DNA from: Trigonopsis variabilis
Taxonomy: Eukaryota; Ascomycota; Trigonopsidomycetes; Trigonopsidales; Trigonopsidaceae
NCBI GenBank assembly: GCA_003707065.3
Contig: PPXM03000005.1
Location: forward strand, 538,501-602,500
DNA length: 64,000 nucleotides
Direction: 5' to 3'
The notes under the pieces are model-generated. The model saw nothing but the letters and a program-made list of their open reading frames with translations, was not told where the DNA came from and did no database searches. The translations under genes and the position numbers were made by a program. This document shows, in pieces, positions 1-64,000 of this stretch (the stretch's first letter is position 1; the number at the start of each line of letters is the position of its first letter).

Positions 1-847
1 TATGCCTAGGCGCTGATAAGAGAATACGAAGAGAAAAGACCTCAAGGTCAGGTGCCTGAGCTTCCATCCTCATATTAAGGTTGATTCCCGGCAGGAGGAC
101 GATACAGGCCAGAACTGTCGGTCGGATTAGCGACCCAGGCGATAAGGCTGGATGACTCAATCATCTTATCGACGTGCCGTGCGAATCTCTTGCTAGGCTT
201 GACTCATTTGACGGCTTGCAAATGATACACGGTAACATGACGGTCTGAAGGTGCAGGTTGCAGCGTGCATGCTTTGCAACGATAGGGTCTAACTCGCTGG
301 CTTCGGGAGACTACGGGATATTCTGCATCTAGTCGAACTCCCGATATTGTCCAGAAATGACGCTCGACGTCTTGGAGTTTTGTCCACAATGGCTCTTGTC
401 TATTCTAGGAGATCTTTACATGTCAGTCGGAATTGGTGGGTCATTGGTAGATCACGGTAGGAGGAGGATCTTTGCATAGCGACAAAGGCTTGTGCTGTAG
501 TCTTTCTCCAAGTCGATAGAATAGTGGAAATCGCCTTAAGAAGCTCTACTGTTCACCTGGCTCTCCTCACCAGCGCAGTCCAAGACGCTCGCTACATACG
601 TATATCGCCTTAGCTGTCAGTAAGCGCCTTATGACCAAGCTATTTTTAATATCAATCAAACTATTTACACCAAGAAAGAATGGATACCTCCTTAGTAGAC
701 AAAGAGACCAGGGAATCTAGCAACGAACGACTGTACAAAAGACAATGAGTAGCAAAGGAACGACTGAACAAAGACAGAAAAGAAAGTAAAGAAAGATATA
801 AAGAGCGACGGTTTAAGAGTCAATTCAGTCTGGCTTTGGACCACTGA
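1..847. other. Intergenic, no gene recognised
   Basis: I see no convincing coding region here; the only open frame is about 60 codons and resembles nothing known to me. Three GATAAG cores lie at 15-20, 141-146 and 165-170 (the last on the minus strand), so this could be part of a promoter for a gene left of the window. Confidence 0.4.
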
Positions 848-1357
848 TTAGCAAGTCCACATGCCATAAGGATCTCGAGTCCGATGGTATCTTCTTTGGT
901 AGATATCGAGAACTCTCTGCATCCAGCCTGCGTCTAGATCTGTTAGCCGCCTGCGCCTTATTGGATATAACTCACCCATGATGCCTGCGTAAAGAGGCGG
1001 TTTCGTCACCCATGGGTCATCATCATCGGTATCGCTATCAAAGTCACTAGAAGACGAGGTCTCGTAGTAATGGCGATAGTAGTCATCAGTTCGAGGATAT
1101 CTATAGTGCTCAACGGCCTTTTCGTCGTGATTCAAGACACCGCTTTTCTTCACCCATTTGTAGATCCGATAGCCAAGGTACCCGACAACCATGACAATGA
1201 CAGCGACCATGGCATAGTAAAAAAAGATGACTTCGCGGGTCTCGAAGAAGTCCGCCTCAACTTTAGGAGGCGGCGAAACTCGAGCGGTAAATCCCAAGGA
1301 AGGGTAATAAATATAAGTACTATTGTGGGCGGTAAAAAATCTCGGCAAGGCAATCAT
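848..1357 (-). CDS. Hypothetical single-pass membrane protein
   Basis: An ATG-started frame of 169 codons. I do not recognise the family. One hydrophobic segment lies at about residues 44-66 (VIFFYYAM through YLGYRIYKW) and is followed by Lys-Lys, so the C-terminal part probably faces the cytosol. The tail holds a Ser/Asp-rich acidic patch around residues 98-113 and a Tyr/Arg-rich end. There is no cleavable signal peptide that I can see. The clear membrane segment and sensible composition argue for a real gene, but an overlapping plus-strand frame of 102 codons means the call rests mainly on composition. Confidence 0.45.
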   Translation of the reverse strand: MIALPRFFTAHNSTYIYYPSLGFTARVSPPPKVEADFFETREVIFFYYAMVAVIVMVVGYLGYRIYKWVKKSGVLNHDEKAVEHYRYPRTDDYYRHYYETSSSSDFDSDTDDDDPWVTKPPLYAGIMGELYPIRRRRLTDLDAGWMQRVLDIYQRRYHRTRDPYGMWTC

Positions 1358-1787
1358 TGTAATAACTGGGTAAGCTGATAAGAATAACTGATATATATAT
1401 CAAAGCAGAGCTGTGGTAATGCTGTGCGAAAGTGAAAAGATAAGGTGGTCAAGCTCGTTGCGGCCTTTGAGGACGGCCAACCGCCTTAATGTGAAATTAA
1501 ATTAAGAAGGACCGTTGTCAAGCTCAATAAGGCAGATCGTTGCCAAGGCAGACTCGAAAGTCTCACAAAAAGTCAGAATGAAATACCTTTATAGGCTATG
1601 TACAAATATCTATCAACTACTATCCTAGAGACTTCTCATAGGACCTTATATTTCGCTTCCTTGATCGATGCTCTGCTCAGCGTCGTGTTTTCAGAGCGTT
1701 GCCCTTGTATAAGCGCTATATTGTCGCAGATCATGTAGGAGCGTAAACATGACGCTTGTCAAAATCATACCTTCTTCTATAGCACCT
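1358..1787. other. Intergenic
   Basis: About 430 bp between two minus-strand genes. It should hold the promoter of the small membrane protein. One GATAAG core lies near 1438 and an alternating TA run near 1390-1400. I see nothing else. Confidence 0.4.
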
Positions 1788-3005
1788 CTAAGATACAAAT
1801 GAGCTTGTCGACGATTCCTTAGATGCCTGCGATATGTCCGGCACAGCTCCAGGGATGGCGAAAGCCGATGGATCATGATCCGTCCACGAATGGAGAAAAG
1901 ACTCTTCGCTTTCCTTCGTCCACGCAACATGTTTACTCGTCCAACCAAGCACCTTGTCAGGTGGAGGAGGGGCGTCGGTAATTTTGGTAATAAGATAAGC
2001 GGTTGAGGCTTCGGCGAACCCATAGACGAGAATGCCAATGAATGGGATTCTCATCAAGAGATAGAAACCCAGACCAAAACCAAACAGCACTCCCTCTCGC
2101 GCTCTAAACCAGGCCTGTCGCTCTAATGAAGTATACGGGAGCCTGCCAAAATAAGGGAGCAGCAAATCATGGACCAGGGCTTTGGACGACCAATAGGCCG
2201 AGACAAAGGTCAACAAGGTTCGTCGACCACAAGTCAATCCCACGACCCAGAGAATGAGAGCCGGTTGAAGCCCTGTAGTCTTGTTAAAACTATAAGCCAT
2301 TGCCGTTGGCAAGACAAAGACGCCGACTCCGGGAAGAAAGGACAAGAAATACAGAAGTAAACGAACCAGCGACCGGTAGAGATGTCCATAGAGGAAATTC
2401 AAGACCCAAGACTGTTTGATAAAGCTTGGTTTGAAATCTAGATGGCTCGGTTTAGCCTGTGAGCTCTTTCCAGAAGACCTCCAAGAAAAATAGCGGAAAA
2501 AGCTCTCTAGTCGATCCCATGACAAGCCCCACTGTATCTCGTACTGGCTGAGGTTCTTTCCATATTCACTTGGAGGTCGATCGGGATGCTTTTTATTGTA
2601 TTGATCGTCAACGACCAACAAAGAGCTGATGAATAGTTGGTCCACTTCTGGGCCGAGAAACTTGACCAGACCGATAAACAAAGTCGATAGATCGAGAATG
2701 TTCCACTGAAAAAAATCTAGCGTATCCAGGATCGAGTCCATCGAGCGTCTGCTCTGATCTGAAGCAAAGAAACTCGTTATCCAAAAAGCAAATCGACACA
2801 ATCCTATAGGCAGCCATAGCGATATCTGGACGATAATCGAGACTATTAACGCCTTGATGGCTTTGCGAGCAAATTCACCGTGAATCAAGTCATGCCGATT
2901 CAAAAGAGCCCGATAGCCTCCTACAATGGTGAGCTGAACACCTCGTAGAATAGCCAGGAGCGAGAATCCAGGAGGCGGATGCGATATAAATATCGGAGAG
3001 GGCAT
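1788..3005 (-). CDS. Multi-pass membrane protein, EI24/UsgS-like
   Basis: I place the start at the ATG at 3005, because the frame upstream of it has only a GTG and then a stop; this gives 405 residues. Several hydrophobic stretches are visible (about residues 48-75, 100-125, 225-260, 265-300 and 325-350). The last is followed by an EAST-x-YLITKITDAPPPP segment of the kind I know from filamentous-fungal proteins annotated as transmembrane protein UsgS, related to the yeast Rrt8/Lds group. These have been linked to lipid droplets or sporulation. The family call is from memory of that motif; the biochemical role is unknown. A short upstream exon cannot be excluded. Confidence 0.55.
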   Translation of the reverse strand: MPSPIFISHPPPGFSLLAILRGVQLTIVGGYRALLNRHDLIHGEFARKAIKALIVSIIVQISLWLPIGLCRFAFWITSFFASDQSRRSMDSILDTLDFFQWNILDLSTLFIGLVKFLGPEVDQLFISSLLVVDDQYNKKHPDRPPSEYGKNLSQYEIQWGLSWDRLESFFRYFSWRSSGKSSQAKPSHLDFKPSFIKQSWVLNFLYGHLYRSLVRLLLYFLSFLPGVGVFVLPTAMAYSFNKTTGLQPALILWVVGLTCGRRTLLTFVSAYWSSKALVHDLLLPYFGRLPYTSLERQAWFRAREGVLFGFGLGFYLLMRIPFIGILVYGFAEASTAYLITKITDAPPPPDKVLGWTSKHVAWTKESEESFLHSWTDHDPSAFAIPGAVPDISQASKESSTSSFVS

Positions 3006-3546
3006 CAAAGAGTGTGGTGAGGTCGAGAAAGGAAGCGAGAAGGAAGATGGGAAAGACACGGAAGAGATAAGATAGCAAGGATGGAGATGATCATGATCGG
3101 CACATTGGTCTTATAGTGATCTAGATGCTTATCGAGTCTACAATTAGTTTGGAAATAAATCTTACTAATAGCATTGAAGAAATACGGCTTTTTATGAAGT
3201 TTGCTTCTGTAGGAGTTCCAAGGAAGGACTAGGAAGGGAAATTAGAGAGGGCTAGACCAGCATGGGCAACCAACACCAGCAAGGCAGATCACTCTAGAAA
3301 GGCAACCAACACTAGAAAGGCAGGCCACATCAGAAAGGCAACCAACAAAGCACCACAACAAAAACCCTCACCAAAGAGCACTCTAGAAATCTCCACACTA
3401 AATCAAATCAAACACCTTTCCATAAAACTCACGCCCATTCATTGCTCCCTTTACCAACCCTCCTTGAGTAGAGTACCCTCCGTCCTCTTCTCTGCTCGTC
3501 CTTTACTTCCTCCCACCGCTACATCTCCCTCCTAACAAATTTTCCA
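3006..3546. other. Divergent promoter region with a short tandem repeat
   Basis: Shared upstream region of the EI24/UsgS-like gene and the uS17m gene. The right part is C/T-rich on the plus strand toward the uS17m start, as is common in fungal core promoters. A 36-bp tandem repeat is listed separately. Confidence 0.5.
3265..3346. repeat. 36-bp imperfect tandem repeat
   Basis: The ten-base core GGCAACCAAC recurs at 3265, 3301 and 3337, exactly 36 bp apart. The first two units are similar along their whole length (each ends in AGAAA just before the next core); the third is partial. It lies about 200-280 bp upstream of the uS17m start. Confidence 0.7.
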
Positions 3547-4395
3547 ATGGTCAAGCTCCGCTATATCGGCATGGTCCTTTCCCATGGGAAGATGGCAAAG
3601 ACCGTTAAAGTTAGGGTCCAAGTCCCAACCTTTTCTTCCCGCATCCAGAAATATTTCTTCAGAAAGAAGGATCTCCTCGTCCACGACGCCAACGAAGAAG
3701 CGCGGACAGGCGACATTGCTCGGATCGTCGTCACTCGACCTCTTTCCAAACGCAAGCGATTTGGTTTGGAGGAGATTGTTGTATCCCCCTCGAGCTACCA
3801 AGAATCGGAAGAGTTTCTGTTCGAGCCTGACCAGGACTTCTCCAACACTGCTACGGGTGAGAATGCCGACGCTACCGTTCTCAGTCAATTGCTCCAGGAG
3901 AAAAAAGTTAAGCAGTTCTGGCAGGATCTTTGTTATGTCGACCGGACGTTGAGATTCGTTGGCTTCCAAGATCTCACTGCTGCCGAGATCACCGCGCGGA
4001 GAGCAAGTGCCATTGCCATCATGAAAAAGAATCACTGGATAGATGAATCAAAACAGACGCCTTTAGATGAATCGCCTCAATCGGAGTTTAATCTAGACCA
4101 AGGGGTCGAAACCATCGACTCCCAACAGTTCCTCAATTATATGGTCACTCCTCCTAAAATCGCGCTTCTTTCCTCTCAGCTCCGAGCCTCCGCAGACACC
4201 ATAGTCGACCTTATCAGCAACTTGTCCAAACACGTCCAGGCTGACGACGATTACATTCGATCTCGAGGACAAGACCCCGTCACCATGAAATCGAACATCC
4301 GCAAAAATATCCTCCGCGAACGAGTCGATCAGCTCGTCCAAAGCTGGAGAGCTCAACAGGAAGGCTCTCCATCCCCCGACAGTCACCCTTTTTAA
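3547..4395 (+). CDS. MRPS17: Mitochondrial ribosomal protein uS17m
   Basis: A component of the small subunit of the mitochondrial ribosome. The first 80-90 residues are the uS17 OB-fold: the frame opens with VKLRYIGMVLSHGKMAKTVKV, then a basic KKYFxRK-type loop, a D-x-GDI-x-RI-x-x-TRPLSK-RKRF segment and ends the fold near EEIVVSP. About 190 residues of fungal-type C-terminal extension follow. Total length is 282 residues, a little longer than the roughly 240 of yeast Mrps17. There is no intron. It is convergent with the AAA ATPase gene, with about 100 bp between the stops. Confidence 0.9.
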   Translation: MVKLRYIGMVLSHGKMAKTVKVRVQVPTFSSRIQKYFFRKKDLLVHDANEEARTGDIARIVVTRPLSKRKRFGLEEIVVSPSSYQESEEFLFEPDQDFSNTATGENADATVLSQLLQEKKVKQFWQDLCYVDRTLRFVGFQDLTAAEITARRASAIAIMKKNHWIDESKQTPLDESPQSEFNLDQGVETIDSQQFLNYMVTPPKIALLSSQLRASADTIVDLISNLSKHVQADDDYIRSRGQDPVTMKSNIRKNILRERVDQLVQSWRAQQEGSPSPDSHPF

Positions 4396-4494
4396 CCTGT
4401 ATATATCTTTCAGCACCGTGTTCTTTTCTGTTCTACGCCGATATTGGCAGAGTATAGTCCCATCAAACACATAACATTAGCCAGGTAATCTACA

Positions 4495-7400
4495 TTAAGC
4501 CCCACTGCTTCCAAACTTAGCCGCCCAATCCGCATAAGCCATTAATCCCTCGGGTGAAACCGACGGCCGGATCAGCTTGAGCGACGATTCAAAATCGCGG
4601 TATCCAATCGCCCGTACTTGCTCTTGAGGAGTCAGCAACAGCTTCTCTCCTAGTTCTCTCAATGGTCCCATCGCTGCGTCCTTGGCAAGAGCAGTCATAT
4701 CCGACCCTGAAAAGCCTTCCGTCAAATCCATCAACTGGTCCATCTCATCCTCATTAAGACTATATTTTTGATGAGCAAGCAAATTTCTTAACTGCCGTCG
4801 ACGCGTGTCTCGCTCAGGAAGGGGAATATACTGCCGTCGAACAAATCTTCGCCTTGCAGCTTCGTCAATAGCCCAGGGGAGATTCGTTGCCGCAAGCACG
4901 AGAACGCGCTGAGTATCCTCCTCATGTTCCTTTCCGGCAGCAGCATGCTGCAGATCCGACCACTTTACTAGAAATTCATTCTTGATCCGTCGACTGGCCT
5001 CATGTTCCCCGCTCTCATTCCGGGTAGACAGCAGGGAGTCAATCTCATCCACAAAAATAATAGACGGAGCAAACGCCCGCGCCATAAGAAATAGAGTTCT
5101 GACCAACTTCTCCGACTCTCCAAGCTAGATTGTTAGATTGTTTCTACCACACAGAGTACTCACGTATTTACTAGTCAACGAACTAGCACTAATAGAAAAG
5201 AAAGTGGAATGGCTTTCGGTGGCAACTGCTTTTGCCAGCATCGTCTTGCCCGTTCCTGGAGGCCCAAAGAGCAGCATTCCTCGAGCAGGCTCGCGTAGCC
5301 CGCTAAACAGATCGGGTCGCAAAAACGGATAGACAACGGTTTCTTTCAGCGAGTTCTTGGCTGTCTCCAAGCCGGAAATGTCATCCCAGTGGACCTCGTC
5401 TCCCTTAACAACGATCTCGTTCAATATTTGTTGTGCTGCATTTTCGTCAATTTGGCCTTTCAGGTCTTTCATGACTTGCTTTACCCGCGCTTCCCAGGTC
5501 CCTGGCTCAGGCTCTGGTTCCAAATCATCTTCAGCCGGCGTTTCCGTAGTTCCATCCAACAGGACCGCTGCAGCAATAGGCACAGGCTTTGAAGTTCCCG
5601 CCGTAGGAGGACGAGTTCTTGCATTCCCATTGGGCTTGGCTGTTGCCGTGGCTGCGGGCCGCTTGGTCTTAGCTTGCCCAAGACGAATGACTTGATAAGT
5701 AGCTTTTTCGCCCGATACTGCTCGGCCGGGATGCGACTTGGCCCCGTGACCCGGCTGGGGATTCTTACGAAGAGTCGTCCGTTGTTGGGACTGCGCCGTG
5801 TCCGTGGGAGTAATATCGGGGGTACGAGAAGAAGAAGGTCGAGAGGGAGGGAGGGCAGCCGAGGTATCAGGAGAGGGGCGACGATCAGGGGTGGACTTTT
5901 TGGACTCTTGGCGGTTCGAATCAGGGGCAGGCGACTGCTTACGAGAGCCTTCGCCTGGCGACGCTCGTCGAGGAATGGTTAGACCATTGGGAGGAGCCGG
6001 AGCCGCGGCGGGAGCGGGAGCGGGAGCTGCAGCGCTCAAAGTTGGAACGACACTTACAGCGGATGCAGCGGTAATCGTGGCAGTCATAGTAGCAGCAGTA
6101 CTAGAGTCACCCTGGGAAGAGGAATGCGATTCACAAGGAACAGCTATAGGTGGAGTTCGGGACTGAGGGGTGGGAGGTAGGACAGGAAGGACGACCGGGG
6201 TCACAGCAGGAAGATCAATAAAAGGGGTATTAGTAGCATTGCTATTAACTTCAGAAGTCTCTGAGGATATTTCAATCTTTTGAGGTGGCTGTTCCTGCAC
6301 GGCAGACTCCTGATCTGGCACCACCACTCTTGGTTCCTCTTGCGCTACTGCAGAGGACACTTCAGCAGCACGATCAACACTAATAGTCTCAACCGGCACA
6401 GGCTTTGGGCTTTCCTTTTCGGCTGGACTAGGCTCAGGCTCAGACTCAGGCTCGACATGGGATTGGCTGGTTCTAGGAGTCTCATCAAACTGCTCGATAA
6501 AGTGAGACGACGGAGTCGTCTCTGGGGTCTGGGCTGGAGTCTGAGCAGCGCTCGAAGAGGCGCTCTTACTTTCACCGTGACTGCGATCCGAATTTTTCTT
6601 CTTGCGGTCAATGCCCAGTAGATGGTTGAGGCTGGGGAACAGTTTGGACGAAGTGAGACGGTTCTTTTTCTTCCGGGGCTCCGGGGGAGGAGGTCTGGTC
6701 TGCTCCTTTGATTTGCTGTGAGTCACTGATGATTTCGGATTGGATGGCATCGTTGATGGCTGAGGTGCGACGGGAGATGGACGATAAGAAGACGGATCAG
6801 ACTCAAAGGACTCGATTGGATCATCAGGCACCACCAGCGGTGGAGGAGGCACGGGGAGAGGATGATGATTTACCGGGGCAGGTTTATCGGCTGGTGGTTG
6901 CGGAGGAGGATAAGAGGGTTGCGCTGGTGACGGTTTCCGGTGCAGCGGTGCTGTAGCACCAACACCGCCATCAGGACCAGGCGTCGCAACGCTTCCGCCA
7001 GCCAACGTAAGCTGAGGACCAGCTGGTGTAGATGACGGAGGCGTGGCTGAAGGAGGAGCAGGAGGATGATGTTCGACGGCGGGCGGGGAGAGGTCAGCGA
7101 TAAAATCTGATAGCTTTGGTTGAGGAGATGAACGGGGCAAGGTGGCATGATGAGTCGTAGAAGTCTTTGTCGTTTCAGCCTCTGGTTCAATTGTGACGGT
7201 TGAAAAGTCGGCAAAAGGCGACTGGGAGAACTTGTCTGATCGGACGACGGGGTTGAGCTGAATATCCTCTTTTGACAAAGAAATCCCTATGCCTTGTAAG
7301 TGTTCTTCGATCTTTGGAGTTGGCTCCCTACTGGGAGGATGGTCGATTCCAGCCGACCACGCCCTCGCAGCAGCAGACGTAGCTTCAGGAACAGAATGAT

Positions 7401-7839
7401 TGCCAACTCCAAGCCCTGGCGACCGTCGCCGTCTGGGGGGTTTGGTGCGTAAAGTCGGAATCATCCGTTTAGGGGGAGACGAACTCTTGACTGGCTTGCG
7501 AGTCGCCGTATGGTTTTGTTCTTTTTCTGGCATCCGATCCTGCAAGAACGAAATGTGCTTGCGACACTGGCAATCCAGATCCAAAATGTTGGTGAATAAT
7601 GCTCGTTCAATCGCCGTTCGCTGGGACGTGAGCAGCACCTGATCTCGATGTCGCTCGATGGTAGCAAGGGTTTGACGCCATGAGAGCAGCGCAGAGTCAT
7701 CATGCCCTTGTGTTTCTAATAGAGATGCTTGAATAGACGACCGATTGGCCTCATCGTACACTGATTGCAGATAGTCTGCCGTTTGAGACCTCCGCGACCG
7801 CAGCATTAGAGTGACAAAAGAGTGATGAGGGGTTGTCAT
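4495..7839 (-). CDS. Spastin/fidgetin-type AAA ATPase (Sap1/Yta6-like)
   Basis: Two exons: 7839-5164 and 5124-4495, with a 39-nt intron at 5125-5163 that falls inside the AAA domain; splicing restores [15 protein letters not shown]. The product is 1101 residues. I prefer the ATG at 7839 to one 76 codons upstream, because the helical MIT-like region (about residues 10-105) begins directly after it. A long Pro/Ser/Thr-rich linker follows. The C-terminal AAA module has Walker A GPPGTGKT (859-866), Walker B IIFVDE (914-919), a DEAARRRF arginine-finger segment and the FGSSG tail typical of the meiotic clade. Animal spastin severs microtubules; the fungal Sap1/Yta6 branch is poorly understood (Yta6 is cortical), so the substrate here is open. 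Confidence 0.88.
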
Positions 7840-8112
7840 GGTGCGCTCCCAAACAAGCTGTTGTCTCCCTCCAGTCAGCCACCTCAAAGGCAACAACAGC
7901 ATGCAACATTCCTTATTGATGCTGCTTAAATAGTGTGTTGCTCGACAAGATTCGTTGCAGATTGTGAATGTGATGGCTGCAATTGCTTGAATAGATGGCA
8001 GCCATGATACGGAAATAAACATTTTGGCGTTTGATACAGAAATAGAACTTTGACGCTTGACTTTCACTTATACAAGTACATCATTCCCTTTCCCTGCCAG
8101 CTATACTTACAA

Positions 8113-9777
8113 TCATTTCCCCATAGCCTTGCTGTTCGCAATGGAGTTCAACGTCTGTTGATAGGCCCCAGTAGGAAGCCAGCGTCGCACGCTGCGCACC
8201 TCATCACTGCTGTAGCCCGGGACTCTGATGTTCCAGCTTCGCTCCAAGTGGAGCTGGACATCTCGCACATCCAACGTCTCGCTTTTCCTCGCCTTGGCAA
8301 GGCGACAGGAGAACTGCGACACGTTGGTCACAAACTCGTCGGCAAGATCCAAAAGAAGATCTTCGACGTCCCCATCAATCACAATCGGCTCTTCCTCGCC
8401 GCTGATATCTCGTACAAGCTCGCTCAGTTTCCTCTTGCTTAGCACGCGGTCACTGGCCAGCTCAAACCCAGGCGGCTTGACCAAGGCGGGAGAATTCAGG
8501 GCAGGTGAGGCCGTTGCTCCTCCCTCGCTCAACGTAGGCCGTCCAGGTCGCATGGGGCTTGCCACAGGAGCTTTGACGCTCAGGACCTGGGGAACATGTA
8601 GTGAATTGGCGAGAGCCACTCGAGCAGCGCCCATTTGACCAGGAACGCCCGCTGCTCGAGCATTGGGTGTCCCCGTAGTTGCTACAGGACGGGTCGCAGG
8701 AGTCCCAGAAGCAGCAACAGCGCCAGGCACAGTAGCGTTTGCACCTGCAGCAGCAGGTGCCCCAGGCATTTCCTGCGGGGCCACCTGGTTGATAGGAACA
8801 CTAGGAATCGCACTGGTCTGAGCCTGGGGAAGTGGTTGCTGAGCGGCCCGCTGAGGAGTCGCAGCTCGCATTGCAGCCTGTTGAGCGCGTAGTTTGTTCA
8901 TCTGCTCGGCTGTCATTTGCATCTGAGGCGAAAATGCTCGCGTCATGGGCACGGACGGGGACGAGCGCCCATCTTGGGGAGGGGGAGGAGAGGCTGCTTG
9001 ATTGACTTGGCCCATTTGGCCAGGTTGCTGCTGTTGGTTAGGAGCGCGGAACTGTTCAGTAAATGAAATGACCATGGCGCGGTATTGTTCAAGTCTGTTG
9101 CTGGTCTCTAGAGCCTTGGCCTGGTATTGCTTTCTTTCGTCTTCACTCAAGTTTGTCTGGGTCTTGAGAAACTGCTCGTATCGCGCCTTCTGTCCAGCCA
9201 ACGTCGACATGTTTCTTCTAAAAGCCTGCATTTGGTGTTCTCGAAAGGCCTGCTGTTGTTGGGGGCTCATTGCCTGGTACCTCGCCAGCTGTTTCCTGAA
9301 GATCTCGGCTTGCTGGTTAATGACTGGGCGCTGTTGAGGTGCTTGTTGCTGCTGCGGTTGTGGCTGTTCATGTCCTTGTTGGATTCCAGCGCCAAGCTGG
9401 CCAGTAGGGAGATGGGCTGGACCACTAGGCTGACCTGCCCCAGCAGGCACAGAGCCCGCACCGCCAGGAGCACCAGCAGGCACTGCCTGACGCCGATATG
9501 GGCTCTGAATCTGCTTGGCCATTTCAGTGATTCGATAGGCTCTCAAGTAATGTTCTTGGGCCCGAGGCGCCTGAGGTCCTCCAAGCTGACTGGCCATCTG
9601 CAATTCTTCCTGATATTGTCGATTCAGCTGAGCCAGCCTCGACGCAATGGCCGCAGGAACCTGTGGACGCTGTCCCTGCTGAGGATTTGGCTGTCCCGCA
9701 TGGACCTGGGCTTGAGGATTGGGTTGACCCTGAGGTTGCGAACCATCTTGGAAGCGGAAAGGCTGATTGGGCATCAT
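8113..9777 (-). CDS. TAF12: TFIID/SAGA subunit TAF12
   Basis: 554 residues without introns. The last 109 residues carry the TAF12 histone fold: LSKRKLSELVR (from residue 446), a loop, DVEDLLLDLADEFV, then SCRLAKARKSETLDVRDVQLHLERSWNIRVPG, which matches the family closely. TAF12 pairs with TAF4 in TFIID and with Ada1 in SAGA through this fold. The N-terminal 440 residues are Gln/Pro/Ala-rich, as in other fungal orthologues. It lies in the same direction as the upstream CCCH gene and the downstream AAA ATPase gene, about 275-290 bp from each. Confidence 0.93.
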   Translation of the reverse strand: MMPNQPFRFQDGSQPQGQPNPQAQVHAGQPNPQQGQRPQVPAAIASRLAQLNRQYQEELQMASQLGGPQAPRAQEHYLRAYRITEMAKQIQSPYRRQAVPAGAPGGAGSVPAGAGQPSGPAHLPTGQLGAGIQQGHEQPQPQQQQAPQQRPVINQQAEIFRKQLARYQAMSPQQQQAFREHQMQAFRRNMSTLAGQKARYEQFLKTQTNLSEDERKQYQAKALETSNRLEQYRAMVISFTEQFRAPNQQQQPGQMGQVNQAASPPPPQDGRSSPSVPMTRAFSPQMQMTAEQMNKLRAQQAAMRAATPQRAAQQPLPQAQTSAIPSVPINQVAPQEMPGAPAAAGANATVPGAVAASGTPATRPVATTGTPNARAAGVPGQMGAARVALANSLHVPQVLSVKAPVASPMRPGRPTLSEGGATASPALNSPALVKPPGFELASDRVLSKRKLSELVRDISGEEEPIVIDGDVEDLLLDLADEFVTNVSQFSCRLAKARKSETLDVRDVQLHLERSWNIRVPGYSSDEVRSVRRWLPTGAYQQTLNSIANSKAMGK

Positions 9778-10065
9778 TATGACAACAAAGAGAAAGAGAA
9801 TATCTTTCAGCTAAGGAAAGGAAATAAGGCCAGCCGGCAGACCGATGGATTTGTTGCAAGTCGATGGGCAGAGAGTCAACTGGGTCGCTGGATGGTTGCG
9901 ATGGTGGACGAGGTTACCAGGTCCCACCAGACCAGCTGGCTCTTCTGGGTGCACGCGATGAGTAAGGAGGCTACTTGAGTATATAAGATCCATTCCAAAC
10001 ACATATCATATATCAATCTACCACACATTAAGTTTTCGCCGACATTTTTGCACCAGGCATGGGGG

Positions 10066-11609
10066 TTACCGTTCCAGGCAGAGGGACGACATCTTGCCCA
10101 CCAGGCTGGCTGGCCCCACTTTTTCCGGCACGTATTCCTGTTCCATATAAAACTGAGTCTCTTCTTCCTCCTCTTCTTCTCTCGAGGCTTCGCTGTCTTC
10201 CTCGCTTTTGCCTTCGCCGCGAGCAAGCGCGGTCTTCAAGTGCGAGCCAATGGCTGGGGTCGACTCTTGGAACGAATGGCTGAGGTTATTATTGGTTTGA
10301 GCTTGGCCTTCCTGGGCCAGCTGGCGTTGGAAGAATGCGCCAAATCGAGGAGACTGACCCAGGCTCATCCTGGCTTCTGAACCGTCTTCGTGGCGGGAGG
10401 AGCCTCTGCGTTGGCGCTCTGCTGGAGTGAGCAATTCGTTCAGAGAAGAAGGGACAAAGTCCTCCTCAAAGGGATACTCGTCATCCTCTTCGACTGCGTT
10501 TTCGAGCAAGGATTCTTCATTCCAGATGAAAGAGCGAGGATGACCGGAGGAGATTGTTGGACTGGTCAGGCCGAGGGGATTGGACAAGGGCTGATCCGAT
10601 TGAAGTAACTGTTGTTGAAACGAGATACCATTAGGAGACCGGCCGAGCGGCTCTGAGAAAGGCAGGCTCTGAGACACCGTCCGCAGATTCTCGTGGATCG
10701 AGCCAAACGGAGGCGGCCGCCGATTATCTATTTCAGGCGCATAGCTGCCATATAGCTGTCGGGATCTAGAATCAGGGATCATCGGGCCGTCCATTTGAGA
10801 CGAGGCTGAGGTGGGAATGGGGGACTGGTGGCTGAACGGAGAGGACGAGGATCGATAGGAGCCCCACGAGTTTGGAGGCCGTGGAATATCGATCCCAAAT
10901 TCCGGCGAAGGGTAATCTATCTTGGTTCCCTGGCTAGAGAGAATAGCACCGTTCTGAGATAGTTGTTGGTTGCTGGCAGGCTGACCAGAAGTTGAATTAG
11001 ACTGGGCAGATAAGCCATTGCCAGCCATGGCTGGGCTGGCCCCAGCGCCCGGCGATGGTCCATTTGAATTCATCAAGTGGGTGATAGCCGATCGCGGGTT
11101 CTGAAACAAATCGTTTTGGCGCGATCCGTGGAAAGATTGAGTGGAGTTTTGATTGGTCATCGGCCGGTAGTTGACTCGCCGCCCATCAGGAAGGATATGA
11201 GCCAGAGCACATTTCGCGCCAAATTTACAGTTTCCCTTCTGAAAATATTTGCACGGCGCCTGGTCTGCTCCCGCGTCCAACGAGTGAGAAAACGGGCAGG
11301 CCTTGCCGGCTTGACATGTTCCCTGTCGAAAGAACTTGCAAGGAACATGGGATAAATCTATAAATGTTAGTAAGGAATCAATAAAATCTCCCAATTATAT
11401 CTCGATTCTTGATCCGCTAAACCCATCTTGTCCTCCCCCAGCCCATCGACAATCCCCCCTAAATGCTGGGTCGACCCTTGCTGTTATCCATATCGGCACC
11501 CTTTCCATCCGCTCCCTATTCTCTTTGTTTGGATCTCTCCATCGATAAATCATCACTTACTTTTATTCGGAGGGCTTCTCCCACTGTCGAGAAACGAGAT
11601 ATTATTCAT
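10066..11609 (-). CDS. CCCH zinc-finger protein (Lee1-like)
   Basis: Two exons: 11609-11561 and 11357-10066, giving 446 residues. The 203-nt intron (11358-11560) starts GTAAGTG and ends with a TACTAAC branch site and TTATAG; splicing reads NKNLSHVPCKFF. Two tandem CCCH fingers of the C-x7-C-x5-C-x3-H type occupy about residues 20-65 (CKFFRQGTCQAGKACPFSH, then CKYFQKGNCKFGAKCALAH). The rest is Ser/Pro/Gln-rich with an acidic patch near residue 320 and a Glu run near 415-425. Such proteins are usually RNA-binding; fungal members resemble yeast Lee1, whose role is unknown. This intron is the longest traced in the window. Confidence 0.82.
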
Positions 11610-12399
11610 TGATGGCGATGTGATAAGACGACTCAGGCCAGTTTAGATGAAGATGGGCTTGGCTGGATCCTGCCTTGGGGGGTGGTGGTGTGGGACAACG
11701 AGAGGATACGGTAGGGTAAATCAACGCCTCTATAACTCACTCTCTCCAGCAAGCCCAGAACAGTATCAGTCTCGTTTAATGCTTGGCTTGAGTGATAATT
11801 GTCCTTAGCTTACTTATTCTCTTATCGACCCCTGTCTTTGACTTGCTTTTGTTGGCTCGTCTCACGGAAAGTGTTTATCGCCTTTGATAACAACCTTTTG
11901 GTCGAGACCCGATAAGCCGATAAGCCCTCTCCATGAGTCACCCAAACCGGAGTTTTCTCATCGTTCCGTTCCCCTTTGAGACAACTACTCAATAATTACG
12001 TATTAACCATGTAATCTGTCAACAGAGTAGCCGCTCATTATTCGAATTGCTCTTCCTTTGCTCGACTTTACGGATCATCCAGCCTCGTTGCTCATCCCGG
12101 CCGGCCGATGGTGACTTATGCCGCAATACCGCTTTCAGGGTTGCGTCCTTCTAGTTCCGCATCCCTTCTATAGTAACCAACCTCCTCATCGTCATGTCGT
12201 ACCATCACATCATTCCGACCTCGTCTTCATCACCCAGATGGAAATGGTGCAATAGTAGACTTGTTTGGTGAAAAATGACCCAAATTAATTTCATCGAGAC
12301 GCTGGTAAGAGTGCAGAGGAGCTTTGCGTTACGCGGTAGTGTCAGAACAGAACATATATACATTTGCTCAGTTACATACAGCATGCTAGTACAGGATAT
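11610..12399. other. Promoter region with a small GATA cluster
   Basis: About 790 bp between the CCCH gene start and the end of the monooxygenase gene. Three GATAAG cores lie at 11821-11826 (minus), 11911-11916 and 11919-11924, which is 210-315 bp upstream of the CCCH gene start. I see no coding region. Confidence 0.5.
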
Positions 12400-13893
12400 T
12401 TAGCTTGCAGGAAATCCGTAATCTTTTAGACCCAACTTTTTTGCAATATCAGCGCCCTCTTGCGCAACAGACTCAGTCTCTCCAGGGGCGGCCTGGCTGT
12501 GGTAAGTGTCAAACTTGAAGCGGGCACCAGGGTGGTCGCTTCGAAGAGTCTTCTGACCGGGGCCGTAAACGGCCTCACGAGCAGTGAGGGGTTTGCTAGG
12601 TCGCTCAGCGACCAAGCCTCGCGCTCGCAGCTCAGGAACCAAGTATTTCACGATATCTCGGAACGTGCCAGGGACGGTAGCGTATCCAAAGTTGAAACCA
12701 TCGACGTCAGCCTCCTCAATCCACTGCTCCAAAGCGTCAGCGACAGTCTTTGCTGATCCAACCGGCTGAGGATAGCCAGTCTTGTACTTCTCAGCAATGG
12801 TACGGGCAGTCCAAGCAGACTTTGATGTGGCTTGCACCTCCTTGACGTTGCTGAGCTGGGACTGGATCTTGTTGTTTGACGAAGCGCCAGATGGATCGAT
12901 GGGGGCGTCAGGGTCGACTTGACTGAGATCTAGACCAGCCCAGCCACCAAACAACACCAAGGCACCCAATTCCGAGTTGTTTTTGGCAAGAATCTCCTTC
13001 TTTTGCTGAGCTTCTTCGTCAGTCTCGCCCAACACGGGGACAACGGTGGTGATGACCTTGATACTTCGAGGGTCGCGACCGGCCTCAGCAGCCTTCTGTC
13101 GTAGACGGTCGACCTTCTTTCGAATGATCGGGATCGTGGGACCAGACACAAAGACGACCTCGGCGTACTTGGAGGCAAACGAGGTACCAGCCTCTGACGT
13201 TCCTGCCTGGAACAACAAAGGAGTCCGCTGGGGCGAAGGAGTCACGATGAATGGAGAGTCGGCCTTGAAGAAGGGTCCGTTATGGTGAATGTTGAAGACC
13301 TTGTTGGGGTCGGCATAGACTCCTTTTCCAGGAGTCCGGTCGAGGACAACGGCATCAGGAGCCCAAGAAGACTCCCAAAACTTGGTAGTCAACTCCAAAT
13401 AATCAGCAGCCAACTCGTATCGTTTGTCGTGCTCAAGGAGATCTTCCTTTCCAATCGCTCTAGCAGCAGACTGTTGCCAACTCGTGACAATGTTCCACCC
13501 AATTCGTCCTTGGGTCAGGTGGTCGAGCGTAGCAAACCGACGGGCAAGAACATAAGGCTCCTCAAAGGACACCGATGCAGTAATGCCAAACGCCAAGTGG
13601 TTTGTAACAGCAGCCATAGCAGACACAACTGTGAAAGGATCTCCAACTGGGTATTGAGTTCCAGTCTTGATACAGTCACTGATGGACTTCTTCCACGATG
13701 TGTATCCTCCGAAATGGTCGGCGATGAACAGAGCAGTAAATCCACCTTCCTCGAGCAATTGAGCCAATTCGATCCAATATTTGAGGGTGAATTTGTTTGC
13801 TGCTTCATCTCCCTCATTCACCCATGATTCAGGGGATAAATGAGTGGGAGCAAACATATCAAACGCATTAATAATTATCTGTTTTTTCGTCAT
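12400..13893 (-). CDS. FMN-dependent monooxygenase, NtaA/SnaA/DszA family
   Basis: 497 residues, no intron. The sequence matches the luciferase-like NtaA family, which takes reduced FMN from a separate reductase and oxidises substrates such as nitrilotriacetate, sulfur heterocycles or alkyl compounds. Visible marks are FIADHFGGYT near the N-terminus, TASVSFEEPYVLARRFATLDHLTQGRIGWNIVTS (flavin region), and LFQAGTSEAGTSFASKYAEVVFVSG. The actual substrate cannot be read from sequence. The gene is divergent from a DJ-1/PfpI gene across a 1-kb shared promoter. A TATATAA element lies about 40 bp before the ATG, which suggests inducible expression. No reductase gene is next to it. Confidence 0.9.
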   Translation of the reverse strand: MTKKQIIINAFDMFAPTHLSPESWVNEGDEAANKFTLKYWIELAQLLEEGGFTALFIADHFGGYTSWKKSISDCIKTGTQYPVGDPFTVVSAMAAVTNHLAFGITASVSFEEPYVLARRFATLDHLTQGRIGWNIVTSWQQSAARAIGKEDLLEHDKRYELAADYLELTTKFWESSWAPDAVVLDRTPGKGVYADPNKVFNIHHNGPFFKADSPFIVTPSPQRTPLLFQAGTSEAGTSFASKYAEVVFVSGPTIPIIRKKVDRLRQKAAEAGRDPRSIKVITTVVPVLGETDEEAQQKKEILAKNNSELGALVLFGGWAGLDLSQVDPDAPIDPSGASSNNKIQSQLSNVKEVQATSKSAWTARTIAEKYKTGYPQPVGSAKTVADALEQWIEEADVDGFNFGYATVPGTFRDIVKYLVPELRARGLVAERPSKPLTAREAVYGPGQKTLRSDHPGARFKFDTYHSQAAPGETESVAQEGADIAKKLGLKDYGFPAS

Positions 13894-14887
13894 TTTGTCC
13901 TGGCTCTCAGACGTGTTTCCCTATCAAAGCTTATATACCACCTTCGTGGTGAGCACGTCATCTCGGTCTCCCGTCAACCATCCCGACCCGATCACTAGAT
14001 CGTTGAGTAGCCATCATGTGATAATAGCTGATAATCTCACTATACAGCGTGCGACACCTGCCAAGACAGTAACGGTACTATTCTCATCTAGCGGTATACA
14101 GCCCTTGACTGGGAGATGAGAGCGAAATAGATTCAAGACTGAAATGTAACGGTGAACGGCGTCTCATCTACAGCAACGAGGTGGAGACGAAGCAGCTCGA
14201 CGTCTCCAGTGCCAGCGTGTCTGCGTGATTTCTCTATTATTCATACAAGCATTTCATTCATACAGTTTCATTGATTGTAGAGGATAATTCTGCATGAATT
14301 CATCGTCTCATTGTAATGGTATGCGGTTCAATATAGGATTCGTTACGAGACCCTCACGTTCACATTGCGAGTGTACAATTGGGGCTCCTGCTGCAAATGA
14401 GGAACCATCAGAATGTGGAACAAGAATATAGCGAGGCCACAGCCTGTTGAAGGCAACCAGAGTGTTGAGACGCAAAAATTCATAAGACACTAAGAGCAAA
14501 ACACATTGAGCACACCCCCTATTCCCTATTTATAGGAGCATTCTCGAGCAACTTTATTCTTTGTCTTCATCTGAGCGACAGTTACATATGCTGGGACAAA
14601 AGATTCCCTCGCACTAGAGATACTGGGAGATGTACCGGGATGAAAGATGCGTGCTGGGATGAGAGATGCGCAATAGACAAGAACCCCGCGGATATGCTGG
14701 CTTGGAAATAACGTTCAATTGTGGACAGGCATTCTTGGAATCCGATTCCTCGAGTTTCGATAGAGGTAACACCTCTGAGCTTGCTACACGGCAATCGCAC
14801 AATGCTTACAAAGGCGTAGACGTCATAACAGTTGCCGTCACGAGTATATAAAGGCTTAGCATGTAGAACCGTGCTCCCAAGATCATT
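13894..14887. promoter_or_regulatory. Shared divergent promoter, monooxygenase and DJ-1/PfpI genes
   Basis: Nearly 1 kb with no convincing gene. A TATA-like element points to each gene: TATATAA on the minus strand at 13931-13937 (about 40 bp from the monooxygenase ATG) and TATATAAA on the plus strand at 14845-14852 (36 bp from the DJ-1/PfpI ATG). The symmetry suggests joint, inducible control; the inducer is unknown. Confidence 0.55.
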
Positions 14888-15568
14888 ATGTCGAAAACAG
14901 TCGCAATTGTTCTCACAAATACTGCAAAGTACAGCACGATCGATCGAGCCACTGGCATCTGGCTTGGTGAAGCAGTCGATTTCGCTGACCATCTTGTCAA
15001 AGCGGGAGTCCCGTTTGTCTTTGCTAGTCCGCTGGGAGGGTATGCTCCTATCGATCCTGAATCTTTAAAAGATCTCGACCCAGTGACATGGAAATACTAT
15101 ACAGACCATCAGTTTGTGAACGAATTGGGGGCCACCAAGGCAGTTAAAGACCTTGATCCTGAAAGTTTTGGTGCGGTTTATTTTGTTGGAGGTCATGGAG
15201 TTCTGTGGGATTTCGCTGATAACGACGATCTGAACAAGTTTGCCAGTGCTATTTACAACAAGGGCGGTGTGGTTTCGAGTGTTTGCCATGGAGTCGTGGC
15301 ACTGTTAAATTTAAGAAGTTATGACGGCCAATATCTGGTGAAGGGCAAGAAGATCACTGGCTTTTCAAATGATGAAGAGAAGGTTGTAGGAGTGGAGAAG
15401 GTTGTCCCCTTCACACCAGAGGACGAGTTAAAGAAAAGAGGCGCTCGATATGTTCACGGCCCTGATTGGGGTGAATTTGCGGTCACTGATGGCCGATTGG
15501 TCACAGGACAGAACCCGGCGAGCGGTGGAGCTGTTGCCGAACAGGTACTGGCACTACTTAGAGGTTGA
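14888..15568 (+). CDS. DJ-1/PfpI (class I glutamine amidotransferase-like) protein
   Basis: 226 residues, single exon. The fold marks are PFVFASPLGGYAPID near residue 45, a YFVGGHG loop near 100, the nucleophile elbow SVCHG with Cys133, and a PASGGAVAEQVL end. Close relatives include Hsp31-type glyoxalase III/deglycase enzymes and uncharacterised amidotransferase-like proteins; the Cys-His pair is present, so an active hydrolase or glyoxalase is likely, but the substrate is open. Its divergent partner is an NtaA-type monooxygenase, so a role in clearing reactive products of that oxidation is plausible but only an inference. Confidence 0.85.
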   Translation: MSKTVAIVLTNTAKYSTIDRATGIWLGEAVDFADHLVKAGVPFVFASPLGGYAPIDPESLKDLDPVTWKYYTDHQFVNELGATKAVKDLDPESFGAVYFVGGHGVLWDFADNDDLNKFASAIYNKGGVVSSVCHGVVALLNLRSYDGQYLVKGKKITGFSNDEEKVVGVEKVVPFTPEDELKKRGARYVHGPDWGEFAVTDGRLVTGQNPASGGAVAEQVLALLRG

Positions 15569-15725
15569 TGACAATGACTGGGCTGGTCAATCGACTGCAT
15601 GAAAGAAGAATCTATTTCATGAAATACTGTTTAAGCCATTGAGGCAATTTGACACTTGTTCATACGTAGAGATTACTTCAAAATATCCCAATTATATCTA
15701 TGTAACATCTTCTCTTTACCCGTAT

Positions 15726-17705
15726 TTAAAGACGGCAGCACGACTCGGCGTGTCCTTGACCGTCGACCAGAGTAGACTTGTTAAAGGTTTGAGTCGAAGG
15801 AGGAACGTCAAGGGCAGGGTTCTTGTCAAAGAAGTTGACAGGTCGAAGCATGGCCCGCATGGTCTCGATGGGCATAACGGGGAAGTCTTCGACTCGAGGA
15901 ATGTGTTGGAGAGTCAATTGGACGTAGAGAACAAGATCCTCGTTCTCGACGACATCGCTAGCCTTGAAGAAGCTCTTGACACCCGATCCTCCAAGAGACT
16001 GGTTCGTGTGTTGACCACCAGGGAAGAATTGGTTGTCCTTGTATCGGGTGATGTAAAGATGCTTGTCACCAAACTCGGCTCGGCGGGCGTGGAAAGATCG
16101 AGAGTTGGCTGCGATGTGCTGAGTCAAAGGAATCATGAGCTTGTATCCGACAGGCTTGCCAGTCACTGGGTTCAACGAACCGGGATTGATGATCTTGGCA
16201 ACGGTGGAATTGGTCCAGTCGAGGTCGTAGCCTCCAGCGTGCTTGACGACCTCCTCCTTGATTTGATAACCGCTGAAATGGGGGTTTTCGGGACCGGCAG
16301 GGATCTGCTCGGTGCTCTGGAGGATGACGGTGTTGCGTTGACCGTCAACGGCAGGGTCGATTCGAAGGGAGAAGACGTGCTGGTGGACGGGAGCAAGGAC
16401 CTTGGGGGCAACGACGGTACCGTAAGGAACACTTAGACCAGCGTCAATGGGCTGGGTAGACAAGATACCAGTGGCTCTGACTTCATAAGAAATATCGCCA
16501 GCCTGGCTGAAGATATAAGCGAGGATGTACTCGTAGTTTGCCACGGTAATGATGGTTTGGAGGACCAGTTCGCGATTTCGGGTCACAACGGCTCGCTTGG
16601 TGCGGTAGTTCTGGTGTTTCCAGCCGATACCATTGTCTTGTTCGTGGATACACAGGACGTTCTCCGAGATGAAAGCTTCACCGTCGGGGTTGACCAAAGG
16701 CAAGTCTCGGTAGGTGATGGCACCAAGACAGTCGCAACCCAAAGCCAAGTTGTTGGCGGTGAAACCGGCACCGACATCACCTAAATCAAAAGCCTCTTTT
16801 CTGTCAAAAGGAGGACGGGGGTCACCGTAAGGAACGGCCATATCTTCGAGAGCAATACGGTAGACGACAGATCGACCTTTGAAGGAGATATCGTGGAGGA
16901 CGACACCTTCGCGGTAGTTCAAGCTGACGTGAATCTTCCAGTCTTGCCAGTGGAGATAGTCATCTTCGTCAAAGAAGAAGCCAGCACCCTCGGGTTGTTG
17001 GACTCGGAGAGGTTTCAACTCCCGAACAGAGGGCTGATCTTCAGGAAGATAAGAGTTCTCAGTGAAGTCAGGCTTGAAATCAGCATCACAAGCATTGACA
17101 CCATTTCCAGTAGGGACTTCTTGGATGGTGACCAATTCCATGTTGGAGCCCTCGAGGATGGGCTGGAAGTTGAGAGGATGGGCATAATGATTGGCATCCA
17201 CCTTGCCCTTGGGACGAGCGTACATTAAACATTGGATTCGGTACTTGGAAGCCAATTCGGTACCGTCTTGGCCGAAAATCCAAGGGTCACACACGGCTTC
17301 CCAGTCATCGGGAAGACCGGCTTTCTTGACTCGAGCAAGAATCTCGGGATGAGTAGCGCAGACTTTCTCGGCAGCTTCGACATCAAAACCATCAAAGGTG
17401 GGCTTGAATTTCTTATCAACAGCCACAGTGTGGTCAACCCGGCCCTTGGTAAGATTGATGTAGGCCTCATGTAACTCAGTGGTTCCCTTGATGACAAAAG
17501 GAATATAAACAATTCGGTCAATCTCGGGTAAGGCAGTTCCAGCCTTCTTGGCGTGCAAGTAGGCGAGGACCTTGGCCTTGGGAGGTTCCCACGAAGACAC
17601 AGACTTGATCTTGACCTGTTTAGATCCAAGGGAAATCTTTAAGATGTGGGTGGCTCGAGTGATTTCATCAGCCGAAAGCGTAGCCAAAGGATGTGGTTGA
17701 ACCAT
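15726..17705 (-). CDS. Copper amine oxidase, probably peroxisomal
   Basis: 659 residues, no intron. It oxidises primary amines to aldehydes, ammonia and hydrogen peroxide, using copper and the self-made cofactor topaquinone. The cofactor motif is TVANYEY with Tyr391 as the precursor. The catalytic-base segment is FDLGDVG (Asp307). Two copper-binding His are in HQH (441 and 443), and the third is probably in QHIPRVEDFPVMP near the C-terminus. The protein ends SCCRL, and the last three residues CRL fit the peroxisomal PTS1 pattern, as in methylotrophic-yeast amine oxidases. The upstream region has six GATAAG cores and a CACGTG box, fitting use as a nitrogen-scavenging enzyme under GATA-factor control. 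Confidence 0.94.
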   Translation of the reverse strand: MVQPHPLATLSADEITRATHILKISLGSKQVKIKSVSSWEPPKAKVLAYLHAKKAGTALPEIDRIVYIPFVIKGTTELHEAYINLTKGRVDHTVAVDKKFKPTFDGFDVEAAEKVCATHPEILARVKKAGLPDDWEAVCDPWIFGQDGTELASKYRIQCLMYARPKGKVDANHYAHPLNFQPILEGSNMELVTIQEVPTGNGVNACDADFKPDFTENSYLPEDQPSVRELKPLRVQQPEGAGFFFDEDDYLHWQDWKIHVSLNYREGVVLHDISFKGRSVVYRIALEDMAVPYGDPRPPFDRKEAFDLGDVGAGFTANNLALGCDCLGAITYRDLPLVNPDGEAFISENVLCIHEQDNGIGWKHQNYRTKRAVVTRNRELVLQTIITVANYEYILAYIFSQAGDISYEVRATGILSTQPIDAGLSVPYGTVVAPKVLAPVHQHVFSLRIDPAVDGQRNTVILQSTEQIPAGPENPHFSGYQIKEEVVKHAGGYDLDWTNSTVAKIINPGSLNPVTGKPVGYKLMIPLTQHIAANSRSFHARRAEFGDKHLYITRYKDNQFFPGGQHTNQSLGGSGVKSFFKASDVVENEDLVLYVQLTLQHIPRVEDFPVMPIETMRAMLRPVNFFDKNPALDVPPSTQTFNKSTLVDGQGHAESCCRL

Positions 17706-19002
17706 TTTTTTTGAGGAGCAGATGATTTGGTTTCTCGTCTACTGTCACTTGCCTTTATACTTCTTTGCATGCCATCGCATATAGCGCCAAAACCGAAAAT
17801 GTCACGTGGCTTATCTATCGCTTAGCGCTCTAACGGGGCCATAAGGCCCATATCAGTAACGATAAGCAGCAACTGAGCCCAGCGCTTGATTTACAAAGTT
17901 TAGAAAATGAATATACTAGCGATAAGAAGCGGTTCACGCTGGCGGCATTCGCCCGAACCATCCGTCGGCTCATGATACAAGCCCTCTCTTTTCGGAAGCG
18001 TTCTAGCCCTGCCGTGCCTTTTCGCCAGTTGCCGGGTGCGGTGTGACTCTCGAGTCCTGCAGGGGGCAACCGACCCAAAGCAGAAAGCTTGACCATCTAA
18101 TCAAGCGCTTAACGCAGGCAAGTCAATTAGGCGGTTGCTCCGCCAATCATATCATCCATTTACTCTCTGTTACAGGTCCTCGCCGATAAATCGGATTAAT
18201 CATCGCTTAGGGCGATAAGTAGATGTAGATGGAGTTGCACACCAAGGATTGATTGAATAGGAGATTTTAAACGCAAAACGATACACAATCATTAGAAAGC
18301 ATAGTATGATTAGTCTTATCTCCAGCTGGGACGAGATAGACAACTGCTGTTTTTAGGCTTATCAGTAGTCGTGCATGAACGATGATTGATTCACGCTGCA
18401 GTGGATAGGCAAAGCTGATTGAAACTCGGGCATTTTCAACACAAAAGATTTTTTATCCGGGAGATGATCTCAGATTGATAAAAGACAGGCACCAGGTGAA
18501 ATGTTTACTAGTCTAATAATGGCTTTACTCTAGTCGCTGCCCGCCTGAAGTGCGTCTTTTGAATGTTTCACTTGAGCAATCCTCAGTATACTTCACCTGC
18601 TGTATGAGAGTTCCTCTAATTCCTGAGATAGTTACAATGCAGAGAAACTTGGCGACCCGCACATCACACACGCCTATGTACTCGAAACACCGGGTAATGT
18701 GATCTGGATGGTCCTGTTACTGTGCTCTGCAATGGCTCGCCTTTATTGTGGCCGTCAGACGCGCTCAAAAACGATGGATCAGAAGCAAAGATAAAATACA
18801 AATGTATAATAAAAAGATCATGCATCTAGGAGTATGATTTAGAGCAAGATGTTGAGATACAGTCGTGGTTGCCCGGATGATGCTTGATTAGTCGAGCTCA
18901 TCGACTTCCCCACTAACGCTACCGACACTGGGCCAGCGCCATCGTGAATAGGACCCGTGCTTCCGTTGGATCTAACACTGCAGAAACTTGTTATTGTATA
19001 AA
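17706..19002. promoter_or_regulatory. Long intergenic region with a GATA-site cluster
   Basis: About 1.3 kb upstream of the copper amine oxidase, with no convincing gene. GATAAG cores lie at 17810 (minus), 17861, 17921, 18214, 18315 (minus) and 18358 (minus), with a further GATAAA at 18185. A CACGTG box lies at 17803-17808. About 0.3 GATAAG on both strands would be expected by chance in 560 bp. Fungal GATA factors of the AreA/Gln3 type bind this core in nitrogen-regulated promoters. Confidence 0.65.
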
Positions 19003-19551
19003 ATGAGTCTTTCTAGGCGTACTGTACCTGGTAATCTGTCTTGTTTAGTTGGTGCGCCTTTGTACTCGGGTGAAGGTGATGATTCCATTTTGCTTGAGTG
19101 GCTCGTCAATCTCGAGATACGATTCGATCTGATGGCTCTGTCAGAGCAAGAGAAGGTGCTTTATGCAGGAACTCTGCTCGAGGGAGTAGCCAGGGAGTGG
19201 TGGGCTAGCAGGAAGCACGAGCTTAAATCATGGCAGGACTTCAAGTCCCAGTTGAATAGAATGTTTCTCTTGGAAGACCAAGAAGAAAGAGTGATGCAGC
19301 GCCTTTATCGATTAAGACAAAAGGACTCAATTGCAAAGTATAATATCCAATTCAACCATTTACGCCGGCAACTTCGTTCAGGCTATCTTGGTGAGCGCTA
19401 CTTGCTTCATCGTTATCTTAGCGGGTTAAAGTTTGATATATCGTATACTTTATCATTACGCTATCCGCAAAGTCTTGAAGTTGCAATGGAAATGGCTACT
19501 GAAGAGGAGCTATCACGAGATTTTGCCGATGGACTCATCACAAACCAATAG
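19003..19551 (+). mobile_element. Gag-like LTR-retrotransposon relic (Ty3/Gypsy type)
   Basis: A frame of about 180 codons resembles the Gag region of Ty3/Gypsy elements: the ALSEQEKVLYAGTLLEGVAREWW segment, then a helical stretch ending in the F-x-x-L-R-x-Q-L-R-S-G-Y-L region. Only this part is present; I see no protease, reverse transcriptase, integrase or terminal repeats nearby, so it is an incomplete fossil. A domesticated gag gene is an alternative. Its age cannot be judged from one copy. Confidence 0.6.
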
Positions 19552-20041
19552 CTTCGCTATGATCGACACACTACACTAAATAGGAACTGACTGAGGTGAG
19601 CATACAGAGCACATCCTCGAGGAGAGTTTCCCATATGGACCGCTCACGGATCTAGAAGCAGAGAGTAGATACCGTACTCAGTGGAGGACTGAAGCTTTGT
19701 GACCCCTTTGATCCAGGTCCTAATGATATGAGAGACTATCGCAGGATTATTGGAATGTGCTGCATCTTGTGATGAGCTCTGTCTTTTATACCACGCATCT
19801 CCTCTATCCTTCGTCAGACATTTTAACCTATCTTCCTCGTTGAATCGTCCGTACCTTGGCAGCGTCGCGACACAAACTAGTAGCACATTAAGGCGCCAGA
19901 TTTCCAATCTGCCAGGGACAAAAGGACGAACTCAATCCATAGTGTGTAGCTTGCATGGAAAGCGTAGATACGCGGTAAGAGAGCGTCGTTTCCGGCGTGG
20001 TATCGCAACACCAGCCAGCGCTACTGTAGTCGCCGATAAAC
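19552..20041. other. Intergenic
   Basis: About 490 bp between the Gag-like relic and an unrecognised gene. I see no supported feature. Confidence 0.35.
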
Positions 20042-21061
20042 ATGTCTCAAGGCCAGGGACAGGACCTGTCTGGCGATGAGATCCTCGATTCAATCTTGGA
20101 ATATACGCTCTACTCGTGGAATAATCCTGTATACTCCAAGGCTTTCAACACCAAGACCGTCGATATACTGGATTCTAGGCGGTTTTGGCTGTGTCGTTCT
20201 CTGGCATCCGCGCAGGAGCTGGCTCTTCGATCGCTGTTAGGCCGTTTAAATGATGACGACAGGGATAACATGGTGCCAAATGAGGCTGATAAAAGTGATG
20301 CGCCGTATACCTTTTCATTATCGCAAATTTCCTGGCAGCTAACGTTCTGGATGATCCGACCAGGCTTCAATGGTGCAAGTGACTACGAAGACTATTCTTA
20401 CTACGCCGACACTAATCTTTATTCGGCAATAAAGCAATTGACACTTCAATCGTTTTTTCTCACCCAAGCTCTGTGTCGCTTGGCTTGTTCCCATTTGGAC
20501 CTCAAAGAGAAAGCAGTCGTTGATTTCCTGGCAAAGATCAACAGGAAGCTTCGATCGACTAAGATGGTCTTTCACTATTCCATCTGCAATCTTAGAGCGC
20601 TTCACCTTGCCTGTACAGTAAAGACGTGTCAGGATCTCACTCTTCTTGCTCCTTCGGCAGATGAAGTCCTAGGCTCGACGGAGCACTTTGAATCGACGCT
20701 TGTAGCCGATGATCGAGACGCTTACCCGGAGCTTTGGGGTGAATACTGGAGAAATATGATTACAGAGATCACCGCAGATCCAAGCATTCTGACGGCCGTG
20801 AGAGAAAAGCTTGATTTCAAGGCTCTCCGGTTTAGATTCGTTAAAGTTTTGTTTAACTCTTTGAAAATGAATCAATCTTTGTTCAACGACTGCCTGGATG
20901 CTTGCACTCCTGCGTCTCCTTATTTCGTCAAGCACGGTCTCTTTCCTCATACTCCATCTCTTGTACGAGTCGCCAAGGATGCTCGATCTCGATCGGCGAA
21001 ACTCGAGGACCGCTACAAAGCAAAGCTTCAGCTCCTGCAAGACTCGCAGAAAGGAACTTGA
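20042..21061 (+). CDS. Hypothetical protein
   Basis: An ATG-started frame of 339 codons that I do not recognise. It is soluble-looking, without membrane segments or a signal peptide, rich in Leu, Asp and Ser. It ends in a Lys/Arg-rich, probably helical tail (KDARSRSAKLEDRYKAKLQL). Length, the absence of an equally long competing frame and even composition favour a real gene. It stands alone between a retroelement relic and COQ1, so the neighbourhood gives no hint of function. Confidence 0.5.
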   Translation: MSQGQGQDLSGDEILDSILEYTLYSWNNPVYSKAFNTKTVDILDSRRFWLCRSLASAQELALRSLLGRLNDDDRDNMVPNEADKSDAPYTFSLSQISWQLTFWMIRPGFNGASDYEDYSYYADTNLYSAIKQLTLQSFFLTQALCRLACSHLDLKEKAVVDFLAKINRKLRSTKMVFHYSICNLRALHLACTVKTCQDLTLLAPSADEVLGSTEHFESTLVADDRDAYPELWGEYWRNMITEITADPSILTAVREKLDFKALRFRFVKVLFNSLKMNQSLFNDCLDACTPASPYFVKHGLFPHTPSLVRVAKDARSRSAKLEDRYKAKLQLLQDSQKGT

Positions 21062-21275
21062 TACCGAACATTCCTTGTTTTCTACTTGTTTTACTGGACC
21101 TGTCGAAGCATTCATTGCAGCCTGGTCATTGACAGCATATAGTCCTCACTGTTTGGACTCACTCCATTGCTGTGATCGGCACTTACATCGCCGGCTACAA
21201 GTCAACAATTGGTACTATACAACAGTTGCTATTTACATCAAGGCAGTCTCTATGTCATAGGTAATTATCTTGTCT

Positions 21276-22589
21276 CTACTTTTCCCTGGTCAACACGTCA
21301 ACAGTCAATTTTCGTAAAGCGTCCCTCGCCTCTGTGGGAGGCAGGATGTCCAAGGCCTTGCTAGCTTGTGCAGCATATTCCTTGGCTAACTCTCTTGTCC
21401 GATCGACGCCGTCCGACAGACTGACCAACGAAATCGCTCGCTCAACGTCGCCTGGCTCGCTAAACTTACGACGGATCATTGGTCCAAGTTCGGGATACTT
21501 CTGCCAGGCGTATAAGACAGGTGCAGTGGCTAGGCCAAGCTTGAGGTCTGCTCCTCCAGCCGGTTTACCGAGTTGGCTCTCTGATTGAGTGAAGTCGAGC
21601 ATGTCGTCGACTATCTGGAAGGCAATTCCCAGATTCTTTCCATAAGAATAGGCTGCCTCGACATATGGATCGGGAACAGAGGCCAGTACAGCGGCAGAGC
21701 GGCAGCTCTTGGCGATCAGACTGGCCGTTTTCAGATATGTTTTGCGGACATAGTAATCAAAGATCTCGGGAGTCGCTGTCGTAGCCTTGTCATCCGTCAC
21801 CGAGCGCAATTGCATGACTTCTCCCTCAATCAAGTTGGCGATGACGGTGGCCATCAGTTCAATCACTTCGGCATTTCTCAATCGAGCAAGCATGACTGAA
21901 GCACGGCCTAACATGAAATCTCCTCCCAGAATGGCCAGCTTATTCCCAAAAGTGACGTTTCCGCTGGGAGCACCCCGCCTACTTTCGGCAGCGTCAATAA
22001 CATCGTCGTGCATCAAAGAAGCAGCATGAATTAACTCAGTAATCTCAGCCAGTCGCTCCTGAGTAGCAGCCACATGGACTTGGAAAAGATCCTGCTGGTT
22101 TGCGTCCATGGCTTTTTCACTCGCCGGATCACCCTTGACGCCCGTCATCCACCGGTCCAAAACGGCTTTAGGAGAAGGAATGTATTTCAGCAATTTAGAG
22201 GGATTAGGATCAGATAAGATATCCAGCGGAGAAACCGATTCATCTACTCCAAAACCCGGCGGTATTGGACCAATCGGCCGATCGGGCCGTCGAGGAACAT
22301 CGATCAGGGCTCGACTCATAAGTAAGACAATTAGGGGACGGACATGTTTTCCTTCCGATTGAAAGTAGTATCTAGCAACAATGCTCAGAAGTGGATTCGA
22401 CGAGCCTAAAAGAGAGCGAATGTTGGCTCGAAGGAGCCCCATGTCGGGGGCCTTCAAGAAAGCGAGAGGAGGAGATGAGATGGCGGTATGGCCATCTGGA
22501 TCAACTAGATTAGCAGCTGCATTTACAGTTGAGGACCATGAGGACCGTCGTATCTGAAGCGGCAGCCGAGAGATGGGCCTAGCCAGCAT
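21276..22589 (-). CDS. COQ1: Polyprenyl diphosphate synthase for ubiquinone
   Basis: 437 residues. It makes the polyprenyl tail of ubiquinone in the mitochondrial matrix. Both aspartate-rich motifs are present: LMHDDVIDAAESRRG (first) and IVDDMLDFTQS (second), which bind magnesium and the diphosphate groups. The N-terminus MLARPISRLPLQIRRSSWSS is a typical mitochondrial presequence. Between them lie YYFQSEGKHVRPLIVLLMS, including the KHxRP substrate-binding stretch, and an insert with DILSDPNPSKLLKYIPSPKAVLDRW that fungal Coq1 proteins share. The chain length made cannot be told from sequence. Confidence 0.93.
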   Translation of the reverse strand: MLARPISRLPLQIRRSSWSSTVNAAANLVDPDGHTAISSPPLAFLKAPDMGLLRANIRSLLGSSNPLLSIVARYYFQSEGKHVRPLIVLLMSRALIDVPRRPDRPIGPIPPGFGVDESVSPLDILSDPNPSKLLKYIPSPKAVLDRWMTGVKGDPASEKAMDANQQDLFQVHVAATQERLAEITELIHAASLMHDDVIDAAESRRGAPSGNVTFGNKLAILGGDFMLGRASVMLARLRNAEVIELMATVIANLIEGEVMQLRSVTDDKATTATPEIFDYYVRKTYLKTASLIAKSCRSAAVLASVPDPYVEAAYSYGKNLGIAFQIVDDMLDFTQSESQLGKPAGGADLKLGLATAPVLYAWQKYPELGPMIRRKFSEPGDVERAISLVSLSDGVDRTRELAKEYAAQASKALDILPPTEARDALRKLTVDVLTREK

Positions 22590-23201
22590 CGGTGGATAGA
22601 AAAGAGAGTCTGGCTACGTTGCGACTCGGCTCGATCGTGACCTTTGTATGATCGCTTGGCCCTTTGGAAAGTAACTGCTTCCGACGAGGCTCGAGTATGT
22701 TTCTATTTATAAGAGTTGGAACAAGCTGGAGAAAAATTTGCTAATTATCGTTGGCTGATAGGTCGATCGGTCGGGTAGGCCACTATCACCCATTGTGACA
22801 AATGAGTATAGAGAGAAGGCGCAACTAGAGTATATTTTCGTAGTGATAGACTGAATGAACGAGTCACTTTAGCCAGGTAGGATGAAAAACAGTGCATAGC
22901 GAGCAAGATGTGTGATGTTTCCCAGTTCTAGCGACAATTATGGTGGAAAAGCCTCTGGATACTAGCCAAATGGGAGCTGAATCTGCGTCCAACAAGATAT
23001 GAGTGTATTACGAACGTAGTGAATGGCAAGTCCTCGAGGAAACTGGTTGTATGTCGTTGTTTATTCGCAAAGGGCGTGTCCTGCTTGGATCGACAGTGAC
23101 GCGAATCAAATGGTAAGATACACAACTTACAGACAAGCCAGACTTAATATGAGCCCTAGAGGTGTAGTCAGTGATGTTATATATATATATACAAGATCTA
23201 T
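22590..23201. other. Intergenic
   Basis: About 610 bp holding the COQ1 promoter and the 3' flank of ERV1. An alternating TA run lies near 23180-23192. I see no gene. Confidence 0.4.
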
Positions 23202-23696
23202 TCAGTTACATCTTCCATCGGGCCATCCATCTCTCCACCGCTGGAGCCAGGTCGAACAGTCAAAGATAGGTTTACCCAACTTTTGATTGACTTCATTGTG
23301 CGCCCGACAGAGCCAGTCGCCAAAGGCTTGACGAGAAGACGTATCTGGGCCATTACCGTGGGTGGCCATCCATTTGCGGAAATCTTGGGCGCAGTACCAA
23401 CAAGGATAAGTCTTGGAGAAGATGGTCATAAAAGTCGACATGTCTTTCTGCTGCTCGGGACTGGGCTTTTCTGGATACTGAGCAGCCATGGTATGTAAAT
23501 ACGTCCAAGTCGCTCGTCCTAGCGCCTCCACATCCGGAGGACACTCATTCATCCGTCGCTCTTTCTCGGCTTTTGTAGGTTTCGCCTTGCCCATTGCAGC
23601 TGCAAAATCATCCATGGAGCTACATGTCTGGCATCTATTCGATTAGATCATCCCAGTCTCTACTTACGGTTTGCCGTCCGGACCTATGATGAGCAT
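23202..23696 (-). CDS. ERV1: Mitochondrial FAD-linked sulfhydryl oxidase
   Basis: Two exons: 23696-23668 and 23634-23202, with a 33-nt intron (23635-23667). Product 153 residues. It works with Mia40 in the intermembrane space, passing electrons from imported proteins to cytochrome c. Splicing gives GPDGKPCQTC, the shuttle disulfide (Cys11, Cys14), matching the DGKPCRSC of yeast Erv1; this motif is visible only across the junction. The catalytic pair is YPCWYC (Cys88, Cys91), and the FAD-fold ends with WLCRAHNEVNQKLGKPxFDC and the RWRDGW tail. It is divergent from SEC24, 340 bp apart. Confidence 0.92.
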
Positions 23697-24036
23697 GGAG
23701 ACAAGTACACTCTCAGGTGTCGAGTGGCTACTAATAAACAACTACAGACCACTTTCTATTTCTTCTATTGATAGTCCAGTCAAATTCTATTCAATAGAAG
23801 CTACAAGGATTAACGAGTAGGGAGATGAATAAAAGAATATGGTAGAACGATCGCATGAAACAGCTTGGAAGCCGTAAGAGTTGTTATTCCAAGTAGTAAA
23901 AAATCATTTACTCCTCTTCTTGCTTTTACCTCGTTACTGTCTTTGCATTCTCTCTGGTCGCCATTTCTGGTGCGTCGCGCTGATGAGGTTTTGGGTTGGT
24001 GGGTGTCTCGAAAAGGCACACTCTCCTTGCCTCATC
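23697..24036. promoter_or_regulatory. Divergent promoter, ERV1 and SEC24
   Basis: 340 bp between the two start codons. C/T-rich on the plus strand before SEC24. No specific site stands out. Confidence 0.4.
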
Positions 24037-26806
24037 ATGACAGATTTCTCAGGTCCAACCAATCCGTCATCCCCGGATCAACCGTCATCTGGCCATCATA
24101 AAAAGAGAGTCTATCCTCAGCAAGCGTTTGCACTAGGTCAAGGAAATGATGCACCCCCTGAGCCCAGCTATGGAGGAGGGTATACGCCTGCCTACTCGGG
24201 GCCATCGTATCCTGCAGCAAGCGAAAACAATGCGCCCGCCGAACAGGCAGCTGGAGGGTATTTTGTGCCGGCCGGTGGCGCTGAAACCAATAATTTGACC
24301 CAGCAATTCGGGCAAATGAATATCGGTCCTGGCTATGGCCCTTCTCAACCTCCCCCTGGTCCAGCTGTCCAGGAAGCCTTTACTCCTTCGAGTCAAGTAA
24401 GTTGTCAATTGGTTGATTGGCCGAGCTAACGTGTTCCAGATCCCTCATCAAACTCCTCTCAACGAGCTCTATAACGTCGATCTGCTCAAACAACTCCCTC
24501 CTCCGATTGGAGACTTGGCCTTACCTCCTCCTCCTATAGTGCTACCTCCTAATGTAAGTTGATGTTGTCTTTGGACTGCGACTGACTGTTAATAGGCTAC
24601 TGTGACTCCTACAGCTGAAAACTGCCCTCTTCCTTACATGCGGTCTACCCTGAATGCCGTGCCCAGCTCCAACTCTTTACTAAAGAAAACCAAACTGCCT
24701 TTTGCGGTCATTGTTCAGCCGTTTGAGACGTTGAGAGACGAAGATTGTCCTCTTCCTATCATTTCAGACGCCTTGATCTCTCGATGTCGCCGCTGTCGAA
24801 CATACATCAACCCTTTTGTTCGGTTCATCGACCAGGGACATCGCTGGCGCTGCTGTATCTGCAACCTGACCAACGAAGTGCCTGCAGGATTCGATTGGGA
24901 TGCCAAGTCCCAGGAAGCTAGAGATAGATGGCAGCGAGCAGAACTGTCTTGCTCAGCAGTCGAATTCATCGCTCCCGCAGAATACATGGTCCGAGCCCCT
25001 CAGCCGCTGGTCTACGTCTTTGTCCTTGATGTGAGTGTCCACGCCATCCAGAGCGGTCTGCTCGCCACGGCCACCCGGACGATCTTGGAGTCGCTCGATC
25101 GTATCCCTAATGCGGATCAACGCACTCGAATTGCAATCATTGGTGTGGACTCTTCTCTCCATTTCTTCTCAATTCCAGCCTCAGAGTCGGCCGAGCCTAG
25201 CATTCTTGTCGTGGGCGATCTTGACGAGCCATTCTTGCCCCAACCTGACGGCCTTCTTGTCTCTCTTTCCGAGTCCAAGGCTGGCATTGAAAATGTCCTC
25301 GAACACATGGCCGAGATGTTTGCTAGCAACGTCAACTCTTCTAACGCTCTTGGGCCGGCTCTCAGGGCTGCCCATAAGCTTATCAGCCCGATCGGCGGCA
25401 AGATCGAGGTCTTCACAGCTAGCCTGCCTACCGTTGGCGTTGGTAAACTAGAAGTTCGGGAAGATAAAAAGGCGCTCGGTACAGGAAAGGAAACGGCTCT
25501 GTTGAACACGGGCAATACCTTTTACCGCTCCTTTGCGGTCGAGTGCTCCAAGTCCCAAGTGAGCGTCGACATGTTTTTGTTTTCGAGCCACTACCAGGAC
25601 GTTGCATCGCTGAGCTGTCTTCCCCGATTCACCGGAGGACAGACCCATTTCTACCCCGGATTCTCGGCCGCTAAACCTGAAGACGCCTACAAGTTTGCCT
25701 ATGAGCTCGGTGAACACCTGTCCCAGGAGGTCGGACTTGAGGCTGTCATGCGTGTGCGGGCATCGACTGGCTTACGAATGTCATCCTTCTACGGCAACTT
25801 CTTCAATCGATCGTCGGATCTCTGTGCTTTCCCGTCGTTCCCTAGAGACCAGTCCTACGGTGTGGAGGTCGCTATTGAAGAGACGATTTCCCGGCAAATG
25901 GTTGTTTTGCAAACGGCCGTGTTATACACGACCTGCAATAGCCAGCGTCGCATCAGAGTGTTGACCTTGGCTTTGCCCACGACGACCAGCTTGGCTGACA
26001 TCTTTGCCAGCGCTGACCAGCAGGCGCTGGTGGCCTATTTCAGTGCCAAGGCTGTCGAGCGAGCGCTTTCTGGAGGATTGGAAGAGGCCAGGAATGCCTT
26101 GACCAACAAGCTGATTGATCTTCTCAAGATATACAAGAAAGAGCTTATTGCCACCAATGTCGGGGCTGCTGCGCCGTTGCAGTTTTCTGCTAATCTGCGC
26201 ATGTTGCCGCTTTTGTTTTTGGGCCTGATGAAGAACATTGGACTACGCAAGACAGCCAAGGTGTCGTCGGATCTGCGGTCGGCTGCGTTGTGTCTACTGG
26301 GCACGCTGCCTGTGCGATACCTTATCCAGTACGTCTACCCAGACATGTACTCACTGCACGACATGCCTGACGAGGCTGGGCTGCCCGATCCTGACACTGG
26401 AGAGATCGTCCTCCCGGCCAAGATGAACCTGACGTGCCAAGTGATGGAACGCTACGGATTATATCTGATCACCGACGGGCAGACCCAGTTCCTGTATGTC
26501 GGACGGGACGCGGTGCCTCAGCTAGTCGAGGATGTGTTTGGCCTGCCAGGACTCGAGCACGTCCAGACCGGCAAGGCCACCCTCCCCATTCTCGCCAACG
26601 ACTTTTCGCAGCGCGTCAACAACGTCTTGGCCAAGAGCCGCCAGCGGCCGGGTTCGATTACTTACCCCAACTTGTATATTGTTCGAGAGGACGGGGACCC
26701 CTCGCTCAAGCTCTGGGCCCTGTCGCTCTTGGTAGAAGATCGGAGCGACCAGACGCCGAGCTACGTGCAGTATCTCCAGCAACTTAGTGAGGCGATCAAT
26801 AATTAA
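24037..26806 (+). CDS. SEC24: COPII coat cargo adaptor Sec24
   Basis: Three exons: 24037-24396, 24440-24553 and 24596-26806, with introns of 43 and 42 nt; product 894 residues. Sec24 binds Sec23 and picks cargo for ER-to-Golgi vesicles. The N-terminal 120 residues are Pro/Gly/Gln-rich and disordered. The zinc finger is CRRC, an 18-residue spacer, then CCIC. The trunk follows ([16 protein letters not shown]), then the beta-sandwich, helical and gelsolin-like parts ([16 protein letters not shown] near the end). The frame starting at 24602 in exon 3 has only a GTG; the upstream exons supply the real start. The Fus3/Kss1-type MAPK gene begins just 155 bp downstream on the same strand. Confidence 0.95.
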
Positions 26807-26961
26807 AAGAATAGAGTGCGGCGAAGGTCTTTGTATCTGTAGTAGTCATGTCTTTGTGGGTCGTAGCGGCCAGCACCACCCGGCGTCGAAGGGGGTCTCA
26901 GCCCTTTGGAAAAGGGACAATACCCAAACCAACCTGCGTTCTTTGTCCCGTACTATAAAAA

Positions 26962-28256
<1,295 letters not shown>

Positions 28257-28410
28257 TGCATAGAGATCGAGGCTCGCATCCCAGCTAGAGACGTCGACCT
28301 GGTGTCTAGATCGATAGCAGTGAACCAACTCTTGGTCCAAGCCCGCTTGTCACTCGAACCTACATTAGATGGATGTTTTCCTCATCAGCGAGACATGTAA
28401 AAGAGACGGA

Positions 28411-29175
28411 TCATGAGTGCTGGTCATCGTAGTCGGAAATAGCTGCAAACAATGCTCTCGGGTTTGGCTTGGGAGCAGTCGTATGGACGGGAATACTGTG
28501 ATCGCTAAGGAACTTCTGCGTCGTGGGCCCTATGGCTGCGACCTTGAAACGGTTTTGAAACAACTCGGGACTCGAGTCGAGAATGGGCTGGGCTCCTGAA
28601 GGAGAAAAAAAGACCACCCACGGGTGATCTGAGGCATTTTCGAGAGCTGCGGTGAACTTGGGTACAATGTCGGATCGCTCAAGGGTCTCGTAGACCTCTA
28701 GCGTGTCTAGATCGACCTTGCCTTGGAGTCGCTGGGCCAGAACGTCCTTGTGGATGACTCCCGTATAGAAGATCATCTTTGGCCGTGTCTTGGAGGCTTT
28801 TGTATCATCTAGAATAATTGCTGAAAGCACCTCACTCGTTCCAGCATCGTTTCCTCCTCTGCAGTCCGAGAAGCCAATCTCACGAAGGCCGTCGAGGGTG
28901 GCAGGGCCCACTGCGTAGACTGGGACTCGCAAAATAGGCCCTAGGTCGGGCAGAGAAGATAAATGCTCTTTGAGGATCTCCACTGCGCGAATCGACGTGA
29001 CAATGAGGGCATCGTAAACGTCGCAGAGACTCGCCAATGATTCACCCAGTTCCCTGCTATTTATCGCCCGATGTTCGAGCAGCGGGATATAAGTTGGAGT
29101 AAACTCATATTCAGACGCTGTGACCGAGTAAGAGTCTGGATTAGCGGGGTTCTTGAGAAGAATGATCGGAGTCAT
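28411..29175 (-). CDS. HEM4: Uroporphyrinogen-III synthase
   Basis: 254 residues, no intron. It closes hydroxymethylbilane to uroporphyrinogen III with inversion of ring D, the fourth step of haem synthesis, in the cytosol. The family has low conservation; visible marks are the opening ILLKNP, ALIVTSIRAVEIL in the first domain, VYAVGPATLDGLREIGF in the middle, WVVFFSPSGAQPIL in the second domain and KVAAIGPTTQKFLSDHSIP near the end. Two-domain order and length fit fungal Hem4. A CCAATCA box lies about 150 bp before the ATG. Confidence 0.88.
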   Translation of the reverse strand: MTPIILLKNPANPDSYSVTASEYEFTPTYIPLLEHRAINSRELGESLASLCDVYDALIVTSIRAVEILKEHLSSLPDLGPILRVPVYAVGPATLDGLREIGFSDCRGGNDAGTSEVLSAIILDDTKASKTRPKMIFYTGVIHKDVLAQRLQGKVDLDTLEVYETLERSDIVPKFTAALENASDHPWVVFFSPSGAQPILDSSPELFQNRFKVAAIGPTTQKFLSDHSIPVHTTAPKPNPRALFAAISDYDDQHS

Positions 29176-29686
29176 GGCTGATCGGGAATATGCAAATGGA
29201 GAAAATGGTACACGGCTCTGGCCTTAGAGAACAGCCAAGTGACTTTGGTCCTACTCCCAAAATCTAGGGCTTTCAATTGCAACTACACGATGGCTAATTA
29301 CATCTTATATATGGGAGGTCTGTGATTGGTGGGCATAAGATGAAAGTAAGACATCTACAAAGAGGCTGGTGGCGATAAGACACGCAGTCGTAATCTTATT
29401 TTCCTGCAAATAATAAAGTGAGAACCACATCCTGAGCCGAACATGAGGGCTGTGAAACAAACCTGTCCAAGGATAGCACAAAGTAACTGAGCACGCTTCC
29501 TCGCTACGCAGTAAGCAGGCATTGCGGGCGCACACCAAGCTAATCAGGATATCGGGCCTCGGCGCCCTGCTGGAATATATATCTATTCCATACTGAATTA
29601 GTTGATGCGGTTTCTCTGCACAGAATAGTCCAGCCAGGCACCCCTAATACCTCGTATAGACTCGTTTCCAATGACGGCACCTCTCC
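29176..29686. promoter_or_regulatory. Promoter region of HEM4 with CCAATCA box
   Basis: About 510 bp between divergent HEM4 and the glyoxalase-fold gene. CCAATCA on the minus strand at 29323-29329 fits a HAP (CCAAT-binding) complex site. Confidence 0.5.
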
Positions 29687-30076
29687 ATGATACCTGTGAT
29701 TCGGATAGCTAGGCCTACGGACGACCTGAAACAACTGCTTCCTTTCTATCGCGATGGACTAGGGCTCAAAGTACTGTACGAGTTTACAGATCATGAAGGG
29801 TTTGACGGGGTCATGCTAGGCCACCACAAATCGCCTTATCACTTTGAATTTACTCATGCTCATGGTCATGAAGTTGGCCGAGCACCGTCAAAAGAGCACC
29901 TGATAGTGTTTTATCTCCCTGATCTAGGCAAATGGAAAGAAGCCATCGATCGAATGGAACGACACGGGTTCCAACCAGTCCAACCGTTCAATCCTTACTG
30001 GGACCGAGTAGGTCGAACATACGAAGATGCAGATGGCTATCGTGTGGTCTTGCAATGCGCAGAGTGGTCACACTAG
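29687..30076 (+). CDS. Glyoxalase/VOC-superfamily protein
   Basis: 129 residues forming two beta-alpha-beta-beta-beta halves of the vicinal-oxygen-chelate fold. Marks are VIRIARPTDDLKQLLPFYRDGLGLKVLYEF at the start, LGHHKSPYHFEFTHAHGHEVG with several His that could bind a metal, and the terminal YEDADGYRVVLQ in which a Glu or Asp usually closes the metal site. Relatives include glyoxalase I and dioxygenases; the substrate cannot be told. No intron. Confidence 0.82.
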   Translation: MIPVIRIARPTDDLKQLLPFYRDGLGLKVLYEFTDHEGFDGVMLGHHKSPYHFEFTHAHGHEVGRAPSKEHLIVFYLPDLGKWKEAIDRMERHGFQPVQPFNPYWDRVGRTYEDADGYRVVLQCAEWSH

Positions 30077-30614
30077 GAGAGAGGGATAAGCCCGACGACT
30101 TGAAGAGGAATATGTACAAGTAGGGGCTAATGGCGGGACTGCGATGCTGGCGGAATTACATCAATTGAGGACTAATACGATCTATACGACCTGTACAGCT
30201 TATATAGAGGATAATACTGAACTCTATGAAGAACCCAAATAGTAATTCTTGGAGTAAGGGATACGAAATAGTCATCTAGCGCAACCCTTGTTATCCTCCA
30301 AGGGTAATGTCAGAGAGCGTAGGAGGATGGACCCTCCAAGTCTAAGGGAACCCGTTGATTCAGACATGTATCTTTATCATTGGGCATCAGATAATCCCCA
30401 GAACACCAGCAATGAGTCGGTATAGAGAGTGGCCTGGCATGCCATCACATCGTCGACCGTCTCACACGACGGTTTCACACCCTTTCACATGGCGACCAAA
30501 TGTGCTGCCCCGCTGATTGCAGACCACGCTGATACAAGCCAGTTCGTAGCGGGCGAGGGATGGTTGCTACCTACAGCCAATCAGCACAACACAAATTTTA
30601 CCTTTGTACCGATC
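30077..30614. promoter_or_regulatory. Promoter region of COX6 with CCAATCA box
   Basis: About 540 bp without a supported gene. CCAATCA at 30577-30583 lies 32 bp before the COX6 ATG, closer than most HAP sites, so it may lie in or near the 5' UTR. Confidence 0.45.
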
Positions 30615-31262
30615 ATGTCTCGAATCTTATCTTTTACTTCTCGTTCATTTTCGCGTTTGGCGGCCGGTCAGAATGTCTCCAGACTCAATACGACCACTCT
30701 TCCTTATTCCGCTCGTCTCCGACAACCTCGTTTGACTTGCTTGGCCCGCTCTTACAGCGCCCATGCTGAAGAATCGTTTGAAGAGTTCACTGCTCGGTAA
30801 GGATCCTTGAGCAGCGTTCTGGACGCTTTGGAACGGGTTTTATCCACCGAATTGACGGTCGTGCCGAGATCTGGATCTGTTTTCAAGGTCACGCCATTTC
30901 GCTTGCTCTCTTATACTGCAGTGCTGGATGCTAACTTTCAGGTTTGAGAAGGAATTCGACGAAGCCTATGATAAATTCGAGGTTCAGGTACGTTATTGAA
31001 CGTCCCCAATACCCTAACTTTTCAGCGTCTCCTCACCAACGTCTTCTCGTACGATCTTGTTCCTGCCCCCTCTGTGCTTGAAAAGGCCATCCGAGCTGCT
31101 CGTCGAGTGAACGACTACGCTACCGCCGTCCGAGTTTTTGAAGGTATCAAGGCCAAGGTCGACAATGCCAGCCAATACGAAGCCTATCTTAACGAATTGG
31201 CCGATGTTCGAAAAGAATTGGGAATCACTCTTCAGGAAGAGTTGTTCCCTCCTTCAAAGTAA
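30615..31262 (+). CDS. COX6: Cytochrome c oxidase subunit VI (mammalian Va)
   Basis: Three exons: 30615-30796, 30942-30987 and 31026-31262 (introns 145 and 38 nt); product 154 residues. A nuclear-encoded matrix-side subunit of complex IV. The first 45 or so residues are Arg/Ser-rich, a mitochondrial presequence. The mature part reads FEKEFDEAYDKFEVQ-RLLTNVFSYDLVPAPSVLEKAIRAARRVNDYATAVRVFE and ends ELGITLQEELFPPSK, an almost family-perfect match. The middle exon is only 46 nt. The first intron is long for this genome and could hold control elements. Confidence 0.95.
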
Positions 31263-31477
31263 GGGCCGTTTAGAGCCAATGGCAATTAATCTCGCATTGT
31301 TCCTGCTCCTCGTCGTACCGCTCGACTCATACGTTTTCTCCTTTGTCCCTCCCGCCTTGCCTTTATGCCCCACTCGTCCGCCACTATGATTGTCTTAACA
31401 ATCATTTCTTTTTTCTCGTCGTAGTAGCTTGACAGCATATATTGTCTGGGGCCATGTCGCTCGTTTCCATGCGCCGG

Positions 31478-31496
31478 CCAATCACATTAGGCCAAT
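31478..31496 (+). promoter_or_regulatory. Two CCAAT boxes before the NDUFB4-like gene
   Basis: CCAATCA at 31478-31484 and CCAAT at 31492-31496, about 50-70 bp before the ATG at 31548. They fit HAP-complex sites of respiratory genes. Confidence 0.5.
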
Positions 31497-31547
31497 TAGC
31501 TATTCCCAGTTGTACCCGTCACCAGCTCATACCTTTCTAACCTCACA

Positions 31548-31882
31548 ATGGCCGGCCACGGACCCGCAAGTATGCAGAAATTGCTAGGGTAAAGACTAAT
31601 ATTTAGCTTTAAAGCATGATCCTGCTATCGATTCTCATTATAGTATGACACTGTGTGGGCGCCTGTTCTAACAAATCTCAGAAATGAGGGAAAGCTATCC
31701 TCTCACGTTCCGATTGAATCGCCGGACGACCTTGATTGGTGCCTTACTTCTCGGCGTCATCCCCGGTCTATTCATTTATACGGCCTACCAAGTTGAGGTA
31801 TTTGACTGATTGCCCAGTATGCTGACTCCAGGGCCGGTATCAAGTCCAAGGAAAGTTGAGAGGACAGTCATTGAAGCAATAG
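31548..31882 (+). CDS. Complex I accessory subunit, NDUFB4/B15-like
   Basis: A small spliced gene that no long reading frame reveals. Exons 31548-31569, 31682-31797 and 31832-31882 (introns 112 and 34 nt) give 62 residues. It starts MAGHGPAKMRESYPLTFRLN, then has one membrane helix (TLIGALLLGVIPGLFIYTAY) and a basic tail ending KLRGQSLKQ. The layout, short matrix or IMS head, single helix after an R-R-T-T segment, then RGK-type tail, fits the fungal B15 subunit (NB5M in Yarrowia). Two CCAAT boxes lie upstream (31478 and 31492). It sits between COX6 and NDUFS7, both respiratory genes. The family call is likely but rests on short sequence. Confidence 0.7.
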
Positions 31883-32200
31883 AGGGAATTGGAACGGATT
31901 CATCTTGTGTTATCTTGAAGAATATCTTTTTTGTCGAATGCTCGTACTCTCTGTTCTATAGTTGTCGTCGCATTTGCTCGAGGGGGACACAGTAGCCGAT
32001 CATAGAATACGCTATGACAAGCCAAAAGAAAGCCAGAAAGTAGATTGGGGACAACTACAAATATTGGGCTACGTCGAGGTCTCCAGTATATATGAATTTC
32101 TTGTAGACAGGATGAAATGGTACAGTCTCACATAGATATTACAAGGGGCCGAGCGTCTGCCAACGGTGGCTCAGGATCAAAGAAGAAACATATGATTCTT
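31883..32200. other. Convergent intergenic region
   Basis: 318 bp between the 3' ends of the NDUFB4-like gene and NDUFS7. I see no feature beyond the expected UTRs. Confidence 0.35.
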
Positions 32201-32836
32201 CTACTTGCGGTACCAGATGCGGGTGATTTTCTGCAGCCTCATTTTCTTTTGGAGTTGGAACACGCCAAACATGAGCGCCTCGGCAGTAGGAGGACATCCG
32301 GGAACGTAGACGTCAATAGGAATCAACCGGTCACATCCTCTAACAACCGCGTAGGAATAATGGTAGTAGCCGCCACCATTTGCGCACGAGCCCATAGAAA
32401 TGACCCACCGAGGCTCAGACATCTGGTCATAAACTTGCCGGATGATGGGCGCCATCTTATTAGTCACGGTTCCAGCAACAATCATGATATCCGACTGACG
32501 GGGAGAGGCTCTGAAAATAATACCCAACCGATCCTGATCATATCGAGGCGTGGACACATGCATCATTTCGACGGCACAGCAAGCCAAACCAAAAGTAACG
32601 GGCCAGAACGATCCTTGACGGGCCCAGTTGGCGATCGCATCTAGTGTGGTCAATGCATAATCCATCACATTTGAGTTTTTGGTCTGAGAGGGGAGAGGAA
32701 GATCGGTAGGAAGGGAAGAAGGCGTCGAAGCAACGGCTTTAGTCATGGCTAAAGACCGCGAGCTTGTACTCAACAGTCTAGACGCTCCAAACAAGGCCAT
32801 CTTGCCCGAGCTCTGTGAGATTCGCAAGACACTCAT
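32201..32836 (-). CDS. Complex I 20-kDa Fe-S subunit (NDUFS7/PSST)
   Basis: 211 residues, no intron. A core subunit of NADH:ubiquinone oxidoreductase that carries cluster N2, the last iron-sulfur centre before ubiquinone. The cluster ligands are visible: adjacent Cys-Cys in [12 protein letters not shown], Cys in [15 protein letters not shown], and Cys in [11 protein letters not shown]. The first 45 residues, with [15 protein letters not shown], are a mitochondrial presequence. Its presence shows that this fungus keeps complex I. CCAATCA (minus strand, 32859-32865) lies 23 bp before the ATG. Confidence 0.96.
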
Positions 32837-33449
32837 GATGATGGGATTGCAATGTCCGTGATTGGTGTTGCTAAGGTCTTTGACCTGACAACCAGATCTG
32901 TAGCGCTTGCCCGGGCCTGACCTTGCTCGACCACTGAGCTCGACGGTAGCGACCTGTCCCTAGGCAACGGACAGTGGACAGTGGAAAGACGGTGAGACCA
33001 GAAGATAAGCAGGTCAGTGTTTCTGGAACTTCTGTGAATGAAGACTCACTCCTGAAATGTAATTGCAACTGTTTATGTGAAAAGTCTGGAGTTGAGTGCG
33101 CGAAAAGCTTGAACCTATCTTGTGATCTTGATTCCTATGCCTTTTAAACTCGGCTGCAGCCTCTGTCTTGACTACGTAAAGACTTTTTCAGATTTTTTCG
33201 TTCTATGATACATACGGTACCCGTAATAATACGTGTCGTGTTCATCCAATCATATTGCTTTAGTCGTACCATTTCATATGCGGGCAAAGCCTTAGACATC
33301 CACATGGGTATATAGCCTGGATTTTCGAGGCTCGCTAAGGCGTCGTGAGGCGAAGATGCCTTATGCCTTAGCAAATCGATATATAAGCACTTTGTCGCTG
33401 TTGTAATGAAAGTCAAGATCTTCTGTTATCCTGCAGCATACACTTGACA
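32837..33449. promoter_or_regulatory. Upstream region of NDUFS7
   Basis: About 610 bp. The CCAATCA box at 32859-32865 (minus strand) is next to the NDUFS7 start. A GATAAG core lies near 33003. No gene is supported. Confidence 0.45.
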
Positions 33450-34061
33450 ATGAGACTTGTTCGAATCCGAGTACTGGCCGACAGACTTGCAAGGAAATTC
33501 CTGAGATACCATAGGCACCGACAGGTTCAGACAAAGGACGTCCTGGATCAGGAGCCACCTTACCCTCAACAGCGCGGCATCTCAAGCGGCACTGATGAGC
33601 TTAAACAGGCTCACTATGACACTTATTATTGTGTGTCTTCTGCATCATCGGCCCAGACAGCATCCCATGAAGGGTCTCCTTCGAGGAATGGTCGAACTAC
33701 CTTTCGTCATCGACCATTTTCTGCTGCTTCTTCACGTCCTCAGTCGTCGATAAGCCGGTTGAGTTCTCGAGACCAGAAACGTCACATAGCAGAGCTCTTG
33801 GCGGAGCCTTACCAGGGATCCTGTTCGAATATTCTGTTGAAACCCTCGCAAGGACCGAAAGAACTTGCAGGGAAATTCATATATAATGCCAGAACCCAGA
33901 ATTACGACTGGGTACCTAATCGAAAAGCCAGCGCCAAGGAGCAGGCCGATGAAGCCATCCGACAGTTTTACCTCATCAAGGCGCTTAAGGCTGCTAGTTC
34001 TCCGGCACAACGACCCGGATACAGGTGTCGGATCAAAAATAAACTGCTGAGAAGGACCTAG
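33450..34061 (+). CDS. Hypothetical basic protein, possibly mitochondrial
   Basis: The frame from the ATG at 33450 encodes 203 residues. The family is not recognised. The first 30 residues (MRLVRIRVLADRLARKFLRYHRHRQ) are Arg-rich and lack acids except one, like a mitochondrial presequence or a basic ribosomal-type segment. A Ser/Arg-rich middle follows and then a more ordered end with KELAGKFIYNARTQNYDWVP and a helical KEQADEAIRQFYLIKALKAA. A mitochondrial RNA or ribosome factor is possible but unproven. It converges with another unknown gene, with 51 bp between the stops. Confidence 0.5.
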   Translation: MRLVRIRVLADRLARKFLRYHRHRQVQTKDVLDQEPPYPQQRGISSGTDELKQAHYDTYYCVSSASSAQTASHEGSPSRNGRTTFRHRPFSAASSRPQSSISRLSSRDQKRHIAELLAEPYQGSCSNILLKPSQGPKELAGKFIYNARTQNYDWVPNRKASAKEQADEAIRQFYLIKALKAASSPAQRPGYRCRIKNKLLRRT

Positions 34062-34112
34062 TCGGAAAGTATCCCTCGTGTGTATAATCTTATCGTACAT
34101 CCTAGCGAGCGC

Positions 34113-34907
34113 TCATCCTCGTAGCCGTCGCTTTGCCTCTCTCCAGCCAACCTCGTTCAAATCATTATCATCTTCCGGGTTATCTTTCCTTCGCTTCTGT
34201 CCTAGTGGAACCATGGTAAAAATTGGAGTCGACTGTCGTTGTCTCACGGCTCCTGGGGTCCACACTTCCTCCGTAGCTTCCTGTGGCGCTATCCCCAGCT
34301 CTCCATTAGTTATCGGTAATACTTTAGCTCGCGGCCGTTTCAAAGGTATAGGCTCTGCTCGCTGTCGTCCGCCAGAATGCTTGTATACTCTTGACCCTGT
34401 CAACTGAGCTTCGGGAACAAGCCGATTCCCTAGCCAAATAAAATGATCCTCGTCGCCATCCAGACCCCCATGTGCGTCGATAAATAGCTCAGGATCGTCT
34501 CCTTCCCAAGGAGAACTTTCTCTCTGTTTGTCAAGTGGAGACTCTACCTCATCGATAAAGAACTGCTTATCGCCCTCGGCACTCGATATCCTATCTGTCG
34601 GTTCCTTGTCTCCTTTGTGATCCATAACTTCAACCTTGAGTCCCGCTCGCTTTCTTCTAGTCTCATTATTGCCTTGCTTTTCAATCTCGTGCCCGTCATC
34701 ATCGTCAAGAGCCAGCTGTCTGATCTCGGGAAAAGTGTCTTCATTCCCAGGAGCCCGGTTTTCTTCCACCCCATTCATTTCATCGTCTATGTAACTCTGC
34801 TTCCTTCTCTTTGCCGGACGCTCACGGTCATCACCTGTCTTTCGCGCCCCGTCGTCAGGCGCCCATGGATCACTAGGTCCACCAAGGTCAAGACCTAATG
34901 AAGTCAT
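34113..34907 (-). CDS. Hypothetical acidic nuclear protein
   Basis: 264 residues, ATG start, no intron seen. Highly charged and mostly disordered, with basic clusters that could be nuclear-localisation signals (RPAKRRKQ near residue 32, RRKRAG near 84, GQKRRKD and REAKRRLRG near the end) and acidic runs (LALDDDDGHE, GDEDHF). I do not recognise a domain; the LFIDAHGGLDGDEDHFIWLGNRLVPEA segment near the middle looks the most ordered part and would be the best search seed. Confidence 0.55.
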   Translation of the reverse strand: MTSLGLDLGGPSDPWAPDDGARKTGDDRERPAKRRKQSYIDDEMNGVEENRAPGNEDTFPEIRQLALDDDDGHEIEKQGNNETRRKRAGLKVEVMDHKGDKEPTDRISSAEGDKQFFIDEVESPLDKQRESSPWEGDDPELFIDAHGGLDGDEDHFIWLGNRLVPEAQLTGSRVYKHSGGRQRAEPIPLKRPRAKVLPITNGELGIAPQEATEEVWTPGAVRQRQSTPIFTMVPLGQKRRKDNPEDDNDLNEVGWREAKRRLRG

Positions 34908-35152
34908 GAGCTTGATTGGAACTTATCCACCGAGCAGGTTGCTCTTTGAAACGCTACGTCGGTCGGCAGACTTGTCTTTGTCTGGGATCTGGCCTCAATC
35001 AAGGGAAATCGATCAATGGATGGCTATAGAAAAGTCAGGGCGAGTGGGCGTTACCCGGCCGCTCGCCGGTTACGGGTGATGGAGCATACGTCGGGCTAGT
35101 CCTGACATCATCGACAGTTAAGAATACAGAATAAAATAGATAGTTGTATTGT

Positions 35153-36409
35153 TCATGCATTGGTTTCCTCGCTTCGTACCTGGGCTCGAAAGGTCTCCAC
35201 CTCGTGAATAATGGCCTCCTTCATTTCGTCGATATCGTCCATCTCCTCAAACGAAAAGTCAAAAGGCGTTGGACACACGGTCTCTTCCTTGGGATCGCGC
35301 CATATCTTTAGGTAGGGGTGCTCGAGAGCTTCATCGACCGTTATCCGCTCGGTGGGGTCGATAACCAACATTCGTTTGAGAAGGTCCATGCCCAGTGGAT
35401 TGGCCTTGGGGAATAATTGATCGAGAGAAGTGATCTGGGCGGGGTCAAGGGTGACCTCCGATACAAACGACTGAGCCTTCTCTGATCCGATTTTATACAT
35501 TGTTTCTGGAGAGGGTTTCCCGAGGACGTAGAAGACGAGACAAAGCTGATGGACAAAGTCTTTACCCGGGAAAAGAGCTCGACCGCCCATGAGTTCGGCA
35601 AGAATGCAGCCGACAGACCAGATATCGATGGCATTGGTATATTGTTGATGGGAGAGCATCAGTTCAGGAGCACGGTACCACCTTGTAGCAACGTATTCGG
35701 TCATTGCTCCAGCATTAGAATCATCTGTCTCTGAAAACCCTCGAGCCAAGCCAAAGTCGCAAATCTTGAGCTCACAGTCGGCGTTGACGAGGATATTTGA
35801 CGGCTTGAGGTCTCGATGGAGGACGTTTGCAGAGTGGATATACTTCAACCCGCAAAAAATCTGATAAATAAAACTCTGGAAATGGGCATCAGTCAAAGGC
35901 TGGCCTGAATGGATGATCTGATGAAGATCGCAGTCCATCAATTCTGGTCTGGTTAGCTTGCAGCGACTACAACCGCATACCTTCGTAGACATAAACTTCG
36001 TTAAAATTGGACGTATCTATGATATCCAAATCATATAATCTAGTAACCTGGCAAACGTTAGCAACCCGTCCTCTGAACGTTCAAGCATACATTTTTATGG
36101 CCTAGATGTTAGCAATGCTTTGGAATATAAGGACCACCAACCTCTTAGATGCCTTAGTAATTTTATTTCCCGTAACGCTCGTTTAGTAAGGATGGTTTTG
36201 GAAAAGACATTAGTTAATTTCTTTACTGCCACACCCGGCTCATTCGGTCGGTCTATGTATTTCGCAGCACAAACAACGCCGTAAGTCCCCTGGCCTAGCT
36301 CTTTCACCAGTTTACACCGCTTATCGACGGTGAAGACCTGTTTGAAGACACTGAAGGTTAGTCGAGATCGCAAGCCGGTATAGTTCAACGAGTGGCTAGT
36401 CAGATCCAT
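35153..36409 (-). CDS. SLT2: Slt2/Mpk1-type cell-wall-integrity MAP kinase (TEY)
   Basis: Four exons: 36409-36142, 36101-36091, 36047-35981 and 35943-35153; introns are 40, 43 and 37 nt; product 378 residues. Exon 2 is only 11 nt and supplies part of Gly plus His-Lys-Asn, completing the [14 protein letters not shown] segment that all Slt2-type kinases share. Marks: glycine loop [42 protein letters not shown], and TEY in [15 protein letters not shown]. In yeast this kinase answers cell-wall stress downstream of Pkc1. The first 5' splice site is GTTGGT, weaker than the others in this window. No long C-terminal poly-Gln tail of the kind seen in S. cerevisiae Slt2. Confidence 0.93.
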
Positions 36410-37919
36410 GTCAGGTCTTGCTCAAATAGACGGATCAAAAACCCTAAAAGGACTATTTTTATAGCAGCAAAGTTACCAACAGCTTGAGTCGTCCAGTACC
36501 CAAGCAACAGAGAACCCAGTTAAGCCACAAAATCCCATATCAATACGAGTCCCGCTCTAATAAATGTAAAGTTGAAGGCATTTTTTATTACCAGTGATAA
36601 TCCAGAACGCTGGGGATATTCCCCTTATCAGAACCATGTAGATCAAAAAGTGCCAATGAGCTATAAATATCTCCCAAACGAAAATGCAGCCAGACGGCCA
36701 GATCAAGCAAAAGAGCAAATTGAGTGAATCTAAAGATAGATAAAGTGTAAATTTTTATTTAAAATCACCGGTCAGATCCGGTTTGCAGCCCATCTATCAC
36801 TGACAGCTGTCTCGTATGGCTTGAACAGGCACGAGCAACACTTACCGGTACGAATGACGGGTATTGTCCGAAGACATAATCTTGGAAGTAGAACCGGGAC
36901 CTCGTTGATCTTTCTATGTCTCTTGCAAGTCAAGAAATGCAGAGAATGGCCTAGACTGGTCCTGTAACGCTTGCCTCCTCGATTCGGTAAAACAAGGGGC
37001 CTACTCTAATTACCCAGCCCAGGACTTGTTGGCACTGATTACCATCATGCGCCGCCTTCTATCGAGGGCAAAACCGAGCATCTTGCAGGAACGGTATCAG
37101 TCATAGCTGCCCAAGTAGAAAGGGCACCATGTCTGCGCGCATCTTGACATGGCCTCGTCTTCTTTCTCGAGAGCTCTTTCCCATTCAGCTCTAGATCGAC
37201 ATTTATAATCCTATTAAGACTAGTTCTAAAATGAAATTTCTACCTTGATTAAGGGGCATGATGTGTATATAGAGGTAGATCTCGGATTGGAGCCAGCGTC
37301 ACGCTCAGCATCATCCAGCATTATCATCTACCAGAGAGTCTTTCTCGTGAAATTTACGTGTTTAGATATGGGACTACTCGGATCGGTGTAAAGACGCGTC
37401 AATGGACGAGACAGAAGCAAATCTGTCCGAGATTCATTGAGATCAAGAAATCGGTCGTAACGCGTTCTGTAACGAGACTCGGCTTGAAATGCGATCTGTT
37501 TCCAGATTGAGAATGGCAGACAGGATGGCCCACAGCAACAGGGCACAGTGCCCGCGAATGGACTGGACACGTAGATCGCTAGAATTGCAATTGGTCACAT
37601 ATCGTGGTAGATCAATAATATTGATAGGTGCATGACAGTTGCATTCAAGTCCATGTAGCTGCTGCGGAATGGTACTCGAGATGATGACGACGACAGGGCA
37701 AAGGTAAAACTCGTAGCGAGATGAAACACAAGGATTGCTAAGCCTGACAATGAGGGCTTGGACAGGATCAAGAATGTCCTAAAGAACCATGGCGGGGTAG
37801 AGATATTTATTCCATGGGATCGGTCGAAAAAAAAGGTAAACATGTCGTTACCACAGGCCTCCCTCTTAACTTTCCACTCAACCCGGGGCTTAGGCCAACC
37901 TTTACTGGCCCACTCGACA
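36410..37919. other. Long intergenic region
   Basis: About 1.5 kb between divergent SLT2 and OSH3. Open frames on the minus strand between 37.3 and 38.4 kb exist but one is antisense to the OSH3 start and none resembles a known protein. I see no supported feature; it probably holds both promoters. Confidence 0.4.
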
Positions 37920-40567
37920 ATGGAGACTTTGGAGGTCCATTCTCGCTCGATTCTTGTGAAATGGATCGTGATCCCGGATGGAGCGACTTTACAATGGCAT
38001 TGTCTTCCTTTGAAAAAGTCAATGTAAGGAAGGATCCCAGTTCGGATCGGTCTGACCATTCTAGTTCTTTTGGTATCTATCGCCGTCCTCAGACCGCGAC
38101 GATCGATGACACTCGCATAAGTGAGTTTTCCCATGCAAATCGTCGAGCTTATGACTCGACCGCCCAGCTCAAGGAGGCCTTCTCTTCCATGGGCATGAGC
38201 CCTGTGTTTTGGAAAGATCGGTGTCCGGCCTCGGAGCCGTTTAGAGGATCCTATACTGTCTTGCCTAACCACGGAGGAATGTTTGCACTGATTTTTGATA
38301 ATACGTTCAGCAAAAACACGGCCAAGACCATTCACTTTACGTTTGACATCATTCCTGTTGATCTGCCTCATTCTGTTTCTAGTAGTTCAAAATTAGCATC
38401 ATTACCATCTCAGGCCTTGACGGGACTGGATCCTGGATCAAGATATCTCACCGGAATACTACTCAAGCAAAGGCGGAAAAAGCTTCAAGGCTATGCCCGC
38501 AGATACTTCCAGCTGGATCTTGCGACTGGTCTGCTGACGTATTATTTGAATCCCAAGTCCTCAGTTCTTCGTGGCTCGATGCCTCTTAACCTATGTGCCA
38601 TCTCGGCCCGATCTCAATCTCGACAGTTCTTTATCGACTCTGGCTCGGAAGTGTGGTCTCTTCGAGCGCTTTCAGTTCAACAATGGGAAATGTGGAAAAG
38701 CGCTTTCGATCAAGCCTCGAGTCTACCTGTCGAATCAGAAGAAGAAGAACTGGTCCCCAAACAAACACTCGATCAAACTCCTCATTCTTTGACATCCTTT
38801 GATGATTTTGCGAAAGATCTTATATCTATTCGGGATTTTGCTCACCATAGCGCTAGAAATGCCCGTAACCATCGGTACGGAAGTATGGGAGCTCCTTTAA
38901 GCCATCGAAATTCAGTCGGATCCCAATCAATTGTGGGTCGAAGACCCTCGTTTTGGCGTCGACGATCGGCTACGGCCTCAAGTTCGACGAGTCTGGTCGA
39001 TCTAAAGAACAAGGCCCAGTCAACTGGGCCTCCACCCCCTCCTCCTGAAGAAGACGACATCCTTCCCAATGAAACTCCTCAACTAGTGCTCGATCTGGAA
39101 AGCATAGAGACTCAGCTGACTCAACTAATTTGTAATCTTGATAATCTCAGACTCGGTCCCCGCAGTCGTCGTGCTTCGGCTGCCGCAAGTGTCCAGAGTG
39201 AGTATTTTGACGCTTTCGATCTCGAGCAGAAAGGCGTGGTCATGCTCCCTGATGAAGAATCAGAGGACAGTGAAGCTGATGCTGATTCTGGCGATGTTGT
39301 TGTGGTGGACGATGCCAGTGATGATAGCTTTGAAGAGGAAGCCTCTGTGGGGCCAACAAAGGGCGAGACTCCTCGTAAGGAATCGCATGAACTTTATCCC
39401 TTGGGAAGCATATCGCCAGTTACTCGTCGAACCGAGGTGCCGCGGTCGGTGGCCGATCCTCCTAGTTTATACTCGCTCTTGCGCAAGAACGTCGGCAAAG
39501 ACTTGTCTACGGTTGCAATGCCCGTTTCCGCCAACGAGCCAGTCAATGTCCTTCAACACTATGCCGAAATGCTGGAATACTCTGAGCTGCTCGATCTTGC
39601 TTCAACTGCTCCATCTCCTACTGACCGGATCGTTTATGTGGCGGCGTGGGCGATTAGTGCCCTATCAAACATGCGCGAGAAGGTCCGCGCCACGCGAAAG
39701 CCGTTCAATCCGCTCCTTGGAGAGAGCTTTGAGCTAGTAAGGGAAGATAAAGGTTTCCGTCTGATTACCGAGAAAGTCAGCCATAGACCAGCTATAATGG
39801 CTTTACATGCCGAAGCTTCTGCGTGGGAGTTTCTTCACTCCCCTGCTCCTGCGCAAAAGTTTTGGGGTAAGAGTGCAGAGTTGAGTACGTCGGGTAAGGT
39901 GAGAGTAACTTTGACACGATTGGGTGAAAACTACAACTGGAATGTCCCGAGTTGTTTTCTTCGCAATGTTATTGCTGGGGAAAAGTATATCGAACCAACG
40001 GGGACGTTTCTGATTTCGAGCTCGTCAGGATACAGGGCTACGGTCGAGTTCAAAGCTGGAGGAATGTTTTCAGGGCGAAGTGAGGCTGTGAGTGTGGATT
40101 TCGTCGATGATAGTGGCAAGGTGCTGCCGTTATCGTTGGAAGGCAAATGGACAGAAAAGTTGGTTCGCATTGATAATAGTGGGACAGAGGAACAGATCTG
40201 GCATGTGGGTCCGCTGGCGACTAATAGCGCGGTTGCATTTGGATTGACTGAATTTGCTGCTCAATTGAATGAGATTACGAGTGTCGAAAAGGGACACGTT
40301 TCGCCTACCGATACCAGATTGCGGCCTGATCAGCGATTCTACGAGAACCAGGAGCTCGACGAGGCGGAAAGCCTGAAATTGGAACTAGAAGAAGATCAGA
40401 GAAGGCGTCGCAGGGAATACGAAGAAGAGAACAAAGTGTGGGAGCCTCAATTTTTTGAAAAGGCATTAGAAGGAGATGAAGTGACCTACTTACCAAAGGC
40501 TGGCAAAGGCAGCTATTGGTCCCGTCGGCAGAGAGAGGATTGGGAAGGGCTTGTTAAGTTATGGTAA
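37920..40567 (+). CDS. OSH3: Oxysterol-binding protein homologue, Osh3 type
   Basis: Two exons: 37920-38023 and 38065-40567 with a 41-nt intron; product 868 residues. The start is fixed by homology: METLEVHSRSILVKW and LKKSI-SFGIYRRP match the opening of yeast Osh3 (METLDIQNRSFVVRW), so a longer unspliced frame that starts at 37814 is wrong. Domains: N-terminal GOLD-like region (about 1-130), PH domain (about 160-260), a FFAT-like EYFDAFDLE near residue 410 for ER VAP binding, and the lipid-transfer domain (about 470-830). The family signature EQVSHHPP reads EKVSHRPA here (His608-Arg-Pro-Ala). Osh3 acts at ER-plasma membrane contacts and handles PI4P. Confidence 0.93.
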
Positions 40568-40679
40568 GAGAATGTGAGGTTACATTGCGGAGGATCTTAG
40601 ATTGTTATTATGATAGGCATTTTTATAGAGCGGTAACGTAGTAGGCGGGGCGTGGCGTGGAAAGGATAAGAGTAGGAAC

Positions 40680-41193
40680 CTATGAGATCGACATCCATTT
40701 GGCTTGGGCACCAGGCCGGTCTTCAGGATCAAGCACATAGAAATTCGTCACAAAATCTACAATTAGTACGGGGAAAAAGAGCCTGTGGCGACGTACTCTT
40801 TAACAAGGGGCCAAGGTGTTCATATTCCTTGGAAACAATCACGTCCCGTTTGAGATGCTTCAAGACAGCCTCGACGCCGCCATCGGTATCGCAGTGGATG
40901 ACTTTATGAGGATAACGAGAGAATTGCAAGGCGTAGTCATCCGAGACTACGGAGCGGGAAGCTGGAGGGATGATAACTGCCATATCGACGGCGGAGACGG
41001 GATCCTGTGATGGCGGTTGAGAGCTGGCGAGATCGAGAGAGTAAAACTCGGGCCCTAATACTATTACCAGGGGTCTAGACGGTTTAGATTTCACTGTCTT
41101 TCTCGTCCTTTGGATATAAATATAGCCAGCAGCAGCAAGTAAGGCAGATATAGCCAAGGACTGCCACAGTCGGCTGCGACGACCAAGACCCAT
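40680..41193 (-). CDS. Pex22-like peroxisomal membrane protein
   Basis: Two exons: 41193-40797 and 40756-40680 with a 40-nt intron; product 157 residues. Without splicing the frame runs into an unlikely Cys-rich end; with it the end reads LLKNFVTNFYVLDPEDRPG. A membrane helix lies at about residues 11-29, followed by RKTVKSK and a small alpha/beta domain. Size and layout fit Pex22, which anchors the ubiquitin-conjugating enzyme Pex4 to peroxisomes for recycling of Pex5. Pex22 sequences diverge strongly, so this is a tentative call; another tail-less alpha/beta membrane protein is possible. The copper amine oxidase in this window would be a peroxisomal client if both calls hold. Confidence 0.5.
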
Positions 41194-41357
41194 GACAATT
41201 AGAAAGGACGGCGGTGTAGCACGGTACTAGAGCCTAGAAAGGAGCTAGGTTGGGTGCACAGCTTGCGTAACGCGACAACGCTGGGAGTTTATTGTTTACC
41301 CTTGCCCTGAACCAGCAAGACAACAACAGCTCATCATCCTTGACTTTGACTTTCACA

Positions 41358-42623
41358 ATGGACCAGGGATGGGAAACCCCAGAGAGCCAAAGAAATAGGG
41401 AATCGAACCTTCAATACTACATGTACTCTACCCGGCGAGGAGTCATGGATCCTCTAGGGACTCCAGGAACGCTTCCTGCGATCTCTCCGACCCGAGGTTA
41501 TCCGACGACATACCTGGTCCTAGTCCCGCCAGGGCATCCTAATCAGCCCCAATTACCGCTGCCTACTCCTACGAAGAATGGAGTCTTAGCTTGGAATCAA
41601 TCTGTGCGATCTCCTTTCCGTGGTCTACCTGAGTTGACAATTCCTTCGCCGAAAAGAGGCCCAGACCTTTATGGCGAGGGTAGCTCGCTGGATTGGTCTA
41701 TGCCTTTGAATCTATTTGACTCTCCTGGAACAAATGCCTTTCGCTTCAAGCGAGGTGGATATAGTGGGACACCTCTAAGACAGAGCCATGTTCGACCGTC
41801 GCATTTAGATGACCCACTACACGACTTGAGTTTACCGAGTTATAACGGCTCTGCTTTGGCTTCTATACCCCTTCCCGAACTTTCTCTCGAGCCACAAAAA
41901 CTAATGCTGAATCACGACCGGCAAGCGTTACGGTCGAGCTCTGCAAATGAACTGAATCAGTCGTATAATACTGTTGACAAGCAACCTAGTCGAAGTAGCA
42001 AGAGAGCGAAACCCTCGCGGGAGTCCGACAGCTGCAAGAAAGCCAAAGTAGAGAATGAGAGAAACGACGTGATGCCTCGATGGATGGAAATTGACGAAAT
42101 CGACAACGATGCTAGTTTGAAACTGGTCTGTCTTCGGCAGGAGCTGTTTGATTTAGATGGATCGCGCGAGTTCTCACTCGACGACTGGAGACATATCTGG
42201 CCCTTGATTGACAACCTCTACTCCAAAACAGGGGGCGTCAAAGTGTCTCGCAGTAGACAAGGGTCGTGTTATCGCTATAATATGGTGTGCAAGTACTGTC
42301 ATCGCGAGACGATGCCGCAGTCTGGTCAGCTGAGCCTCGCCAGCACCCGATGTCCCGTCAAATGCAGTGTTTCTCTTCGGGGTCATAAGGTCATCTTTCG
42401 ACAGAAAGACCACCACTGCCATACTCTACAAGACGCAGACCGCTTTAAAACAAATAGCGTCGTTTGGTCGTACGCGAGGGACTTGGGAGAAAGTGGAATG
42501 AACCACGAGGAGGTCTATAACGCGTTGCCAGCTTTCATTGGCCCTCAGGCTTCGAAACTTGGGGTATATGAGCTCAAGAGACCGTCCTTGATATGGCAAT
42601 TAACTAAGCGAAAGACAAAATAG
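41358..42623 (+). CDS. Unknown protein with Cys/His-rich C-terminal domain
   Basis: The ATG at 41358 gives 421 residues (the frame extends upstream only from a TTG). The first 250 residues are Pro/Ser-rich and low in order, with a basic KRAKPSRES-type patch. The last 150 hold a compact domain: REFSLDDWRHIWPLIDNLYSKTGGVKVSRSRQGSC, then CKYC, a TRCPVKCSVSL strand, and a HHCHTL end. The C-x2-C plus H-x-H order recalls FLYWCH, FAR1 or GCM/WRKY-type zinc domains, which bind DNA and are often linked to transposases. I cannot name it, but a DNA-binding regulator is the best guess. Divergent from the Pex22-like gene, 164 bp apart. Confidence 0.6.
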   Translation: MDQGWETPESQRNRESNLQYYMYSTRRGVMDPLGTPGTLPAISPTRGYPTTYLVLVPPGHPNQPQLPLPTPTKNGVLAWNQSVRSPFRGLPELTIPSPKRGPDLYGEGSSLDWSMPLNLFDSPGTNAFRFKRGGYSGTPLRQSHVRPSHLDDPLHDLSLPSYNGSALASIPLPELSLEPQKLMLNHDRQALRSSSANELNQSYNTVDKQPSRSSKRAKPSRESDSCKKAKVENERNDVMPRWMEIDEIDNDASLKLVCLRQELFDLDGSREFSLDDWRHIWPLIDNLYSKTGGVKVSRSRQGSCYRYNMVCKYCHRETMPQSGQLSLASTRCPVKCSVSLRGHKVIFRQKDHHCHTLQDADRFKTNSVVWSYARDLGESGMNHEEVYNALPAFIGPQASKLGVYELKRPSLIWQLTKRKTK

Positions 42624-42912
42624 ACAAGGTAACGGTGGTAACAGGGTTTTGGGGAGTATATATATGAACAGGAAAATATTATGATCAGCAAACGTATTCG
42701 CACTCGTCACTTGGTTCAATAAGATCCTTCCTATCCCGCCACCAGCCTAAGCGAGGCAGAAAGCAGAAAGCACTTGTGCCAGAGTCTCACCGCCGACACG
42801 GTCACAGCAGAGACAAGGTTGTAGCAACGACTTGCTCCCCACGGCTCGCTTGTTACAACCTACCATCTGTCACCACCGCCCTTTTAGTGGATGAAAGGAA
42901 AGGAAATCGATC

Positions 42913-45900
42913 ATGGGTTAGTACCGCTGCGGTGGATTGAAGTGTTGAAACGTTGCTGATTCTGGTTGGTCAGAGGAACAGGTTGGATCGTCCTGATTCA
43001 GGCTGTCTCCTAGACTGTTTAGTGAACGATTAGGTATTCCGAAGTTTTTCCGATGGATTTCGAACCGATATCCAATGATTAGTCAACTAATCGAAGAAAA
43101 GCAGATTCCAGAGTAAGCCAAGGTCTGAAATGTCGACTAATCCTAGGTTTGATAACATGTACCTGGACATGAACTCGATTCTACGTACGAATGGAGAGAT
43201 TAGCAATACTGATTATTAGATACATGCACTCACAAGGATCCAGAACAAGATGCAACGAGGCGAATGACGGAAGAAGAGATGTACGTGGCGATCTTCACTT
43301 ATATCGACCACCTCTTCAAGAAGATCAAGCCGAAAAAGCTATTATTTATGGCTATTGATGGAGTCGCGCCGCGAGCAAAGATGAATCAACAACGATCTAG
43401 ACGATTTCGGACGGCCAAAGAGGCCGAAGAAGCTCGGCAGAAGGCGGTTGAGAGTGGCTTGGACATGCCCAAGGAAGATCCGTTCGACTCTAATGCAATT
43501 ACCCCTGGAACAGAATTCATGGCCAAGTTGAGCAAGCAATTGAGCTACTTTATCCATAAAAAGATCTCTGAAGATTCTGATTGGCAGTCGTGTGCCATTA
43601 TTTTGTCGGGACACGAGGTGCCTGGGGAAGGTGAACATAAGATCAGCGAATACATCCGCCGCTCACGAGCCCAAGAAGACTACAATCCCAACACTCGTCA
43701 TTGTTTATATGGCTTGGATGCCGATCTAATCATGTTAGGTTTGCTTAGCCACGACCCGCATTTCTGCTTGTTACGAGAAGAGGTCCTGTTTGGCAATCAA
43801 GCCAAGAAAACAAAAGGCTTGGAAGAACAAAACTTCTTTCTGTTGCATCTTTCCTTACTCCGTGAATATCTACAACTGGAGTTTTCTTCTCTCATCCCTT
43901 TGTTACCTTTCCCTTACGATTTCGAACGGATCATTGATGATTATATCTTGATTAACTTTATGGTGGGCAACGATTTCTTGCCTCATCTTCCTTCAATGAA
44001 CATCAACGAAGGCGCGCTGGTCGTCATCATGCAGTCCTACAAACACATCTTACCCAAGTGTGACGGATATCTTAATGATAATGGTGTTATAAACTTTCAT
44101 AACCTTGATCTTCTCTTGCAAGAAATTGAAAAGTACGAAGTCGAGCTGTTCGAGTCCCAAGGAGTCAGCCTTGAATGGTTCAACAAGGAGCTCGAGACCC
44201 GAGGCTTCAAGGGTGTTCCGGCCAAGGCGTCCAAAAAGAAGTTTTCCATGACCCCCAAGCAATACGAAATCTATGAGCTGATCAAGGGATTTGCATTGAA
44301 AGAACTCCTGGTATCCTTTCCTAGACCTGATGAGCCATATTTAGATCTACCGTCCGACTTATCCGAGAGTGATATATCATTTGTCAACACCTTATTATCC
44401 AAGATAAAGCTAAGGAGTTATTTTGTTGATTCTGCCCCAGATCAGGCTGATGGCCAAGGCTCCTCCAAGCACCTCCGCGTGGAGATCGACTATGGTGCCA
44501 TTTCAGAATACGAAGACGAAGATGAGCAGGAGGAACGATATTTTGAGTTGAAGCGGGTCTTTAAGAGATACGATAAGGCTGAGATTGATGATTCGATTCC
44601 CTCAGCCGATGATGCTGTCAATGAGGCCGATCTGATCAAACAACGAGAACATGAGCATTGGAAGGATAAGTACTATAAAGAAAAACTGAACTTCTCCTTG
44701 TACGACGAAGATCAAGTCAGAGCAATGGCGGAAAACTACTTGGAAGGTATGCAGTGGGTTCTTTTATATTACTATCGTGGCGTTCCCTCTTGGTCATGGT
44801 ATTTTCGGTACCATTATGCCCCGAAAATCACCGATATCCGTAAAGGGCTCAAGCTGAAACCAGAGTTCAACCTGGGAACTCCGTTCAAGCCATTTGAACA
44901 GCTGATGGGGGTGCTCCCAGCCCGTAGTCAAAAGCTGATTCCTCCTGCTTATCGCGACCTCATGACAGACGAAGAGTCTCCTATTATAGATTTCTACCCC
45001 CACACTTTCAAGGAGGACCTCAATGGAAAGAAGAACAGCTGGGAAGCGGTGGTCCAGATTCCGTTTGTGGATGAGAAGCGGTTGATTGAAGTGATGAAGA
45101 CCCGGGAAGGCGCTCTGACGACTGAAGAAAGGCAGCGGAATTCATTTGGACAGACTCGGATATATTATTATGACCCAACTCTCGACACCATCTATCCGTC
45201 ATCGCTGCCTGGAGTTTTTCTTGATATCGAGCATTGTCATTGTTTTGAAAAAGAGTATGTGTTGCCTAATATGGACGGACTCGAGTATCGACAAGGATTA
45301 CATAAAGATGCGTTCTTGGGATCGGATTTCCTGGCTGGGTTTGCTACTTTAGATACCCTTCAGTTCACTTCTGTGACTGACTTTGGCGGCGTCACCGTTT
45401 TCCAGCAACCTTCTCGAGAAGTTAGCGTCCTCATAATTATCGAGAATGAGTATCAGGGTCTTGCACCTGAAAAGATTGCTCTTCAAATTGTTGGCAAGAA
45501 GATCTTTTATAACTGGCCGTTCCTGCGAGAAGGCAAACTGATGGCTATATCTGATAGTCTGTTCCGTTATGAGGTCTCCCATACTACTGGCCATCCCACT
45601 GTTCTTCATCAACCGATGACGGATGGTGAGCAACAACAATATCGTCGGGGAGGACGTCGGATAGAGATGGATTATCTCAAAAAGAAAGGTGTTCGCATGG
45701 GAAACGTTGAATTCTTGGCTCACATTGCGCCTCTTAAAGGGCTAATGCTGAAGAGAGACGGTTCGTTGGTTAAAGAATACGATGACCTTAAAGAGATGGT
45801 CTATCCGCTGCAGATCACCGTCAAGACTGTGACTCATGAGGACGAACGATACATCGAGCGAGGGGCGCTGAAGTTGTCGGACGAATTTTCGGCTGGAGAT

Positions 45901-47466
45901 GATGTGGTGTTTTTAGGGGACTTTGCATTTGGCTCAAAATCTCGAGTCACTGAAGTGGGGCAAACGAGACTGACGTTGGAAGTTCAGCGGCCTCAAGAAC
46001 GTGAGCCAGTGATTGGCATCCAGGTTGCCAAAGAGGCCCTTACTCATAGTCGATACTATCCATCGTATGAAATCAGTCAAAAATTGGGAATTCACCCTCT
46101 TATTCTCAGCAAAATCACGTCGAGATTCAAGGTGTCGATGACTGACGGGAAACGAGCGGATATTGGATTAAACTTGAAGTATGAAGCGCAAAAGATGAAA
46201 GTGATCGACTATTCGCGCCGAATGACCAATGGATGGGAATTCTCTGATAAAGCTGTCAAACTCATTGATTCCTATAAACGTGCGTTTCCCCAGTTGTTCC
46301 ATAACTTGGCCGGCTGTATCCATAAAGATGAAATTTCGGCCAGTGACCTATTTCCTGGAAAGAGCCCAGACCAGTTGAAGGACGAGTTTGGGAACATCCG
46401 CAAATGGCTCAAAGATGCTACAAGCGGCCTCGAAGCTGTCACATTAGAGTCTGACCAGCTTGGAGCTGAGTGGGTCGACAAGATTGAGAAGTCAATGGAC
46501 CTTTACCTCGCTCGAGCTCCTCCTCCGTTGACCAAGTACGTTTCCAATATTCCTCGTGAGGCCGTATTGAAGCCTGAGAATGCCCAATACCAGCTGCGAG
46601 GTCAAAAGTTCCGGCTGGGCGATCGTGTAAGGTACTGCTCTGAGGCTGGCAGTGTTCCACTTTTTAGCTGTGGAACCGTGGTGGGGATCAATCACTACGG
46701 TATCAATGTCACCTTGGACATTCTCTTTGACCACGACTTCTTTGGTGGATCTAGCTTGGGTGGCCGATGCTCCAAGAATCGAGGAGCGACTGTTGACGCT
46801 ACGACTGCCATCAATTTGACCAATCGTCAAGTCGTCAGCCAGTCCCGTGCATCTAAAAGCCGTGTCCACAATGTCAATATGACCACTGATGTCCGACAGA
46901 ACGTTTCTAGCCGCTTGGAAGACCGCAACGGTCCTCGTGGTCGTGGGGGACTCCGAGGCCGTGGAGGCCGAGGAGACTCTGGCCGAGGGGGATTACGACC
47001 TGGAAGAGGAGGTATTAGTCGCATCAACCAACCGGACACGCATGCAGCTCAGTCTGTTCCGGCTATCTCATCGTCTAGGTCCATTCTCCAGCGGCTCGGC
47101 CAGCCTACGATCAGTTCCAACGGACATACGGCCAACAATGCCTCTGAGCCCTCTGCTGATGCAATTGCTGGTAGCTCTGCAGCCTCGCTGGAGGCGCTAC
47201 TGACCAAGGCGAAGGAAGACTATGAGAGTACTCGCCAGTCTGTCAATCCTTCGCTTGTGGCTGCTGCTCAGGCTGTTCAATCGTCTGCAGAGGCTGGAGG
47301 ATCCACGATGGAAAGCGCAGCCCGTGATTTACTTGATATGCTTCAAAACGGACATGACGAGAACCAAGCGACGGACCAAGGACGAGGTCGCGGACGTGGT
47401 CGTGGTCGCGGCCGCGGTCGAGGTCAAGGACGAGGACGAGGGCGAGGAAACAGAGGCGATGAATGA
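42913..47466 (+). CDS. XRN1: 5'-3' exoribonuclease 1 (Xrn1/Kem1)
   Basis: Four exons: 42913-42916, 43034-43112, 43147-43184 and 43220-47466 (introns 117, 34 and 35 nt); product 1455 residues. The main cytoplasmic nuclease for decapped mRNA. Splicing rebuilds the conserved start [45 protein letters not shown], so the first exon codes only ATGG. The catalytic N-terminal half has SGHEVPGEGEHKI, YGLDADLIMLGL and VGNDFLPHLPS, with the metal-binding acids. Later parts hold the PAZ/KOW/SH3-like region. The C-terminus has two Arg-Gly stretches (about 46940-47020 and 47385-47460) likely to bind RNA. It converges with SPC3. Confidence 0.96.
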
Positions 47467-47629
47467 GTGATAGACTGATCCAGTGTATTGTATGATTCAT
47501 ATGGGTAACTACTTGTGCATTTTGAGAGCGAAGTGTAACAAAGAAACCTCACATTTGATATTACCGATCAGCCAGGTCTATTTTTTTGCGTACATAAGAA
47601 ACAAGACATGAGCAATACTCGAGTGAACA

Positions 47630-48250
47630 CTAGTCATACTCGGGAAAGTCGAACCGGTATTCTCCTCTCTTTCCCCAGAGCAACAGGCCAACGTGAGGTT
47701 GAATGTTCCAATGGAGAGAGAGCTTGGCATGAGCATGCTGGAATGACGTCTGGTAGTCGTAGACATTATACTTTGTCTTTGCGTCTCTGAGCGAGAGTAC
47801 TGCATCAGCAGGATCAGAAATGATCTTGTCCCAGACCACTACATCATTTAAGACCCGACCTTTTCTCTGCTTTTTGCCCTGTCGCTTGCCTTTGATGGGA
47901 GCTGTTGTGTTATATTCGGCAGTGAGGTAGACGAAGACCTGTTTTGTGTTCCAATCGAAAAGATCCCTAAGGTCGGCATCAAGATCAAACGTTCCGGCCA
48001 AATGCTCTCTAGCAGTCCCTCGATATGGCCGATACTGTTTCATGGTCAATTTTCTAGAACATTAGCCAAACCATCACGGACCAACCAAAGCTTACGGAGC
48101 GAAGGCTTCGATGGAGGTCGTGTCTGAAGACCAAATTCCCCTCGAGTAGAGCTCCAGACAACTCAATGCAGATATTAAGACCATCAGGGTTATCAGTCCA
48201 GTAGACAGCTGGCCGATAACGGCCTGGAGCCGATTATATGATGAGAACAT
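47630..48250 (-). CDS. SPC3: Signal peptidase complex subunit 3
   Basis: Two exons: 48250-48096 and 48053-47630, intron 42 nt; product 192 residues. An ER membrane protein needed for signal-peptide cleavage by the Sec11 complex. The first exon codes the N-terminal helix: MFSSYNRLQAVIGQLSTGLI and the following LMVLISALSCLELY are typical of the SPC22/23 family. The lumenal part has FDLDADLRDLFDWNTKQVFVYLTAEY, then VVVWDKII and the YHVYDYQTSF-like stretch, ending RGEYRFDFPEY. Length matches yeast Spc3 (184). Confidence 0.93.
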
Positions 48251-49656
48251 GGCCACAGGTCGGGGTGATGGTCTCGAGGTGTCGTTGCTTGGGAACAGCG
48301 CTCACTGACGAGTTACAAAGGAGATGGCCAAGCATCATAAACTGAAACGTTACGGCCAAGTGGAACAAATAAGATTATCGTTAAATAACTCATCTCTAAA
48401 AAATCAAGGATGTCAGTTTTGATCTGGCACATGATACAGAACTACTTGTCTCCAGTCACGCAATTGAACCTTGTGCACATCTATGACTATTACTCATGGA
48501 CTGTCCGTACAAACAAAATCTTGCGCCAACTCTGAGATGCAAAACGGATAGTAGATCTTATTGTAAAGCCCGGACAAAGGTTGAAATGGGAAAGAGAGGA
48601 GATGTCTAGTGATACTCTTGCCATCTTGTAGACACTGGGATTGATCATCACAGGTAAGTAAGATTTTTCGCAGACTTATCTAGCGCCTGGCCATCTTATT
48701 TACATGATAAGGTGGTATAGAGGATGACAGCGTTCAGAGACATTGACATGCCAGGAAGAATATCTAGAAAGTGCCGAGTTTGGGATATCATTGTCTATTG
48801 TTTAGTAAACAAAGAATATCTATAATGTTGTCATTACATAAATGATATAAATGAAACAATGATCTGCAAGAAACTTGATGAGGATATGAATAGTAATTTA
48901 ATTCTCAAGACAACGATATAAAGCGACAGAGCTGCTTTGAATAATAAATCGATACTTATTTTCAATATCCAATTAATTATAACCAGAGTCGATTATATCA
49001 ATTAAGATTATCTCTTTCTATCATATTGAATTGTAGAAGAACTAGATAGCAGTCCAAAGACATTACACCCGTCCATAGCAGGTTCCTCGCACAATCTGCT
49101 AGCAACACGAGAGATTTCGCCAAACTAGATTCATCAAGAAAAGGAGGCATCTGGGTAAATTGCACAACGGTCATACTTCTCCGAAGTTGATAATATCCGA
49201 GATACTTATTGGTAAATACCCCAGTGACTTATTCCAATTTCTCCGTGGAAGTAAACGGCTCCATTTCGGCAAATCCTAAGCAAATTAATTATGAATGACA
49301 GGTAAGGCGTGGTCAAGGGTTGATTGGTAATGGGTAATGGGTAATGGGCGCTCTGACCGAGGCGGGATAGAGCAACATCAAATATCAAGCTCACGTAAGC
49401 AAATATCAATGCCATTTCGGATCACAATGGTAGGAAAACCGTCGTGAATAGAAGCAGGCACTCACATTTCACTGCATAACATCTGTATAATCGCAACCCA
49501 GAATCGCGACAGTATGAGAACATTTCCGAATACAGACTGATTAGACGATGGGTACGCCCAAGATAATGAGGTGAGCAGCCTTAATGAATCGGTCAATATT
49601 TCATATCGCCCTGGCTCAATGAAAGCTATGATATGTCTGGAATATAAAAGATATCG
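48251..49656. other. AT-rich gene-poor region
   Basis: About 1.4 kb, visibly more AT-rich than the surroundings, especially 48800-49030. The only open frames are under 70 codons and unconvincing. A short tandem GGGTAATG-like run lies near 49325-49350. It holds the SPC3 promoter and the promoter of the zinc-finger gene. Confidence 0.45.
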
Positions 49657-50796
49657 ATGATCCAGAAGAATACCATTATCTTCAATCGTTCTATTATGTC
49701 TTCTCGGCTTTATAACGAGTCTTTTCAGCTATCCAACCTATCCCATCATGAATTGAGCTTGAGTGAGACGAATGACAATCCCATTCCCCACAATCTTGGT
49801 ACTTCATCTTGCCCACGGTTCGGAGACGTCTATTGCCCTGCAGATATAACAACTGATCCCTCAGAATACTTGTTCACACTGGCAGGCCTTTCTGTTGATT
49901 CACTCTTTGATGATCGAACACATTCGTCTTCATCGGAAGACACAGAGAATAATCAGCCCGAGCAGTTCATCAGCTTTGAAAACAATGATGACAAGTTAGC
50001 ATCGGACTCTGAATTGCGATATGAGCTATTAAATAAGTTGGACTCATTTCTCAGCCCAGAATATTCGCATTTGGCTTTTGTTGATCAGGCGACGCCAGAA
50101 CTGGCTACATCTATGGATATGGGGCGTCATTCATGTCCAGTCCAGGACCATTTCGAGGAAAACGAGTATGAGAACCTCAGCTTAGCTCCATTTGGGGCTA
50201 ATCCATCCAGCAGAGAATCCTCTTACTTTACAAGCTCACGCGAAACTACTGCAGTCGAGAATTCGCCAGTGTCGAGCTTAGGAGAATTATCCAATGAAAC
50301 CTTACTAGGGCTATTGGCAGGAGATGGTGTTCGGATTGAGAACTCCATTGCTCTAGATGGCTCAATTCTGTCTTGTCCCGGCGTCGCTACAGTTTGCGAG
50401 CCGTCGACTTCAAATGGACGACGAGGGGCGGCGAAGACTACAAAAGGGAGTGGTCGCGCCAAGAAGCGCTATACTTGCCCCATTTGTAATAAATCCCTTG
50501 CCCGAGACTTGGCCCGGCACATGAGAACTCATGAAGACCAGGCCCGTTTTGTTTGTCCTTTTCCCAGGACCAAGTGTCCTCATAAGAGAGGTCAGTTCAA
50601 TCGATGTTACGACCAGAAGAAGCATCTCCTCCATGCTCATTTTGTATTCACAGACAGAAAAATCAAGAGGCTCCACAATCTAGGGGACAAGATTGGGTAT
50701 AAGGGAAGATGCATATGTGGAGCTCATACAGACTCAGAGTCTTTCCTGCAGTACCACATTGGGCTTGGTCTCTGTCCTCTCCTTTATGAAAGTTAG
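49657..50796 (+). CDS. C2H2 zinc-finger protein, likely transcription factor
   Basis: 379 residues, no intron. The first 265 residues are Ser/Glu/Asn-rich and probably an activation region. The C-terminus has a classical finger YTCPICNKSLARDLARHMRTH, then a variant finger with FVCPFPRTKCPHKRGQFNRCYDQKKHLLHAHF, and a third Cys/His cluster (RCICGAHTDSESFLQYHIGLGLCPLL). The basic linker GAAKTTKGSGRAKKR before the fingers may be a nuclear signal. The target genes are unknown. Its 3' end is followed within 30-60 bp by an inverted partial copy of its own finger-coding sequence, so its mRNA may fold into a long hairpin. Confidence 0.8.
   Translation: MIQKNTIIFNRSIMSSRLYNESFQLSNLSHHELSLSETNDNPIPHNLGTSSCPRFGDVYCPADITTDPSEYLFTLAGLSVDSLFDDRTHSSSSEDTENNQPEQFISFENNDDKLASDSELRYELLNKLDSFLSPEYSHLAFVDQATPELATSMDMGRHSCPVQDHFEENEYENLSLAPFGANPSSRESSYFTSSRETTAVENSPVSSLGELSNETLLGLLAGDGVRIENSIALDGSILSCPGVATVCEPSTSNGRRGAAKTTKGSGRAKKRYTCPICNKSLARDLARHMRTHEDQARFVCPFPRTKCPHKRGQFNRCYDQKKHLLHAHFVFTDRKIKRLHNLGDKIGYKGRCICGAHTDSESFLQYHIGLGLCPLLYES
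50374..50770 (+). repeat. Inverted repeat, arm A (inside zinc-finger gene)
   Basis: This arm covers the finger-coding region and pairs with arm B in reverse complement. The best part, 50507-50649 (143 bp), matches 50914-51057 at every base except one extra A in arm B. Outside that core the match continues with mismatches and small deletions. Confidence 0.85.
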
Positions 50797-50826
50797 AGAG
50801 CTCAGCATAACTCAAGACCAATTTTA

Positions 50827-51140
50827 GTGTGATATTCAGAAAGACTTAGAGTCTGTTTGAGCTCCACGCATGCAATCTTGTCTCCAAGATTGTGGGCGCT
50901 ATGTCATGTATCTGAATACAAAATGAGCATGGAGGAGATGCTTCTTCTGGTCGTAACATCGATTGAACTGACCTCTCTTATGAGGACACTTGGTCCTGGG
51001 AAAAAGGACAAACAAAACGGGCCTGGTCTTCATGAGTTCTCATGTGCCGGGCCAAGTCGGGGCAAGGGATTTATTGCAAATGGGGCAAGTATAGCGCTTC
51101 TCTAGCCCGAGCTCTCCCATCTGTAGTGACGCCGGGACAA
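50827..51140 (-). pseudogene. Inverted repeat, arm B: inverted partial copy of the zinc-finger gene
   Basis: A reverse-complement copy of the finger-coding part of the gene at 49657-50796, separated from it by about 56 bp. The 144-bp core (50914-51057) is identical to the gene but for one inserted A. Toward 51140 a stretch of about 50 bp is missing between two TGTAG points; near 50870 about 15 bp are missing. The copy has no start and is not a gene itself. The near-perfect core beside diverged flanks suggests either a recent copy with gene conversion, or a fragment from a related gene elsewhere. Confidence 0.85.
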
Positions 51141-51536
51141 GACGCGTAGGATATCACCAGGAATCCGGTTTTTCAATCGGAACACCATCTCCTGCTTGAC
51201 CCCTAACGCAATAATTCCAATTCATGTTTTGATATATTTATAAATAGGTCTATAATTGCTGTCTGTAGATATTGTCGTATATATAGAGGTTATAGATATA
51301 GTCAATTGCACGCAAAAGTCGCTAGCACATCCTCTCGTAAAGATATCAGCATATATTCAACATTTGCGCGGTTCCCATCTTTTAGATGAAACTATGGCAG
51401 TAAAAATTAGTCTGTCTTTTTCTAACGTGACAAACAAAGAAGAGCAATTATCTCAATCGCATAGGAAAGCCTTGTGTTTGAGTAACGCATCAAGAACCTC
51501 ATAGACTAGCTGGATCTGGCTAGGATACAATAATGC

Positions 51537-51546
51537 NNNNNNNNNN
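51537..51546. other. Assembly gap (10 N)
   Basis: Ten unknown bases. The true length may differ. It precedes an A-rich stretch, which is a common cause of a sequencing or assembly break. Confidence 0.95.
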
Positions 51547-51593
51547 AAAAACACAAAACACAGGTGAATCAGGGTAGGAAAAAAAGGTAAATG

Positions 51594-51629
<36 letters not shown>
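51594..51629 (+). repeat. Poly-A tract of 36
   Basis: An uninterrupted run of 36 A, preceded by an A-rich stretch. It could be a microsatellite or the tail of a retrocopied sequence whose body lies in or left of the gap; I see no recognisable body. Confidence 0.9.
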
Positions 51630-51631
<2 letters not shown>

Positions 51632-52051
51632 AAAAGAAGGGAATGAGCTTCAACTGCGAGGGCCTTTTCGAGCATTGGTATAGCACGCCTTAGAGTTGAG
51701 AGGGATCAAGGAGATGCTGACTTTAAATAACATAGAGACTTTATATCATAATAGTTATCAACTCTTTTTTTTTCACCGGTCGCTTTCCATAGTGTCAGTG
51801 CGGATGAGTAGTGCGCGTGAAGCTTCAGAGTAAGTGCGTATCGTTGTCAGCCCAGGGTAAATAGGATTGTGCTTCTGATCTGCATACCTTGAATGATTCA
51901 CTGTAGTCTATTATTGTCTATAAGTACGTATGACTATAAGTCATGTTGTTAGTCCCAGTAGGTACGACTTATTGGCACATTCTTTCTCTTCACATGGCTA
52001 AAATACACGATAGACAGACAGACCAGCAGTCCACTAATCAAAGATCCTCCG

Positions 52052-54776
52052 CTATTTCTCACAAATCCATTCTCCGAAAACGCACCAAGCCTGACCATCA
52101 TCTGAAAGGACCAGGCCCCTCCAAGTACCTCGCTCGTTGCAAGCGGTAGAAACTTCATAATGAGTATAAAAAGGATCAGTAATGGAAGCAACTGAGTCTG
52201 AATTAGTTGGGGCACTGTTTGAACACTTGTTCATCCTTGAGATCTTCCCACTTGGAGACTGTAAAGCTATCCGGGTATTCGACGTGCCTGTAGTCCCCAC
52301 TGATGAAAAATGGCACTTGACTTTAAAGGAGTAGGTGTTTTCCAGCAACAGATCACCACATTGAGGTTGAATAACGTAAATATCCCTACTTTTCGCCCGA
52401 GAGTTCCCGTACGTCCTGATGACGCTAAAAGGAGCATTTTCGCCACTGTGCATCAATGCAATACTACAAAGTAGTGAGCCTTCACTATCCTTGGAGTCAT
52501 CTTGCGGTTTTCTGCAGACATCCAGCGTTCCCTGTCGCTTACCATAAGGTATAAACGCCTTGATACGATAGTAGCGGCTTCCTTTCAGCCAGTAGGGCTG
52601 AGCCAACATCCTCATCTCTTTCTCAGGACCGGTGTTTATGTATCCATCTCGACTATTCGGGTCCACAACTAGTCCTCCTATTCTCATATTCGCATAGCAC
52701 TCGAGTCCTTGGGGAATCCTGACGTCGACTTGGAATATTTCCAATCCGTTTAATCTTGCCATACTAGTATTATAATTCATAATCTCACATTCGTCGCTGC
52801 CGGGCCCGATTAAAGGTAAGGAAAACGCAAAATCTCGGGATAGAGGTGGTAACAAATGCTGGTTCGAAGGTTTCAACGGCACATGAGTCGAGATAAACCG
52901 AGAAGGATTCTCCAAAAAGAAAATATCAGATCCCTGTCTAAATGACTTGAACATAGGTCGTCGTGGGTAAGCCACGTTACCAACAACGACATCACAGAAC
53001 CTCCATTGATCTTCAACCAAGACCGAGGTCCAGTAGTAACCACTGGACGAATTAGATATCAACCGCTGGTCATATAAGGTATCAGGAAACTTTATTGTGC
53101 CTTGGACTACCGTGCACTGGACCCTGAAATAAGTGCAGATATACCTGAAAAGCTGGCATAGTTCATATGAGGTAGCGCATTGCCTTTTCAACACGTGAGT
53201 GAAAAAGAGATCCTGCTGGCCGGTACTGGAAGCAGTCTGAAAAGAGATTTTGACTTCTTCGTCGTCTCCGTCGATCCATCTGATCTTGGAAGCACAGAAT
53301 ATATAAGCAAAGCGAGCAGCATCGACATCAGTCCGAATGTGCGAGCTTATACTCATCCTCAAAATACTATCAATACCCCATTCAGGCAGTCTGGTGAGGT
53401 CCAAGTTCGTCAAGACCCCATCGATTTCGTACGAGATGGCTAATACATTGTCATATACCATTCCTTCACGTCCTTCGCATGCGCAAGCTCTCCATTCCTC
53501 GCAAGGAGAATTTCCAGAAAAACCTTGAAGGACTTGTCTCTCTCGCCTAGCTTGACGTTCTCGCTTGCTGACGGAGTTCGCCCGATTCACATCACGTCTT
53601 ACAGCCATCCAGTCACTGGCATTTGTGGACCTGTTAGGCACTCGTGTTATATCGTTTGACGACGCTTCGGATACCCCACTGTAGCCTGCTGACGACGTTG
53701 CATCCTCTGATGAAGCGGAAGACATCTCTGAGAACTGATGTTCGTTCGAAGAAGTAAACAACCGTTTAAAAGACCATTTCTTCTTGTCTCTAGGTGAAAT
53801 GTCTTGAACATAGGTAGGAGTAGCTGACGGTAAAGCGGCGACAGGAGTCACATCGTGGCTCACGCTGACAACGCGATGCTTTATCTGGGGTTCTTTTTCC
53901 TTTTTAGCTAGCCTTCTTCTGGCCAAGCTTCCTGCAGAAGTTGCACTCTGCTCACTCCATTGCGTGGTCTCTGTCCGATCTGATAGCCGACGAGCCTTGT
54001 TGAAAAGTCTCGAGTGAACAGGAACAGGAGGTGGGGGTGGTATCTCTTCGATATGCTTGTCGTATTTTGGAACGGGAGGAAGCTTCGCTTTGTCTTTTGA
54101 CACGGGCGAGGCTGACAGATCCGGACTATAGAGAGAAAGGCTCTTGGGCGAATCACCGATAAGTTCTAACTTATCAAGTGTGTCAAACATATCGTACATC
54201 TCTTCCTCTCTGTCATCTTCGTCGTAAGTCTTGGCTTCGCTCGCGTCGCGATCCTCAGCATTGTTTCGATACGAAACTCTGTGTGGAGGAGGCTGGGGTA
54301 TAGCTTCTTCAAATATCGACTCTTGTAATGAGTCAATACTTTCGAGAGACCCGTTGCGTTTGTGGCTAGACAAACTCATCCAGTCATCTTGGTCATGACC
54401 ACGCACGGTCGTCTGAGAATCTTGGCTGATTCGACTCATTTTCGACTGCATCCGACTAACTTCTTTGTAAGGCGATCCCACTGGCTTATCTGGCTGTTTG
54501 TTCCTAGACGAGTCAGCAAAAACGCGACAAACACCGCGTATATACTTACACCAAGACAACAAAATTCCTCGGAAACGAGCCATGGGCCTTTGTTCTTTTC
54601 AATTGTCCATACCACCAGTTGCCGTCTCCAGGGTGTAAAGCTTCAATCAGATCTCCTTCTACAAAGCCAAGGTCACCTGGCCGTTAATACAAAGCTCCCT
54701 CAGCTTCCTTACTCTTCTCTTCTCCCGAGAACGAAAACACAGCCCGACATAGACACGGAAACTGGATCTCATCCAT
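52052..54776 (-). CDS. CYK3: Cytokinesis protein Cyk3 (SH3 plus transglutaminase-like)
   Basis: Three exons: 54776-54713, 54676-54550 and 54503-52052 (introns 36 and 46 nt); product 880 residues. The two small 5' exons build an SH3 domain (about residues 8-64): CRAVFSFSGEEK-SDLGFVEGDLIEAL, then GDGNWWYGQLKRT and GSFPRNFVVLV. A long Ser-rich middle follows, then a transglutaminase-like fold (about 420-570) and the C-terminal Cyk3 region ending WRGLVLSDDGQAWCVFGEW. Cyk3 acts at the division site, with Hof1/Inn1 in yeast, to promote septum formation. The expected catalytic Cys seems replaced by Ser (ATSYEL) and the His of HAW by Tyr (GYYW), so the fold is probably non-catalytic, as in yeast Cyk3. 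Confidence 0.9.
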
Positions 54777-56335
54777 CCCTTTAGAGCCAGAATCCAACCT
54801 AATCGTGGGCTCCAATTGCTTTATACTTTGAGCTGGTTGCATTCTAGTAAACAAGCCGTGTATCGATATCCCAAGCACAACAGACCGACCTGCCTTTAGA
54901 TTGAATATAAAAACAGAAGGTCTAAGGGCACCATTGTATGTCTGGTGAATATAAATAATGCGGAGATTAAACCGTCTGAGGAGTAATGTTTCAAATCCAT
55001 GAAATTGGCTGGCCAGTTAATTCATTAGCCCTATCTGGAAATAATCCTGTATCAGCGGAAATTAAAGACAAAGCTTTAGAGAAGCATCCTTATGTTTCTC
55101 CAGACGACTCATGGCAGCAAGCTTAGTTCATGCATAGCAAACCTCTTCCCAGAACAGCTGATAACCAAAAGCTCTTCTATATACCGTATAAAGAGTCCAC
55201 TGCCTTTAGTGTAGGGCATAGAAGTATGATGGCCTCAATTGATGTGTTAACATCTGATTTCAATAACTGCTGTAAGAGAATAGAGGCGGGGGTCGTTCTG
55301 TCTCACAACTATCCTATTAGACGAACACGAGATAGAGCTTGCTAGATAGCAGTGTGTATTTGAGATTACTTTCCTTTGCCTTGGATTATATGTCCTCTTT
55401 TTGCTGATAACAGGAAGTCGACGCACCTATGATGTCGCATGAACCTCTCAAGTGATATCAAACAGGACTGACACTTCCCGCATGGGGTACAATAAATCAT
55501 TCTGGTGTATTTAGGACCATCGCCCAGGTCAATTATCCTCGAGGCTGAGTCTGCACCATTTTAGTCTTTTTTTTGAGACCCGATCTTCAAGATTGGGGAT
55601 TGAAGTAGCAACTGCAGATGATCACACACTCGTAGCGCTCTATTCCAACTTGACAAAAGACCATTCGCAAAATGGCAGTGAAAAGAGACTTTACGGCTGC
55701 TCAAATAACAAAGATATCATTGGCGATGTTCTTTACGACACTTGGCATATATTTCGCCACGAAAAGGTAAGAATCAAACACCAGAGACTGGGACGTGGGT
55801 CTAAGAGATTAGTATCCATAACGGACGGAAAAGAAGAAGTTACGAAGAAGAGCGTCAAAAATGTGAGTTCATAATCGGTCTCTTCTGACAAGCTAGACGT
55901 CGCATATGCCAAACAAGCTGTTGTCGAACGTGAGAGTCCCGGCTCTGATGATAAATGATCGAAAATGATAGTGTATAATATGGCGGGGAACCATGAGACT
56001 ATACAGTCCATAGCTGAGTTGTAAATATTTAAATCAATCAGTGTTCAAAGGTGTTTTATCATTGGAAGTACAATTCACGTGGAAACTCGGCAATTGTTCG
56101 ACTGCACGATGAAGGATCTGACCGCTCTACTTATTCCACCAGAAAAAACTACTAGGATATTTCCTCAGCAGCACGACACATTTATATCCGTAGTCAATTG
56201 TAAAAGAGCTTAGCCTACGACTACTTTGCTGACAGATCCCAAGGGTTACCCGGGGCTGGGAGAATTGGGTGGCTTAATCTAAAAAACCTCTAAACCCCAT
56301 CATTGTTCGTTTATTGACTATTACTTATATCTCCC
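54777..56335. other. AT-rich gene-poor region
   Basis: About 1.56 kb between the divergent CYK3 and GTP cyclohydrolase genes. Open frames at 55130-55345 (71 codons) and 55593-55874 (93 codons) exist, but neither resembles a known protein nor shows a bias that would convince me. It probably holds two promoters plus decayed sequence. Confidence 0.4.
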
Positions 56336-57313
56336 ATGGCCCATCGTGATTTAGCTCTGGACGAGAAAACATTAACGGCTGAAATCCGCCAGGAATTAGC
56401 TGATGTGGGACTTGACAAGTCGGATAGCGATTCGGACGGAGAAAATGGAAATACCCTGCTGAGCGACGAAGATGAGGACGACGATAGTGGCAAGAGTTCA
56501 AATAGCCAGAAAATACACCAGGTTACTGCACGAAAGCCTCCTCTAGCCCGCAACTTGTCCAAGTTTGAAGGCTCCAGGTCGCAGTCCCCATTTACGATCT
56601 TACCCACGGTTGATTATGATGGTCTCTCCTGGCCCAGTAAGTGAGGTCATGAGAAGTACTAACGCGCAGGCGTTGGAACCAAAACTAGACTGAAGAGCAC
56701 CATAGAGGAGAAAAAGGCTCGCGAAGGCAGAATTGCATCAGCGTGAGTCACACATGAGAGATTGGACCAATTCTAATTTTATAGAGTCCGAACACTTCTC
56801 AAAGAGATCGGTGAAGACCCCGACCGCGAAGGGCTGAAAGAAACTCCTGAACGATACGCTCGGGCAATGCTGTTTTTTACCAAGGGCTACGAAGAAAGCC
56901 TACGACACGTTATCAAGCGAGCAGTCTTCGAGGAAGACCATGACGAACTAGTTATTGTTCGGAATATCGACATCTTTAGTCTATGCGAGCATCATCTTGT
57001 TCCGTTTACTGGACAAATGAGTATCGGCTATATTCCAAACTCCAAGGTGCTTGGGTTGTCCAAACTGGCCAGAATTGCAGAGATGTTTGCAAGGCGCCTA
57101 CAAGTCCAAGAGCGGTTGACTAAACAGGTCGCCTTGGCCGTTTCGGAGATCATCAAGCCTCGAGGAGTGGCTGTAGTCATGGAGGCCTCGCACATGTGTA
57201 TGGTCATGCGAGGAGTCGAGAAACCTGGTAGCACCACCGTCACTAGTTGCATGCTGGGATGCTTCCGAACCCAGCACAAGACCAGAGAGGAGTTTTTGAA
57301 ATTGGTGAGATGA
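56336..57313 (+). CDS. FOL2: GTP cyclohydrolase I
   Basis: Three exons: 56336-56636, 56670-56742 and 56785-57313 (introns 33 and 42 nt); product 300 residues. It converts GTP to dihydroneopterin triphosphate, the first step to folate and tetrahydrobiopterin. Splicing rebuilds [46 protein letters not shown]. The zinc site is visible: Cys and His in [10 protein letters not shown] and a Cys in [13 protein letters not shown]. Also visible are [17 protein letters not shown] and [11 protein letters not shown]. The N-terminal 100 residues are acidic and Ser-rich, a common fungal extension. Confidence 0.95.
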
Positions 57314-57375
57314 AAAAATGCATGTATAGTAGACCTTCAACAGGCGCCAAGGGTGGTGTTTTAAGCGAAAGCGAC

Positions 57376-58207
57376 TTATCCAAGAGTCTTGTAGAAAGCT
57401 TGGTATGCATTTTCCACATCGAACGTGATTTGTCTCAATTGGTCATCTGATAACTCCTCGGTGGCCTTCATACTGTTGAGAGTGATCAACCACTGGACGA
57501 TCTTGGCTCTTCCTTCAAAATCAGACGTAGTGATTTTATTCAGGTTGGTCATAAATTCACTCAGCAGAGGATGGAGCTGATCTTTGGCTCTGTAGTTGAG
57601 TTTCAAGGCATCAATAAACGTGATGTATGATCCAGTAGCATCTGCTGCAATCTTTGCCGAAAACACCGGCTTCTGAGAGGAATCCGAGTGCTGGGACTGC
57701 GGTACAGTGGAATGAACGCCCTGTTCCACGGTCGCCGGAATTCCTACTTGTAGACGAGACGTGGCGGCAGGATAATCAATCTAAACAGTCAGAACAATGC
57801 CATAGCTCCCTCACTGACATTATATTTCTCTTTGAACGAATTTAAGTCCTTGAACTCTTTTGCAACAGCCTCATTGTTCAACAGTGTCCGATATTGAGCC
57901 AACAAGCGACTGCAGGTCGGCGTGTATCTTGATAGTTAGATGTGCTAGATGAAGGCTTCTCTTACTGGTCTTGCGAGATGCTATCGCGAACATAAGCTTT
58001 TTCCAGGAAATCCAATGACACAATGATCGAGTAGAGATCGGCCAAGGATTCGTACAAGTCACGCTCGGCCGATGTTTCGTAAAGTTTCATTTCTTGGTCG
58101 TAGGCCAGACCTCTTGATGACTCCCAGCCATACGGCGGAAGGTTGGCCGAGTTCATAGTTGAGTTGACGGTCGGATGGAGGAAGTGCTCGATTGGCGGTT
58201 CCAGCAT
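57376..58207 (-). CDS. VPS28: ESCRT-I subunit Vps28
   Basis: Three exons: 58207-57966, 57927-57819 and 57780-57376, both introns 38 nt; product 251 residues. Part of ESCRT-I, which sorts ubiquitinated cargo into multivesicular bodies. The join gives ISQDQ-YTPTCSRLLAQYRTLLNNEAVAKEF and EKYN-IDYPAATSRLQVGIPATVEQ, both strongly Vps28-like. The C-terminal four-helix domain (FIDALKLNYRAKDQLHPLLSEFM onward) binds ESCRT-II. The second intron uses GTCAGT as its 5' site. It converges with FOL2, 62 bp between stops. Confidence 0.93.
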
Positions 58208-58554
58208 GCTGGCAACAGCGACCTCAATTATGAAAAGGAAATGAAACTAAGACAAATGACTGTACAAGCAAAGTAAAGCCTACAATAAACGAACGTATAT
58301 TTCTAGGAATCGGTTAGGGTCGCTTTTGGATTTTCCTTGAACGGTAAGAAGAACGAGTAACTTGAGATCGCGGTATGCTGGAACTCGAGTCTAGAAACTA
58401 ACCGAGGTTCCTGCTGCGCAGACAAGGCTAGTCCACCAATTGACTCGATAGAGGAGATGAAGCACGAGACATTTGTGTTGCCCTGATCGGACGGGAGCTA
58501 AACCAAGCGCTACAGATATGAAACGATTGAACGAGCATCATCTATTCAATCAAG
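58208..58554. promoter_or_regulatory. Divergent promoter, VPS28 and GWT1
   Basis: 347 bp between the two start codons; no specific site stands out. Confidence 0.4.
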
Positions 58555-59997
58555 ATGGAAGGCGATGACTGGCAGACTGGACCTATCACACTAAAGCAGT
58601 TAAAGGAGCAGTTTGTTTCCGATCTGGAAGGCGGACCTGTTTGGGAAATCTATGTCGTGAGCTTTGTGAGCCTGTCTTGCTATGCGTTGTGGTGCGTTTT
58701 GAAAAAGAACCTGAAATCCATGGATGCTGATTCTCTTCGAGCTCAATGGCTAGAATATATTCTATTCTGGTTGATTCCTTTGCTCAGTCAGACAGTATTA
58801 GCTGACCGTGCGTTGGACTTGAATATGGGCCTGTGGATAGCGGCACTATCATTATCTTTCATTTATAGGCGGTCACGCAATCAGAAAAAATCTCTGAAAC
58901 CTAAAAAGTCCGAGGATGAGGTGAAAGAGACAGAGCATGAGAAGAGCCGGATGTCTTCAAAACGTTCGTTTCTCACTGTCTACAGAGGAATTATGATGGT
59001 TGTGACTTGTATAGCGATCCTTGCCGTTGATTTTCATATTTTCCCCCGGCGATTTGCTAAAGTAGAAGACTATGGAACTTCGCTGATGGACCTTGGTGTT
59101 GGTTCATTCGTTTATTCGATGGGTATTGTCTCTGCAAAGGCGTCGTCTGGAGGTAAACCTCTATCTCGTCAACTGCTCTTATCTTTAAACCATGCATTTC
59201 CAACTTTACTTCTTGGGCTCATTCGACTCGCTCTAGTCAAGGGCTTTGGGTACCAAGAACACGTTACTGAATACGGAGTCCACTGGAACTTCTTTGTTAC
59301 CCTTGGTTTATTGCCGCCGGTGACCGTGTTGTTCGACTCGGTTACAAGGTTTTGTCCTCCTTTGATCTTGAGTTCCTTGCTGGGTGTCGCATACCAGCTA
59401 GCTATCGAGTTTACTCCTCTTCGATCATTCATGGATAACCCCACAAGATCGAATGTTATTTCTATGAATAAAGAAGGCCTCTGCTCTTTCTGGGGCTATG
59501 TTTGCATCTTTCTATCCGGTAAGAGCTTGGGCTCTTTTGCTTTAATCGACCATCCTTCGCCCAACTCGTCTAGTCCCAGTCGGTTCTCTTCAAGACAGAC
59601 CGTCAAGTATCTTCTGGGCCTGAGTGCTATTTATTTTCTTGGATACTTTATTTCAACCTCCTTAGGGATCCCTGTCTCTCGTAGATGGGCTAATATCTCC
59701 TATTGTCTGCTTGTTATGGGATTCAATACTTTCTTCTTGACTACGTTTATTGGAGTCCAAGAACTGCTGGCCGCCGCCGATTATGGTGACCAAGTACCCT
59801 TTTCCCTGGAAGCTACCAACCTCAACAGCCTGGTGATCTTTTTGGCTGCCAATCTTCTGACCGGCGGAATCAACACGTTTCTTAATACTCTCGCCGCCAA
59901 TCGCTACGAGTCTCTCTATATCCTCATATCATATACTCTCGCCCTCTACAGTCTTGCACATCTCATGCGAAATAATAGGATTCGCCTGCGACGGTGA
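58555..59997 (+). CDS. GWT1: GPI inositol acyltransferase
   Basis: 480 residues, no intron. An ER membrane enzyme that acylates the inositol of GlcN-PI during GPI-anchor synthesis (the target of gepinacin/manogepix-type inhibitors). About 12-13 hydrophobic segments are visible. Family segments include LKEQFVSDLEGGPVWEIYVVSF near the start, RGIMMVVTCIAILAVDFHIFPRRFAKVEDYGTSLMDLGVGSFVYSMGIVSAK in the middle, and HWNFFVTLGLLPP after it. NREGLxSFxGY appears as NKEGLCSFWGY. The tail ends in basic residues facing the cytosol. Confidence 0.95.
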   Translation: MEGDDWQTGPITLKQLKEQFVSDLEGGPVWEIYVVSFVSLSCYALWCVLKKNLKSMDADSLRAQWLEYILFWLIPLLSQTVLADRALDLNMGLWIAALSLSFIYRRSRNQKKSLKPKKSEDEVKETEHEKSRMSSKRSFLTVYRGIMMVVTCIAILAVDFHIFPRRFAKVEDYGTSLMDLGVGSFVYSMGIVSAKASSGGKPLSRQLLLSLNHAFPTLLLGLIRLALVKGFGYQEHVTEYGVHWNFFVTLGLLPPVTVLFDSVTRFCPPLILSSLLGVAYQLAIEFTPLRSFMDNPTRSNVISMNKEGLCSFWGYVCIFLSGKSLGSFALIDHPSPNSSSPSRFSSRQTVKYLLGLSAIYFLGYFISTSLGIPVSRRWANISYCLLVMGFNTFFLTTFIGVQELLAAADYGDQVPFSLEATNLNSLVIFLAANLLTGGINTFLNTLAANRYESLYILISYTLALYSLAHLMRNNRIRLRR

Positions 59998-60514
59998 TTC
60001 GTGACACTTCTCAAAATGTTCCCTACGGCTTCATCTTGAAGCTCTTGTTCCGACCTAAAAGCAGCTACTTTGCAGGAAAAGCATCCAAAAGTCTCCCAGC
60101 ATATTGGGATATGCTCAAATATGTGACAATGATTTATATATTTACTACCATCTAATTTTCCTGTAATTTTCATTGATTACTCGAGCCTTTTTTCATGACA
60201 CGCCCTTAGGCGTGACGTCACGAAGTCACGTGGGAATTTCCAGCGGTTGCTGCGGCATGTTAAATGATTGTTTACCCTATACCACTTTTGGTTGCCATGT
60301 AAACATATATAAAGCAGCACCTGCGCTCGCTATCCTCACCACTTTTACATCTGCGCTCCGACACCCAAGCTGGTCTTGGTGTCTTTTTAAATACAGTTTG
60401 TGACTTCGTTTCCCTTCTCCCTTGCAGGCAAGGCGAACTTCTATCTTCATTTCCTTTCTTTTCTATATAGATTAAAATCCTATCTGAAATAAATATACTT
60501 TTTTAATTGCTGAA
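59998..60514. promoter_or_regulatory. CDC20 promoter with CRE, E-box and TATA elements
   Basis: A full CRE palindrome TGACGTCA lies at 60213-60220, a CACGTG box at 60227-60232 and TATATAAA at 60306-60313. These fit bZIP (Atf1/CREB-type) and bHLH sites. The next 200 bp are C/T-rich toward the ATG at 60515. Confidence 0.6.
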
Positions 60515-62035
60515 ATGTCGGAATCCTTATTAGCTACTCCGGTTAAATCATCTCTTGGTTCTCATTTGACTCCAAGGCGTCAGATCGAGCTGTCCTCCTT
60601 ATCTCCTGCTCAGCAGAATTTATTGTCTTCTCAACGAGCGTCCAGTCGCCGACATTCTCCGCGGTCGAAAGTGTCGATTTCCTGGGGCTCCAATGCTCCT
60701 ATCAGGCAGGAGGGTCCCAAGAAGGACTGGACTTTAACTGGATCAGGACCAGGAACTCCTAAACGGGTGCCGTGTAAGAAAAATCTTCAAACAGACAGAT
60801 TTATCCCCAACCGGTACTCGTGTTCGACAGTGAATACTAAGATTGAACAAGAAAATCAAGACGAAGCCTACCCTGCCGATCCCAACGCTCTTGCATATCA
60901 GCAGTCAGTCGCTAATGCTTGCGGTTTGGCTTTGAATACTAGGATTCTTGCCTTCAAACCTCCCGCTCCTCAGTCCTCTAAACCTCTTGATCTTCGTTCT
61001 CAGTATAACCGACCCCTACGCCCAGTGTCAGCTCAGAAACGTCGTCGAGTACCTACTTGTCCAGAGAGGGTTCTGGATGCCCCTGGACTAGTCGATGATT
61101 ATTATCTTAACTTGTTGGATTGGTCAGCGACAAACAGCTTGGCCATTGGACTGGAACGAAGTATCTATGTTTGGAATGCCAGCACTGGAGATGTCGCCAG
61201 TCTGATGGAGGCTCCTCAGGGTAACTATATTGCAGGGCTTAAGTGGAGCGAAGATGGCGCATTTGTGGCTGTTGGACTTGGTGATGGTGATACAGAAATC
61301 TGGGATGTCGAGCAAGGAGTCAAGTTGAGAACCATGGGTGGTCACCGAGCGCGAGTGGGAGTTTTATCCTGGAATCAACATATTCTATCATCTGGATGTC
61401 GTGATGGTTCTATCTGGAACCATGACGTCCGCGTGGCCGAGCATAAGATCGGAGAGTTTGTGAATCATTCATCTGAAGTGTGTGGTCTGAGCTGGAGAAG
61501 TGATGGCTCGCAGCTGGCTAGTGGTGGCAATGATAACGTGGTCAATATTTGGGATGCTCGATCTTCCGTGCCAAAATTTACAAAGACAAACCATCGAGCT
61601 GCTGTTAAGGCGCTTGCCTGGTGTCCCTGGCAGGTCAATTTACTGGCTACCGGAGGCGGTTCCTATGATAAGCATATTCATTTTTGGAACTCAACGACCG
61701 GAGCTAGGCTCCAGTCGGTAGACACAGGGTCCCAGGTGACTTCTATCCAGTGGAGTTCAACCTATAAAGAGTTTGTGACTTCTCACGGCTATCCAGATAA
61801 TCACTTGGCCTTATGGAGTTATCCTACATTGACCAAAACAGTTGAAATTCCCGCACACGAGTCGCGCATCTTACATGCAACCTTATCACCAGACGGCCAG
61901 ACCTTGGCAACCGCAGCCAGCGATGAGAATCTGAAATTCTGGAAGATATTTGAGATCGCTAGCAAGAAGGCCGCCACCTCGACAAGCGTATTGTCAGCCG
62001 GAAAGGAAATGAGCAAAATGATGATGATAAGGTAG
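60515..62035 (+). CDS. CDC20: APC/C activator Cdc20 (Slp1)
   Basis: 506 residues, no intron. It recruits substrates to the anaphase-promoting complex. The C-box-like DRFIPNR lies near residue 105, followed by RILAFKPPAP and the Cdc20-type linker CPERVLDAPGLVDDYYLNLLDWS. Seven WD40 blades follow (about residues 190-490), and the chain ends in Ile-Arg, the tail that docks on APC3. The DDYYLNLLDW form favours Cdc20 over Cdh1, which has DDFYYDLIDW-type sequence. I see no KEN box. Confidence 0.92.
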   Translation: MSESLLATPVKSSLGSHLTPRRQIELSSLSPAQQNLLSSQRASSRRHSPRSKVSISWGSNAPIRQEGPKKDWTLTGSGPGTPKRVPCKKNLQTDRFIPNRYSCSTVNTKIEQENQDEAYPADPNALAYQQSVANACGLALNTRILAFKPPAPQSSKPLDLRSQYNRPLRPVSAQKRRRVPTCPERVLDAPGLVDDYYLNLLDWSATNSLAIGLERSIYVWNASTGDVASLMEAPQGNYIAGLKWSEDGAFVAVGLGDGDTEIWDVEQGVKLRTMGGHRARVGVLSWNQHILSSGCRDGSIWNHDVRVAEHKIGEFVNHSSEVCGLSWRSDGSQLASGGNDNVVNIWDARSSVPKFTKTNHRAAVKALAWCPWQVNLLATGGGSYDKHIHFWNSTTGARLQSVDTGSQVTSIQWSSTYKEFVTSHGYPDNHLALWSYPTLTKTVEIPAHESRILHATLSPDGQTLATAASDENLKFWKIFEIASKKAATSTSVLSAGKEMSKMMMIR

Positions 62036-62085
62036 ATAGATAATTGTTATAGATACCAGGGTAATTCCGTAATACACAAAGATAG

Positions 62086-62859
62086 TCACCTGTCAACTTC
62101 GTGCTTTTCAAAAAAGTCTGTCGACCACCCGTCGTACGTGAGCTTTTGAGTAGGTGGTGGTTCGCTTGCTTCATAGAAGCTGTCGGGTTGAGATAGGTTT
62201 GAATAGAACTCGTCTATAGCTTTCAAGAGGTCTGGATTGTTGAGCTTATCGGTATCAAGTTTGACGGCCGGAATGACTCGAGGAAGAGGCTCATTCGTAT
62301 GGGAAGAGAGCAGAGGAAGTATATGAGAAGGGGGAGCGTCATAATAGAGGAGTTCTGGAACACCGCGAAAAGTGGAAAGGCCCGACAGTGAGTCGTTTTG
62401 TCCAGGCATTTGAAGCATCGCTTGAGGAAAATACCCTTTTTCTTTCCAAAGCTCCAAAAGCTCACGAAGTCGCGCACGATTGGTAGGACATTGAGCACAA
62501 GAAGAAAGTAAATCAGGAAGAACTGGCAGAAATAATTGTCGGAAGGTGTCTGACGAATGGTAAAAGATGTCGTTGAGGAGGTACAAGAGATATAATCGGG
62601 AATGCCGTTTAGGACGAGCTGAAACTGCTTTAGAAAGATATTTTAAGAGACTTTTGACCCGTAACTCGTTATTATTCACAAGGTGAAGGAAAGAAACTCG
62701 GAAATTCTTGACATTTGTGGGTGAGCACGCCTTCAAAGCACGATCTAATAGACCATCAAGGTGAGTGATATCATTAGCCTCCAGCTGAAGTGAATTGGAC
62801 TTGTTGGTCCCCAACAGTTCGGCTGTTAGAATCGCCTTGTTTAAAGTGTCCTTTGACAT
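62086..62859 (-). CDS. CID-domain RNA polymerase II-associated protein
   Basis: 257 residues. The first 165 form a CTD-interacting domain: LDGLLDRALKACSPTNVKNFRVSFLHLVNNNELRVKSLLKYLSKA, then SRLYLLYLLNDIFYHSSD and LRELLELWKEKGYF, which is the most conserved part. Such domains bind the phosphorylated tail of Pol II or act in splicing factors (CHERP/SR140 group). The rest is short and Pro-rich, ending TYDGWSTDFFEKHEVDR. I cannot decide between the Rtt103-like and the CHERP-like group; no SURP or RNA-recognition domain is present. It converges with CDC20, 50 bp between stops. Confidence 0.72.
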   Translation of the reverse strand: MSKDTLNKAILTAELLGTNKSNSLQLEANDITHLDGLLDRALKACSPTNVKNFRVSFLHLVNNNELRVKSLLKYLSKAVSARPKRHSRLYLLYLLNDIFYHSSDTFRQLFLPVLPDLLSSCAQCPTNRARLRELLELWKEKGYFPQAMLQMPGQNDSLSGLSTFRGVPELLYYDAPPSHILPLLSSHTNEPLPRVIPAVKLDTDKLNNPDLLKAIDEFYSNLSQPDSFYEASEPPPTQKLTYDGWSTDFFEKHEVDR

Positions 62860-63115
62860 GACAAGGACGAGATGTCGATGTTCCAGGAGATCTTTTATTT
62901 GGCACTAGAACGCTCTGAGAGAAAAATTGAGCCTCCAGCAAGGATGAAATTATAAATCACTGGGCTCAGACGTCAGAGGACAGATTTGGACCGTTGTTCC
63001 TTAGCAAACAGTTAGGGAGCAAGTCTGTTCCTTACTGATCGATCAACCTCCGCTACTAACCAGCCTTACTAGGTAACAATCAGTCTCATCACAGTCTTGA
63101 CTCGTTTTGATCTTA

Positions 63116-64000
63116 ATGTCCGGATGGAATACGATTGAATCTGACGCAGTAAGTACAAAGGAGCTTTAAACGGAACTAAAATTTATAGGGCGTATTTACG
63201 GAGCTCGTCGAGAAATTGGGGGTGAAAGGCGTTGAGTTCACCGAATTGTTATCGCTTGATGATCTAGTTGAGCTTCAAGAGTAAGTTGGCAGTCAGCGTA
63301 CATGGGAAGTCTGATGTATTCATGATTACCATGCCATGGGCCTAGAATCCATCTAACGCTTCAGTCCCATCTATGGGGTGGTCTTTCTGTTTAAATACGT
63401 GAGCAACAACACATACTCGAGGCCTACTGATGGGATATTACTGCCGGATTATAACGAAAAAGGAATTTTCTTTGCTCGTCAAATGATCCACAACGCTTGT
63501 GCCACTCAAGCTCTAATATCCATCTTGCTCAACCGACCAGAGATTGATCTAGGAGAGCCATTGAGGGAGTTTAAAGAGTTCACAGCGTCATTTGATGCAC
63601 CGGTAAGTATGGATGTATGAATATCTGTTTTTAACCTGTCGAGCTTCGAGGAGAAGTGTTGGGAGCGTCCGAACATATACGTCAAAGTCACAATTCCTTT
63701 ACTTATCCTGATCCTTTTGTCGATGAAAGTACAAGAAGTGATGAGAACAAAGGAGACGCGTTTCACTTCATTGCCTACACATGGAGTGGAGGCGAGATTC
63801 TTGAGCTCGATGGACTTGAAGAATGGCCCATTAGCCATGGAGCATGCCCTCAAGAGGATTTTCCCGCCCGAATGATAGGCATCCTGCGCCGAAAAATTGA
63901 GAAATACCCTCTTTCAGAGTTACGCTTCAACCTTTTGGCGGCCATCAGGGATCGTCGGCTGACTCTAGCGGAAATCGGAGATACCGAAGGGTTGGAGCGT
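63116..64000 (+). CDS. Ubiquitin C-terminal hydrolase, UCH37/UCHL5 type (partial)
   Basis: The 5' part of a gene that runs past the window end. Exons: 63116-63148, 63189-63280, 63365-63602 and 63644 to beyond 64000 (introns 40, 84 and 41 nt). It reads MSGWNTIESDA-GVFTELVEKLGVKGVEF, then DPIYGVVFLFKY. The catalytic residues are all visible: Gln and Cys in the FFARQMIHNACATQ stretch, His in GDAFHFIAY and Asp in LELDGLEEWP. After that come RKIEKYPLSELRFNLLAAIRDRR. UCH37 proteins trim ubiquitin at the proteasome (via Rpn13) or in INO80; the C-terminal ULD tail that would confirm this lies outside the window. Confidence 0.92.

Follow-up and report, generated by a model that had tools for sequence, protein, structure and literature searches.

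The C2H2-type zinc-finger gene studied here (gene A) is followed directly by a real inverted partial duplication of its own 3' end in the budding yeast Trigonopsis variabilis. The copy, arm B, is decaying, while the core that corresponds to the first two fingers of the protein has probably been re-homogenised with the gene in the recent past, by arm-to-arm conversion or by template switching. The analysed window is a stretch of 64,000 nucleotides (C5:538501-602500) from a genome of 11.35 Mb in 15 contigs, and the features discussed below are collected in Table 1.

Table 1. Coordinates of the gene A locus, the candidate RNAi genes and a hairpin-bearing paralogue. Plain numbers are window positions; numbers with an L prefix refer to loci of the sample described in the text.
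Feature	Position	Strand	Description or basis
Gene A	49657-50796	+	Intact ORF, 379 aa, C2H2-type zinc-finger protein; C-terminal domain conserved in yeasts
Arm A, part of the gene that was duplicated	50317-50767	+	Alignment of arms
Arm A core	50462-50650	+	Residues 269-332, first two fingers (CPIC ... HLLHAHFVF)
Spacer (loop)	50768-50812		Contains gene A stop codon, 50794-50796
Arm B, decaying copy of arm A in inverted orientation	50813-51195	-	Alignment, BLAST
Arm B core	50913-51101	-	Alignment with arm A core
Junction of 51-bp deletion in arm B	51121-51127	-	Missing relative to A 50386-50436
10-N assembly gap	51537-51546		About 340 bp past arm B
Argonaute gene	L021:4191-7070, C14	-	959 aa
RNase III with dsRNA-binding domains	L022:4317-6467, C1	+	Pfam, segment comparison
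Paralogue at C11:257862	L016:4345-5397	-	One of six close paralogues
C11 coding stem 1	L016:4997-5054		28-bp arms, loop 2; fold z -10.1
C11 coding stem 2	L016:4818-4865		22-bp arms, loop 4; fold z -10.2
C11 coding stem 3	L016:4775-4804		14-bp arms; fold z -7.7
C11 upstream stem	L016:5760-5808		21-bp arms; fold z -11.0

Gene A is situated between an XRN1 gene (43264-47466, +) and a convergent CYK3-like gene (52052-54583, -). At 51537-51630 the window contains the assembly gap and, after it, about 30 consecutive A. An earlier note on this DNA had described near-identical inverted arms, and the alignment confirms them: 50506-50650 (145 bp) is the reverse complement of 50913-51058 without a single substitution, and the two differ by one insertion, an extra T in arm B at 51005. 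Over the whole core (50462-50650 versus 50913-51101), only 2 of 188 aligned bases are substituted between the arms, and there are three indels of 1 base each. The weaker matching reported around the core does extend along both arms, but it is patchy and interrupted by deletions in arm B, with one 26-bp block at 92% identity, one 23-bp block at 96% and the remaining blocks at 76-91%. The stop codon of gene A lies inside the spacer, as had been stated, but the alignment gives a spacer of 45 bp with fuzzy edges rather than one of about 56 bp. A BLAST comparison of the two arms returns E = 0.0, which rules out a chance match.

The core and its flanks differ sharply in divergence. In the well-aligned flank blocks, 20 of 156 bases differ between the arms (about 13%), against 2 of 188 in the core (Fisher P 6e-6). 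This contrast is conservative, because the flank rate includes neither the gaps nor two stretches that align poorly (50343-50369 and 50657-50672). The substitution-free run of 145 was matched by none of 20000 permutations. If the flank divergence is shared equally by both arms, the rate of arm B alone predicts 0 changes in 145 bp with a probability of 7e-5.

Relative to arm A, the deletions in arm B include one of 51 bp and one of 16 bp, and a short CTACA direct repeat in A, read from the sequence, flanks the stretch corresponding to the longer one. Stop codons interrupt all three minus-strand frames of arm B between 50837 and 51127, leaving no open frame. The 145-bp identity extends to synonymous sites, and arm B has only interrupted frames, so that selection on a protein from B does not account for it. 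At position 50716, the base of arm A is found in all six close paralogues and that of arm B in none, which fits A being the working copy. Six of the ten transitions between the arms would preserve a G-U pair and four would not, a proportion that gives no sign of selection on pairing.

A protein search of the same genome with gene A yields 14 matches, which include arm B in two pieces, five weaker relatives and six close paralogues with 53-66% protein identity, located on contigs C12, C11 (two), C4, C3 and C8. The C-terminal third of the protein has 45-55% identity to homologues in Sugiyamaella, Trichomonascus, Yarrowia and other contigs (13 hits), which suggests a budding yeast related to these three genera. 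None of the Pfam C2H2 models scores above its curated cut-off on the gene A protein (zf-C2H2, 17.3 bits with a cut-off of 25.2; zf-H2C2_2, 20.9 with a cut-off of 40), and a C-x2-C...H-x3-H pattern is visible by eye. The near-identical tract starts three residues before the cysteine of the first finger and stops just past HLLHAHFVF. The third, knuckle-like part of the zinc-finger domain lies outside this tract and has diverged between the arms.

A genome-wide DNA search with 50400-50800 as the query returns A, B and a single further match on C12, which at 70% identity is the best outside the locus. Arm B is therefore a copy of gene A and not of a sister gene, and the suggestion that it came from another member of the zinc-finger family is rejected. 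The existence of six close paralogues would make it conceivable that arm B represents the remnant of a second, truncated zinc-finger gene or derives from another family member, but with paralogue DNA at most 70% identical, against 98-100% for gene A, and no open frame in B, we regard this as extremely unlikely.

We propose that a foldback or template-switch event would have placed an inverted copy of the 3' third of gene A directly behind the gene, and that arm B would then have decayed through substitutions and small deletions. Later, the two-finger core was probably re-equalised, either by conversion from one arm to the other or by template switching between them. Such homogenisation would persist longest where gene A itself is constrained, and this would account for the coincidence of the identical tract with the finger module. 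The same coincidence of tract and functional module would equally be expected under selection on pairing. We infer the copying mechanism, and conversion tracts of about 190 bp between inverted arms, from the comparison of the two arms. Gene conversion had been put forward in the earlier note; the sharp contrast between core and flanks speaks for it, but one genome does not separate it from a second copying event.

The available sections of PMC8604942 and PMC8794818 describe imperfect inverted repeats that were turned perfect by template switching, and the former documents this homogenisation of arms for short repeats in S. cerevisiae genes. As in such homogenised arms, the identity of the A/B tract stands far above what the divergence of its flanks would give. 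The tract of about 190 bp differs in size from the repeats of the S. cerevisiae study, for which PMC8604942 gives arms of 7-16 bp and spacers of at most 70 bp.

A reading with two separate events, in which an old inverted duplication of about 450 bp was recently followed by another inverted copying of the core only, with no continuing conversion, explains the contrast between core and flanks equally. Short templated inverted duplications at breaks are also documented in yeast, according to the accessible portion of PMC11724301. However, the core lies in register within the older copy, so that the second event would need homology, that is, a conversion-like process, and we consider this reading distinctly unlikely. 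An assembly artefact, from a chimeric inverted read or a contig end, might be suspected from the 10-N gap and the long A run 340-430 bp away. It would make the arms equal throughout, whereas their flanks differ by about 13% and by several deletions, and is therefore very unlikely. The main rival to decay with re-homogenisation is a working self-silencing locus, in which a read-through hairpin would be cut into small RNAs by the single dsRNA-binding RNase III and Argonaute would use these to slice the gene A mRNA, establishing a negative feedback on a regulator. We judge this unlikely. The predicted RNA fold, the Argonaute and RNase III genes described below and the analogy with palindromic loci of another yeast argue for it, while the decayed flanks of the arms, substitutions that do not favour G-U pairs and an RNase III that is nearer to Rnt1 than to Dcr1 argue against it.

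In the predicted fold of an RNA of 50300-51220, at -634.9 kcal/mol, 379 base pairs form, the core accounting for 190, and the longest unbroken helix would span 88 bp. The predicted energy amounts to -0.69 kcal/mol per base, whereas 10 stretches drawn at random from the window average -0.29 (sd 0.035). This model agrees with the earlier expectation that a read-through RNA would form a hairpin over the finger region. TATATA first appears 481 nt past the stop codon of gene A and occurs within 600 nt in fewer than half of 76 ORFs, and the AT content of the first 50 nt after the stop is 0.64, against an average of 0.59. Given this scarcity of TATATA near ORFs and the average AT content after the stop, an early transcript end is possible. 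Silencing of the paralogues in trans by arm B is unlikely: in a comparison with 18 other loci, the longest exact run shared is 18 nt, with the C12 paralogue, and the other paralogue loci share at most 12.

A profile search of the genome finds one Argonaute gene, on contig C14 (Piwi E 5.7e-82). The ArgoN, L1, PAZ, L2 and Piwi domains score above their cut-offs, and Mid scores below its own. Plant and human Argonautes align with the greater part of the protein, and the alignment to solved Argonautes shows D, E, D and H at the conserved positions, which we take to be the catalytic residues. The closest proteins are from Basidiomycota (43% identity), and no named Saccharomycotina protein is found among the 120 matches listed of 325. 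The GC3 of the gene is 0.65, versus 0.40-0.50 in six other genes. From its sequence, a horizontal acquisition of this Argonaute gene appears possible.

Two RNase III loci are present, on C1 and C15, and the ORF of the latter has no dsRNA-binding domain. The C1 enzyme contains the catalytic motif and a dsRNA-binding part in which Pfam recognises two stretches and segment comparison three mutually similar dsRBD-like segments. In a scan of 67 of the 80 relatives listed, using a model built from the C1 protein's own segments, 34 of the 67 have two segments, 32 have one, one has none and none has three. The best solved relatives of the C1 enzyme are Rnt1-type ribonuclease 3 chains (E 5e-40), which match better than K. 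polysporus Dcr1 (E 2.5e-25), so that a Dicer role is only putative. In C. albicans, one such RNase III enzyme covers both roles, as stated in the available text of PMC5499181. Genome searches for RdRP and Dicer_dimer gave no match, but the control genomes gave none either. Since an Argonaute and an RNase III with dsRNA-binding segments are encoded, self-silencing is possible: a read-through RNA of arm B could form dsRNA, which RNase III might cut and which might then feed Argonaute.

A literature search over titles and abstract openings found no account of this arrangement of a gene and its inverted self-copy. Plant microRNA genes reportedly arise by inverted duplication, a finding said to go back to Allen in 2004. 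Target-derived hairpin RNA genes of Drosophila, in the partial text of PMC10317233, share with the A/B locus an inverted gene duplication and potential dsRNA against its source, and here the arm likewise derives from the would-be target, B from gene A. The Drosophila hairpin RNA genes and the plant microRNA genes act in trans from a separate locus, whereas A/B is not a separate, trans-acting locus: gene A is itself one arm, so that processing would destroy its own mRNA. The palindromic siRNA loci of N. castellii, as far as the available part of PMC7528652 describes them, resemble A/B as inverted repeats of a budding yeast with a potential hairpin transcript, in a genome with genes for Argonaute and for an RNase III that has several dsRNA-binding domains. 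The palindromes yield 74.1% of the siRNA reads there, so that the arrangement is of a kind that feeds yeast RNAi. Unlike in these palindromes, one arm of the locus described here belongs to a regulator gene that is intact, of which it makes up the 3' third, and the candidate RNase III is nearer to Rnt1 than to a yeast Dicer.

One of the two paralogues on C11 carries a cluster of near-perfect hairpins, whose z-scores in Table 1 compare RNA folds with shuffles. One of them, with a 22-bp stem, bears an AGAG tetraloop. Tetraloops of the AGNN type, which AGAG fits, are favoured by Rnt1. Outside this gene, the only stem that scores at least 14, a threshold set after the cluster had already been noticed, comes from the interior of the A/B pair; the 227,812 bases covered comprise the window and loci L015-L032 and are a non-random sample, since some of the loci were picked for their paralogues or RNAi genes. 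In 683,436 bases of shuffled copies no stem scores at least 14, and the highest score in 82 control ORFs is 11. An independent scan of RNA folds over 45,204 windows puts the two strongest hairpins of the C11 gene at ranks 1 and 2. None of the other five close paralogues has a hairpin of this strength, and hairpin enrichment across the family is not significant (7 genes versus 82 control ORFs, Mann-Whitney P 0.20). The C4 paralogue has a coding hairpin (L018:3985-4047, +) with a stem score of 12 and a z of -6.2 against its own shuffles; it does not stand out in the fold scan, where it takes ninth place with a z of -4.6.

The C11 hairpins occupy all three codon phases, as determined by hand from the coordinates, and lie in a part of the protein that is divergent and probably disordered. 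A genome search for copies of them elsewhere found none. We interpret them as inverted insertions copied from a template, or as products of template switching. They resemble the coding palindromes of Nematomorpha mitochondria, which the accessible text of PMC6649704 describes as inverted repeats within ORFs, and differ in lying in a nuclear yeast gene and in their shorter arms (14-28 bp). A tie between these hairpins and the A/B locus is suggestive only. It is unlikely that gene A is a transcription-factor gene with its own RNAi hairpin, restrained by RNase III and Argonaute, and that the C11 paralogue is a second member of the same system, controlled by RNase III through its coding hairpins.

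If the A/B hairpin is processed, the locus would represent a natural self-silencing regulator gene in an Argonaute-retaining budding yeast, and a chance to watch an inverted duplication turning into a small-RNA locus. If only decay and conversion are at work, the locus clearly exemplifies the homogenisation of inverted arms over about 190 bp.

A second inverted pair in the window (27541-27838 and 35595-35895, 68% identity) lies within two ORFs on opposite strands, presumably protein kinases from their HRDLKPSN motif, and is a pair of ordinary paralogues. Elsewhere on the same contig, a 10-kb region (L032, C5:250001-260000) has a GC content of 0.61, in a genome of about 45% GC, and a deviating tetranucleotide usage, and contains a chaperonin (Cpn60) gene.
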